Assembly (NCBI RefSeq): GCF_036884295.1
Contig: NZ_CP145608.1
Coordinates: 124,001 to 188,000 of the forward strand
Length of the DNA stretch: 64,000 bases
Reading direction: 5' to 3'
Source: Brochothrix thermosphacta DSM 20171 = FSL F6-1036
Lineage (GTDB): Bacteria; Bacillota; Bacilli; Lactobacillales; Listeriaceae
Below, piece after piece: positions 1-64,000 of this stretch (its first letter is position 1; each line of letters begins with the position of its first letter). The position numbers and the translations under genes are program-made. The notes below the pieces were generated by a model. It searched no databases, had not been told where the DNA came from, and was given only the letters and a program-made list of their open reading frames with translations.

Positions 1-638
1 TTGTAGCTGTAATTGTTATCGTTGCGTTAGTTGTATTCGTACAACAAGCGTCACGTAAAATTCCTGTTCATTATTCAAAACGTGCGTCTACTCCGACTGC
101 CCCTCGTGGTGCTCAAGTATCGCATTTACCTTTGAAAGTGAACTCAGCAGGTGTTATTCCGGTTATCTTTGCTTCAGCGTTTATCATTACTCCTCAAACA
201 CTCTTGACCTTTGCGGATCAAGATAAAGGATGGGTACAAACATTAGGTAAAGTATTTAACCTTCAACAACCAGCAGGAATGGTATTATATGTTATCTTGA
301 TTCTTGCTTTCACATACTTCTATGCATTCATTCAAGTGAATCCAGAAAAAGTTGCTGAAAACTTACAAAAACAAGGTGGCTATGTACCAACAATTCGTCC
401 TGGTAAAGATACAGAAAAATATCTATCGTCAGTGCTTATGCGTTTGACATTCGTAGGTTCAATTTTCTTAGCAGCAATTGCAATCTTACCAACAATTGGA
501 ACACAGCTGTTTGGCTTACCTCAAGGCTTAGGCATTGGTGGAACATCACTACTTATCATGGTAGGGGTTGCGCTAGACACTATGAAACAATTAGAAGGAC
601 AACTTGTGAAACGTAACTATAGAGGATTTCTTAAGTAA
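1..638 (+). CDS. secY: Protein translocase subunit SecY, C-terminal part (5' end outside window)
   Basis: SecY is the pore-forming membrane subunit of the Sec translocon. The frame is open from base 3 and encodes the last 211 residues, about half of the usual 430. Long hydrophobic segments alternate with charged loops, including the typical [10 protein letters not shown] helix start and a C-terminal half ending in a basic tail. The gene is cut by the window edge, so no start can be assigned. It is followed by adk, the normal order of the spc operon in Firmicutes, which supports the call. Confidence 0.97.
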
Positions 639-645
639 GTGTTAA

Positions 646-1419
<774 letters not shown>

Positions 1420-1448
1420 TTGTTAAAACGCCCGAAGTCTAGTATAAT
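1420..1448 (+). promoter_or_regulatory. Promoter for infA-rpmJ-rpsM-rpsK-rpoA-rplQ
   Basis: TTGTTA at 1420-1425 and TATAAT at 1443-1448 are separated by exactly 17 bases. The -35 box begins right after the adk stop codon. Transcription from here would give infA a leader of about 190 bases and let the downstream part of the operon be expressed independently of secY-adk. Confidence 0.75.
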
Positions 1449-1643
1449 GGATAACTGGCAACGAATTGTTGAATTTTATTACTTTTATGTTGTAATGTGT
1501 TCAATTATACGTAGAAATAATGCGTCTTTTTCGTAAGATCCCGTTATTTTTAGAAGTGTCAAGTTGGTTAAGTAATAACTAAACTTCCGAACGGCGGATA
1601 AAGACGATTCCAAAGTTCAAGACAAAAAGGAGGTAACGAGGTA

Positions 1644-1862
1644 ATGGCGAAAGAAGATGTAATTGAGGTTGAAGGTGTAATTAAAGAAACTTTACCGAAC
1701 GCTATGTTTAAGGTTGAGTTAGAAAACGGTCATGCGGTACTTGCTACTATTTCAGGTAAGATTCGTATGCACTATATTCGTATTTTACCGGGGGACAAAG
1801 TAACTGTTGAACTTTCTCCGTACGATTTAACGCGCGGAAGAATAACATACCGTTTCAAATAA
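1644..1862 (+). CDS. infA: Translation initiation factor IF-1
   Basis: IF-1 binds the A site of the 30S subunit during initiation. The 72-residue protein is a single OB-fold of the standard family length and sequence, with a conserved [15 protein letters not shown] segment. AAGGAGGT lies 9 bases upstream of the ATG. It has its own strong promoter at 1420-1448 and a long leader. It is followed 35 bases later by rpmJ, the usual arrangement. Confidence 0.98.
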
Positions 1863-1882
1863 TCTGAACTCCGGCATATTGA

Positions 1883-2011
<129 letters not shown>

Positions 2012-2032
2012 TAATTAGGGAGGTGCACATAA

Positions 2033-2398
2033 ATGGCACGTATTGCTGGAGTGGATGTTCCACGTGAAAAACGCATCGTTATTTCATTGACATACGTATT
2101 CGGTATTGGTACGACTACTGCTCAAAAAGTTTTAGAAGAAGCAGGCGTTAACCCAAATACTCGTACTCGTGATTTAACAGAAGACGAATTAACTAAAATT
2201 CGTGAAGTTGTTGATACAGTTAAAACAGAAGGTGACTTACGTCGTGAGGTCGCATTAGACATCAAACGTTTACAAGAAATCGGTTCTTTCCGAGGAATTC
2301 GTCACCGTCGTGGTTTACCTGTTCGTGGTCAAAACACGAAAAACAACGCTCGTACTCGTAAAGGTCCATCGAAATCTATCGCTGGTAAGAAAAAATAA
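2033..2398 (+). CDS. rpsM: 30S ribosomal protein S13
   Basis: S13 sits in the head of the small subunit and contacts the P-site tRNA and the 50S subunit. The 121-residue protein has the H2TH-like N-terminal region and the basic C-terminal tail with the [20 protein letters not shown] signature. GGGAGGTG precedes the ATG. It is 26 bases ahead of rpsK. Confidence 0.98.
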
Positions 2399-2424
2399 TA
2401 ATAAGCAAGGAGGTCAACTAACAA

Positions 2425-2814
2425 ATGGCACGTAAAACAAACACTCGTAAACGTCGTGTGAAAAAGAATGTTGAATCTGGTATTGCACATATCCGTTCTA
2501 CTTTCAATAACACTATCGTTACATTAACAGATATGCAAGGAAACGCTTTAGCTTGGTCAAGTTCAGGTTCATTAGGTTTCCGTGGTTCTAAAAAATCAAC
2601 ACCGTTCGCTGCTCAAATGGCTGCAGAAACTGCTGCTAAAGTAGGTATGGAACATGGTTTGAAAACATTGGAAGTAACAGTTAAAGGTCCTGGTTCAGGT
2701 CGTGAAGCTGCTATCCGTGCTTTACAAGCTGTTGGTCTTGAAGTAACTGCTATTAAAGATGTTACTCCAATTCCTCACAATGGTTGTCGACCACCAAAAC
2801 GTCGTCGTGTATAA
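2425..2814 (+). CDS. rpsK: 30S ribosomal protein S11
   Basis: S11 is part of the 30S platform near the mRNA exit. It has 129 residues, with the family signature running into the C-terminal [22 protein letters not shown] is located before the ATG. It is followed by 77 bases and then rpoA, the standard alpha operon order. Confidence 0.98.
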
Positions 2815-2891
2815 TTAACAATTGAACATTGCTTTAATTACTAAATTATATTCAAATTGTAACAAGACGTTTATCATGGGAGGTATAATAA

Positions 2892-3836
2892 ATGATCGAA
2901 ATTGAAAAGCCGAAAATTGAAACGATTGAGATCAGTGAAGATAGCCGTTATGGGAAGTTCGTCATTGAACCACTAGAACGCGGTTATGGTATCACTTTAG
3001 GCAACTCCTTGCGTCGTATCCTTTTATCTTCATTACCAGGTGCAGCGGTTACTTCTATCCAAGCAGACACAGTTTTACATGAATTCTCAGCAATTGATGG
3101 TGTCGTTGAAGATGTAACACGTATTATCTTGAACTTGAAGAAACTTGCTTTGAAAATCTATTCTGATGATGAAAAAACATTAGAAATCGATGTTCAAGGA
3201 CCAGGTGTGGTTACGGCAGCTGATATTAACTTTGATAGTGATGTTGAAATCTTAAATCCAGATTTACATATTGCAACTCTTAGTGAAAATGCACATTTCC
3301 ATATGCGCTTGCATGCAAGTCGCGGTCGTGGATACCGTCCAGCTGATCAAAACAAACGCGAAGATATGCCAATTGGTGTTTTACCAATCGATTCTATCTT
3401 TACGCCAATTCTTAAAGCTAACTACCAAGTTGAAAATACTCGTGTAGGTCAAAATCCTGATTTTGACAAATTAACGTTTGACTTAACTACTGATGGAAGC
3501 ATCGGCGTTAAAGAAGCGATTAGTTTAGCTGCTAAAATCTTAACGGAGCATTTGAACATCTTTGTTAACTTAACAGATGAAGCTCAAAATGCAGAAATTA
3601 TGATTGAAAAAGAAGAGAGTAAAAAAGAAAAAGTGCTCGAAATGACAATCGAAGAACTCGATTTATCAGTTCGTTCATACAACTGTCTAAAACGTGCTGG
3701 TATTAATACTGTGCAAGAATTAGCAGATAAATCGGAAGAGGATATGATGAAAGTACGTAACCTTGGACGTAAATCACTTGAAGAAGTTAAGGTTAAATTA
3801 ACTGATTTAGGATTAGGTCTTCGTAACGAAGATTAA
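2892..3836 (+). CDS. rpoA: DNA-directed RNA polymerase subunit alpha
   Basis: The alpha subunit dimerises to nucleate RNA polymerase assembly. At 314 residues it has the usual length. The N-terminal assembly domain occupies about residues 1-225 ([17 protein letters not shown] motif), followed by a charged linker and the C-terminal domain at about 245-310 with the helix-hairpin-helix that contacts UP elements and activators ([26 protein letters not shown]). GGGAGG lies upstream of the ATG. Confidence 0.98.
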
Positions 3837-3856
3837 TTAAAGGAGGCAAAACACTA

Positions 3857-4267
3857 ATGTGTTACCGTAAATTAGGCCGTACAAGCTCGCAACGTAAAGC
3901 TATGTTACGTGATTTAGCAACAGACTTAATTATCAACGAACGCATCGAAACTACTGAAGCTCGCGCTAAAGAACTTCGTAAACTTGTTGAAAAATTAATC
4001 ACTGCTGGTAAACGTGGAGATTTAAGCGCTCGTCGTCGTGCAGCTGCAATCGTACGCCATGAAATCGTAGGTTATGTAGAAAAAGAAGTTACAGATAAAG
4101 AAGGAAACACAGTGACTAAGGAACGTCCAGTATATGCATTGCAAAAATTATTTGATGATGTAGCAGGTCGTTACACAGAACGTCAAGGTGGTTACACTCG
4201 TATCTATAAAAAAGGTCAACGTCGTGGCGATGGCGCACCAGTTGTCATTATTGAATTGGTAAAATAA
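3857..4267 (+). CDS. rplQ: 50S ribosomal protein L17
   Basis: L17 lies near the peptide exit tunnel. The 136-residue protein begins with the family signature ([20 protein letters not shown]). It is about 15 residues longer than many L17 proteins because of a charged insertion around residues 75-95 ([13 protein letters not shown]), a form also known in other Bacilli. AAGGAGG precedes the ATG. It closes the alpha operon and is followed by a terminator. Confidence 0.97.
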
Positions 4268-4353
4268 TACAAATTCGATCATTTATATGAAAACGTCTAA
4301 AGCATTGGCGTGTTATGATAAGGTGATTGATTTATTCATCATCTTGTCTAGCG

Positions 4354-4403
4354 CTGTTGTGCTTCTTAATTCTTTGCGGAGACTAAGGAGCACGGCTTTT
4401 TTT
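4354..4403 (+). terminator. Rho-independent terminator after rplQ
   Basis: GTGCTTCTTA pairs with TAAGGAGCAC around a 15-base loop, and the hairpin is followed by a run of seven T. It ends the long ribosomal protein transcript. Confidence 0.8.
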
Positions 4404-4490
4404 GTTTTTAAAATGTGAGAATATAATTTGGCTTTTGAAAATCGATCTATTCGATGGACAAAGGTCCTTTTTATATTTCCAGAAAAAAAG

Positions 4491-4540
4491 AGTGATTTGT
4501 TATCTTTTTTTATAGAAAGTTAACAAATCAGTCTTTTTTG
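4491..4540. terminator. Second, probably bidirectional terminator hairpin before ecfA1
   Basis: GATTTGTTA (4494-4502) pairs with TAACAAATC (4521-4529). The stem is flanked by A-rich sequence on the left and a six-T run on the right, so it can work on either strand. With the hairpin at 4354 it fills the 342-base gap between rplQ and ecfA1; the only other feature seen there is the ecfA1 promoter. Confidence 0.65.
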
Positions 4541-4542
4541 CG

Positions 4543-4570
4543 TTGTTTTTTTTGATGAACGTGTTAGAAT
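4543..4570 (+). promoter_or_regulatory. Probable promoter of ecfA1-ecfA2-ecfT-truA
   Basis: TTGTTT (4543-4548) and TAGAAT (4565-4570) are 16 bases apart, about 40 bases upstream of the ecfA1 start codon and directly after a terminator hairpin. The -35 lies in a T-rich tract, so the assignment is moderate. Confidence 0.5.
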
Positions 4571-4609
4571 AACAGTTAATAATGACATTTTTTGATAGAG
4601 GAGAACTCA

Positions 4610-5455
4610 ATGAACACAAAAGATATAGTAACTTTGGAGAACATTTCGTTTTATTATGATACAGAACCAGAGAAACAAGTGTTACATGATGTTTCACTTC
4701 AAGTTAAACATGGTGAGTGGTTAGCGATTGTGGGGCATAATGGATCTGGTAAATCGACAATGGCAAAAATTATCAATGGACTTTTGTTTGCGCAGTCAGG
4801 TAATGTGACGATTGCTGGCTATGATATGACCGAAGAAAACATTTGGGACATTCGCCGTCAAGTGGGAATGGTTTTTCAAAACCCTGATAATCAATTTGTC
4901 GGAGCTACTGTTCAGGATGATGTTGCTTTCGGATTAGAGAATAATGGTATCGCTCAAGTCGAGATGGTGGAACGGGTTGCTCAAGCGCTCGCTGACGTCG
5001 GTATGACAGGTTTTGAAACATATGAACCTATTCGCCTGTCTGGGGGTCAAAAACAGCGTGTAGCGATAGCTGGAGTGGTTGCATTGCGCCCTCAGCTCAT
5101 TATCTTAGATGAAGCGACATCTATGCTTGACCCTGAAGGTCGAGAAAGTGTATTAGCAACGATTAAGCGTCTAAAAGAGCAACATGATTTAACAGTTATC
5201 TCAATCACACATGATTTGGAAGAAGCGAGTTTAGCGGACCGTATGATTGTGATGAATAAAGGCGAGTATATGATGGAAGGTCATCCCTCAGCTATTTTTA
5301 AAGAAACAGAAAAATTACAAGCAATTGGATTAGATGTCCCATTTGTTAATCAATTGCAAAACGATCTAAGTAGACAAGGCTTCGTTTTCGAAGATGTTTA
5401 TTTTTCGGAAGGAGAATTAGTGAACGCCTTATGCCAATTACGTTTGAAAAAGTAG
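4610..5455 (+). CDS. ecfA1: Energy-coupling factor transporter ATP-binding protein EcfA1
   Basis: EcfA1 is one of two ATPases that power the shared ECF module for vitamin uptake. The product has 281 residues. Visible motifs are Walker A GHNGSGKST, the Q-loop VFQNPDNQF, the signature LSGGQKQRVAIA, and Walker B LIILDEATSMLDP. The frame is open to a TTG at 4592, but GAGGAG lies 6 bases before the ATG at 4610, so that start is chosen. The 3' end overlaps ecfA2 by 25 bases, suggesting translational coupling. As a group II module it would serve unlinked S components such as BioY in this window. Confidence 0.95.
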   Translation: MNTKDIVTLENISFYYDTEPEKQVLHDVSLQVKHGEWLAIVGHNGSGKSTMAKIINGLLFAQSGNVTIAGYDMTEENIWDIRRQVGMVFQNPDNQFVGATVQDDVAFGLENNGIAQVEMVERVAQALADVGMTGFETYEPIRLSGGQKQRVAIAGVVALRPQLIILDEATSMLDPEGRESVLATIKRLKEQHDLTVISITHDLEEASLADRMIVMNKGEYMMEGHPSAIFKETEKLQAIGLDVPFVNQLQNDLSRQGFVFEDVYFSEGELVNALCQLRLKK

Positions 5456-6303
5456 GATACACGTACCAAGTCGGTGGTCCGTTTGAGAAAACAGCATTGA
5501 AAGACATTTCTTTTTCTGTGGAAGACGGGACTTATACGGCGATTGTCGGTCATACTGGTTCTGGTAAATCAACTCTGTTACAACATCTAAATGTGATATT
5601 GCAACCAACTGCGGGGAAAGTTATTTTTGATTCACGTGAAATTATTGCGGGTCAAAAATATAAAAACTTAAAAGAAATTCGTCAAAAAATTGGTGTTGTT
5701 TTTCAGTTTCCAGAAGCACAGTTATTTGAAGAAACAGTTGTGAAAGATATCATGTTTGGACCAATGAACTTTGGTGTATCAAAAGAAGATGCGAAAAAAC
5801 GTGCAGAAAGCTTATTGCCAATCGTTGGCTTGCCAGAAAGTATTAAAGAAAGTTCGCCGTTTGAATTATCAGGCGGACAAATGCGTCGTGTAGCGATTGC
5901 AGGAGTGTTGGCGATGGAACCTGACATCTTAGTCCTAGATGAGCCAACTGCTGGCTTAGACCCGCGTGGACGTCGTGAAATGATGGATCTTTTTAATCGT
6001 TTACACAAGGAACAAAACATTACGATTATTTTGGTTACACATAATATGGATGATGTGGCAGAATTTGCCGATAAGATGATTGTGTTACAAGCGGGTAAAG
6101 TGAGTGCTGTTGGCGAACCACGTGCATTGTTTGCAGAAGATGAGCGCATGCATGGTTTGGCAATTGGACAACCGAGTGCACTCGTTGTACAACGTCAAAT
6201 TGAAGCACAAACAGCTGAAAAATGGCCGGTGACCTGTTTAACACGGGCAGAATTAGTGGCGTATTTAACGACTGATTGGCGAGGGGGACAAAACGATGAA
6301 TAA
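5431..6303 (+). CDS. ecfA2: Energy-coupling factor transporter ATP-binding protein EcfA2
   Basis: Second ATPase of the ECF module, 290 residues. Walker A GHTGSGKST, the Q-loop VFQFPEAQLFE, the signature LSGGQMRRVAIA and Walker B ILVLDEPTAGLDP are all present. It starts inside the end of ecfA1 and overlaps ecfT by 8 bases. The gene pair with ecfT downstream is diagnostic for the EcfAA'T complex. Confidence 0.95.
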   Translation: MPITFEKVGYTYQVGGPFEKTALKDISFSVEDGTYTAIVGHTGSGKSTLLQHLNVILQPTAGKVIFDSREIIAGQKYKNLKEIRQKIGVVFQFPEAQLFEETVVKDIMFGPMNFGVSKEDAKKRAESLLPIVGLPESIKESSPFELSGGQMRRVAIAGVLAMEPDILVLDEPTAGLDPRGRREMMDLFNRLHKEQNITIILVTHNMDDVAEFADKMIVLQAGKVSAVGEPRALFAEDERMHGLAIGQPSALVVQRQIEAQTAEKWPVTCLTRAELVAYLTTDWRGGQNDE

Positions 6304-7093
6304 TATGATTTTGGGTCGTTTTATTCCGGGGAACTCGTGGCTACACCGCATTGATGCGCGTGCAAAATTAATGGCGGTTATGTATTTTATTATCATGGTC
6401 TTTTTTGCGAATAACATCTGGACGTATGCTTTATCCTTCGTTTTGGTATTAGCGCTCTTATATATTTCGAAAGTACCGTTTTTGTTCTTTATCAAAGGAT
6501 TACGCCCGATATTGTTTCTTATTTTGCTTACCGTTATTTTACAACTATTTTTCACAAAAGATGGGAATGTGCTGTGGCATATTGGGCCGTTGTATATCAC
6601 TGATTTTGGTATTCGTAACGCGATATTTATTGCGCTGCGTTTTGTGCTCATTATCTTTATGACAACACTCTTATCCTTAACAACAAGCCCAATCGAATTA
6701 ACAGATGCGATTGAAGCGTTATTAAATCCTTTACGAAAAATCAAATTCCCTGTGCACGAGATGGCATTAATGCTGAGTATCGCATTACGTTTTATCCCCA
6801 CGTTGATGGATGAAGCTGAAAAAATAATGATGGCTCAAAAATCTCGTGGTGTTGAATTTAACAGTGGCTCTCTTCTGGCCCGTGTAAAAGCAATTATTCC
6901 GTTATTGATACCGCTCTTTATCAGCGCTTTTAAACGCGCGGAAGATTTAGCAATTGCGATGGAAGCTCGTGGTTACCATGGCGGAGAAGGGCGCACAAAG
7001 TACCGCATTTTAAAATGGGAAGCACGTGATACACTACTGATACTAATTATGGTGTGTTACACAATAGCACTCTTTATGTTGCGAGGAGGTTAG
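6296..7093 (+). CDS. ecfT: Energy-coupling factor transporter transmembrane protein EcfT
   Basis: EcfT is the membrane scaffold that joins the ATPases to the substrate-binding S components. The 265-residue protein has several transmembrane helices at the N-terminal side and end, and the two cytoplasmic coupling-helix motifs ending in Ala-Arg-Gly (AQKSRGVEF and AMEARGYHGG), which contact EcfA1 and EcfA2. It overlaps ecfA2 by 8 bases and lies 3 bases before truA. Confidence 0.95.
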   Translation: MNNMILGRFIPGNSWLHRIDARAKLMAVMYFIIMVFFANNIWTYALSFVLVLALLYISKVPFLFFIKGLRPILFLILLTVILQLFFTKDGNVLWHIGPLYITDFGIRNAIFIALRFVLIIFMTTLLSLTTSPIELTDAIEALLNPLRKIKFPVHEMALMLSIALRFIPTLMDEAEKIMMAQKSRGVEFNSGSLLARVKAIIPLLIPLFISAFKRAEDLAIAMEARGYHGGEGRTKYRILKWEARDTLLILIMVCYTIALFMLRGG

Positions 7094-7096
7094 TAT

Positions 7097-7855
7097 ATGA
7101 CACGTTATAAAGCAGTGATTCAGTATGATGGTTCAGGCTTTTTAGGCTATCAAATTCAAGCAACAGGTCGGACAGTTCAAGAAGAAATTCAAAAGGCATT
7201 AACAAAAATGCATAAAGGGCAAAAGACGGTGGTCAATGCATCAGGCCGCACCGATACAGGTGTTCATGCAAAAGGCCAAGTGATCCATTGGGATTCACCC
7301 TTCAGTATTCCTGTTGAAGGGTATTATCGTGGATTGGAGACGTTGACACCAGATGATATTGCAATTGTGTCAGTTGAAGAAGTCGCGGCTGATTTTCATG
7401 CGCGTTACGATGTTAGTGGTAAGGAATACCGTTATTTTGTGAAACGTTCACCACAACATGATCCTTTTTCCCGTCATTATGCATTGCGCTATCCATTTGA
7501 TTTGGATGAGTCATTAATGAATCAAGCTGCACGTATTTTGGAAGGGGAACATGACTTTACAAGTTTTTGTTCTGCTCGAACAGATCGTGAAAGTAAGGTC
7601 CGTAATCTCTACGCAATTAAAATAATGCCCACAGAAGATGGTTGGATTTTCTCTTTCTCAGGCAGTGGTTTTTTATATAATATGGTGCGTATTTTAGTCG
7701 GTGCGTTACTGTACGTTGGGCAAAAAAAATTAACACCTGCGGAAATTAAAGTTGCGCTCGATAAAAAAGATCGAACTGCTTTAGTGAGTAGGACTGCACC
7801 ACCACAGGCGTTATATTTATGGGAAGTTTTTTATGAGAAGGATAATAAAAAATAA
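7097..7855 (+). CDS. truA: tRNA pseudouridine(38-40) synthase TruA
   Basis: TruA converts U38-U40 of the tRNA anticodon stem to pseudouridine. The 252-residue protein has the catalytic Asp in [11 protein letters not shown] (about residues 50-60) and the conserved [14 protein letters not shown] near the end. GGAGG lies before the ATG. It is the last gene of the ecfA1-ecfA2-ecfT-truA transcript, as in Bacillus and Listeria. Confidence 0.96.
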
Positions 7856-7866
7856 TAATGTGATGC

Positions 7867-7895
7867 TTGACTTAAGAGGTGAAACATTGTAGTAT
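7867..7895 (+). promoter_or_regulatory. Promoter of rplM-rpsI
   Basis: TTGACT (7867-7872) and TAGTAT (7890-7895) are separated by 17 bases. Transcription would begin near 7902 and leave about 110 bases of leader before rplM. Confidence 0.7.
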
Positions 7896-7901
7896 TGAAT
7901 A

Positions 7902-7990
7902 TGGTATTGTTTACCCCATGATAAGCCCCGGAAACTTATTATGCTTATATAACAATGACAGAGTTTTTAAATAAAAAAAAAGAATGAATT
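7902..7990 (+). promoter_or_regulatory. Candidate L13 leader (ribosomal protein autoregulatory RNA)
   Basis: The rplM-rpsI mRNA of low-GC Gram-positives is known to carry a short structured leader, presumably bound by L13. Here the leader holds ATAAG (7920-7924) and CTTAT (7935-7939) as a short stem, and further pairing between ATAAG and the later GCTTATAT is possible. The call rests mainly on position and known family behaviour; no covariance search was possible. Confidence 0.5.
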
Positions 7991-8012
7991 TATCATTTAG
8001 GAGGCAAAACAA

Positions 8013-8450
8013 ATGCGCACAACATATATGGCAAAATCAGGCGAAGTACAACGTGACTGGTATGTCGTAGATGCAACTGACGTTCCACTTGGTCGTTTAT
8101 CAAGTGAAGTCGCTGCAATCTTACGCGGTAAAAACAAACCAACTTTCACACCACACATCGATACTGGTGACTTCGTTATCATTATCAACGCTGAAAAAAT
8201 CGCTTTAACAGGTAACAAAGCTGATGGGAAAATTTACTACCGTCACTCTGGTTACGCAGGTGGTTTAAAATCAATTACTGCTGGTGAACTTCGTACAAAC
8301 CGTCCTGACCGTTTGTTAGAATTATCAATCAAAGGTATGTTACCAAAAACAACTTTAGGCCGTAAACAATTTACAAAATTGAACGTGTACGCTGGTACTG
8401 AACATCCACATGCTGCTCAATCACCAGTTGAATACAAAGTACGCGGATAA
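8013..8450 (+). CDS. rplM: 50S ribosomal protein L13
   Basis: L13 is an early-assembly protein of the large subunit. It has 145 residues, the standard length. It begins [21 protein letters not shown], followed by the conserved [20 protein letters not shown] and the later [20 protein letters not shown] precedes the ATG. It is cotranscribed with rpsI 18 bases downstream. Confidence 0.98.
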
Positions 8451-8468
8451 TAGGAGGAGAAAAATAAT

Positions 8469-8861
8469 ATGACACAAGTACAATATTATGGAACTGGTCG
8501 TCGTAAAAGCTCTGTTGCCCGTGTTCGTTTAGTTCCTGGCGATGGTACAATTACAATCAATGGCCGCGATGTAGAAAACTACATCCCATTCGAAGTTTTA
8601 CGTTCAGTTATCAAACAACCTTTAACTCTTACTGAAACTGTAGGTAACTACAATGTTTTCGTAAACGTTGATGGTGGTGGATACACTGGTCAAGCAGGAG
8701 CTATCCGTCACGGTGTTGCTCGTGCGTTATTACAAGTAGATCCTGAATACCGTTCAACTCTTAAACAAGCTGGTCTCTTAACTCGTGACCCTCGTATGAA
8801 AGAACGTAAAAAACCAGGTCTTAAAGGTGCACGTCGTGCTCCTCAATTCTCAAAACGTTAA
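8469..8861 (+). CDS. rpsI: 30S ribosomal protein S9
   Basis: S9 is a head protein of the 30S subunit whose C-terminal tail reaches the P-site tRNA. The 130-residue protein has the [14 protein letters not shown] start and ends in the invariant basic tail with QFSKR. TAGGAGGAG precedes the ATG. It is followed by a terminator. Confidence 0.98.
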
Positions 8862-8873
8862 TAACAACTTTTG

Positions 8874-8910
8874 GATGTTTCGCACAATTTTGTTGCGAAG
8901 CATCTTTTTT
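8874..8910 (+). terminator. Terminator after rpsI
   Basis: GATGTTTCGC pairs with GCGAAGCATC (one G-T pair) around an 11-base loop, followed by six T. Confidence 0.85.
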
Positions 8911-8976
8911 ATTTAGATAAGTAGAAATGAATTTTATTTATTGTAAAAAACATTCGAAATAAAGGTGGTATGGAAG

Positions 8977-9114
8977 ATGGATAAACAGGCAAAAGAGAAA
9001 TTATTAGAGTTGATTAAAAAGAAAAAAACCGGTGGCGGTAGATCGAAAAAGATGGCTGCACCAAAGAATGATGTGAAGAATATGCGTAGTGGTCCACATA
9101 TTTTTAATAAGTAG
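8977..9114 (+). CDS. Small basic protein of unknown function (45 aa)
   Basis: A 45-residue open frame with an AAAGGTGG ribosome binding site 8 bases before the ATG. The product is very basic: an N-terminal helix rich in Lys, Glu and Leu is followed by KKKKTGGGRSKK and a C-terminal tail PHIFNK. It has no hydrophobic segment, cysteine or recognisable domain. Its own terminator lies 13 bases downstream, and it sits alone between rpsI and a gap, so it looks like a real independent small gene. The composition would suit RNA or ribosome binding, but that is inference only. Confidence 0.7.
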   Translation: MDKQAKEKLLELIKKKKTGGGRSKKMAAPKNDVKNMRSGPHIFNK

Positions 9115-9126
9115 GAGAAGTATTGA

Positions 9127-9155
9127 AGCATCGGCTATTGGCGGGTGCTTTTTTT
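9127..9155 (+). terminator. Terminator after the 45-aa ORF
   Basis: AGCATC (9127-9132) pairs with GGTGCT (9144-9149), with one G-T pair, and is followed by a seven-T run. Confidence 0.7.
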
Positions 9156-9456
9156 AATTGGAGTCAGTGTTAAATAACGTTGTTTTCCAAAAAAAAGTAA
9201 AATAAGTCATTTTTGCAGCTGCCTTTTTTGGTAGCTGTTTATTTTTAGTCGTTTTTTACGTGAGGGAAGTTGCTGCGGTGACTTAATTTTTCAGTGATTT
9301 TAAAAATGTCGCTATTTTTTGCGGAAAATAACCATCAGTAAAATTTAACCAACACCGTAAATGATAGAGGCCTTGTTTATGTGGAAAAATGTAAACTAGC
9401 CCGAAAATGATAACTTTGTTAAACTAAGAGCAGTTAATTTTTAAGGGGGCATAAAA
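9156..9456. other. AT-rich gap without a gene, with one hairpin
   Basis: About 300 bases with no open frame that has a ribosome binding site. CAGCTGCC (9216-9223) and GGTAGCTG (9230-9237) form a tight hairpin followed by a T-rich stretch, so it may be another terminator. I see no clear sigma-A promoter for the MazG-like gene. Confidence 0.5.
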
Positions 9457-9780
9457 ATGGATGTAAAAGAATTTCAACAATGGGTGAGTGATTATTACGA
9501 AAAACGTGGTTGGTCGGAGCTAGATATCTTTGTTCGCATTGGTTTTTTAGCAGAAGAAACAGGTGAAGTTGCGCGTGCGATTAGAGCATTAGAAATTGGT
9601 CGTGACCGGCCGGACGAGATTGTTACATCTGTGGAGCAAAATAAAGCTAACTTAGTTGAGGAATTGGGCGATGTTTTGGGTAATGTAATCGTCATTGCAA
9701 ATAAATATAATATTTCATTAGAAGAGGTATTTAGCTCTCATAAAGAAAAATTGGCTAAACGTTATGCCAAAGAAGAATAA
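9457..9780 (+). CDS. MazG-like nucleotide pyrophosphohydrolase
   Basis: A 107-residue all-alpha protein of the MazG / dUTPase-like NTP pyrophosphatase superfamily, which hydrolyses NTPs or dNTPs to NMP and pyrophosphate. The two metal-binding helix motifs are visible: EETGE around residues 33-37 and EELGDVL around residues 68-74. It is a single-domain form, shorter than E. coli MazG (about 260 residues). AAGGGGG precedes the ATG. It is followed by a Nudix hydrolase 38 bases later, so the two may act together in nucleotide pool cleaning, though the true substrate is unknown. Confidence 0.85.
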   Translation: MDVKEFQQWVSDYYEKRGWSELDIFVRIGFLAEETGEVARAIRALEIGRDRPDEIVTSVEQNKANLVEELGDVLGNVIVIANKYNISLEEVFSSHKEKLAKRYAKEE

Positions 9781-9817
9781 TGGGCTCGGGTTTATTAAAT
9801 GAGTAGGAGGTGAGAGC

Positions 9818-10312
9818 GTGTCATTATTAAAAACACATTTCGGTGTTTACGCCGTTTTTTTTCAAGAAGATAAATTGTTATGTATCAATAAAGCAACTGG
9901 GCCTTATCGATATCGTTATGATCTACCTGGCGGCAGTCAAAAAAGTGGTGAAAGTTTAATTGAAACATTAGCACGTGAAGTTCTGGAGGAAACAGGTTAT
10001 GAAGTAATTACGAATGAGAACAATCGTTGTTATGACGTATTTGTAAAAGAAGAAGGAACGGCTCTAACGGTTCATCACATGTTTGTTCTGTTTGATATAA
10101 AAGCTAAAGCCATTCATGATAAAGTTGCACAATTACAATGTGAAGTTAATGATTCTGCTGGTTTTGAATGGATCGGTCTTAATAAGTTAAATAGCGACAA
10201 TGCGTCGCCACTTGTACTTAAAGTGCTACAAGAACAAAAAAATGATAAGACAACGAATATAAATGAAGCTGTACATTATGAAGCATGGGAAGTTAAAGCT
10301 GATAATTGCTAA
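9818..10312 (+). CDS. Nudix hydrolase
   Basis: A 164-residue Nudix family protein. The Nudix box GX5EX7REUXEEXGU is complete: GSQKSGE ... REVLEETGY at about residues 44-66. The preceding segment (GPYRYRYDLPGG) gives the usual lead-in strand. Nudix enzymes cleave nucleoside diphosphates linked to other groups; the substrate cannot be read from the sequence. It starts with GTG, preceded by AGGAGGTG at good distance. A perfect palindrome terminator lies 55 bases downstream. Confidence 0.88.
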   Translation: MSLLKTHFGVYAVFFQEDKLLCINKATGPYRYRYDLPGGSQKSGESLIETLAREVLEETGYEVITNENNRCYDVFVKEEGTALTVHHMFVLFDIKAKAIHDKVAQLQCEVNDSAGFEWIGLNKLNSDNASPLVLKVLQEQKNDKTTNINEAVHYEAWEVKADNC

Positions 10313-10367
10313 AGTTATAAAATAGATGTCCACAACTTATACAGTGTAAGTGCATAAGTTTTCTGTG

Positions 10368-10402
10368 AAAGAGTTATCCACATGTGGATAACTCTTTTTT
10401 TA
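10368..10402 (+). terminator. Terminator made of two head-to-head DnaA-box sequences
   Basis: A perfect palindrome runs from 10368 to 10397 and is followed by more T. Its centre consists of TTATCCACA (10374-10382) directly abutting TGTGGATAA (10383-10391), which are both exact DnaA-box consensus sequences. A weaker hairpin (AACTTAT / ATAAGTT) lies just before it at 10334-10360. Confidence 0.75.
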
Positions 10403-10480
10403 ACAGCTAAAACTATCTTTCGATTGTAAGATAACTTAAAATAAGAAGAGAGAAGCTAGAGATAGAAATGAGGGTGAGAA

Positions 10481-12604
10481 ATGGTGCCGAAAATTGAGAT
10501 GACAGTTAAATCTGCCAAAATAGCATTAGAAACAATTGAAACGGTTGATTTTCATGTGAATGATGATTTAAAAGTGTTATTTATTTTGGCTGATCACTTA
10601 GAGGTTTTAAAGCAAGGGAAGGTCATTTTATTAAAAGCGGGTGACATTTTTCTTGTTAATCCCGGTGAAATAATTGGGATGGTGGGAAGCTCTAAAAACC
10701 GTGTTTTAATGCTGAATATACAGTTGCTGGAGTTTGAAAAATTAGTCGGTCAGTTTAAGTTAACCCGTCCACTCTCGTTAAGTTATCATCATGATGCCTA
10801 TAAAAATTTAACGAAATTACTCTCCCGCTTGTATATTGAACAAATGCAAAAGAAAAAAGGCTATCAAGCAATAATTAATGGGTGTGTCTCTTTAGTTCTT
10901 GGGACATTGCTGCGAACATTAACAATTGAGCCGCTATCATTTAATCGAACGATAGATAATGATAATAAAATTAAAAACAGAGAAGTGATGGCCTATATTA
11001 ATGAACATCATACCGAAAAATTAACTTTACAAAAGCTGGCGGATCACTTTTATGTGAGTAAATTTTATCTGGCACATCGTTTTAAAGAAGATTTAGGAAT
11101 GTCAGTAGGTAAGTACCTTAAGGAGATTCGTTTGTTATACGCGATACGTCAGTTGGAAACGAGTCATTTATCGGTGGGAGAGATTGCGATTAATAATGGC
11201 TTTCCAAATGTGCGAAGTTTTAGTGATGTTTTTAAAGAACGAAATGGAATGACACCAACAGAATTCCGTAAAAAGAAACCGATTTTATTTACTGATACGC
11301 CAGGTATAGAAGAGTCAGATGTCTATCAATTACTGGAAAACTATATAACAATTGAGGAAATAAGTGAATTAAAGAAACATGATTTTGAGCTTTTTAATAA
11401 GAGCATCGATCTTTCTCGCGTTATTGGAAAAATGGCTATTAAAAATTTTGTTGTCAAACTAAATCCACTTAATTTAACAAATACAACTGCTTTGAAACTG
11501 ATGCAATTAGGTGTGCGTTATATTGCTGTGGAAAAAATCATTTTGAAAGTTAAACATAATGCTAAAAAAGAAATCTGTTTTAAAGATGTGACCGATATAA
11601 TTGATAATATTTTACAACAGGGGTTCTTACCCTATATTCAGTTACAGACAGTGGATTGGGAAGCGATAAAACCATCTGAAAAAGCTGTTTTTTTAAAAGT
11701 ATTAAAACAACTGTCTTATCATCTACAAAGTAACTATCCAGATATGACAGGTTGGGTCTTAGAGTTTAGATGTTTTTATGAAGAGGGAAACGATAGTTCA
11801 CTTTGTAGAGAGTTAGTCGAGGCAATTCCATATTTTGTAGAGATAATCCCTATCCATCTTCATTTTCCGAGGCATCCACATAACATTGCTGACGTTGAAA
11901 ATAACAGTGGTATTATGATAAAAAGTATTGATGATTTTTCTCAAGTCAGAGAGCTGCCGTTAGAACAGGCAATGGTTGCCTTGGAAGCACCTGCAATTAT
12001 TGATCGAATTGTAGAGATGGAAAATATTAAAGGTCAGACAGCAATACTTAAGCAAATGGCATCGTTTGATCAGGATGAGTATTTGATAAAAATGACCGAG
12101 CTGACAATGGCCAATTCTACAGTATGGTATATGCTTAACCAGCTCAAAAGTGACGGTGCTTATTATATACCACTTTCGTTAGATGCTACGCCGCTTTTTA
12201 ATTATTTTCCAACAGAATTAGCAGCGAAAATGGCTCTCATGGACGCGTATGGTTTTTTCAAAGTGAACATTCATGCGTATCAATTCATCAGTGAACTATA
12301 TCGAGAGATTGTATACCAAGATGAACATTGTATTGTTACGAAGAGGCGAGAAAATTATCGGATTTTAATGGTTCGTCCCGAAAAAAGTAGTCGTCGTTTA
12401 TCACCCAAAATTAAACAACAACAAGACGAATTAATAGTGCTGGATAAAACAGCAACTCCTTCGTTAATGGATGTTATGGCTTATAATAACGTACATCAAC
12501 CAGCAATCGAAATAGAAAAAATAATAGAAGAGAATTACCATTTAGAAGTATCCTTACCGTTATTGGGCATTTATTATATTCAATTAGATAAAATGCTGGA
12601 TTAA
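10481..12604 (+). CDS. AraC-family transcriptional regulator with C-terminal GH39-like domain
   Basis: A 707-residue regulator. Residues 1 to about 150 resemble an AraC-type cupin sensing domain (FLVNPGEIIGMVG). Residues 169-268 form the two-HTH AraC DNA-binding domain (LTLQKLADHFYVSKFYLAHRFKEDLG ends the first HTH; MTPTEFRKK closes the second). From about 285 to the end the sequence looks like a long alpha/beta barrel related to glycoside hydrolase family 39 beta-xylosidases, an arrangement known in a subclass of AraC regulators where it probably serves as a sugar sensor. No catalytic motif could be confirmed. GAGGGTGAG precedes the ATG. It lies immediately upstream of two GH3 genes in the same direction and is probably their activator. 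Confidence 0.85.
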   Translation: MVPKIEMTVKSAKIALETIETVDFHVNDDLKVLFILADHLEVLKQGKVILLKAGDIFLVNPGEIIGMVGSSKNRVLMLNIQLLEFEKLVGQFKLTRPLSLSYHHDAYKNLTKLLSRLYIEQMQKKKGYQAIINGCVSLVLGTLLRTLTIEPLSFNRTIDNDNKIKNREVMAYINEHHTEKLTLQKLADHFYVSKFYLAHRFKEDLGMSVGKYLKEIRLLYAIRQLETSHLSVGEIAINNGFPNVRSFSDVFKERNGMTPTEFRKKKPILFTDTPGIEESDVYQLLENYITIEEISELKKHDFELFNKSIDLSRVIGKMAIKNFVVKLNPLNLTNTTALKLMQLGVRYIAVEKIILKVKHNAKKEICFKDVTDIIDNILQQGFLPYIQLQTVDWEAIKPSEKAVFLKVLKQLSYHLQSNYPDMTGWVLEFRCFYEEGNDSSLCRELVEAIPYFVEIIPIHLHFPRHPHNIADVENNSGIMIKSIDDFSQVRELPLEQAMVALEAPAIIDRIVEMENIKGQTAILKQMASFDQDEYLIKMTELTMANSTVWYMLNQLKSDGAYYIPLSLDATPLFNYFPTELAAKMALMDAYGFFKVNIHAYQFISELYREIVYQDEHCIVTKRRENYRILMVRPEKSSRRLSPKIKQQQDELIVLDKTATPSLMDVMAYNNVHQPAIEIEKIIEENYHLEVSLPLLGIYYIQLDKMLD

Positions 12605-12610
12605 ACTGTT

Positions 12611-12672
12611 AAATATTGCTGTCTATCGTTACATGGTGTAATGATAGGCAGCAATATTTTGTTGTTTTTCAA
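12611..12672 (+). terminator. Long terminator hairpin after the AraC gene
   Basis: AAATATTGCTG ... CAGCAATATTT forms a stem of about 20 pairs that also includes TTACA and TGTAA around a tiny loop. The T tract is short and interrupted (TTTTGTTGTTTTT). It separates the regulator transcript from the GH3 operon. Confidence 0.75.
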
Positions 12673-12692
12673 CAATAAAACAACCTCAAAAC

Positions 12693-12712
12693 TGTAAGCG
12701 TTATCATATAAT
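12693..12712 (+). promoter_or_regulatory. cre site overlapping the GH3 operon promoter
   Basis: TGTAAGCGTTATCA (12693-12706) fits the catabolite-response consensus TGWNANCGNTNWCA at every position. It abuts a perfect -10 TATAAT (12707-12712). The corresponding -35 region (around 12684-12689) is poor, which fits a promoter that needs an activator, presumably the AraC protein upstream. CcpA bound here would block RNA polymerase when preferred sugars are present. Confidence 0.75.
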
Positions 12713-12745
12713 GATGATGTAAAACATAATTGGGGGGTTAGTCTG

Positions 12746-15486
12746 ATGAATGAGAAAAAAGAACGCAAACTAAAAATAGCAAAACAAGTAAAAACTGACA
12801 AAGAATTAGCAAAAAAACAACGGCTAATGTCAAAGAATTTAACAGTAACTGAACGTGATGAATTAAAAAAGAAAGCTAAAGCAGTTAAAAAGGTAACACA
12901 AGAGGAATTTAAAACTTTAAGTAAATCAGTGAAAAAACAACGAAAAAAAGATGCAAAGCTCTATCGTAAAATTAAAAACAGACCACGAAATCTCATGATT
13001 TGGTCGGTTGTTGCGCTTGCGGTTGTTGGTGTCGGTATTAAAGTAGGTCCAACTGCTGCACATATGTATAATGTGATGACAGGTAAAAACATAACAATTA
13101 ACACAGAGACGCCGGCAGGTGAAAAAGCTCGAGCTGCAGGTAATGAAGTGGCTCGTAAGATCGCTAATGAGGGTATTGTATTGATGAAAAACGAAGATAG
13201 AAGTCTACCATTAGACGATAAACCGTTAATGTATTTGGAACAGCTTCATTTGATTTCCGTTACGGTGGAGGCGGTTCTGGTGGCATTGATACATCAGAAG
13301 CCGTTAATTTATTTGATGGTTTGAAGAATGCGGGCATTGAGTATAATAAACAATTATATCAATTTTATACAGAACTCGATGAGGTTAAGGCACTCCAAAA
13401 GCAAAAAAATGAAAATGGTTTAACGCAAGTTCTGAAATCGATGGTTTCAGGAACCGATAAAGATGAACCGAATGTTTCTTATTTGAAAGATAATGTGCTA
13501 AAACAGGCTAAAGATTATTCAGATAATGCCGTGGTATTACTTACAAGTTCGGGTGTTGAAAGCAGTGATATGTCAGAGGAGCAGTTACGATTAACGGCGA
13601 ATAAAAAAGCGCTAATTAAAAAAGTGGCAGAAAACTTTGAAAATGTGACTATTGTCGTCAATGCAGGTAATGCGCTTGAATTAGGTTATCTAGAAGAATT
13701 CCCGCAGATTAAATCGATTGTTTGGGTGGGGATACCAGGGCCATTCGGTACGGAAGCTTTGGGTGATGTATTAGCGGGTAAAGTTAATCCATCGGGACGT
13801 TTAACAGATACGTATGCCTATAATAGTCAATCAGCGCCAGCAACTGAAAATTTTGGTGATTATAACTATACAAATTTAAAACAGTCATTTGTTAATTATC
13901 AAGAAGGGATATACATTGGGTATCGTTTTTACGAAACGTATTATAAAGGCGATGAACAAGGCTATCAAAAAGCAGTACAATTCCCTTACGGACATGGTTT
14001 AAGTTACACAACATTTGATTGGAAAGTAGCCAGTCAAAAAATGACTGACAAAAAAATAAGTGTTGAGGTAGAAGTGACAAATACAGGTAAGGTAGCAGGT
14101 AAAGACGTCGTACAACTTTATTATTCAGCACCGTATACAAAAGGTGGTTTAGAAAAAGCGGCAGTTGCTTTAGGTGCCTATGATAAAACAAAGGAGTTAC
14201 AACCTGGAGAAAAACAAACGTTGAAACTATCATTTGCAACGAATGATATGGCGTCATACGATTCTCAAACAGAGGAAGCCTATGTGCTAGATGAGGGTAA
14301 GTATCAGCTTAAGTTAGCAAAAAATGTGCATGATAAAGGAAAAAAATTAACGTATGAGGTTGCGAAGCGTCAAGTTATTAAAGAAGATTCCGCAACGGGT
14401 ACGACAATCAAAAATCAATTTGAGGCAAGCGAAGCAGGATTAACCTATTTATCACGTGATGATTGGAAAGGAACCTACCCGTCAGATAAAAAAATCAACG
14501 ATGAAGCGCCACAATTTGTTTTAGATGATTTAGCAAAAACGCCAACAGATTCTAAGTTGGATATGCCGGCGTTTGGCAAAGATAATGGTCTGAAGTTAAG
14601 TGATTTAAAAAATCTAGCACATGATGATCCAAAGTGGGAGCAGTTCTTAGATCAATTTACGAAGGATGAATTAATTAATTATGTTGTAAAAGGAGCGTAT
14701 CAAACAGAGGCGATTGACCGTTTAGGGATACCAGCTTCAATGTTATTGGATGGACCGGCTGGACTGAATTCGTTCTTCAAAAAGTTCAAAGCCGCCTCGT
14801 TCCCATCGGAAAATGTTTTGGCAGCAACATGGAGCAATGCGCTTGGTTATGAGATGGGTGAAGTAGTTGGAAAGGAAGCAAAAGTATATGGCGTTCATGG
14901 TTGGTATGCGCCTGCTGTTAATCTTCATCGAACAGCAATGGGTGGACGTAACTTTGAATACTTTTCAGAAGACCCGCTATTATCAGGAAAGATGGGGGCT
15001 GCTGTAATAAAAGGAGCGCAAGAGCAAGATATTATTGTATTTATGAAGCATTTTGCGATGAATGATCAAGAAAAAAATGCTCGCTCAGGTTTATATGTTT
15101 GGGGGAACGAACAATCGATTCGTGAATTGCATTTACGCCCCTTTGAAATAGCCGTGAAAGAAGGTAAGAATTTAGGAACAATGTCAAGTTTTAGTATGAT
15201 TAATGGTAAATGGGCAGGTGGCAATACAGAGTTGTTAAATGATGTATTACGTGATGAGTGGGGCTTTAAAGGGATGGTTTCGAGTGATGCTGTTTTTGGT
15301 TTCATGCATGCGGATGATGCCATTGTAGCGGGTAATGATTTAATGCTCGATACAATGAGTGCGCCTAAAAATATAAAACGGATTGAGCAAGCCTATAAAG
15401 CAGATCCATCTGGCACAGCATTAGGGCTTAGAACGAGTGTGCATAATATTTTATATGCGTTATTACAAACATATTTAATTAAATAA
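12746..15486 (+). pseudogene. Membrane-anchored GH3 glycosidase with permuted domains, broken by a -1 frameshift
   Basis: Two overlapping frames (12746-13324 and 13321-15486) make one gene when a single base is restored near 13228. The first frame reads LPLDDKPL, then leaves the family sequence, and the other frame continues NVFGTASFDFRYGGGGSGG, a typical GH3 motif. The restored product would have about 913 residues: a Lys-rich cytoplasmic start, one transmembrane helix (about residues 88-110), the GH3 C-terminal domain, a fibronectin-III-like domain, then the catalytic GH3 barrel last. The order is reversed compared with usual GH3 enzymes. The predicted nucleophile is the Asp at 15286-15288 in MVSSDAVFG. 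A sequencing error or a real mutation could explain the shift. There is no good slippery site. Confidence 0.8.
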
Positions 15487-15513
15487 AAGTTAGAGCAGAG
15501 GGGGTGAATCACG

Positions 15514-17868
15514 TTGAAATATGAAGCGTTGATTAACAAGATGACACTAGAAGAAAAAGCATCACTGATGTCAGGAGAAAATTTTTGGAATACAAAAGCG
15601 ATTAAACGCTTAAATATCCCAGGGATCATGATGACAGATGGACCGCACGGTTTAAGGAAACAAGGTGGGAAAGCCGATCACTTGGGACTTAATGCGAGTA
15701 TTCCAGCCACGTGTTATCCGACTGCAGCCACGTTGGCGAATAGTTGGGATAAGCAACTGGTTGAAGAAGTGGGGCAGTTTTTAGCGCGGGAATGTGTCTC
15801 TGAAAATGTGAGTGCCATACTAGGTCCCGGTTTAAATATAAAACGTAATCCGCTTTGCGGACGTAACTTTGAATATTTTTCAGAAGACCCATTTCTAACG
15901 GGAACTTTAGCGAGTGCACAAGTAACGGGGATTCAAAGTGAGGGTGTAGCAGCTTGCCCTAAACACTTTGCGGTTAACAGTCAAGAACACATGCGTATGA
16001 CGATCGATGAAATTGTGGATGAGCGCTCATTGCGTGAACTTTATCTAGAAGGCTTTCGTAGAGTGGTAGAAAAAGCGGCGCCGCAAATGATGATGTCATC
16101 GTATAATAAAATTAATGGTATCTATGCCAATGAACATCCTCATCTTATGAATGAAATTTTGTATGATGAATGGAACTATCAAGGTGTGGTTGTGACAGAC
16201 TGGGGCGGCAATAATGAGCGTGTAGCAGGTTTAAAGGCGGGTAATCAATTGGAGATGCCCGCTACTAACGGCATTACTGATAAGGAAATTGTTGAGGCTG
16301 TTACGGACGGTAATCTTGCGGAAACGATTCTTGATGAAGCTGTTGATCGCATGTTATCACTTGTTTTCACGACTCATGCAGTGGCAGAAAGAGAGTTAAC
16401 AATTGATTTGGAAGAACATCATCAGAAGGCTGTGGAAGCTGCAAAACGTTCAATGGTATTATTAAAAAATTCAGCTGAAATTTTACCGTTACACCCACAA
16501 GAAAAAGTGGCCATTGTGGGTGATTTTGCGAACAAACCACGTTACCAAGGTGCGGGAAGTTCTTTGATTAATCCCACGCAACTTCAAAGCCCGTTGGAAC
16601 TGTTGGAGAAAACGCAGTTGGATGTAGTGGGCTATGCACAAGGTTTCAAGCGGATGGGTGGCAAAAGCAAATCGTTAATCAAACAAGCGGTTGAACTTGC
16701 TGTAAATGCAGATAAAGTGTTAGTGTTTATGGGGTTGGATGAGAGTAGTGAAGCGGAGGGGATAGATCGAGATACGCTTGAATTACCTGACAATCAATTA
16801 CAACTTATCAACGAATTACTAAAAGTAAATCAAGAAATCGTAGTTGTCTTAGCAGGTGGTGGCGTTCTTGAGTTGCCTTTTGCTGATGAGTCAGGTGTGA
16901 AAGGTCTAGTGCATACGTATCTTGCAGGTCAAGGAAGCGCAGAAGCTTTGATCGCAGTGTTATTAGGTGAATACAATCCTAGTGGAAAGCTCAGTGAAAG
17001 TTACCCCTTTACCTATGGGGATGTTCCATCAGCACCCTATTATCCAGGGCGAGAAGCGACGTCTGAACATCGTGAAGGTTTGTTTATTGGTTATCGTTAT
17101 TTTGATACGATGAACGTGCCGGTGCGTTATTCGTTTGGTTATGGTCTATCCTATACGCAGTTTGCCTATTCGAACATTGTTCGCACAGATCTAAGTGTGT
17201 CGTTTAATATAACGAATACGGGGAAAGTTGCGGGTGAAGAAATCGCCCAACTTTATGTTGAAAAGGCCGATACAAAAATCATTCGAGCAAAACGCGAATT
17301 AAAAGGGTATGCAAAGGTGAGGCTAGAACCCGGTGAGACTAAAACGATTACAATAAATTTGGACGAGCAAGCTTTTGCTTATTATAGTGTGATGCATGAA
17401 GATTGGGCAATTGAAGCGGGGGTATACCGTATTCAAATAGGAAGTTCACTACAAGATATTCGTTTAGAAACAACAATTGAATGTGCTGCTAAAAATGAGA
17501 GTGATGAATTTAATCTAGATAGGTATCCTGAATATGCATCTGGAAATATTCAGGCGATATCCGATGAGGAGTTTCACAAACTATTAGGTTATTATCCGCC
17601 AGCTGCGTTATGGTCACCTGCTGATCCATTGGGAATGAATGATACTATTGCACAAGCTAAAAATAAAAATTGGCTTGGTAAATTAACCTATGGCACAGTG
17701 ATGTTAGTGAAAAACTGTCTAACTATCGTTAAACAGCCTCTGTGGGCGAATAATATTTACTTTGTATTGAACATGCCATTTCGACAGATTGAACGTTTCA
17801 CTGGAGGCAAAGTTAGTCGTAAAAAAGTAGAACGTTACTTACGTTGGATAAACGGCAATACAAAGTAG
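15514..17868 (+). CDS. GH3 beta-glycosidase, canonical domain order
   Basis: A 784-residue cytoplasmic enzyme without signal peptide. GH3 N-terminal barrel at about residues 30-290, with the KHFAVNSQE loop and predicted nucleophile Asp229 in VVVTDWGGNN. GH3 C-terminal alpha/beta sandwich at about 310-520, fibronectin-III-like domain at about 560-650 (NTGKVAGEEIAQLYV), then an unassigned tail of about 120 residues. Such enzymes release terminal beta-linked sugars, often glucose or xylose; the substrate is not clear. It starts with TTG behind GAGGGGGTG, 27 bases after the broken GH3 gene, so both share one transcript controlled by the cre/AraC promoter. Confidence 0.9.
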   Translation: MKYEALINKMTLEEKASLMSGENFWNTKAIKRLNIPGIMMTDGPHGLRKQGGKADHLGLNASIPATCYPTAATLANSWDKQLVEEVGQFLARECVSENVSAILGPGLNIKRNPLCGRNFEYFSEDPFLTGTLASAQVTGIQSEGVAACPKHFAVNSQEHMRMTIDEIVDERSLRELYLEGFRRVVEKAAPQMMMSSYNKINGIYANEHPHLMNEILYDEWNYQGVVVTDWGGNNERVAGLKAGNQLEMPATNGITDKEIVEAVTDGNLAETILDEAVDRMLSLVFTTHAVAERELTIDLEEHHQKAVEAAKRSMVLLKNSAEILPLHPQEKVAIVGDFANKPRYQGAGSSLINPTQLQSPLELLEKTQLDVVGYAQGFKRMGGKSKSLIKQAVELAVNADKVLVFMGLDESSEAEGIDRDTLELPDNQLQLINELLKVNQEIVVVLAGGGVLELPFADESGVKGLVHTYLAGQGSAEALIAVLLGEYNPSGKLSESYPFTYGDVPSAPYYPGREATSEHREGLFIGYRYFDTMNVPVRYSFGYGLSYTQFAYSNIVRTDLSVSFNITNTGKVAGEEIAQLYVEKADTKIIRAKRELKGYAKVRLEPGETKTITINLDEQAFAYYSVMHEDWAIEAGVYRIQIGSSLQDIRLETTIECAAKNESDEFNLDRYPEYASGNIQAISDEEFHKLLGYYPPAALWSPADPLGMNDTIAQAKNKNWLGKLTYGTVMLVKNCLTIVKQPLWANNIYFVLNMPFRQIERFTGGKVSRKKVERYLRWINGNTK

Positions 17869-17907
17869 TTTAAAAAGATAACTACTAATACTATCTTCTT
17901 AGTCTGA

Positions 17908-17940
17908 GCACCTTCCAAATAATTTGGAAGGTGCTTTTTT
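17908..17940 (+). terminator. Terminator after the GH3 operon
   Basis: GCACCTTCCAAAT and its perfect complement enclose a 3-base loop and are followed by seven T. Confidence 0.9.
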
Positions 17941-18063
17941 ATTTTTCAGCAAATTTTTTTCTAGTACTTCAACTAAAACAATGGTTTGGTACTTAATTGC
18001 TTGAGAAATCTTCGTCCCATACTGTTCTCGTAAACGGATAAATCCGTAACGATGTCAGTAATT

Positions 18064-18180
18064 TCATAAACGCAAAAAAATCACTACAAGACCTGAAATT
18101 TCTAGTCTAATGAGTGATTTTTTAGCATTCCAATTTGGATAAAGTAGAATGAGCTTGTTATTCTTTTACTTTTTCTCCAG
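18064..18180. repeat. Nested-hairpin repeat, copy 1 (shortened)
   Basis: Shares with copy 2 the 5' end (TTCATAAACGCAAAAAA), the AGACCTGAAATTT arm, the TCTAGTCTAATGAGTGATTT arm and an almost identical 60-base 3' part ending TTTTACTTTTTCTCCAG. It lacks the inner stem of copies 2 and 3, exactly as expected from a deletion between the two GAAATTT words. The AAAAAATCAC ... GTGATTTTTT arms can form a bidirectional terminator. Confidence 0.75.
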
Positions 18181-18206
18181 AATTCCAAGCTTACTTTATC
18201 AAAATT

Positions 18207-18364
18207 TCATAAACGCAAAAAACTCACCAGACCTGAAATTTAAGTGCTTTAGTAGGCGTGAATCAGCCTACCCCAACTGAAATTTCTAGTCTAATGAGTG
18301 ATTTTTTAGCATTCCAATTGAGATAAAGTAGAATGAGCTTGTTATTCTTTTACTTTTTCTCCAG
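18207..18364. repeat. Nested-hairpin repeat, copy 2 (full length)
   Basis: About 158 bases. Three nested stems: AAAACTCAC with GTGATTTTT, AGACCTGAAATTTAAGT with ACTGAAATTTCTAGTCT, and GTAGGC with GCCTAC at the tip. A second hairpin follows, AAAGTAGAAT pairing with ATTC-TTTTACTTT. No open frame fits the element. Confidence 0.8.
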
Positions 18365-18389
18365 TTGGAACACCTATCCTCCAGATAAA

Positions 18390-18500
18390 TTTCAAAACAA
18401 AAAAACATTAGACCTGAAATTTAAGTTTTAAATAGACATGGACCAGTCTATACTAACTAAAATTTCTAGTCTAACGAATGTTTTTTTATTTTTCCAATTT
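18390..18500. repeat. Nested-hairpin repeat, copy 3 (diverged)
   Basis: Keeps the same architecture with compensating base changes: AAAAAACATT with AACGAATGTTTTTTT at the base, AGACCTGAAATTTAAGTT with AACTAAAATTTCTAGTCT in the middle, and TAGAC ... GTCTA at the tip, so the fold is conserved although the tip sequence differs from copy 2. Its right end lies next to the stop codon of the metallo-beta-lactamase-fold gene on the minus strand. Confidence 0.7.
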
Positions 18501-18529
18501 ATTGAAGGATGAGCTAGGTGTTTTCACTT

Positions 18530-19147
18530 TTACTTCAAAAATGGATTTGTTGCTTTTTCATGTCCGATTGTTGTGCTGTCACCATGGCCTGGATAGGCTG
18601 GCAATATATCGGGTAAAGTAAGTATGTTATCGCGGATACTTTGTACGAGTTGTTCTTGACTGCCTAAGTAGAGATCAGTTCGTCCAATACTTCCTTTAAA
18701 CAGGGCGTCGCCGCATACGATAAAGTCTTCAAAAACAATGGTTACGCTGCCTGGTGAATGTCCGGGTGTTTCAACGACATGAAAAGAAATATCACCTAGT
18801 GTATAGGTTTTACCTGTTTCAAATAGTTCTTCGGCGGCTTTTGCTACAATCGGGTTACCGCTGCCTGCTGAAAGATTTAACTCAGGATTAACAAGCCATT
18901 CTTTTTCAATGGGGCTGACATAGACCGGAATTGTGTAAAGGTCGCGTATAGGTTGTAAAGAGGCGATATGATCAAAATGCGCATGTGTCAATAAAACTGC
19001 GACTGGTTTCGTTGCTGTTTTCTCTATTGTTGCAACGATTGTCTCATAATCTTCACCAGGATCGATAATTAAGCTATAACGATCATTATGTACGATATAA
19101 CAGTTTTCTTGAATGTTTCCGTTAACGATACGTTCAATTTTCAACAT
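18530..19147 (-). CDS. MBL-fold hydrolase, glyoxalase II-like (YqgX type)
   Basis: A 205-residue metallo-beta-lactamase-fold protein. The metal-binding THAHFDH motif lies at residues 54-60, and further ligands are the His in ETPGHSPGS, the Asp in VCGDALF and the His in PGHGDST. The family hydrolyses thioesters such as S-lactoylglutathione or bacillithiol analogues; the substrate here is unproven. The frame extends 11 codons upstream, but AGGAGG before the ATG at 19147 decides the start. It is divergent from murQ and shares its regulatory region. Confidence 0.88.
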   Translation of the reverse strand: MLKIERIVNGNIQENCYIVHNDRYSLIIDPGEDYETIVATIEKTATKPVAVLLTHAHFDHIASLQPIRDLYTIPVYVSPIEKEWLVNPELNLSAGSGNPIVAKAAEELFETGKTYTLGDISFHVVETPGHSPGSVTIVFEDFIVCGDALFKGSIGRTDLYLGSQEQLVQSIRDNILTLPDILPAYPGHGDSTTIGHEKATNPFLK

Positions 19148-19187
19148 AAAAAACCCTCCTTCTATTAGATGCAAAACCATTATAACA

Positions 19188-19201
19188 TGAAATAAATTTC
19201 A
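19188..19201. promoter_or_regulatory. Candidate MurR operator 1
   Basis: TGAAAT-AA-ATTTCA. The same two half-sites recur 84 bases away at 19272-19286. It lies just upstream of the -10-like TATAAT on the minus strand (about 19178-19184) of the MBL-fold gene, so a bound repressor could affect both divergent promoters. Confidence 0.5.
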
Positions 19202-19270
19202 AATAGAAATCATAATGTTCAAGGTTGTTCACAAATTAAGAAACTTTATTACAAATAATTAATAATTAAC

Positions 19271-19299
19271 TTGAAATATAATTTCATGTGCGATACACT
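19271..19299 (+). promoter_or_regulatory. murQPG-murR promoter with candidate MurR operator 2
   Basis: TTGAAA (19271-19276) and TACACT (19294-19299) are 17 bases apart. The palindrome TGAAAT-ATA-ATTTCA (19272-19286) covers the -35, which is where a repressor such as the RpiR-type MurR encoded at the end of the operon would act. Confidence 0.65.
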
Positions 19300-19304
19300 T
19301 GTTT

Positions 19305-19318
19305 TGTAAACGTGTACA
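19305..19318 (+). promoter_or_regulatory. cre-like site at the mur operon start
   Basis: TGTAAACGTGTACA matches the CcpA cre consensus TGWNANCGNTNWCA in all but one position. It lies at the expected transcription start of the murQ promoter, a typical repression position. Confidence 0.6.
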
Positions 19319-19344
19319 TATCTATATTAAAGGAGTGGGAATAA

Positions 19345-20238
19345 ATGATTGAACATTTAAACACTGAAAAACGTAACGAGAAAACAGCGGACTTAGATCA
19401 GATGTCTGTCTTAGAGATACTAACTGTGATGAACCAAGAGGATGAAACAATTCCGAAAGCGATTGCTAAAGAATTACCTGCGATTGAAAAAATGGTCAAA
19501 GCGGTTATTACGGCTTTTGAAAAAGGGGGTCGCTTATTTTATATTGGTGCTGGAACGAGTGGTCGTTTAGGTATCCTTGATGCGGTTGAATGTGTGCCAA
19601 CGTTTGGTACTGAACCGGAAATGGTACAAGGCTTAATTGCGGGTGGCGCGAAAGCGATTAAAGATGCAGTTGAAGGTGCTGAAGATTCAGAGGAATTAGC
19701 GGTTGCTGATTTGAAAGCTGCCCAATTAACTGAGAACGATGTTGTCATTGGTATCGCGGCGAGTGGTCGTACACCTTATGTTATTGGTGGTTTGGATTAT
19801 GCGAAAAACATAGGTGCAACGACGGGAAGTATAGCGTGTAACGCACCTGCTGAAATTAGTGAGCATGCTGATATTGCAATTGAAGTTGTATCAGGGGCAG
19901 AGATACTAACGGGTTCAACGCGTCTAAAAGCTGGAACAACACAAAAATTAGTGTTGAATATGATTTCAACGACAGCAATGATTGGTATCGGTAAAGTATA
20001 TAAAAACTTAATGGTAGATGTTCGTTCAACAAATATTAAATTAGTGCGACGTGCCAAAAATATCATTAAAGATGCAACAGGTTGTGATGAAGCGACAGCT
20101 GAACGTGTGTTTGAAGAGAGTAATCACCATGTGAAAACGGCGATTGTAATGGTATTAACAAATATGAGTTATGAAGAAGCGACAAATAGCTTGGTTGAGA
20201 ATAAAGGCTTTGTCCGTCGCACAATTGCAAAAGACTAA
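19345..20238 (+). CDS. murQ: N-acetylmuramic acid 6-phosphate etherase
   Basis: MurQ cleaves the D-lactyl ether of MurNAc-6-phosphate to give GlcNAc-6-phosphate and lactate in peptidoglycan recycling. The 297-residue protein is a SIS-fold enzyme of the usual length, with IGAGTSGRLGILDA, ECVPTFGTEPEMVQGLIAGG split over adjacent motifs, and a UBA-like C-terminal part (DEATAERVFEESNHHVKTAIVM). AGGAGTGGG precedes the ATG. It heads the murQ-murP-mupG-murR operon. Confidence 0.96.
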   Translation: MIEHLNTEKRNEKTADLDQMSVLEILTVMNQEDETIPKAIAKELPAIEKMVKAVITAFEKGGRLFYIGAGTSGRLGILDAVECVPTFGTEPEMVQGLIAGGAKAIKDAVEGAEDSEELAVADLKAAQLTENDVVIGIAASGRTPYVIGGLDYAKNIGATTGSIACNAPAEISEHADIAIEVVSGAEILTGSTRLKAGTTQKLVLNMISTTAMIGIGKVYKNLMVDVRSTNIKLVRRAKNIIKDATGCDEATAERVFEESNHHVKTAIVMVLTNMSYEEATNSLVENKGFVRRTIAKD

Positions 20239-20250
20239 GGGGGGAACATA

Positions 20251-21699
20251 ATGAGTAAAGAAACAGAATTAGCACAACGGATTTTAGGGCAAATTGGTGG
20301 CCTTGAAAATATTAGAGTTGTCAATCACTGTATGACACGTGTGCGTTTGAGTTTGCGTGATAACGATCAAGTCCAAATGGATGCCTTGAAACAAGTAAAA
20401 GGTGTGATGGGTGTTGTTGAAGAAGATACCATTCAAATCATCGTGGGTCCTGGTACGGTTAACAAAGTTGCGAAAGCGATGACGGATATGACGGGCGTGG
20501 AATTGGGTGCTGAGATTCCAACGGGGAATACGCACACAAGCGGTGGCAGTAATCGTGAAAAAGTAGAAGCCTTAGCTTCAGAAAATAAAGCGAAATATAA
20601 AAAAGGCGGCAACGGACGATTTAAACGTATTTTAGCGACAATTTCCGGTATTTTCATTCCGTTAATTCCAGCGTTTGTTGGTGCGGGGTTAATTGCGGGT
20701 ATTGGTGCAATTATCTCGAACATGTTAGTAGCAGAGCGAATTCATGGGATGCAATGGGAGCAAATCGTTTTAGTGTTGAATGTCATTAAAAACGCATTGT
20801 TTACCTTCTTAAATATCTATGTCGGTATTAATGCAGCGAAACAATTTGGTGCGACGTTGCCTCTGGGTGGTGTCATTGGTGGTGTTGTCTTGCTTAGTGG
20901 TGTGACACCTGATCAAACGATCCAAAATATCTTTACAAATGAACCTTTGATTGCTGGTCAAGGTGGGATAATTGGTGTAATACTTGCTGTTTACCTCTTA
21001 TCATTTATTGAAAAAGGGTTACGTACGTTTGTGCCTAATGCGATTGATATTATTGTGACACCAACGATTGCATTGCTTGTGACAGGTCTGGCGACAATCT
21101 TCTTGATTATGCCGGGCGCAGGTTATATCTCAGATGGTTTGTTAACAACAATTAACTGGGTGATTGGTACAGGTGGCGCAATTTCCGGCTTCTTGTTAGC
21201 GGTATTGTTTTTACCGATGGTAATGTTTGGTTTACACCAAGTGTTAACGCCGATTCATATCGAAATGATTGCTCAAACAGGAATGACAACATTATTGCCG
21301 ATTATTGCAATGGCAGGTGCCGGTCAAGTTGGTGCAGCAATTGCGTTATGGGTTAGATGTCGTAAAAATAAACCGTTAACAAACATCATTAAAGGTGCTT
21401 TACCAGTTGGTGTGCTTGGGATTGGAGAGCCACTCATCTATGGTGTAACATTACCATTAGGACGTCCATTTATTACTGCTTGTTTAGGTGGTGGTATTGG
21501 TGGTGCTGTGATTGGGTTATTCGGTAATGTGGGTTCAATTGCAATCGGACCGTCAGGTGTTGCCTTGATTCCGCTAATTAATACAGGTCATTGGATGATT
21601 TATATTTATGGCTTATTAGCTGCTTATGCTGCAGGTATGGTATTAACCTATTTCTTTGGTGTACCAAAATCAGCAATGGAAGCGATTGATGAAGACTAG
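20251..21699 (+). CDS. murP: PTS MurNAc-specific EIIBC component
   Basis: MurP imports and phosphorylates N-acetylmuramic acid or MurNAc-GlcNAc. The 482-residue protein has an N-terminal EIIB domain with the phosphorylated Cys27 in NHCMTRVRL, a linker of about 50 residues rich in charged residues, and an EIIC membrane domain with the GIGEPLIYGVTLPLGRPF substrate loop. No EIIA domain is fused, so a general EIIA-Glc must supply phosphate. It lies 12 bases after murQ. Substrate assignment rests on the operon context. Confidence 0.92.
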   Translation: MSKETELAQRILGQIGGLENIRVVNHCMTRVRLSLRDNDQVQMDALKQVKGVMGVVEEDTIQIIVGPGTVNKVAKAMTDMTGVELGAEIPTGNTHTSGGSNREKVEALASENKAKYKKGGNGRFKRILATISGIFIPLIPAFVGAGLIAGIGAIISNMLVAERIHGMQWEQIVLVLNVIKNALFTFLNIYVGINAAKQFGATLPLGGVIGGVVLLSGVTPDQTIQNIFTNEPLIAGQGGIIGVILAVYLLSFIEKGLRTFVPNAIDIIVTPTIALLVTGLATIFLIMPGAGYISDGLLTTINWVIGTGGAISGFLLAVLFLPMVMFGLHQVLTPIHIEMIAQTGMTTLLPIIAMAGAGQVGAAIALWVRCRKNKPLTNIIKGALPVGVLGIGEPLIYGVTLPLGRPFITACLGGGIGGAVIGLFGNVGSIAIGPSGVALIPLINTGHWMIYIYGLLAAYAAGMVLTYFFGVPKSAMEAIDED

Positions 21700-21704
21700 A
21701 GAAA

Positions 21705-21963
21705 AGCAGACTGCTAATAAAAGTCTGTTCCAGATTGTAGACAAAGTATCGAAAAGCTTCTTTTTTCTTTGCAGATGATTTAAACGACTTTGACTACGAT
21801 ATGAGAAGGCTGAATAGAAATGCTGTTATAGTAGGAACAACGAGCGAGTGACGGTGCGCGTACTAATGGTACGTAATCCCAAGCAAGCAAGAAGTGACGA
21901 CCTGGAACAGTGTTTATCTTCAGTCTCAAGCAGACTGCTAATAACAGTCTGCTCTTTTATTTT
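21705..21963. repeat. Gap between murP and mupG: duplicated hairpin around an inserted element
   Basis: AGCAGACTGCTAATAA occurs at 21705-21720 and again at 21929-21944. Each copy starts a hairpin (CAGACT / AGTCTG, and AGCAGACTG / CAGTCTGCT followed by a T-rich run that ends just before the mupG ribosome binding site). The 208 bases between the copies include CGTAC-TAATG-GTACG and AAGCAAGCAAGAAGTGACGAC, which resemble the hairpin repeat found in the 23S-5S spacers and before tdk. The second hairpin could attenuate mupG-murR expression. Confidence 0.55.
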
Positions 21964-21976
21964 AAGGAGTGATAAT

Positions 21977-23023
21977 ATGTTGGGTTTTTTAGTATCATTA
22001 ACAGAACAAAGTATCGCAGAAAATAAGCGTTTGATTAAACAGATGTCAACCGCAGGTAGTCGTTACGTGTTTACTTCGTTACAAATGCCTGAAGAAAGGG
22101 ACCGTGATTTAACAGCTGTTATAAAAGAGCTAGGTGACTGTATGAAAGAGCAGCAGTTACAATGGATAGCTGACGTATCGCCCGCAACATTTGAACGTTA
22201 TACTGAAGCGGATTTAGCATCATGGGGATTCACTGGTTTAAGGATTGATGATGGCGTGACAATGAGACAAATTGCGGGGATGACACAACGATGGCAAATT
22301 ATTTTGAATGCCAGTACCTTAACGGCTGCTGATTTAGCCGAACTAACAGCGGAACAGGCTGTATTTGAAAACTTAAGTGCCTGGTATAATTATTACCCAC
22401 GTCCTGAAACGGGATTGGCACGTGAGGCAGTGAGAGCGCATACGAGCTTCATCAAAAGCCATGGTTTAACAACAGGTGCATTTATTCAAGGAGATGGTCA
22501 ACAAAGAGGGCCGATTTTTGCTGGTTTGCCAACATTAGAAGCACATCGTGACCTGCATCCATTGGCGCAGTACTTCAATCTGCTAGATATTGGTATCGAT
22601 ACGGTTTTAATTGGTGATTTGAGTTTAGCTGAATCAACATTAGTACAGTTTAAGAAATGGTTTAATGAACGCATTATCCAGTTACATGTGACCGTTTTAG
22701 AAAATACCGTGGATTGGTTATCACCTGTTTATCAAGTGAGACGTGATGTGGCACGCGATGTCATCCGAGCAGCAAATAGTCGCATTGAATTTTCTAACCA
22801 TTATCATCCAATAGCACCTGCTAACTGTCAGGAACGTTTACGAGGAAGTGTTACGATTGATAACGCTGCTTATTTAAGGTATGAAGGTGAATTACAAATT
22901 ATACTCGGTGATTTGTTAGCGGATGAGAAGGTGAATGTTGTGGGTAGAGTAGTAATGGAAGAACATGTACTATTGCGCTATGTGAATAAGCCAAACTCTC
23001 GCTTCACATGTGTCGTACGATAG
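21977..23023 (+). CDS. mupG: 6-phospho-N-acetylmuramidase MupG (DUF871 family)
   Basis: MupG of Staphylococcus aureus cleaves MurNAc-6P-GlcNAc, the product of MurP, inside the cell. This 348-residue protein matches the DUF871 family: an N-terminal TIM barrel (to about residue 230, with SPATFERYT, LRIDDG, WYNYYPRPETGL) and a C-terminal cyclophilin-like beta domain. The frame is open to 21848, but those 43 residues come from intergenic repeat sequence. AAGGAG precedes the ATG at 21977. The neighbours murQ, murP and murR are the same set as in S. aureus. Confidence 0.9.
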   Translation: MLGFLVSLTEQSIAENKRLIKQMSTAGSRYVFTSLQMPEERDRDLTAVIKELGDCMKEQQLQWIADVSPATFERYTEADLASWGFTGLRIDDGVTMRQIAGMTQRWQIILNASTLTAADLAELTAEQAVFENLSAWYNYYPRPETGLAREAVRAHTSFIKSHGLTTGAFIQGDGQQRGPIFAGLPTLEAHRDLHPLAQYFNLLDIGIDTVLIGDLSLAESTLVQFKKWFNERIIQLHVTVLENTVDWLSPVYQVRRDVARDVIRAANSRIEFSNHYHPIAPANCQERLRGSVTIDNAAYLRYEGELQIILGDLLADEKVNVVGRVVMEEHVLLRYVNKPNSRFTCVVR

Positions 23024-23062
23024 TGATAGAATAGAAATAATGAAGAGAACGGGGGAGAATGG

Positions 23063-23908
23063 ATGAGTGGGTTAATCAGTCATCGTATAGAAATGAATCT
23101 AAGCAAGCTATCTAAAGTGGAACAACAGGTGGCGCAGCTTATTCTGGATAAAGGCCATGCGATTGCACAACTATCAACGCAGGAAATTGCAAAACAAGCA
23201 CAAACCAGTCCTGCATCAGTGGTGCGTTTTTGTCGTTCGATGGGATTGAAGGGCGTACCTGAGTTAAAGATGGCCTTGTCTGCTGAAAGTGGTCAGGATA
23301 AGATGACAGGTTACTATGACATCCGTTCAGATGAAGCCCCCGATATCCTTATACGTAAGTTAAAAGCCAATACCATTCAAACGTTAGAAGATACACTTGC
23401 CATGGTTGATGTGAAGCAGCTTCAAACGATAGCGGATAAGATGGTTGAAGCGGAGACGATATTTATATTTGGTATCGGAGCTTCTTGGCTCGTAGCAGAA
23501 GACTTTATGCAAAAATGGTTACGATTAGGTAAACATGTTTATGCGGTACAAGATACCCATTTAATGGCAACCATTATGACGACAGCGCCTAAGAAAGCGA
23601 TGTTCTTTGGTATCTCATACAGTGGTGAGACAAGAGAAGTCATCAAGTTGCGCGATATTGCTAAATTTAATGGGATACAAACAGTTTCGTTAACAGGATT
23701 TGGTAGCAATACGCTAAATCGTGAAGTAGATCATGTATTACAAACATCTCATGCGCCAGAAGCCCTTTTAAGGAGTGCAGCAACGAGTTCAAGAACGGCG
23801 CAAATGTTTATTGTTGATTCGCTCTTTTATGTATACGCAGCTAAGGATATTGCACGTACACAACAGCTGTTACAGGAAACGCGCGGAACTATTGCCGATT
23901 TAAAATGA
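23063..23908 (+). CDS. murR: RpiR-family transcriptional regulator MurR
   Basis: A 281-residue RpiR-type repressor with an N-terminal HTH domain (residues about 1-75, with STQEIAKQAQTSPASVVRFCRSMG) and a C-terminal SIS sugar-phosphate domain (IFGIGASWLVAEDFMQKWLRLG, FFGISYSGETREVI). MurR proteins are known to respond to MurNAc-6-phosphate. It closes the mur operon, and the TGAAAT/ATTTCA palindromes before murQ are its likely operators. Confidence 0.9.
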   Translation: MSGLISHRIEMNLSKLSKVEQQVAQLILDKGHAIAQLSTQEIAKQAQTSPASVVRFCRSMGLKGVPELKMALSAESGQDKMTGYYDIRSDEAPDILIRKLKANTIQTLEDTLAMVDVKQLQTIADKMVEAETIFIFGIGASWLVAEDFMQKWLRLGKHVYAVQDTHLMATIMTTAPKKAMFFGISYSGETREVIKLRDIAKFNGIQTVSLTGFGSNTLNREVDHVLQTSHAPEALLRSAATSSRTAQMFIVDSLFYVYAAKDIARTQQLLQETRGTIADLK

Positions 23909-23921
23909 GAGGATGATCAAA

Positions 23922-24134
23922 ATGAAAACTAAAAGAAGTATGCAGCTGAAAGTGTTTTATTGGGCGTTGATGGCGATCCTTTTTACCATCGTAGCATGGC
24001 TGAATACAGAACCTTTTTATCGTTGGATTGCCATTACGTGGGTTGTTATCTGCATCGTGTATATCTTTGTGTTGATTAGAAACTATCATAGAACAAAAAA
24101 TGCACCCTCAAAAACAGAGGATGCATCAGAGTGA
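23922..24134 (+). CDS. Small two-helix membrane protein of unknown function
   Basis: A 70-residue protein with two predicted transmembrane helices (about residues 10-28 and 35-53) and a hydrophilic C-terminal tail. The reading frame is open from an ATG at 23913, but GAGAGG is placed for the ATG at 23922. It starts 13 bases after murR, so it is probably the last gene of the mur operon and may play a role at the membrane in cell wall recycling. No family is recognised. Confidence 0.7.
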   Translation: MKTKRSMQLKVFYWALMAILFTIVAWLNTEPFYRWIAITWVVICIVYIFVLIRNYHRTKNAPSKTEDASE

Positions 24135-24139
24135 ATTCA

Positions 24140-24174
24140 AGCAGTAAATCGTACACACGGTTTACTGCTTTTTT
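24140..24174 (+). terminator. Terminator after the mur operon
   Basis: AGCAGTAAATCG pairs with CGGTTTACTGCT around a six-base loop, followed by six T. The convergent ykoC-type gene ends inside the T tract. Confidence 0.85.
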
Positions 24175-24919
24175 AATTGAAGAAGAATAAACATCCGCCG
24201 ATAATAGCTAGCCATAGTAACGTATAATAAACGTCAACGCGTGAAAAAGTCGTTGTGTAATAAAACGTACGTGGGCCAGTCGTGAATTTTTTTGCTGACA
24301 TGGCGACTGAGATTCGAAAGGCTCTGCGAATTGATTGAGATAACATGGTAATGCTGTAACGTTTCATTTTTTCCCAAACACCACGGGGCCCCTTAATACG
24401 AGAAACGCCACGCACACGCATTGCTTTATTTAAAATCGTAATCTCTTCTGCCATGATAGGAATCAATCGAAAGACTGTGAGGAAACTATATGCAATAAAG
24501 GTAGGGACTTTGAATTGTTGCATCGCTGAATAAAAGAATAAAACAGGGTTCGTCGTTGTAGCGAATGACAACCCGATTAATGAGAAAAACAATGTACGTA
24601 AGATAATCATCGTTCCGTGAGCTAAACTTTCACTAGAAATGCGCCACCATAAAAATTGAAATAACACATCATCTCCAAGGCCAAAGAGAATGACGGTAAT
24701 ACCACTGAAAAATGCTAAAAGAACAAAGGGTAATAATAAGCCTACCTTCCATTTTAAAGTTAAGGGCGAAAAGATGAGATATACCAATAAAGCACAACCA
24801 GATAAAGCAGCTAAGAGAGTCACATCACGTAAAAAAATCGTTAATAATGTGATGATAAAGAAAATTAAAAACTTATAGGCCGGATTTACACGGCGAAAGA
24901 AAGCTGTTTCAGTTACCAT
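24173..24919 (-). CDS. ykoC: ECF transporter transmembrane (T) component, YkoC-like
   Basis: A 248-residue EcfT-family protein with about five transmembrane helices and the coupling motifs KAMRVRGVSR and AMSAKKF; the second lacks the classic Ala-Arg-Gly. It is shorter than the housekeeping EcfT at 6296. A TTG at 24925 is in frame, but AGGAGG is better placed for the ATG at 24919, which begins 2 bases after the stop codon of the upstream ATPase gene. It is the third gene of a dedicated thiamin-precursor transporter. Confidence 0.85.
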   Translation of the reverse strand: MVTETAFFRRVNPAYKFLIFFIITLLTIFLRDVTLLAALSGCALLVYLIFSPLTLKWKVGLLLPFVLLAFFSGITVILFGLGDDVLFQFLWWRISSESLAHGTMIILRTLFFSLIGLSFATTTNPVLFFYSAMQQFKVPTFIAYSFLTVFRLIPIMAEEITILNKAMRVRGVSRIKGPRGVWEKMKRYSITMLSQSIRRAFRISVAMSAKKFTTGPRTFYYTTTFSRVDVYYTLLWLAIIGGCLFFFN

Positions 24920-24921
24920 CG

Positions 24922-26316
24922 TCAAACCCCTCCTTTTACAGTAGCGATACCATCTTTGACATTGATCACACCTGTTGCGTAACGCTCGATGATTTCTGGC
25001 TCATGGGTAATCATTAGGATGGCCATGCCTTTTTTGCGCCAATGTTCTAGACTCTCAATCAAGCGGAAGGTATTACGGGCATCTTGACCAAAAGTGGGTT
25101 CATCTAGTAATAATAGTTGTGGTTCTGTAATAACGCTTGAAGCAACGCTTAAACGTCGTTTTTGCCCCATTGATAATGAGAGCGGATGAATTGCTTGGCG
25201 TGCCGTCAGGCTGAAATAGTCTAAATAGGCGAGGATACGTTCCTCTTTAGCCTCTTCAGTGAGTTTTTCGAATTGTAAGCCAAAGGCCAAATCCTCTTTT
25301 ACTGTATCACATACAAATTGATAATCAGGATTTTGGAAGACGAAGCCCGTTGTTTCTTGTGAACCATTTGGGAAAGTGAGTTTTCCGCTTGTTTTAAGCA
25401 AGCCGCGAAGTCCTTCTAACAAGGTGGATTTCCCTGAGCCGTTCTCCCCGGAAATACAAAGCCAATCCCCCGTTTGAACAGTGAGGTTATCTAGGGAAAC
25501 CACTGTTTGTTTTTTTCGTTTTACTTTGAACTGTGAAGCGGTGAGTAAATTTTCAGGAGATGCGATAGGAATACGCTCGAATTTTGGAGCAAGTGTCCAA
25601 CTTTCAGGGTGCCAAATCCCGGCATCGTGCAGATAGTCTGTATGTGTTGTCAAAATTTCAGCAGTAGGTCCATCCGCTATAATGGAGCCATCTTCTGACA
25701 TAATGACTATGCGCGAGACATAATCGATAATTTCGGTAATCTTATGTTCCACTACGATGACCGTTTGTTGCTGAGTGAGCTGTTTCATTTGTTCCCAAAA
25801 ATACTGTGTTGCTTCAGGGTCAAGCATTGCTGTGGGTTCATCTAGGTAGTAGAAATCACTTTTCAGAGCTAATAAACTCGCTAATTGCAAACGTTGCTTC
25901 ATTCCGCCTGACAATTTATTGATGGCGGTATGTGTATCCGTTGTAACGTTAGCAAGTGCCATGTAATGAGCAATACGCTCCGGCATCTCTGCTGAGGGAA
26001 TTTGTTGATTTTCAAATACGAACGCAATTTCTTCATCCGTGTAAGGCATGTTGAATTGCGCATCAGGATCTTGAAAGAAATACGCGGTGTTATCAGGGAC
26101 ACGTAAATCATCCCATTTAGCAGGGACATCAATAATGGTTGGAATAAGCCCAGCTAATACTTCGAGTAAGGTGGATTTACCAGCACCACTAGGGCCTAAA
26201 ACTAAGATTTTTTCACCGCTTGTATAAGAAAAATCCAGATTTTTAAGAAACGCTTCTTTCATACCTGGAAATAACAGTCGTAGATTTTTTGTGCCATACT
26301 CGTTATTTGAGAGCAT
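24922..26316 (-). CDS. ykoD: ECF transporter duplicated ATPase, YkoD-like
   Basis: A 464-residue protein with two ABC ATPase domains in tandem. First domain: Walker A GPSGAGKST and signature LSGGMKQRLQLA, Walker B FYYLDEPTAMLDP. Second domain: Walker A GENGSGKST, signature LSMGQKRRLSVA, Walker B LLLLDEPTFGQDA. The frame extends 22 codons upstream into the ykoE gene; AAAGGA suits the ATG at 26316, giving a 14-base overlap with ykoE. It powers uptake of thiamin or its pyrimidine moiety together with the flanking genes. Confidence 0.9.
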   Translation of the reverse strand: MLSNNEYGTKNLRLLFPGMKEAFLKNLDFSYTSGEKILVLGPSGAGKSTLLEVLAGLIPTIIDVPAKWDDLRVPDNTAYFFQDPDAQFNMPYTDEEIAFVFENQQIPSAEMPERIAHYMALANVTTDTHTAINKLSGGMKQRLQLASLLALKSDFYYLDEPTAMLDPEATQYFWEQMKQLTQQQTVIVVEHKITEIIDYVSRIVIMSEDGSIIADGPTAEILTTHTDYLHDAGIWHPESWTLAPKFERIPIASPENLLTASQFKVKRKKQTVVSLDNLTVQTGDWLCISGENGSGKSTLLEGLRGLLKTSGKLTFPNGSQETTGFVFQNPDYQFVCDTVKEDLAFGLQFEKLTEEAKEERILAYLDYFSLTARQAIHPLSLSMGQKRRLSVASSVITEPQLLLLDEPTFGQDARNTFRLIESLEHWRKKGMAILMITHEPEIIERYATGVINVKDGIATVKGGV

Positions 26317-26878
26317 CGTAGTCATCCTTTGTGATGGGACGTACCATTTGAGCAACACCTGTTTTCTCCATTGCTTTAGCAAGGTAGTAAGTTAAGAAAC
26401 CGGTAATGATGATTGTACCAATGAAGCGGAAAACAATGATAAGAGTCAAAGCCCAAGGTTGAACAGCGAGGTAACCATATGGCCAGTCAATTAAGAAAGA
26501 AGCAAGGCAAGCTAGTAAGCCTGATATAATAGCCGTATCTAATGTGAAACGACGGTAACGCGTCATCAAAAAGATGAGTTCACAAGCAAGTCCTTGACCA
26601 ATACCGTAAACAAAACTTTGCATCCCCATACCTCCTGCTAAAAATGTTTCAATTAGCGCCGCAGCTGCTTCTGCTATTAAGGCTACACCAGGTTTGCGGA
26701 TAATTAACATTGCAAATGGCCCGGCCATGAACCAAAACCCATAAATCACTTGTTCCAATTGTAAACCAAAGGGTTTTAATAAATCATAAGGAATCGTACC
26801 TACTTTATAAATAATCCCGAACACTAATGCAATGACAATCGCTACCAAGGTATCCTTTAATGTGAGTGTCTTTTTCAT
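26303..26878 (-). CDS. ykoE: ECF transporter substrate-binding component, YkoE family (thiamin/HMP)
   Basis: A 191-residue integral membrane protein with about six helices, related to YkoE, the predicted hydroxymethylpyrimidine/thiamin S component of ykoFEDC systems. Signature features are YGFWFMAGPFAMLIIRKPG and MGMQSFVYGIGQGLACE. GGGGAG precedes the ATG. A TPP riboswitch lies upstream on the same strand, which strongly supports the substrate. A ykoF gene is not present here. Confidence 0.9.
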   Translation of the reverse strand: MKKTLTLKDTLVAIVIALVFGIIYKVGTIPYDLLKPFGLQLEQVIYGFWFMAGPFAMLIIRKPGVALIAEAAAALIETFLAGGMGMQSFVYGIGQGLACELIFLMTRYRRFTLDTAIISGLLACLASFLIDWPYGYLAVQPWALTLIIVFRFIGTIIITGFLTYYLAKAMEKTGVAQMVRPITKDDYDALK

Positions 26879-26911
26879 CTGAATCTCCCCTTTTATCTTA
26901 TTTTAGGGCAT

Positions 26912-26959
26912 AAAAAAAGCCCCGTTTACATTACCCAAAACCAGGGTTGTAAGCGAAAC
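26912..26959 (-). terminator. TPP riboswitch expression platform terminator
   Basis: On the minus strand GTTTCG and TTACAACCC pair with GGGTAATGTAA and CGGGGC, followed by seven T (read as A at 26912-26918). It lies between the aptamer and ykoE. TPP binding would favour this hairpin and stop transcription. Confidence 0.8.
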
Positions 26960-27002
26960 GTGTTAAAGGTACAGACTTAACCTTTATAATAAATAGACGT
27001 TT

Positions 27003-27091
27003 CCACTTTCCTACGCTGGTATTAACCAAATCAGGTTCAAAGGGATTAGACATACCGTCTATCTCAGCTAAATGAATAGCACCCCTAGTGG
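27003..27091 (-). promoter_or_regulatory. TPP riboswitch (THI element)
   Basis: The minus strand reads CCACTAGGGGTGCT ... CTGAGA ... CCCTTTGAACCTGA ... AATACCAGCGTAGGAAAGTGG in separate segments. These are the conserved thiamin pyrophosphate aptamer motifs, closed by a CCACT/AGTGG P1 stem. It controls the ykoE-ykoD-ykoC operon by a downstream terminator. Confidence 0.95.
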
Positions 27092-27150
27092 ATAAATATA
27101 AGTTGGTTAAAATATAACACAGACGTTTCACATTAGCAAACGCCGCTCTT

Positions 27151-27180
27151 TTGTTAACTTTTAAAATAAAAGGTTGACAT
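27151..27180 (+). promoter_or_regulatory. BirA box at bioY
   Basis: TTGTTAAC, 14 bases, then GTTGACAT forms the interrupted palindrome typical of Firmicutes biotin repressor (BirA) operators. Its right half overlaps the -35 box of the bioY promoter, so biotin-loaded BirA would block transcription. Confidence 0.75.
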
Positions 27181-27202
27181 TGTTGGTGAGGAAAGTTAAA
27201 AT
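27174..27202 (+). promoter_or_regulatory. bioY promoter
   Basis: TTGACA (27174-27179), 17 bases, TAAAAT (27197-27202), about 30 bases upstream of the bioY start codon. Confidence 0.8.
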
Positions 27203-27232
27203 TTACTTATTCGAGGAATAGGGGAGATTCAG

Positions 27233-27778
27233 ATGAAAACACATTCAATTGCATTTATAGGGATAATGATAGCAGTACTTATTATTTTAGGATTTATACC
27301 ACCGATCACGATAGGAATCATACCCGTTCCAATTGCAGTACAAAGCATGGGTGTCTTATTAGCAGGATTGTTATTAGGTAAGCGGAACGGTACTATCGCA
27401 GTATTGTTATTGTTGCTGCTTGTTGCAGTAGGTTTACCTGTTTTGGCAGGAGGTCGTGGTGGGTTCGCGTTGTTTTACAGCCCAACTGCTGGTTATATAA
27501 TTGCTTATCCAATCGCTGCTTTTTTAATTGGCTGGTGGAGTGGTAAGTTAGGCGAAAAGCCCTCATTTCTTCGGTTGTTCGCAGTGACTGTTATAGCTGG
27601 GGTGCTAGTCATCGATTCATTTGGAGCAATTGGTTTACACTTTGTTACGGGTATGCCTTTAAAAGCTGCATTCTTATCGAACTTGGTATTTATTCCAGGT
27701 GATTTACTAAAAGCGATATTGAGCGTTATCATTTTACAACGATTACCCAAAAATTTACGCTACAAGTTAAGAGCCTAA
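27233..27778 (+). CDS. bioY: Biotin ECF transporter S component BioY
   Basis: A 181-residue membrane protein of the BioY family with about six helices. The typical signature GRGGFALFYSPTAGYIIAYP is present, as is FIPGDLLKAILS near the end. BioY binds biotin and works with the shared EcfA1-EcfA2-EcfT module, encoded at 4610-7093. GGGGAG precedes the ATG. A BirA box overlaps its promoter, which supports the function. No biotin synthesis gene is visible here, so the cell may depend on uptake. Confidence 0.93.
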   Translation: MKTHSIAFIGIMIAVLIILGFIPPITIGIIPVPIAVQSMGVLLAGLLLGKRNGTIAVLLLLLLVAVGLPVLAGGRGGFALFYSPTAGYIIAYPIAAFLIGWWSGKLGEKPSFLRLFAVTVIAGVLVIDSFGAIGLHFVTGMPLKAAFLSNLVFIPGDLLKAILSVIILQRLPKNLRYKLRA

Positions 27779-27784
27779 TAAAAA

Positions 27785-27823
27785 AGTCCTATATCGGCTA
27801 TGGTTAGCGATATAGGGCTTTTT
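27785..27823 (+). terminator. Terminator after bioY
   Basis: AGTCCTATATCG pairs with CGATATAGGGCT (one G-T pair), followed by five T. Confidence 0.85.
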
Positions 27824-27948
27824 GTTGTTTCTGGAATAATCAATTAGAAGTGTTATAATGACTGTAAGTTAATAATTAGTGTATGAGTGTTAGTGCCAGA
27901 TATAAATTGATAAAATTTTATAAAATACGTCAATAAAAGGAGAACGAT

Positions 27949-29763
27949 ATGACAAGAAAAAAATGGCTTGTTGTGGGCGGTGTGATTGTTGCATTGGTTT
28001 TGGTAGCGAGTGTTTTTGGTGTGAAAAAGTATCAAAATGCTAAGGCCGAACGAGAAAAATTAGCAGCTGTTCAGACTGTTGCTAATAATTATGTGAAAAG
28101 TTTGCAGTCAAAAGATTTTAAGAAGTTAACAACACTATTATCCAATGATAGCATTAAAGCTGAAGGTTTAGACGAAAAAGAATTGGTAACAAAATACACT
28201 AATATTTATGAAGGTATTAATGCTACGATTACGAACATTAAGGCAGATGAAGTTAGCTACGATGAAGCTGATGATAGTTACTCGTTTTCTTATGATATGA
28301 AGATGACAACAACTCTTGGTTCATTACCCGTTAAGCGTTATACTGTCAAATTTGTATCAGATAATAATGAATGGAAGGTTAAATGGCTCACAAGTTTAAT
28401 TTTTCCGGAAATGAAAAAAGGTGACAAATTACACATTGAAACGTTCTCTCCAGTTAGAGGGACGATTAGTGATAAAGATGATGCGCCATTAGCGAAAGAC
28501 AATGATGAAGGAATACGAAATTATGAATTAGGAGCAGCGGATTCAGCGATAACGGGTTATGTTCGTCCTGTAACAGCAGATGATATTAAAGATAATCCTT
28601 TGTTAGGTGAGCATGATGTGATTGGAGCTGCCGGTTTAGAAGAAACCTTTGACAAAGAACTACGTGGTGAACGTGGAGGGAAAATTAGTATCGTTAAAGA
28701 GGATGGAAAAGAACGTGCTGAACTACAATTGAAAGAAACCAAGAATGGTAAGGATTTCACTACAACAATTGATAGTAAGTTGCAAAAGGCTTATTATGCT
28801 GCGTTTGCAAATGATAAAGCAGCAGTGACAATGCTTAATCCACAAACGGGTGAAGTGATGGCAGCAATCAGTACGCCGTCATATAATCCAAACGACTTTG
28901 TTAAAGGTTTAAGTGCTACTCAGTGGGAGGCATACAATGATGCTGACAAAAAACCATTATTAAATCGTTTAACTGTCCGTTATGAACCAGCTTCTACTTT
29001 CAAAGCATTGACGGCTAGTGCAGGGATAGAGCACGGGACATTGATTCCAGATGAGGAATTGAATATTAAGGGATTGAAGTGGCAAGCAAGCAGCGATTGG
29101 GGCGATTATAAAGTAACACGAGTAAGTGATGTTAATCCTGTCGATCTTAAGAAGGCACTCGTATACTCAGATAATATTTACTTTGCACAACAAGCTATAA
29201 AAATGGGGCAGAAAGCATTTACTTCAAAAATGGAACAATTTGGTTTCAATGGAGAGGATAAATTCCCGCTTGAGACAAAGGCGCCACAACTCTCAACAGA
29301 TGGTTTGAAAAGTGAGGTGCTTCTGGCGGACACTTCTTATGGACAAGGGCAAGTATTAATGTCACCTATCCAGTTAGCGCGTAGTTATACTCCTTTTGCG
29401 AACAGCGGTAAGCTTATAGAACCACAATTGATGAAAACAACAGAGAAGAGCCCAGAAACAAATGCCATATCTGAGGAAACAGCAAACATAGTCATGAAAG
29501 ATTTAGAAGCAGTGGTGTCTGATTCGCAAGGTACTGCGCATGAGTTGCGAATTTCAGGCCATAGATTAGCTGCTAAGACGGGGACGGCTGAAGTGGGTAA
29601 ATTGACTCAAGACAGTAAAGGTTCCGAAAATTCTAGCTTGGTTGTTTTGGACGCAGATAAAAAAGAGTATGTATTAGCAGGTATATTAGAAGGTAGCGAT
29701 AAAAAACCAAGTCATCATCTTATAAAACAAGTGAAAAAAGTTTTGGAAGAATATTATAATTAA
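27949..29763 (+). CDS. Class B penicillin-binding protein, MecA/PBP3-like
   Basis: A 604-residue transpeptidase with an N-terminal membrane anchor (about residues 5-22), an NTF2-like MecA N-terminal domain (about 30-150) and a C-terminal transpeptidase domain. Catalytic motifs are Ser349-Thr-Phe-Lys352, Ser407-Asp-Asn409 and Lys543-Thr-Gly. The segment between RGTISDKDDAPLA and DVIGAAGLEETFDKEL is much shorter than in relatives, which have about 670 residues, so most of the dimerisation head appears to be missing. AAAAGGAG precedes the ATG. Family members include Listeria PBPB3 and S. aureus PBP2a, which have low affinity for beta-lactams. Resistance cannot be concluded from sequence. Confidence 0.92.
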   Translation: MTRKKWLVVGGVIVALVLVASVFGVKKYQNAKAEREKLAAVQTVANNYVKSLQSKDFKKLTTLLSNDSIKAEGLDEKELVTKYTNIYEGINATITNIKADEVSYDEADDSYSFSYDMKMTTTLGSLPVKRYTVKFVSDNNEWKVKWLTSLIFPEMKKGDKLHIETFSPVRGTISDKDDAPLAKDNDEGIRNYELGAADSAITGYVRPVTADDIKDNPLLGEHDVIGAAGLEETFDKELRGERGGKISIVKEDGKERAELQLKETKNGKDFTTTIDSKLQKAYYAAFANDKAAVTMLNPQTGEVMAAISTPSYNPNDFVKGLSATQWEAYNDADKKPLLNRLTVRYEPASTFKALTASAGIEHGTLIPDEELNIKGLKWQASSDWGDYKVTRVSDVNPVDLKKALVYSDNIYFAQQAIKMGQKAFTSKMEQFGFNGEDKFPLETKAPQLSTDGLKSEVLLADTSYGQGQVLMSPIQLARSYTPFANSGKLIEPQLMKTTEKSPETNAISEETANIVMKDLEAVVSDSQGTAHELRISGHRLAAKTGTAEVGKLTQDSKGSENSSLVVLDADKKEYVLAGILEGSDKKPSHHLIKQVKKVLEEYYN

Positions 29764-29768
29764 TTAAA

Positions 29769-29803
29769 CAAAGAGTATTCTCGAATAAAGAGAATACTCT
29801 TTG
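29769..29803 (+). terminator. Hairpin after the PBP gene
   Basis: A perfect 14-bp inverted repeat (CAAAGAGTATTCTC and complement) with a 7-base loop. The T run is short, so termination may be partial. Confidence 0.6.
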
Positions 29804-29996
29804 TCGCTTTATATAGAAGAGAAATACTTTTAGTGGATCATTATTACTGAGTTAATGCTGGTTTAACAACAATCATAGTCGTTCATCTTAAGGTAGGTAA
29901 TTGTCGGTTTTTAATGGATTTATCTAGCTTAGAGTGGCTGTTAGATGTTTTTTACAATGTACTTTGTATTCTTAAAAAGAAAAAGATGATAAAGTG

Positions 29997-30025
29997 TTGA
30001 CTTAATACAGTATCTGTTATATTAT
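29997..30025 (+). promoter_or_regulatory. rRNA operon 1 promoter P1
   Basis: TTGACT, 17 bases, TATTAT. First of three tandem promoters upstream of the first rRNA operon; a copy of AAAAGTTGCATCA follows it and a near-identical copy follows P2. Confidence 0.8.
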
Positions 30026-30098
30026 ATAAAAGTTGCATCAAACAGAAAAGCAAGTTTTCAACTGTGATTAAGTCGTATAACTGAATGTTAAAAACGCC

Positions 30099-30128
30099 TT
30101 GACACGAAAGAGATTAGCATGCTATACT
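30099..30128 (+). promoter_or_regulatory. rRNA operon 1 promoter P2
   Basis: TTGACA, 18 bases, TATACT. The sequence after it (AAAAGTTGCATCAGACA) repeats that after P1. Confidence 0.8.
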
Positions 30129-30185
30129 GTAAAAGTTGCATCAGACAAAAAGTTTTGTTGCTTCAAAAAATATTATAAAAACTTG

Positions 30186-30214
30186 TTGACATAATGTCGG
30201 CAATGAAGTATTAT
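30186..30214 (+). promoter_or_regulatory. rRNA operon 1 promoter P3
   Basis: TTGACA, 17 bases, TATTAT, about 180 bases before the 16S gene. The rest of the stretch up to 30395 is rRNA leader; from 30242 it is identical to the leaders of operons 2 and 3, including a CTTTGAAAACTGAAT boxA-like sequence. Confidence 0.85.
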
Positions 30215-30395
30215 TAAGAAGTTGTCAAAAAGAGTTTGACGGCGATTGACCTTTGAAAACTGAATGAACGAAAAGACATATTATATGCTTAAACTCTTCG
30301 GAGTTTAACCAATTAATTTCGTAACGCAAACAAGTAACAAATTTTTAGCTAGCGAACTAGTTAAGGATCATTTGATGGTTTAAACACTATCACTT

Positions 30396-35195
<4,800 letters not shown>

Positions 35196-35453
35196 TTATT
35201 AATTTTTAAAAAAGCGAAAATGACGATTGGTTGTCGCAAATTCTTTCTATATCAATAAGTATTCAGTTTTGAGAGTGCAAATTCTCTTGATAATTTCATA
35301 TTATCCAAGCAAGTGAGATGAATTCACTTATGAAGCGAAGGATTTCTAGACGGCTTTGAGTCGATTGAGGAGCATACTTATGGTATGTGACAATTGAGAC
35401 GATAAGACAACAACGAAATACACAGCTTACTAAGAGAATGGCATCAAAAAACG
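35196..35453 (+). other. 23S-5S spacer, copy 1, with hairpin repeat
   Basis: 258 bases, identical at 40592-40849. The core CATAC-TTATG-GTATG hairpin at 35373-35387 is followed by TGACAATTGAGACGATAAGACAAC. The third operon has a diverged spacer (45988-46234) that preserves only this core region. Confidence 0.8.
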
Positions 35454-35569
<116 letters not shown>

Positions 35570-35590
35570 AATCTATCATGTGATTTATGC

Positions 35591-35619
35591 TTGACATTGA
35601 TCGCTAAACATGGTAAGAT
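35591..35619 (+). promoter_or_regulatory. rRNA operon 2 promoter
   Basis: TTGACA, 17 bases, TAAGAT, just 21 bases after the 5S gene. Only one promoter is seen here, in contrast to three before operon 1. Confidence 0.8.
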
Positions 35620-35791
35620 TAAATAGCTGTTCAATCAGCGATTGACCTTTGAAAACTGAATGAACGAAAAGACATATTATATGCTTAAACTCTTCGGAGT
35701 TTAACCAATTAATTTCGTAACGCAAACAAGTAACAAATTTTTAGCTAGCGAACTAGTTAAGGATCATTTGATGGTTTAAACACTATCACTT

Positions 35792-37345
<1,554 letters not shown>

Positions 37346-37664
37346 AATAGGAACACATCTTCGGATGTGATAATGTTACAAATTAATTGTTATATGTTAT
37401 GTCTAGCGTTCATTTAGTTTTGAGAAGTCAATCTTCTCTATAAAAATTTGTTCTTTGAAAACTGAATACTAATTGATATTAAATAGAAAGACCAAGTAAC
37501 AACCGAGACTCATTTTAGGTGATTTATAATCATCAGATCGTATCGCACGATCAACCAGACATGTGTTCATCATGTCGAACTTTGCCTCTTCGGAGGCAAG
37601 GTAAAGGAATACAACCATTGAAGTGTAGGAGTCATCTTACATCGAAAGACATTGTAAACCTGAA

Positions 37665-40591
<2,927 letters not shown>

Positions 40592-40849
40592 TTATTAATT
40601 TTTAAAAAAGCGAAAATGACGATTGGTTGTCGCAAATTCTTTCTATATCAATAAGTATTCAGTTTTGAGAGTGCAAATTCTCTTGATAATTTCATATTAT
40701 CCAAGCAAGTGAGATGAATTCACTTATGAAGCGAAGGATTTCTAGACGGCTTTGAGTCGATTGAGGAGCATACTTATGGTATGTGACAATTGAGACGATA
40801 AGACAACAACGAAATACACAGCTTACTAAGAGAATGGCATCAAAAAACG

Positions 40850-40965
<116 letters not shown>

Positions 40966-40986
40966 AATCTATCATGTGATTTATGC

Positions 40987-41015
40987 TTGACATTGATCGC
41001 TAAACATGGTAAGAT
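40987..41015 (+). promoter_or_regulatory. rRNA operon 3 promoter
   Basis: Exact copy of the operon 2 promoter (TTGACA, 17 bases, TAAGAT). Confidence 0.8.
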
Positions 41016-41187
41016 TAAATAGCTGTTCAATCAGCGATTGACCTTTGAAAACTGAATGAACGAAAAGACATATTATATGCTTAAACTCTTCGGAGTTTAA
41101 CCAATTAATTTCGTAACGCAAACAAGTAACAAATTTTTAGCTAGCGAACTAGTTAAGGATCATTTGATGGTTTAAACACTATCACTT

Positions 41188-42741
<1,554 letters not shown>

Positions 42742-43060
42742 AATAGGAACACATCTTCGGATGTGATAATGTTACAAATTAATTGTTATATGTTATGTCT
42801 AGCGTTCATTTAGTTTTGAGAAGTCAATCTTCTCTATAAAAATTTGTTCTTTGAAAACTGAATACTAATTGATATTAAATAGAAAGACCAAGTAACAACC
42901 GAGACTCATTTTAGGTGATTTATAATCATCAGATCGTATCGCACGATCAACCAGACATGTGTTCATCATGTCGAACTTTGCCTCTTCGGAGGCAAGGTAA
43001 AGGAATACAACCATTGAAGTGTAGGAGTCATCTTACATCGAAAGACATTGTAAACCTGAA

Positions 43061-45987
<2,927 letters not shown>

Positions 45988-46234
45988 TTATTAATTTTTA
46001 AAAAAGCGAAAATGACGATTGGTTGTCGCAAATTCTTTCTATATCAATAAGTATTCAGTTTTGAGAGTGCAAATTCTCTTGATAATTTCATATTATCCAA
46101 GCAATAATAAATTTTAGATAAGCAAGTTGTTCTAGGCGTTTATGAATCGATTGAGGAACATACTTATGGTATGTGACGATTGAGAGGAAGAAGACAACGA
46201 AGAAAAGCGAAGCTTAGGTAGAATTTAAAAACTG

Positions 46235-46350
<116 letters not shown>

Positions 46351-46356
46351 CAATTA

Positions 46357-46429
46357 TCCGCAATAGCTCAGTTGGTAGAGCACACGACTGTTAATCGTGT
46401 TGTCGTAGGTTCGAGCCCTACTTGCGGAG
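46357..46429 (+). tRNA. tRNA-Asn (GTT)
   Basis: A full cloverleaf: acceptor TCCGCAA with TTGCGGA, discriminator G, anticodon GTT in CTGTTAATC, and the GGTTCGAGCCC T-arm. CCA is not encoded. It is probably cotranscribed with the third rRNA operon. Confidence 0.97.
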
Positions 46430-46436
46430 TATTTAG

Positions 46437-46470
46437 AAATTAGAGTGCAACTTAGTTGTGCTCTAATTTT
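46437..46470 (+). terminator. Hairpin between tRNA-Asn and tRNA-Thr
   Basis: AAATTAGAG pairs with CTCTAATTT, with an inner GCAAC/GTTG stem, followed by four T. It looks like the end of the rRNA transcript or a processing site, since no promoter for tRNA-Thr is clear. Confidence 0.6.
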
Positions 46471-46477
46471 GTATAAT

Positions 46478-46550
46478 GCCGTTTTAGCTCAGTTGGTAGA
46501 GCGCATCCATGGTAAGGATGAGGTCGCCGGTTCGATCCCGGCAAATGGCT
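46478..46550 (+). tRNA. tRNA-Thr (GGT)
   Basis: Acceptor GCCGTTT pairs with AAATGGC (one G-T pair), discriminator T, anticodon GGT in CATGGTAAG, T-arm GGTTCGATCCC. CCA is not encoded. Confidence 0.96.
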
Positions 46551-46564
46551 TCTATTATACATAT

Positions 46565-46598
46565 AAGAGGATCACTATCATACGATAGTGATCCTCTT
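46565..46598. terminator. Bidirectional terminator after tRNA-Thr
   Basis: AAGAGGATCACTATC and its perfect complement around a four-base loop. It separates the tRNA from the convergent amidohydrolase gene that ends at 46601. Confidence 0.85.
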
Positions 46599-46600
46599 TC

Positions 46601-47743
46601 TTATTTGTTTGCAATAAAGTTCGGTGCTTGTAAAGCAAGGCTAGTAAAGTAGTTTACAATAGGTAAGAGTATTTTATCGTCAGCTTCAAACTTGGGATGA
46701 TGTAGCGCGTAAGGTCCACCAGAACCAATGAAAACGAAGGCTCCTGGTATTTGAAGTTGGAAATTCGCAAAATCTTCACCTATAGATAATGGGGACATTG
46801 AGGTTGTTGAAAAACCAGATTCAGAAGCAACTAATGTTGCGAAATCGGTTAATTCTGGGTTGTTATTTGTTGCTGGTGAAAATTCTTCTACCCATTCTAA
46901 ATCGATTTTTGCATCGTTTGTGACGGCTAATCCAGCTAATATTTGAGACATACGTTTTTTTATGGTTTCAACAATTGCGGGATCAAATGCACGAACGGTG
47001 CCACTGAGACTGACTGTTTCAGGAATTACATTTCTATTGTTCCCACCGTGCATTTGAGTAATACTCACTACCGCATTTGTTTGTGATGGAAGGTAGCGAC
47101 TAATAATTGTTTGAAAGGCAGTAAGAACTTGTGCTGCTATAATAAAGGGATCATTACCTTCATTTGGTTTAGCAGCATGTGAACCTTTACCCGTTATTTT
47201 TATGTCAAAGGCATCGACTGAAGCAGTAACAGGGCCATGAGCACTTGCAACTGTTCCAATTGGGAGCTCTGGATCATTATGCCAGCCAAAAATAGCAGAT
47301 ACATCGTCTAGAAGATGTGTTTTTAACATCTCAGCAGCACCATAGGCAATTTCTTCGCCGGGTTGGAAAATAAAACGGATAGTGCCTTTTATTTTATCTT
47401 TTAATTGTGACAGACGGATTGCCGCACCTAATAGAACTGTTGTATGTAAATCGTGTCCACAAGCATGCATTGCACCTTTATTTAATGAGCGAAAAGAGAT
47501 ATTACTTTCCTCTTCAATGGGTAGAGCATCTATATCACCGCGCAATGCAATGACTGGACCAGGTAAATCACCTTTTATCTCAGCAATAATCCCTGTTGGC
47601 ATAGAAAGAGGTAGAATATCGATATTGTGTGCAATTAGTTGCTCACGAATACGTCTGGTAGTTTCAAATTCTTGTTTAGAAATTTCAGGATGTTGATGTA
47701 ATTCATGTCGGAAATCAATTAAATAAGTTTCAAATGTTGTCAT
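46601..47743 (-). CDS. M20 family metallopeptidase / amidohydrolase
   Basis: A 380-residue zinc-dependent hydrolase of the M20D group, which includes N-acyl-amino-acid deacylases, N-acetyldiaminopimelate deacetylase and hippurate hydrolase. Metal-binding motifs: HACGHDLHTT at about residues 92-101, the catalytic Glu pair in PGEEIAYGA, and the terminal HHPKFEADD. A lid (dimerisation) domain lies between about residues 175 and 285. AGGAGG precedes the ATG. The substrate cannot be fixed from the sequence and no dap genes lie nearby. It is transcribed away from the VOC gene. Confidence 0.88.
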   Translation of the reverse strand: MTTFETYLIDFRHELHQHPEISKQEFETTRRIREQLIAHNIDILPLSMPTGIIAEIKGDLPGPVIALRGDIDALPIEEESNISFRSLNKGAMHACGHDLHTTVLLGAAIRLSQLKDKIKGTIRFIFQPGEEIAYGAAEMLKTHLLDDVSAIFGWHNDPELPIGTVASAHGPVTASVDAFDIKITGKGSHAAKPNEGNDPFIIAAQVLTAFQTIISRYLPSQTNAVVSITQMHGGNNRNVIPETVSLSGTVRAFDPAIVETIKKRMSQILAGLAVTNDAKIDLEWVEEFSPATNNNPELTDFATLVASESGFSTTSMSPLSIGEDFANFQLQIPGAFVFIGSGGPYALHHPKFEADDKILLPIVNYFTSLALQAPNFIANK

Positions 47744-47890
47744 TGTAAGCCTCCTCTAGATGATATTAATATTAATCTGTAAAATAATAAAAATCAAATT
47801 TAACAATTAGTAACTTACTTACTTTTAGTTAGACAAAGAAGACGGAATATGTTTTAATAGAGTTATAGTAATTAAAGGGAGTCGATTAAT

Positions 47891-48742
47891 ATGAACTATC
47901 AAAGTGATATGCAATTAGGAACAGTAGCTTTAAACATAACTAATTTAAAAAGAGCTGTCGATTTTTATAAAAATACGCTTGGTTTAACTGTATTATCTGA
48001 GAATGAAAATTATACTGATTTGGGAATAAGTGAGGATACTATGCCACTTATTAGATTAGTAGAGGGTGCAACCAATAATTCTAATACGGATCATGCGGGC
48101 TTATATCATGTTGCAATTTTACTACCCACACGTGAAGCACTTGCTCAATTTGTGTACCATATGGCAACCAATAACTTTGAAATTGGTGGTGCAGGTGATC
48201 ATTTATACAGCGAGGCTTTTTATTTGAATGATCCTGATGGAAATGGCATTGAAATTTATGCAGATCGTCCTTATGATACGTGGGATATAAGTGAAAGTGG
48301 CATGATTACATCTGCAACGAATGCAGTCGATGTTAATGATTTGTTAACAGAGATTAAAGAACCATTTTGGGATGGTATGCCAAAGGGCACAATTGTAGGA
48401 CATGTCCATTTACAAGTAAGTGATATTGCCGAAAGTCGTAAATTTTATCATGAAATTCTGAATTTTGATATTAAAACTTTAATACCGCGTGCTTTATTTA
48501 TGTCCCGAGGTTTATATCATCATCAAATAGCAACTAACAATTGGATTGGACATCAATTAGACCCACGTTTAACTGAAGATGTTGGTTTGATTTACTATAC
48601 GATGATATTTGATAATCGTGAGCAAATCATAGCGAAATTAGTAGCTGGAGGTTATACAATTAATAATAAAGCTGCAGGTGTATTTGTTGTTGATCCTAAT
48701 GGAATAACAATAAAATTAGAGCAAAGTTCTAAGCGTACGTAA
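47891..48742 (+). CDS. Two-domain VOC (glyoxalase/bleomycin resistance-dioxygenase) protein
   Basis: A 283-residue protein with two vicinal-oxygen-chelate modules (about residues 7-125 and 168-280). Metal-ligand candidates are His in GLYHVAILLP, Glu in NGIEIYAD, and His in GHVHLQVSD. The layout resembles B. subtilis CatE (catechol-2,3-dioxygenase) relatives such as YwbC/YfiE, but the family also holds isomerases and epimerases, so the reaction is open. AAAGGGAG precedes the ATG. It stands alone, divergent from the M20 gene. Confidence 0.82.
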   Translation: MNYQSDMQLGTVALNITNLKRAVDFYKNTLGLTVLSENENYTDLGISEDTMPLIRLVEGATNNSNTDHAGLYHVAILLPTREALAQFVYHMATNNFEIGGAGDHLYSEAFYLNDPDGNGIEIYADRPYDTWDISESGMITSATNAVDVNDLLTEIKEPFWDGMPKGTIVGHVHLQVSDIAESRKFYHEILNFDIKTLIPRALFMSRGLYHHQIATNNWIGHQLDPRLTEDVGLIYYTMIFDNREQIIAKLVAGGYTINNKAAGVFVVDPNGITIKLEQSSKRT

Positions 48743-48847
48743 ATGTCACTTTGGGTAGATTTTTTGTAAGATTCATCGATGGTTGCCGCGTACTTTTTTA
48801 TGTATAGTTGATGGTAGATACTATAGGTAAGAAGGAGCGATAAATAA

Positions 48848-49192
48848 ATGAAATATTTTTTAGGTGTATTAATACTAGCCGTACTACTTTTTGGTGGCTA
48901 TAATTGGTATATGGGACAAACGAATGATTATTATGTGAAAATTACAAATGAAGGTAAAAAAGTTGTGACAAAAGCTGATAATGAAACGTACACTTCCTAT
49001 GCATATGAATTGAATGGTTATGATGAGGACGGCACAAAAAAAGTAATGGCGTTTAATGGCAATTTAGAGAGACCACTTAAACTTAATCATTATTTAAAGG
49101 TCAGTGAATTTAAACACAAAAGCGGTGTTAAAACATATGAAGAAGTACAATTTAAAGATATCCCAGACAAAGCAAAAGCTCCGCTAAAATAG
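48848..49192 (+). CDS. YxeA family protein (DUF1093)
   Basis: A 114-residue protein with an N-terminal hydrophobic segment (residues 4-20), probably a membrane anchor or signal, and a beta-rich outer part with YYVKITNEGKKV and YAYELNGYDEDGTKKVMAF. YxeA-like proteins fold as OB-like barrels and are often near envelope stress or bacteriocin genes; their role is unknown. AAGGAG precedes the ATG. It has its own terminator. Confidence 0.82.
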   Translation: MKYFLGVLILAVLLFGGYNWYMGQTNDYYVKITNEGKKVVTKADNETYTSYAYELNGYDEDGTKKVMAFNGNLERPLKLNHYLKVSEFKHKSGVKTYEEVQFKDIPDKAKAPLK

Positions 49193-49205
49193 ATATATAT
49201 TTTAC

Positions 49206-49249
49206 AAAGAACAGATTTTTGAAAACAATTCTAAAAATCTGTTCTTTTT
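49206..49249 (+). terminator. Terminator after the YxeA-like gene
   Basis: AAAGAACAGATTTTT and its complement around a 12-base loop, ending in five T. Confidence 0.85.
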
Positions 49250-49344
49250 GTAGTGTTTATAGTGTAGAATAAGGATAAGTAATATTTTTCAAGGTGTTAT
49301 TTTTCGTTATATGGTTAAAATATGTTTTTAGGGAGGCGCTTATA

Positions 49345-49602
49345 ATGGTTAAGAAAAAGTGGAAACGCAATGAATTGTTAGAAATTTTAGACAATGAGTT
49401 TTTATCTACCCAGGAAGTCTTAGATACATTACAAATCACCAAACAAGCGCTCTATTCACTTGTGCTCCGAAATAAAATCGAACAAGTGCAAAAGGGCAGT
49501 GTTAAACTCTATTTTAGATCAGATATTGAAAAAAGACGAATTGAACAAGCTGCACTTAGAAAGAAATATCGACCTTACGATTTCAAAGAAACATCAAATT
49601 AA
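49345..49602 (+). CDS. Small helix-turn-helix protein
   Basis: An 85-residue basic protein. Residues 14-55 look like a winged or excisionase-type HTH (STQEVLDTLQITKQALYSLV followed by a wing strand with KLYFRSDIE), and the tail is rich in Arg and Lys. A GGGAGG sits well before the ATG at 49345; the frame is open upstream but with no second ribosome binding site. It is not next to an integrase or prophage gene, so its regulatory target is unknown. Confidence 0.7.
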   Translation: MVKKKWKRNELLEILDNEFLSTQEVLDTLQITKQALYSLVLRNKIEQVQKGSVKLYFRSDIEKRRIEQAALRKKYRPYDFKETSN

Positions 49603-49630
49603 CAATCCACAGACTTACATAGTAAAACGC

Positions 49631-49662
49631 AAGACTATTGTTTTAATTCAGTAGTCTTTTTT
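49631..49662 (+). terminator. Terminator after the small HTH gene
   Basis: AAGACTATTG pairs with CAGTAGTCTT (one mismatch) and is followed by a T run. Confidence 0.75.
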
Positions 49663-49693
49663 GTACGTGAAAACTAATAAAAATACAATCAAG

Positions 49694-49722
49694 TTGTATA
49701 AATATTCATTTTAAGATATAAT
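49694..49722 (+). promoter_or_regulatory. argF promoter with ARG-box-like operator
   Basis: TTGTAT (49694-49699), 17 bases, TATAAT (49717-49722). TGTATAAATATTCA at 49695-49708 is one base from the symmetrical ArgR/AhrC half-site pair TGAATAAATATTCA and covers the -35. Arginine-dependent control of argF is therefore likely. Confidence 0.7.
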
Positions 49723-49758
49723 AAATAAAATAAATGAAATAAAAGGTGGTTAGTATAA

Positions 49759-50742
49759 ATGCCGACATTGAATTCATTAACAGCAGATAATTTACTGACA
49801 GAGAAAGAAATATTAACCATACTAGACCTTGCTTTTAAATTAAAAGCTCAAAAAAAAGCAGGGAAACGTCCCCAGTTATTAGCAGGTAAAAATATTGCTT
49901 TGTTATTCGAAAAAACTTCAACGCGAACTCGTGCGGCATTCACTGTCGCGGCTAATGATTTAGGCGCTTTTCCAGAATTTTTAGGCAAAGCTGATATTCA
50001 ATTTGGGACCAAAGAATCGTTAGAAGATACAGCAAAAGTATTAGGTCGCATGTTCGATGGGATTGAATATCGTGGGGCTAAACAATCTGTCGTAGACGGT
50101 TTAGCGCAACATTCAGGCGTACCTGTTTGGAATGGTTTGACTGATGAATGGCATCCAACACAAATGTTCGCAGATCTATTGACTCTAAAAGAACATTTTG
50201 GGTATTTAAAAGGTCTCACGGTGTGTTTTGTAGGAGATGGACGTAATAATGTCGCTAATAGCTTAACCATCGGTTGTCTTAAAGTAGGCGTTAATGTTGT
50301 TATAATTGCACCAAAACAATTACAGCCAGCAGCAAACATTGTCGATATCGCACAGCAATGTTCACAGATATCTGGAGCAACCTATTTTGTTTCAGATAAC
50401 ATAGAAGATGTTAAGGGTGCGGATGCTATTTATACAGATGTTTGGGTCTCCATGGGGGAAGAAAATCAGTATGAAGAGCGTATTAAACTTCTGAAAAACT
50501 ATCAAGTAAATGAAGCGCTGATGACAGCTACCGGTAAAAAAAGCGTGTTTCTTCATTGTCTACCTGCTTTTCATGATTTGGAAACTGAAGTAGGAAAAGA
50601 AGTGTATCATAGTTATGGTCTAGCAGAACTGGAAGTTACTGATGCTGTTTTCCGTTCGAAGGATTCATTGGTTTTTGATCAGGCTGAAAATCGGATGCAT
50701 ACAATTAAGGCGATTATGGTTGCGAGTTATCATCAATTATAA
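49759..50742 (+). CDS. argF: Ornithine carbamoyltransferase
   Basis: A 327-residue transcarbamylase that forms citrulline from ornithine and carbamoyl phosphate, or runs in reverse in the arginine deiminase pathway. Carbamoyl phosphate binding motif Ser54-Thr-Arg-Thr57, [10 protein letters not shown], and the ornithine SMG loop (DVWVSMGEE) are present. The SMG loop points to ornithine rather than putrescine as substrate. GGTGG precedes the ATG. It stands alone without arginine synthesis or ADI neighbours, so whether it is biosynthetic (argF) or catabolic (arcB) is open; the ARG-box supports arginine control. Confidence 0.9.
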
Positions 50743-50829
50743 CGGTTTATTATGCGTATATACTACGGGAAATGTAATAGAATATGATTGTTATTTGTAA
50801 AATCATTGAGTCTTGGTTTTACTAGGGTT

Positions 50830-50862
50830 AAAAAAGAATCTTTTGAAAAGGTTCTTTTTTTT
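50830..50862 (+). terminator. Terminator after argF
   Basis: AAGAATC pairs with GGTTCTT (one G-T pair) and is followed by eight T. Confidence 0.75.
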
Positions 50863-50880
50863 GAGAATAATGTAAAAAAG

Positions 50881-50908
50881 TTACTAGTTATAAGGCTCGT
50901 GGTATAAT
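50881..50908 (+). promoter_or_regulatory. lipL operon promoter
   Basis: TTACTA (50881-50886), 16 bases, extended -10 TGGTATAAT with TATAAT at 50903-50908, about 35 bases before lipL. Confidence 0.65.
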
Positions 50909-50943
50909 AAACTTATTGAAAAAAGAGAAAAGGAAGATGTGTT

Positions 50944-51762
50944 ATGAGCTTGTTAACGGGTATACAAGAGTGGCGTTGGATAAATCAAGCTGCTCCTTTA
51001 TCAACTGAATCGGCCCTGTATTCATTTGCAACTGATGACGTTTTAAGTGAAAGTATCAGCAAAGAAATGGGGATGTCAGGATTACTTCGTTCGTGGTGTC
51101 ATCCTAAAACGATTGTTGTAGGTATTCAAGATCAAAGACTGCCTTATTTTAAAGAAGCAGTGCAGTTTCTAAAAGAGTCAGGTTATGATGTGGTAATGCG
51201 CCATTCGGGTGGTTTGGCTGTTGTATTGGATGAAGGTGTCTATAATTTATCGTTAATCCTTAATGAGCCAAAGGAGTCTATCAGTATAGATGATGGCTAT
51301 GAGGCAATGAAAGCCTTGATTTCAGAGATGTTCGCTGATTTTCCAGTGGAAATTGAAGCTAAAGAAATTGTACACTCATATTGCCCAGGGAGTTATGATT
51401 TAAGTATCAATGGTAAAAAGTTTGCAGGCATTTCACAACGTCGTGCAAATGGTGCAATTGCAGTGCAAATCTATTTAAGTGTAAACGGTGATCAGGCGCA
51501 ACGTGCAGATTTAATTCGTGACTTTTATGCCATTGGGAAAAAGGGAGAAGAAACGCGTATTCAATACCCAGTTGTGAAAAATGAAGTGATGAGTACATTA
51601 AGTGATTTATTAGCAATCCCTCTTAGCTTAGAAGACGTCAACCAACGATTGTTAACGTTGATGCAAACAAGTGAGATACCCTTAACAGAGGAAGAATATG
51701 CACGGTTGCCCTATTTTATGGAACGATTAAAGAAACGAAATCAAGCGATTGTTGACTATTAA
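50944..51762 (+). CDS. lipL: Octanoyl-[GcvH]:protein N-octanoyltransferase LipL
   Basis: LipL moves octanoate from GcvH to the E2 subunits of dehydrogenase complexes in lipoate synthesis. The 272-residue protein belongs to the biotin/lipoate A/B ligase fold. The catalytic Cys147 lies in SYCPGSYDLSINGKKFAG, matching the Cys150 site of B. subtilis LipL, and VMRHSGGLAVV is the substrate-binding motif. The gene directly precedes the HD-domain gene, the same pair as in Listeria. Confidence 0.9.
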   Translation: MSLLTGIQEWRWINQAAPLSTESALYSFATDDVLSESISKEMGMSGLLRSWCHPKTIVVGIQDQRLPYFKEAVQFLKESGYDVVMRHSGGLAVVLDEGVYNLSLILNEPKESISIDDGYEAMKALISEMFADFPVEIEAKEIVHSYCPGSYDLSINGKKFAGISQRRANGAIAVQIYLSVNGDQAQRADLIRDFYAIGKKGEETRIQYPVVKNEVMSTLSDLLAIPLSLEDVNQRLLTLMQTSEIPLTEEEYARLPYFMERLKKRNQAIVDY

Positions 51763-51782
51763 ATACCAAGAGAGGTGAGGGC

Positions 51783-53093
51783 ATGATTAATAAATTAAAG
51801 GATGAAAAAGTCATTAAAGATCCGATTCATCGTTATATCCATGTTCAGGATACTTTGATTTGGTCGTTGATTCAAACAAAAGAAATGCAAAGATTACGTC
51901 GTGTTAAGCAATTAGGAATGACTAATTTAACATTTCCGACAGCAGAACATAGTAGATTCACGCATTCTTTAGGTGTTTATGAAATCATGCGCCGCATATT
52001 AGGTATTCGTGAAAATACGAATGGTTGGGCTATCACTAAAGATACAGAAGAGTATCTGGTTGCTTTATCAGCTGCCCTTTTACATGATGTTGGACATGGT
52101 CCTTTTTCGCATACATTTGAAGCTGTTTTTGATACAGATCATGAGGAATACACAAAAAAGATTATTTTAGATCCACATACTGAAGTCAACCAGATATTAT
52201 CACAAATCAATGCTGATTTTCCGATGAAAGTTGCCAAGGTAATTGATAAATCGTATGAAAATCAAGTGATTGTTAACTTGATATCCAGTCAGATTGATGC
52301 CGATCGGATGGATTATTTACTGAGGGATGCTTATTTTACGGGTGTTAGTTATGGCACCTTTGATATCGAGCGTATTTTACGTGTGATGATGCCTTTTGGC
52401 AATACAGTTGTGATAGAAGAAAAAGGAATGCACGCTGTCGAAGATCATGTGATGAGCCGTTACCAAATGTACATGCAGGTATATTTTCATCCGGTAACAC
52501 GCAGCGCGGAAGTGATTGTTAACCAAATATTTAGACGAGCAAAGGCATTATATTTGAAAGGTTATCAATTTAAACATGAGCTATTTTTGTTAATTCCTTT
52601 CTTTGAGCGCACAGTATCTTTAGCAGATTATTTGAAGTTAGATGATGATGTCATGCGTTATCATTTCTTAATTTGGCAAGAAGAGGAAGACTCGATATTG
52701 AGGGATTTATGTTCACGTTATATGAACAGGAAACTTTTTAAATACTGTGATTATGATCCAGATACAGATAGTGTTTTTTATGAAAAATTGCGTCAGCTCT
52801 ATCAAGAAGTTGGGTATAATCCTGAGTATTATATACAAATCCATTCTTCAAGTGATTTACCCTATGATTTATATCGACCAGGTAAGAATCAACGGTTACC
52901 TATCACGATAAAACAAAAAGATAATACATTAATGGAACTGTCTGAATGTTCACCCATTGTCAAAGCAATCAGTGGTAAAACTAAGACTGATATAAAAATA
53001 TTCTATCCAGAAGATATAGAGACAAAGGCCACTGAAAAACAAATGATAGCTATTAAAAAGCTTATTTCAGCACATAAAAGATCAAAATTATAA
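51783..53093 (+). CDS. HD-domain phosphohydrolase, YwfO-like
   Basis: A 436-residue member of the SAMHD1/dGTPase-like HD superfamily. The metal ligands are His in HSRFTHSLGVYE, His101-Asp102 in LLHDVGHGPFSH, and Asp in DADRMDYLLRDA. An Enterococcus faecalis relative is a dGTP-activated dNTP triphosphohydrolase, so dNTP hydrolysis is plausible; the exact reaction is not shown. GAGGTGAG precedes the ATG. It is probably cotranscribed with lipL and the next gene. Confidence 0.9.
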   Translation: MINKLKDEKVIKDPIHRYIHVQDTLIWSLIQTKEMQRLRRVKQLGMTNLTFPTAEHSRFTHSLGVYEIMRRILGIRENTNGWAITKDTEEYLVALSAALLHDVGHGPFSHTFEAVFDTDHEEYTKKIILDPHTEVNQILSQINADFPMKVAKVIDKSYENQVIVNLISSQIDADRMDYLLRDAYFTGVSYGTFDIERILRVMMPFGNTVVIEEKGMHAVEDHVMSRYQMYMQVYFHPVTRSAEVIVNQIFRRAKALYLKGYQFKHELFLLIPFFERTVSLADYLKLDDDVMRYHFLIWQEEEDSILRDLCSRYMNRKLFKYCDYDPDTDSVFYEKLRQLYQEVGYNPEYYIQIHSSSDLPYDLYRPGKNQRLPITIKQKDNTLMELSECSPIVKAISGKTKTDIKIFYPEDIETKATEKQMIAIKKLISAHKRSKL

Positions 53094-53105
53094 GAGGCGG
53101 TAGTT

Positions 53106-53510
53106 ATGAAAAAGAAAACAACTCCCTTGAGTTACGGGAAAATCAGTAATGTAAATACCTTGCGTGGTTTACGTATGGATCCAAAGTACCAAGAAGAACA
53201 AGAAGTATGGCTCGTTGAACAGAAACGAACAGATACAACCAAGCCTGTAACAATAGCAGAAAATACTTTTGCAAACTTGGAACAAACACTGCAGCAACTG
53301 CCAATTAGAGAGCGATTACAGACGATAAGTATTTGGACATCCAGCTGGCTGGCTACAAAACAAAAACAACACGTTACATTAGCTGTTGACGATATGATGA
53401 CGTTATTACAATTATTAGAAAACACAGGTGAACGATTATCAGATGAAGTGATTGTCCAACAGACAGCCCTATTGTTAGGTGTATTACGCCGCTTAATACG
53501 CAACGCATAA
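53106..53510 (+). CDS. Conserved hypothetical protein (134 aa)
   Basis: A soluble 134-residue protein without recognised domain. It starts very basic (MKKKTTPLSYGK), and the second half is helical with many Leu and Ile residues. AGAGGCGG precedes the ATG 12 bases after the HD gene, so it is cotranscribed. It sits between the HD gene and the tautomerase, where Listeria also has a short unknown gene. Confidence 0.75.
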   Translation: MKKKTTPLSYGKISNVNTLRGLRMDPKYQEEQEVWLVEQKRTDTTKPVTIAENTFANLEQTLQQLPIRERLQTISIWTSSWLATKQKQHVTLAVDDMMTLLQLLENTGERLSDEVIVQQTALLLGVLRRLIRNA

Positions 53511-53513
53511 AAA

Positions 53514-53537
53514 AACTACTATCCGAGGATAGTAGTT
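53514..53537. terminator. Hairpin between convergent genes
   Basis: AACTACTATCC and its complement around a two-base loop. There is no clear U run, so it may be a weak bidirectional terminator. Confidence 0.5.
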
Positions 53538-53578
53538 AATATTTGTTCAATTGGTGAGCAGATAAAGCTTGAAGCGGT

Positions 53579-53764
53579 TTAGATATCGCTTTTCAATACG
53601 CCTTCAGTGGCATAATCTGATTTAGCCATATCTTCCAAAATAATATGGATGTTTTCTTTTGGGGCATTAGCAGTGCGAGAAATAGCTTCAGTTACTTCTT
53701 TTACAAGCGCTCGTTTTTGTTCGATTGAACGTCCTTCAAGTAGTTTGATTGTTACGATGGGCAT
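53579..53764 (-). CDS. 4-oxalocrotonate tautomerase family protein
   Basis: A 61-residue tautomerase subunit with the catalytic Pro directly after the start Met (MPIVTIKLLEGRSIEQKRALV). Such enzymes form hexamers and keto-enol tautomerise small acids; the native substrate in Bacilli is unknown. The frame extends 23 codons upstream but AGGAGG points to the ATG at 53764, which is needed to expose the Pro. Confidence 0.92.
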   Translation of the reverse strand: MPIVTIKLLEGRSIEQKRALVKEVTEAISRTANAPKENIHIILEDMAKSDYATEGVLKSDI

Positions 53765-53965
53765 TAGAGTACCTCCTGTAATATGTGATAACTTAAATAT
53801 ACGCCAATTGAAAGAAAAAATATAGCGATTCACAAAAAAGAATTATTTTCATAAATAAATGAAAGCTTTAACTGGTATATGAATTTAAATTGCAAGAAAC
53901 AATCAAAAAACCATTTATTTGTGATAAAATGGCATATGGTATTGTTTTTAGAAGGAGTCGATAAT

Positions 53966-54424
53966 ATGACAAATAAAAACAATGAAATGAAGCGACAACC
54001 TGTGAAAATTAATCTTGTAACTGAAATAACAGGTGAACAGGAAGAGAAAGTCGCACAATTCTTTGAAGGCAGTGTTTATGAAGATGGTGCCACACTATAT
54101 TTGCGATACAATGAGTATATGGACGGTAACGAGGTGCGTACAACTATTAAGTTGATGGCCGATCGTGCGTTGATTATCCGACGAGGAGCAATCAATATGA
54201 ATTTACCACTAGTACCTGAAACAACATCTGTTGGGACCTATGAGACGAGTCAAGGTAAAATGCGTTTGGCAACCAAACGAACAATGATTCATCGTAAACA
54301 AGTGACAGATCGTATCTATCAAATAGAACTGCATTATGACTTACACAGCGAAGATGGACAGCATAGTATGGGAACATTTCAAATGAAATTTAGAATTGAG
54401 GAGGAAATAACGAATGAGTATTAA
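53966..54424 (+). CDS. ywiB: DUF1934 beta-barrel protein, YwiB-like
   Basis: A 152-residue protein of the YwiB/DUF1934 family, a calycin-like beta-barrel of unknown function that is almost always next to argS. The frame is open back to 53879, but AAGGAG is correctly placed for the ATG at 53966. It overlaps the argS start by 11 bases, suggesting translational coupling. Confidence 0.9.
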
Positions 54425-56090
54425 GTTACAAAAAGAAGCAGCGATTCGTCAAGGGATTGCTGACGCAGTTATTGCAGCAGGATTAACTGATGCTGAAAAT
54501 ATGCCGTCGATTATATTAGATACACCTAAGGACAAAACACATGGTGATTTTGCAACTAACATTGCGATGCAGTTAGCAAGAGTCGCAAAAAAAGCGCCAC
54601 GTGCAATTGCAGAAGCTTTGGTTGAAAAGTTAGATACAGAGGCGTTGAATATTGAAAAAGTAGATATTGCAGGACCAGGCTTTATTAATTTCACATTAAA
54701 CAATGCGTATTTAACAGAATTAGTTTCACAAATCATTACTGAAAAAGATGCCTATGGACAAAGTGAATTTGGTGAAAAAGAACGTGTGTTGATTGAGTTC
54801 GTTTCGGCAAATCCAACAGGTGATTTACATTTAGGTCATGGACGTGGCGCAGCTATCGGTGACTCGTTAGCCAACATCATGAATAAAGCTGGCTTTGATG
54901 TATCACGTGAGTATTATATCAATGATGCGGGTAATCAAATTATGAATCTCGTACTTTCAACTGAAGCGCGTTATCATGAGGTGTTAAATGTTGAATGGGA
55001 ATTTCCAGAAGATGGTTATCGCGGACAAGATATTTTAACGTTAGCTCAACAATTGGTTGATAAATATGGCGATCAATTTATTGGCGAAGATAAATTAGAA
55101 GAACGTCGTCGCGTTTTCCGTGAAGAAGGTTTGGCATATGAATTAGCTAAATTGAAAAAAGATTTGAGCGATTTCCGCGTTAATTTTGATACGTGGTTCT
55201 CGGAACAAACGTTATATGATGATAACAAAGTATTGCCGACGTTGGATGTTATGAAAAAAAGTGGTCGTATCTTTGAAGAAGGTGGAGCAACTTGGTTTAA
55301 ATCAACTGAATTTGGCGATGATAAAGACCGTGTGTTAATTAAGTCAGATGGTAGTTACACTTATCTGTTCCCAGATATTGCCTACCATAAAAATAAATTT
55401 GATCGCGGCTTCGATACATTAATTGATGTTTGGGGAGCGGATCATCATGGGTATATCGCGCGTATGAATGGGGCAATTCAAGCGCTAGGTTATAACGCGG
55501 ATCAGTTTGAAGTCCAAATTATTCAATTAGTTCGTTTAATGAAGGGCGACGAAATTGTTAAGATGAGTAAGCGTACTGGTAAATCAGTGACTATGCGTGA
55601 TTTAGTTGATATGGTTGGATTAGATGCTGCGCGTTATTATTTTGCAATGCGTTCAAGTGATACTCATTTAGATTTCGATTTAGATTTAGCAACATCACAA
55701 TCAAGTGAAAACCCTGTCTTTTATGTGCAATATGCTCATGCACGTATTTGTCGTATGCTTTCTTCAGCAGCTGAAAAAGGTATTGTTGGCGGTTATGCTG
55801 ATTATGATGCATCACTTCTTGAAAATGAAAGTGAACTTGCTGTATTGAAAATGCTTGGTGATTACCACAGTGTCGTAATTGAAGCAGCTAAAAAACGCGC
55901 ACCACAACGTATTACACGTTACTTACATGATTTAGCAAGCACATTCCACCGTTTTTATAACCATTCGCACGTAATTGATGTGGAAAATATTGCACAATCA
56001 AAAGCGCGTTTAGCTCTTTGTGAAGCGGTTCGTATTACATTACAAAATGCATTATCATTGATTGGCGTTTCTGCACCTGAAAAAATGTAA
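54414..56090 (+). CDS. argS: Arginyl-tRNA synthetase
   Basis: ArgS charges tRNA-Arg. The 558-residue class I enzyme has the HIGH-like HLGHGRG motif at about residue 137, the KMSKRTG motif at about residue 383, and the N-terminal Add-1 domain. GAGGAGG precedes the ATG, which lies inside the end of ywiB. The following small membrane gene starts 14 bases later. Confidence 0.97.
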
Positions 56091-56104
56091 TTGAGGTGAT
56101 TAGG

Positions 56105-56251
56105 GTGAAAAAAAGCATTATTTGGCTTGTTTTGTTTATTGCGTTTAGTATTACGCTCTATTTTGTGTACGATAAAATGCTCGGATCAATCCCGATAATG
56201 CTACTCAGTGTACTACTGTTTGTTTTGAGTTGGGATTTGTTGAAAAAATAG
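56105..56251 (+). CDS. Small membrane protein (48 aa)
   Basis: A 48-residue frame with GTG start and a GAGGTG upstream (distance about 6). The product has two hydrophobic stretches (residues 4-21 and 29-43) separated by YDKMLGS, so it is probably a membrane hairpin with a Lys-rich end. No family is recognised. It lies between argS and rpoE. The rpoE promoter -35 overlaps its last codons. Confidence 0.65.
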   Translation: MKKSIIWLVLFIAFSITLYFVYDKMLGSIPIMLLSVLLFVLSWDLLKK

Positions 56252-56268
56252 TCATAATGTAGTAGAAT
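56240..56268 (+). promoter_or_regulatory. rpoE promoter
   Basis: TTGAAA (56240-56245), 17 bases, TAGAAT (56263-56268), inside the end of the preceding small gene. Confidence 0.75.
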
Positions 56269-56382
56269 TAGATTTATATTGTATAAAATAGGCAAATTAT
56301 GGTTAAAGCCCTATATTTGTGCGTTTTAATTTAGCGCGGTAACAAACATTGGTAGATGTAAATTTGAAAGGACGTGTCGATT

Positions 56383-56889
56383 TTGATCTTGAATCATTTG
56401 ACGGATGAACAACGCCAAGAAATGTCGTTGATAGAACTTGCGTATCACATTTTAGATGAGAAAAAAGAAGTTATGCCATTTAAAGACCTCACGACTGTTA
56501 TGAGTGAATTTAAAGGGATGAGCCAAACGGAAATGCAAGAGCGTTTAGTTCAATTCTATACAGATTTGAATACTGCTGGAACATTTATCTCATTAGGACA
56601 TAACACATGGGGCTTACGCGATTGGTATCCATTAGATGCAATCGATGAAGAGGTTCAAGAGTTAGCGAAACCTAAAAAACGTCGTAAAAAAGCAGCAGTT
56701 GCTGAAGTTGACGAAATCGAAGATGAAGAAGAAGACTTCGAAGAAAAAGAACCTGAACTTGGTGAAGAACCAATCGTATTATCTGATAAAAATGCAGATG
56801 ATGACGATATCGATGGTGACTTAAAAGATCACTTGCCAGACGGTATTGAAGGCGAATTGACAATTGTCGATGATAAAGATGAAATTTAA
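56383..56889 (+). CDS. rpoE: DNA-directed RNA polymerase subunit delta
   Basis: Delta is a Gram-positive-specific RNA polymerase subunit that increases recycling and affects promoter open complex stability. The 168-residue protein has the winged-helix HARE-HTH domain (about residues 1-95, MSLIELAYHILDEKKEVMPF and GHNTWGLRDWYPLDAIDEE) and an acidic disordered tail very rich in Asp and Glu. A GTG at 56374 is also open, but the TTG at 56383 has AAAGGA at normal distance and matches the length of the Listeria protein. The start is not certain. Confidence 0.93.
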   Translation: MILNHLTDEQRQEMSLIELAYHILDEKKEVMPFKDLTTVMSEFKGMSQTEMQERLVQFYTDLNTAGTFISLGHNTWGLRDWYPLDAIDEEVQELAKPKKRRKKAAVAEVDEIEDEEEDFEEKEPELGEEPIVLSDKNADDDDIDGDLKDHLPDGIEGELTIVDDKDEI

Positions 56890-56903
56890 TATCGTATAAT
56901 CAC

Positions 56904-56932
56904 TTGACGAATTAAATATTTTTCGGTATTAT
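56904..56932 (+). promoter_or_regulatory. pyrG promoter
   Basis: TTGACG, 17 bases, TATTAT, followed 7 bases later by GGGCTCC at 56940-56946, the start-site sequence used for CTP sensing in pyrG. Confidence 0.85.
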
Positions 56933-56939
56933 TCTTTTT

Positions 56940-58711
<1,772 letters not shown>

Positions 58712-58726
58712 TATAACGGAAAGTGA

Positions 58727-58764
58727 TTGTCTCATTACCAAAAATGAGACAGTTGCTTTTTTTG
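58727..58764 (+). terminator. Terminator after pyrG
   Basis: GTCTCATT pairs with AATGAGAC, followed by a T run starting six bases later. Confidence 0.75.
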
Positions 58765-58983
58765 TCTTTTTTTTGAAACATATAAATACCAATAAAGAAT
58801 AGTAATTAAAATACAAAGTAATCGTATGATGTTATACTAAAGTTAATTATAAAGATGGGTATAATGCTATACTTACATCATTCGTTAAGATATAAAGGCA
58901 GAATGTCTACAACAATAGAGTGAGATTCCATAAAAAAAGTGACCTAGCGATATGATATGAAAATTAATTTAAAGGAGTAACCT

Positions 58984-60252
58984 ATGACAACAGATGTATT
59001 TAAAATTAAGGGTGGCAAACCATTAAATGGAAAAGTAAAAATAGATGGATCGAAAAACAGTGCGGTTGCGTTAATACCTGCTTTGATTTTAGGTGATGAA
59101 CCCGTTATTTTGGAAGGCGTACCAGATATATCAGATACACATACTTTGTTTGAAATTTTGTCAGAAATTGGTGGAACTGTCACCGAATTAGCACCAGGTA
59201 CTTTTGAGATTGATCCTCGAGCAATGGTTTCTATGCCGTTGCCGGAAGGTAATGTGAAAAAATTACGTGCTTCTTATTATCTGATGGGAGCAATGTTGGG
59301 TCGTTTTAATGAAGCTGTTGTCGGTTTACCGGGTGGCTGCTATCTTGGACCCCGACCGATTGATCAGCATATTAAAGGTTTCGAGGCACTGGGTGCAAAA
59401 GTAACGAATGAACAGGGTGCCATTTATTTGCGTGCTGAAAAAATGTTAGGTAACCGTATGTATTTAGATACTGCAAGTGTGGGTGCGACAATTAATCTAA
59501 TGCTAGCTGCTGTTAAAGCAGAGGGGCAAACAGTGATTGAAAATGCAGCGAAGGAACCTGAAATTGTAGATGTGGCATCCTTATTAAATCAAATGGGTGC
59601 ACGTATTGTTGGAGCAGGGACGGATCGTATCCGTATTGTAGGAGTGGATTACCTTCACTCTTGTCGTCATGTTGTTATCCCTGATCGTATTGAAGCGGGA
59701 ACATATATGATTATGGCTGCTGCTACAAATGGTCATGTGCAAATTGACAATGTTATCCTAGAGCATCTTGAACCGCTTGTTGCTAAGTTGCTAGAGATGA
59801 ATGTGCCGCTTGAATTGGGTGAGGATTACGTTATTGTGAAACCGCATGAGGAATTGTTACAACCTGTTGATATTCAAGCGATGACATATCCTGGATTTCC
59901 GACAGATTTGCAGCAACCATTTGTGACGTTATTAACACAAGCTGATGGCGCTTCTGTTGTTACTGATAACATTTATTCTGCACGTTTTAAACAGGTCGAT
60001 GAATTGAATCGTATGGGCGCGCATATATATGTCGAAGGTCGAACAGCGATCGTAAAAGAGGCTGCAACACTTAGTGGAACAGTTGTTACTGCTTCGGATT
60101 TAAGAGCAGGTGCTGCGCTTGTTACTGCAGGTTTGATTGCATCTGGTGAAACAATTATTCAAGAAGTCAGCCATATTGAACGTGGCTACTCTAATATTAT
60201 TGAAAAATTACAAGGTTTAGGTGCGGAAATTGAGCGAACGTCGCATAAATAA
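58984..60252 (+). CDS. murA2: UDP-N-acetylglucosamine 1-carboxyvinyltransferase (second copy type)
   Basis: MurA adds enolpyruvate to UDP-GlcNAc in the first committed peptidoglycan step; low-GC Gram-positives carry two copies and this is the one next to rho (murZ/murA2 type). The 422-residue protein has the catalytic Cys119 in [15 protein letters not shown], the site of fosfomycin binding in this family. AAAGGAG precedes the ATG. The gene ends 22 bases before the rho start. Confidence 0.95.
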
Positions 60253-60274
60253 AATAGATAAAGGTGTGAATGAA

Positions 60275-61549
60275 ATGGCAGAGATGTCAATGGCGCAATT
60301 GGAGAGGCAGACGCTAAAAGAGCTTTATTCAGTTGCGAAATCGTTAAAGTTATCAAATTTTAGTAAGTTATCTAAAAGAGAGCTTATTTTAGAAATTATT
60401 AAAGTGAATGTTGAAAATGATGGTTTTGCATTCATGGAAGGCGTTCTAGATATCATCGCCTCAGAAGGATTTGGGTTCTTGCGTCCGATTAATTATGCAC
60501 CAAGTTCAGCAGATATTTATATTTCTGCATCACAAATCCGCCGTTTTGAATTACGTAATGGAGATAAGGTACAAGGGAAAGTCAGGGCACCTAAAGAAAA
60601 TGAACGTTATGCAGGTTTATTGAAAGTTGTTTCTGTGAATGGTGAAAATCCTGAAGTAGCAAAAGATCGTGTACATTTTCCGGCGCTAAAAGCCCTATAT
60701 CCTGATCGTCATATGAACCTGGAGTCTTCGCCAGAAGATGTATCCGCGCGTTTGATTGATTTGGTGGCGCCGATTGGTTTTGGCCAACGTGGCTTGATTG
60801 TTGCACAGCCTAAAGCTGGGAAAACAATGTTGTTGAAAAAAATTGCGAATGCTATTAGTATTAACCATCCCAAGGCGGAGTTAATTATGCTATTAATTGA
60901 TGAACGACCTGAAGAAGTAACAGATATTGAACGATCAGTTAATGCTGAAGTGGTGAGTTCGACTTTTGATGAAGTGCCTGAAAATCATGTGCGAATTGCA
61001 GAATTGGTTTTGGAGCGTGCTAAACGATTAGTGGAACAAAAGCGTGATGTTATTATTCTAATGGATAGTATTACACGCTTAGCGCGTGCCTATAATCTTG
61101 TTGTCCCACCGAGTGGTAGAACATTATCAGGCGGAATTGATCCGGCTGCGTTCCATCGTCCGAAGCGCTTTTTTGGAGCAGCGCGTAATATCGAAGAGGG
61201 TGGCAGTTTGACAATTGTCGCTACAGCCCTAATTGATACCGGTTCACGGATGGATGATATTATTTACGAGGAGTTTAAAGGGACGGGTAATATGGAGTTA
61301 CATCTGTCGCGTCAATTATCAGAACGGCGTATCTTCCCAGCCGTTGATATTAGATCTTCGGGTACTCGTAGAGAGGATTTATTACTTTCTAAGGATAAAT
61401 TGGAACGTTTATGGAAAATCCGTAAAGCGATGCCAGCTCAAGGCGATAATTTAGAGCTAACAAATCGCTTTATTAAATACATAAAACAAACCAAAACAAA
61501 TGAGGATTTTTTCGAATACATAGCGAAACAAGAACAAAAAAAGAAATAA
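60275..61549 (+). CDS. rho: Transcription termination factor Rho
   Basis: Rho is a hexameric RNA helicase that ends transcription. The 424-residue protein has the N-terminal RNA-binding OB domain with GFGFLRP and the Walker A motif in [14 protein letters not shown], followed by [14 protein letters not shown]. The frame is open to 60221 inside murA2; AAGGTG 8 bases before the ATG at 60275 gives the chosen start. It is cotranscribed with murA2. Confidence 0.96.
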
Positions 61550-61590
61550 TTACGTGGGATTTTAATTTTATAATTTCAGCTTTGGTTTGT

Positions 61591-61619
61591 TTGCATAATT
61601 GACTTTTGCGTAGTATAAT
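61591..61619 (+). promoter_or_regulatory. rpmE2 promoter
   Basis: TTGCAT (61591-61596), 17 bases, TATAAT (61614-61619). About 60 bases of leader follow, in which I see no strong structure. Confidence 0.7.
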
Positions 61620-61688
61620 GTTTTTATGTGCCAATAGGGCGTAAATAACTCTGTTTCAGATGATTCAGGGCAAAGGAGTGAAATAATC

Positions 61689-61934
61689 ATGAAAAAAGGT
61701 ATCCACCCAGAGTATAATAAAGTTGTATTTATGGATTCAAGTACTGACTTCAAATTTTTAACTGGTTCTACTCGTACTTCAGAAGAAACAATCGTATGGG
61801 AAGATGGCAACGAATACCCAGTAATTCGTGTTGAGATCAGTTCTGACTCTCACCCGTTCTACACAGGTAAACAAAAACATGCCGCTGCTGACGGACGTGT
61901 TGATCGATTCAACAAAAAATACGGCATCAAATAA
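61689..61934 (+). CDS. rpmE2: 50S ribosomal protein L31 type B
   Basis: An 81-residue protein of the L31 family without any cysteine, so it is the zinc-independent B form (YtiA type). The family motif [18 protein letters not shown] and the closing VDRFNKKYG are present. AAAGGAG precedes the ATG. In Bacillus such genes are under Zur control, but I see no clear Zur box here and it may be the only L31 gene, as in Listeria. Confidence 0.95.
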
Positions 61935-61982
61935 TTATCATACAAGCTATGGTAAAGGCTTCTTGAATATAGCCTAATTAAG

Positions 61983-62026
61983 AACACCTCTTATGAAGGG
62001 AAGCTTCCCCATAAGGGGTGTTTTTT
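61983..62026 (+). terminator. Terminator after rpmE2
   Basis: AACACCTCTTATG pairs with ATAAGGGGTGTT with an inner GGGAAGCTTCCC palindrome, followed by six T. Confidence 0.9.
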
Positions 62027-62042
62027 CTCTTTCAGCATTTTT

Positions 62043-62345
62043 AGCTCGGTGTCACTCATTGTTGTATCTGCGCTTGCTTAATCACATACAGTAAGTATGT
62101 TCATGTCGCATTGCTCGATACGCCGCGATTGCCATCCGAGCTAAAAACGCTGATTATAGAAAGTGTTGTCATCGCTTAGTGTTGTATCTGCGCTTGCTTA
62201 ATCACATACAGTAAGTATGTTCATGTCGCAGTGCGCGATACGCCGCGATTGCCATCCGAGCTAAAACGCTGATTATAGAAAGTGTTGTCGTCGCTTAGTG
62301 TTGTATCTGCGCTTGCTCGATAGGCTACGATTGTTATTTGAGCTA
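62043..62345 (-). repeat. 120-bp tandem repeat, 2.5 copies
   Basis: GTTGTATCTGCGCTTGCTTA begins at 62061 and 62181, and the shared first 17 bases recur at 62300, so the period is 120 then 119 bases. The third unit lacks about 40 bases between GCTTGCT and CGAT. Read on the minus strand each full unit holds CATACTTACTGTATG and AAGCAAGCGCAGATACAAC, similar to the 23S-5S spacer hairpin. The first unit is bounded by inverted AGCTCGG / CCGAGCT. The gap up to tdk contains nothing else. Confidence 0.75.
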
Positions 62346-62460
62346 AAGCTGTTGATCATTGTGAAAAAAAGGACGAACATTTTTTAAAGAGAGTAGTTAT
62401 CTTTTGCTATAGCTTGTATAATAAATAAGGTAGATATTTTATAAATAAGGGGTAGAGTTG

Positions 62461-63033
62461 ATGGCACAATTATTTTTCAGATATGGTGCAATGAATAGTG
62501 GCAAGACGATTGAAATTTTAAAAGTTGCGCATAACTATGAAGAGCAACACAAAAAAGTGTTAATTTTAACATCGAGCGTAGATGATCGCGACGGGGTAGG
62601 TTATGTTTCTAGTCGTATTGGCATGAAGCGTGAAGCGATTGCAGTTGGAGCGAATACTGATATTTATGAATTGGTAAATGCTTTAGATGAAAAGATATAT
62701 TGTGTGCTATTCGATGAATCTCAATTTGTAACAAAACAACACGTGGAACAAATGGCTCGTGTCGTAGATGAATTGAAAATACCAGTGATGTGTTTTGGTT
62801 TGAAAAACGATTCGCGTAACGAATTGTTTGAAGGATCGAAGTATTTATTAGTCTATGCTGATAAAATAGAAGAAATAAAAACAATTTGTTGGTTCTGTGA
62901 AAAAAAAGCGATTATGAACTTACGTATTAATGCAGATGGTACACCGAATTATGGTGGTGAACAAATTCATATTGCAGGCAATGAAAGTTATTATCCCGTT
63001 TGTCGACGTTGTTATAAAAACCCGAAATTGTAG
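62461..63033 (+). CDS. tdk: Thymidine kinase
   Basis: Type II thymidine kinase that salvages thymidine to dTMP. The 190-residue protein has the P-loop GAMNSGKT at about residues 9-16, the DESQF motif, and a structural zinc site with CWFC ... CRRC. A TTG one codon earlier is also in frame; ATG is chosen. The gene is followed 19 bases later by prfA, the usual order in Bacilli. Confidence 0.95.
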
Positions 63034-63052
63034 AAAAAGGAGCGATTAGATA

Positions 63053-64000
63053 ATGTATGATCGATTACAGATGGTGGAAGATCGTTATGAATCACTCAAT
63101 GAATTATTGAGTGATCCAGCGGTAACAAGTGATACAAATAAATTGCGTGATTATTCGAAAGAGCAATCATCAATTGCTGAAACGGTTCGAGTTTACCGTC
63201 GTTATAAGGAAGTGCAAGAACAATTAGCAGGCGCAAAAGAGATGTTTAATGAGAAATTAGATGATGAAATGCGCGAAATGGTAAAAATGGAAGTAGCGGA
63301 ACTTGTGGAAGAAAATAGCGAGTTAGAGCAATCGCTTAAAATTCTATTATTACCAAAAGATCCCAATGATGATAAAAACGTTATTATTGAAATTCGTGGT
63401 GCAGCTGGTGGAGATGAAGCGGCGTTATTTGCCGGTGATTTATTTAATATGTATGCACGTTATGTTGAAAGTAAAGGCTGGAAAATTGAAGTGCTTGATT
63501 CAAACGAAACGGGCGTTGGGGGCTACAAGGAGGTATCAGCGATGATTACCGGCCAAGGTGCTTACTCTCGATTGAAGTATGAAAATGGCGCACACCGCGT
63601 ACAACGTGTACCTGAGACTGAATCTGGTGGTCGTATCCATACGTCAACTGCAACGGTGGCTGTAATGCCTGAAGCAGAAGAAGTAGATATTGAAATTGCT
63701 GATAATGATGTGCGTGTTGATATTTATCATGCAAGTGGCGCGGGTGGGCAACATGTTAATAAGACAGCATCAGCTGTTCGTTTAACTCACCTTCCGACAG
63801 GGATTGCTGTAGCGATGCAAGATGAGCGTTCACAGCTTAAGAACCGTGAAAAAGCATTTAAAGTATTACGTGCGCGTGTATATGATAAAATTTCATCTGA
63901 AATTCAAAGTGAAATCGATCAAAATCGTAAATCTGCTATTGGTACAGGTGACCGTTCAGAGCGTATTCGTACGTATAACTTCCCGCAAAATCGTGTAACA
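63053..64000 (+). CDS. prfA: Peptide chain release factor 1 (3' end outside window)
   Basis: RF1 ends translation at UAA and UAG codons. The first 316 codons are visible of about 355. The catalytic GGQ is at residues 231-233 in [12 protein letters not shown], and the anticodon-like PxT region lies before it. AAAGGAG precedes the ATG. The frame runs open to the window end. Not to be confused with the Listeria virulence regulator of the same name. Confidence 0.96.

Follow-up and report, generated by a model that had tools for sequence, protein, structure and literature searches.

Small dispersed intergenic elements are familiar from the Lactobacillales, where Streptococcus pneumoniae carries RUP and the modular BOX, and mobile hairpins of another kind are found in fungal mitochondrial DNA as the double-hairpin elements. 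For the EFAR repeats of enterococci, the original study by De Gregorio and coworkers reportedly described a variable assembly of 16 sequence types, with sizes of 42–650 bp, and stem-loops are said to serve as their insertion targets, part of the target stem being kept at the ends. In a paper citing that study, EFAR is listed among the bacterial MITEs (original: De Gregorio et al., 2009, FEMS Microbiol Lett 292:7–12; ref. 22 in PMC3733652) and characterized as a palindromic intergenic repeat of the Lactobacillales, most copies being ~170 bp long (PMC3733652). The Efa-1 repeat of E. faecalis is intergenic too, with 65 copies of 163 bp that fold as two adjacent stem-loops (PMC2267715), and we infer that it represents the same family as EFAR.

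Against this background, we analyzed a stretch of 64,000 nucleotides from the chromosome of Brochothrix thermosphacta DSM 20171 (NZ_CP145608.1, 124,001–188,000; hereinafter the window), in which three tandem copies of a modular imperfect palindrome (109, 184, and 180 bp) occupy positions 18060–18532 between convergent genes. A first-pass annotation had located three such copies at 18064–18500; the place was right, and the true span proved somewhat larger, with its right end taking in the stop codon of a gene coding for an MBL-fold hydrolase (18530–19144, minus strand). Unit limits follow from the tandem junction: on the plus strand, units are bounded by CTTTTTCTCCAG ... CTTTTA, equivalent to TAAAAG ... 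CTGGAGAAAAAG when read in the hydrolase gene's sense. Thus delimited, the array comprises, all on the minus strand, copy 1 (18060–18168; covariance model match with E 1.9e-7), the complete copy 2 (18169–18352; 3.7e-20), which combines type A outer arms and a type A terminator stem with a type 2 inner stem, and the complete copy 3 (18353–18532; 9.2e-19), with outer arms and terminator stem of type B and an inner stem of type 1. As had been proposed from the letters alone, copy 1 equals a full copy minus the inner stem, 44 bp being missing between two direct TGAAATTT words (equivalents in copy 2 at 18234–18241 and 18278–18285). Between copies 2 and 3, both the tip and the stems have diverged, with pairing kept. 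The stop codon of the hydrolase gene (TTA on the plus strand, 18530–18532) is itself the first sense triplet of copy 3 (TAA-AAG), such that the array would form the 3′ UTR and terminator of this gene. Since the plus-strand beta-glucosidase gene on the left has an ordinary intrinsic terminator of its own (17907–17945, plus strand; a 14-bp stem then a T run), separate from the array, the latter belongs to the hydrolase gene.

Read in mRNA sense, a complete unit starts with T(A/G)AAAG and runs through the outer arm, an A-rich/U-rich terminator stem, AGAC..GTCT and GAAATTT stems, and a variable inner stem capped by an 8-nt loop, followed by the matching arms and a CT(A/G)GAGA end. What had been described as a second hairpin in each copy corresponds to the outer arms of the element, which are able to pair with the outer arm of a neighboring copy too. 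Folding of 18060–18515 yielded −127.6 kcal/mol, far beyond chance (z = −10.3 vs shuffles), and copy 2 folded alone gave z = −6.6. Elsewhere in the window, 62052–62317 hold a 147-bp direct repeat (95% identity, offset 120 bp) with no similarity to these palindromes.

Using copy 2 as query, BLAST recovered 57 pieces at ~21 loci of the 2.56-Mb chromosome, a single contig. When a covariance model trained on 17 complete copies was run on the same genome, 20 complete copies scored E < 1e-12, and copy 1 and partial copies were recovered as well. Counted as halves, there are 40 left and 38 right. The copies belong to a modular palindromic repeat family, seen so far in one species within what was searched, for which we use the working name F1. 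A local duplication only, the outcome that an absence of further copies and of pairing conservation would have indicated, is ruled out by the ~20 further loci, and the further copies in this genome have conserved pairing. Complete units in the window measure 180–184 bp.

Abutting the array is a second repeat, F3, of ~48 bp (CCCATACTGTTCTCGTAAGCGGATAAATCCGC..GATGTCAG), whose hairpin-forming copy at 18013–18060 (plus strand; chromosome 142013–142060) is fused to the left end of copy 1. F3 has 74 matches in the genome, often in short tandem arrays (e.g., chromosome 260730–261033, 345823–346107, and 2037765–2038044, among others); the 35 further family genomes searched yielded none. The F3/copy 1 junction, GTCAGT|AATTTCA, recurs at loci L042, L045, and L047, and with ACAGT at L031; at L041 and L050, the outer arm of F1 elements also contains F3 or a related repeat. 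Two further repeats were observed: a palindromic unit of 121 bp (CAAGCCAAAACTTGTGAGATTTC..AATCTCTTCAG..GGGCTTG) with end words in common with F1 (L047:85–475, where it forms three tandem copies, and L041:804–1456), and a repeat ACAACCGATGTTTTTAGCTATTTCAAAAAAGCATCAGGC..CCAAACAGGTTGTT that adjoins F1 halves at L035, L043, L046, and L042:3019–3189.

The suggestion that selection acts on the structure is supported by compensatory change across the family, beyond all shuffles. In the named structure of 31 pairs, 92.5% of cells are paired (alignment A1) and 15 of the 31 pairs change on both sides; the covariation score of 0.283 (shuffles 0.110 ± 0.012) is reached by 0 of 500 shuffles, and every measure exceeds all 500, with the proviso that the copies are related and cell counts are hence not independent events. 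The signal is lost when partners are slid by 1 to 3 columns (score 0.078 at most). Terminator stems occur in several versions (TCACT/AGTGA, ACATT/AATGT, CCACTAC/GTAGTGG, TACGGCG/CGCCGTA, and others), as do inner stems, and these are reshuffled: inner type 1 is found with terminators B, C, and D, type 2 with A and D, and type 3 with C and E. Despite the differing combinations, the arms match level by level in almost all complete copies (typed by eye). Pairing in palindromes can be restored without selection by arm-to-arm template switching, which counts against reading the covariation as constraint. However, each of the 20 complete copies folds more stably when read as the mRNA of its abutting gene (mean z −5.8 vs −4.7). 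On the plus strand, A.C, which corresponds to a G.U wobble in the transcript, is also more frequent than G.T (21 vs 7, the (37,94) pair left out). This strand bias of stability and wobbles points to selection on the transcript, and not solely to symmetric arm correction in DNA. The strong fold and covariation would also fit a structured RNA kept for a regulatory or catalytic function of its own, in line with the stable RNA that the first-pass annotation had entertained. That proposal gained no support: the element has no Rfam match at gathering score, none was found outside its own genome in the searches made, including the relatives, its inner stem is freely exchanged, and it sits at the 3′ ends of unrelated genes, all of which make such an RNA highly improbable.

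Across the family, the gene flanking the right end is transcribed towards the element at 19 of the 20 fetched loci, as it is in the window; in the window and at 14 of these loci, no more than ~60 nt separate its stop codon from the matched stretch. The stop codon lies further away in L033, L035, L041, L043, and L046, where the longer gaps of the last four are filled at least partly by other repeats. The exception is L047, which is without a facing stop codon and where a CidA-like gene (named by eye from its sequence) starts. The left neighbor occurs in either orientation; hence, the convergent setting, true of the window, is incidental and no rule of the family, the constant being a stop codon that faces one end. 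Near this stop codon the elements present the core of an intrinsic terminator, an A-tract, a stem, and then a U-tract, and a close stop leaves no room for another hairpin, which makes the element the likely terminator of such genes. A simple terminator scan did not flag the elements, which counts against this role. From sequence and placement, we consider it likely that F1 acts as the intrinsic terminator of the abutting gene. The earlier idea of a retained terminator module is thus supported by the 3′-end placement, and it is compatible with a mobile element instead of being an alternative to it.

Several arrays contain elements lying in the loop of another, up to three deep, with the outer halves still pairing. 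For instance, L041 has three left halves then three right ones, while L034, L045, and L049 have two and two. Partners in bracket order (n = 8) have a mean terminator-stem energy of −9.3 kcal/mol vs −5.6 kcal/mol for non-partners, and a permutation on the summed terminator and inner stems of these eight pairs gave p ~0.001. The nested junctions fall at one loop point, GACTGATT|CATGTC on the sense strand; a loop without insert reads, for example, GACTGATTCATGTC, and one with insert GACTGATTACCGAAAG ... CTGGAGGAATGTC. At L039, partner energies are poor for the outermost nested pair because its inner arm is partly deleted. In other arrays halves are lost on one side, and in L047 right halves are multiplied, as expected from recombination between neighboring direct repeats.

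These features bear on whether the family moved at all. Without any transposition, ectopic gene conversion together with hairpin-templated replication slippage could have homogenized ordinary terminators and increased their number, the family being a by-product of recombination between terminators. Conserved words of 13–15 bp (AGACCTGAAATTTAA, AAATTTCTAGTCTAA) could serve as joints for such events, the inner and terminator stems are reshuffled among copies, and the multiplied right halves of L047 and the deletion in copy 1 attest slippage or recombination. Moreover, neither a Y1 transposase (PF01797; 0 matches in the single-contig genome, control genomes positive) nor a reverse transcriptase (RVT_1) was found in the genome. 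Yet the nested junctions share a single loop position, the insert being a whole element, and unrelated genes are followed by whole elements; we regard this origin as improbable, if worth keeping in view. The same transposase search largely refutes REP/BIME-type repeats moved by a REP-associated tyrosine transposase of the IS200/IS605 family (RAYT): hairpin repeats between genes in mosaics would fit them, but the missing PF01797 match and a unit of 110–185 bp, as against 20–40 bp for REPs (PMC3733652), leave very little likelihood for this origin.

Outside its own genome, F1 gave no match among 35 further family genomes, 59 further relatives searched by BLAST, or 394 further genomes of the order (model R1), nor in plasmid and phage collections. 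An exact two-word pattern found none in a species-genome collection, a strict search that misses diverged copies and from which the own genome was perhaps excluded, and the exact pattern likewise found none in viral contigs. No searched relative carries the family, so the pairing evidence comes from within this genome. In the sister species (G001), which shares the gene order, a short plain terminator is all that separates the two convergent genes, and Vagococcus proximus, the best named match of the neighboring hydrolase (53%), has a plain terminator behind the homologous gene. The syntenic empty site is a plain hairpin, and no retained stem of that hairpin was recognized, whereas insertion into the family's own loops is seen; F1 is known from one genome.

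Building on the dispersal, compensatory pairing, fixed stop-codon orientation, matched nesting, and absence at the syntenic site of the sister species, our main reading (probability roughly 0.7) is that F1 elements are mobile repeats that serve as intrinsic terminators of abutting genes, and that they spread by insertion, their own loops included, and were trimmed later. A small mobile hairpin element, one of the initial suggestions, is supported by the dispersal at ~21 loci together with the structural constraint. Under this mobile-terminator reading, insertion of the unit would have populated ~21 sites and, in the loops of existing copies, produced the nested hairpins; recombination between neighboring homologous halves and slippage between short direct repeats would later have trimmed or multiplied halves. 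More tentatively, and with less confidence than in mobility as such, the element might target terminator loops, including those of its own copies, such that the host terminator stays foldable, and might in this way have taken over the 3′ ends of ~20 genes in one species whose genome is without Y1 transposase or reverse transcriptase. The arrays provide a clear sequence record of palindromic repeats growing into their own loops with pairing kept at every level, and of dispersed repeats in a putative role as gene terminators; their nesting records the order in which events took place, and with a fixed junction the mode of movement becomes testable.

Among known systems, REP/BIME resemble F1 as dispersed extragenic palindromes in mosaics, but the F1 unit is larger and its genome is without a RAYT-type transposase. 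By description, F1 is also like RUP and BOX, small, dispersed, and intergenic in the same order, although to our knowledge those contain no long nested palindrome with a terminator stem. The double-hairpin elements of fungal mitochondria, likened again by description, belong to organelle DNA and offer a lead. F1 shares with EFAR/Efa-1 the nature of an intergenic palindrome of the ~170-bp class in Lactobacillales. As is reportedly also true of EFAR, its length varies by interchangeable modules, with outer, terminator, and inner stem types that recombine, plus halves and nests. Matched multi-level nesting and a fixed stop-codon orientation, in contrast, do not appear in the EFAR/Efa-1 descriptions as far as these were available. 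We claim no membership of F1 in that family; on the best reading, F1 would be a mobile terminator repeat that is specific to its lineage and resembles EFAR/Efa-1 in kind.
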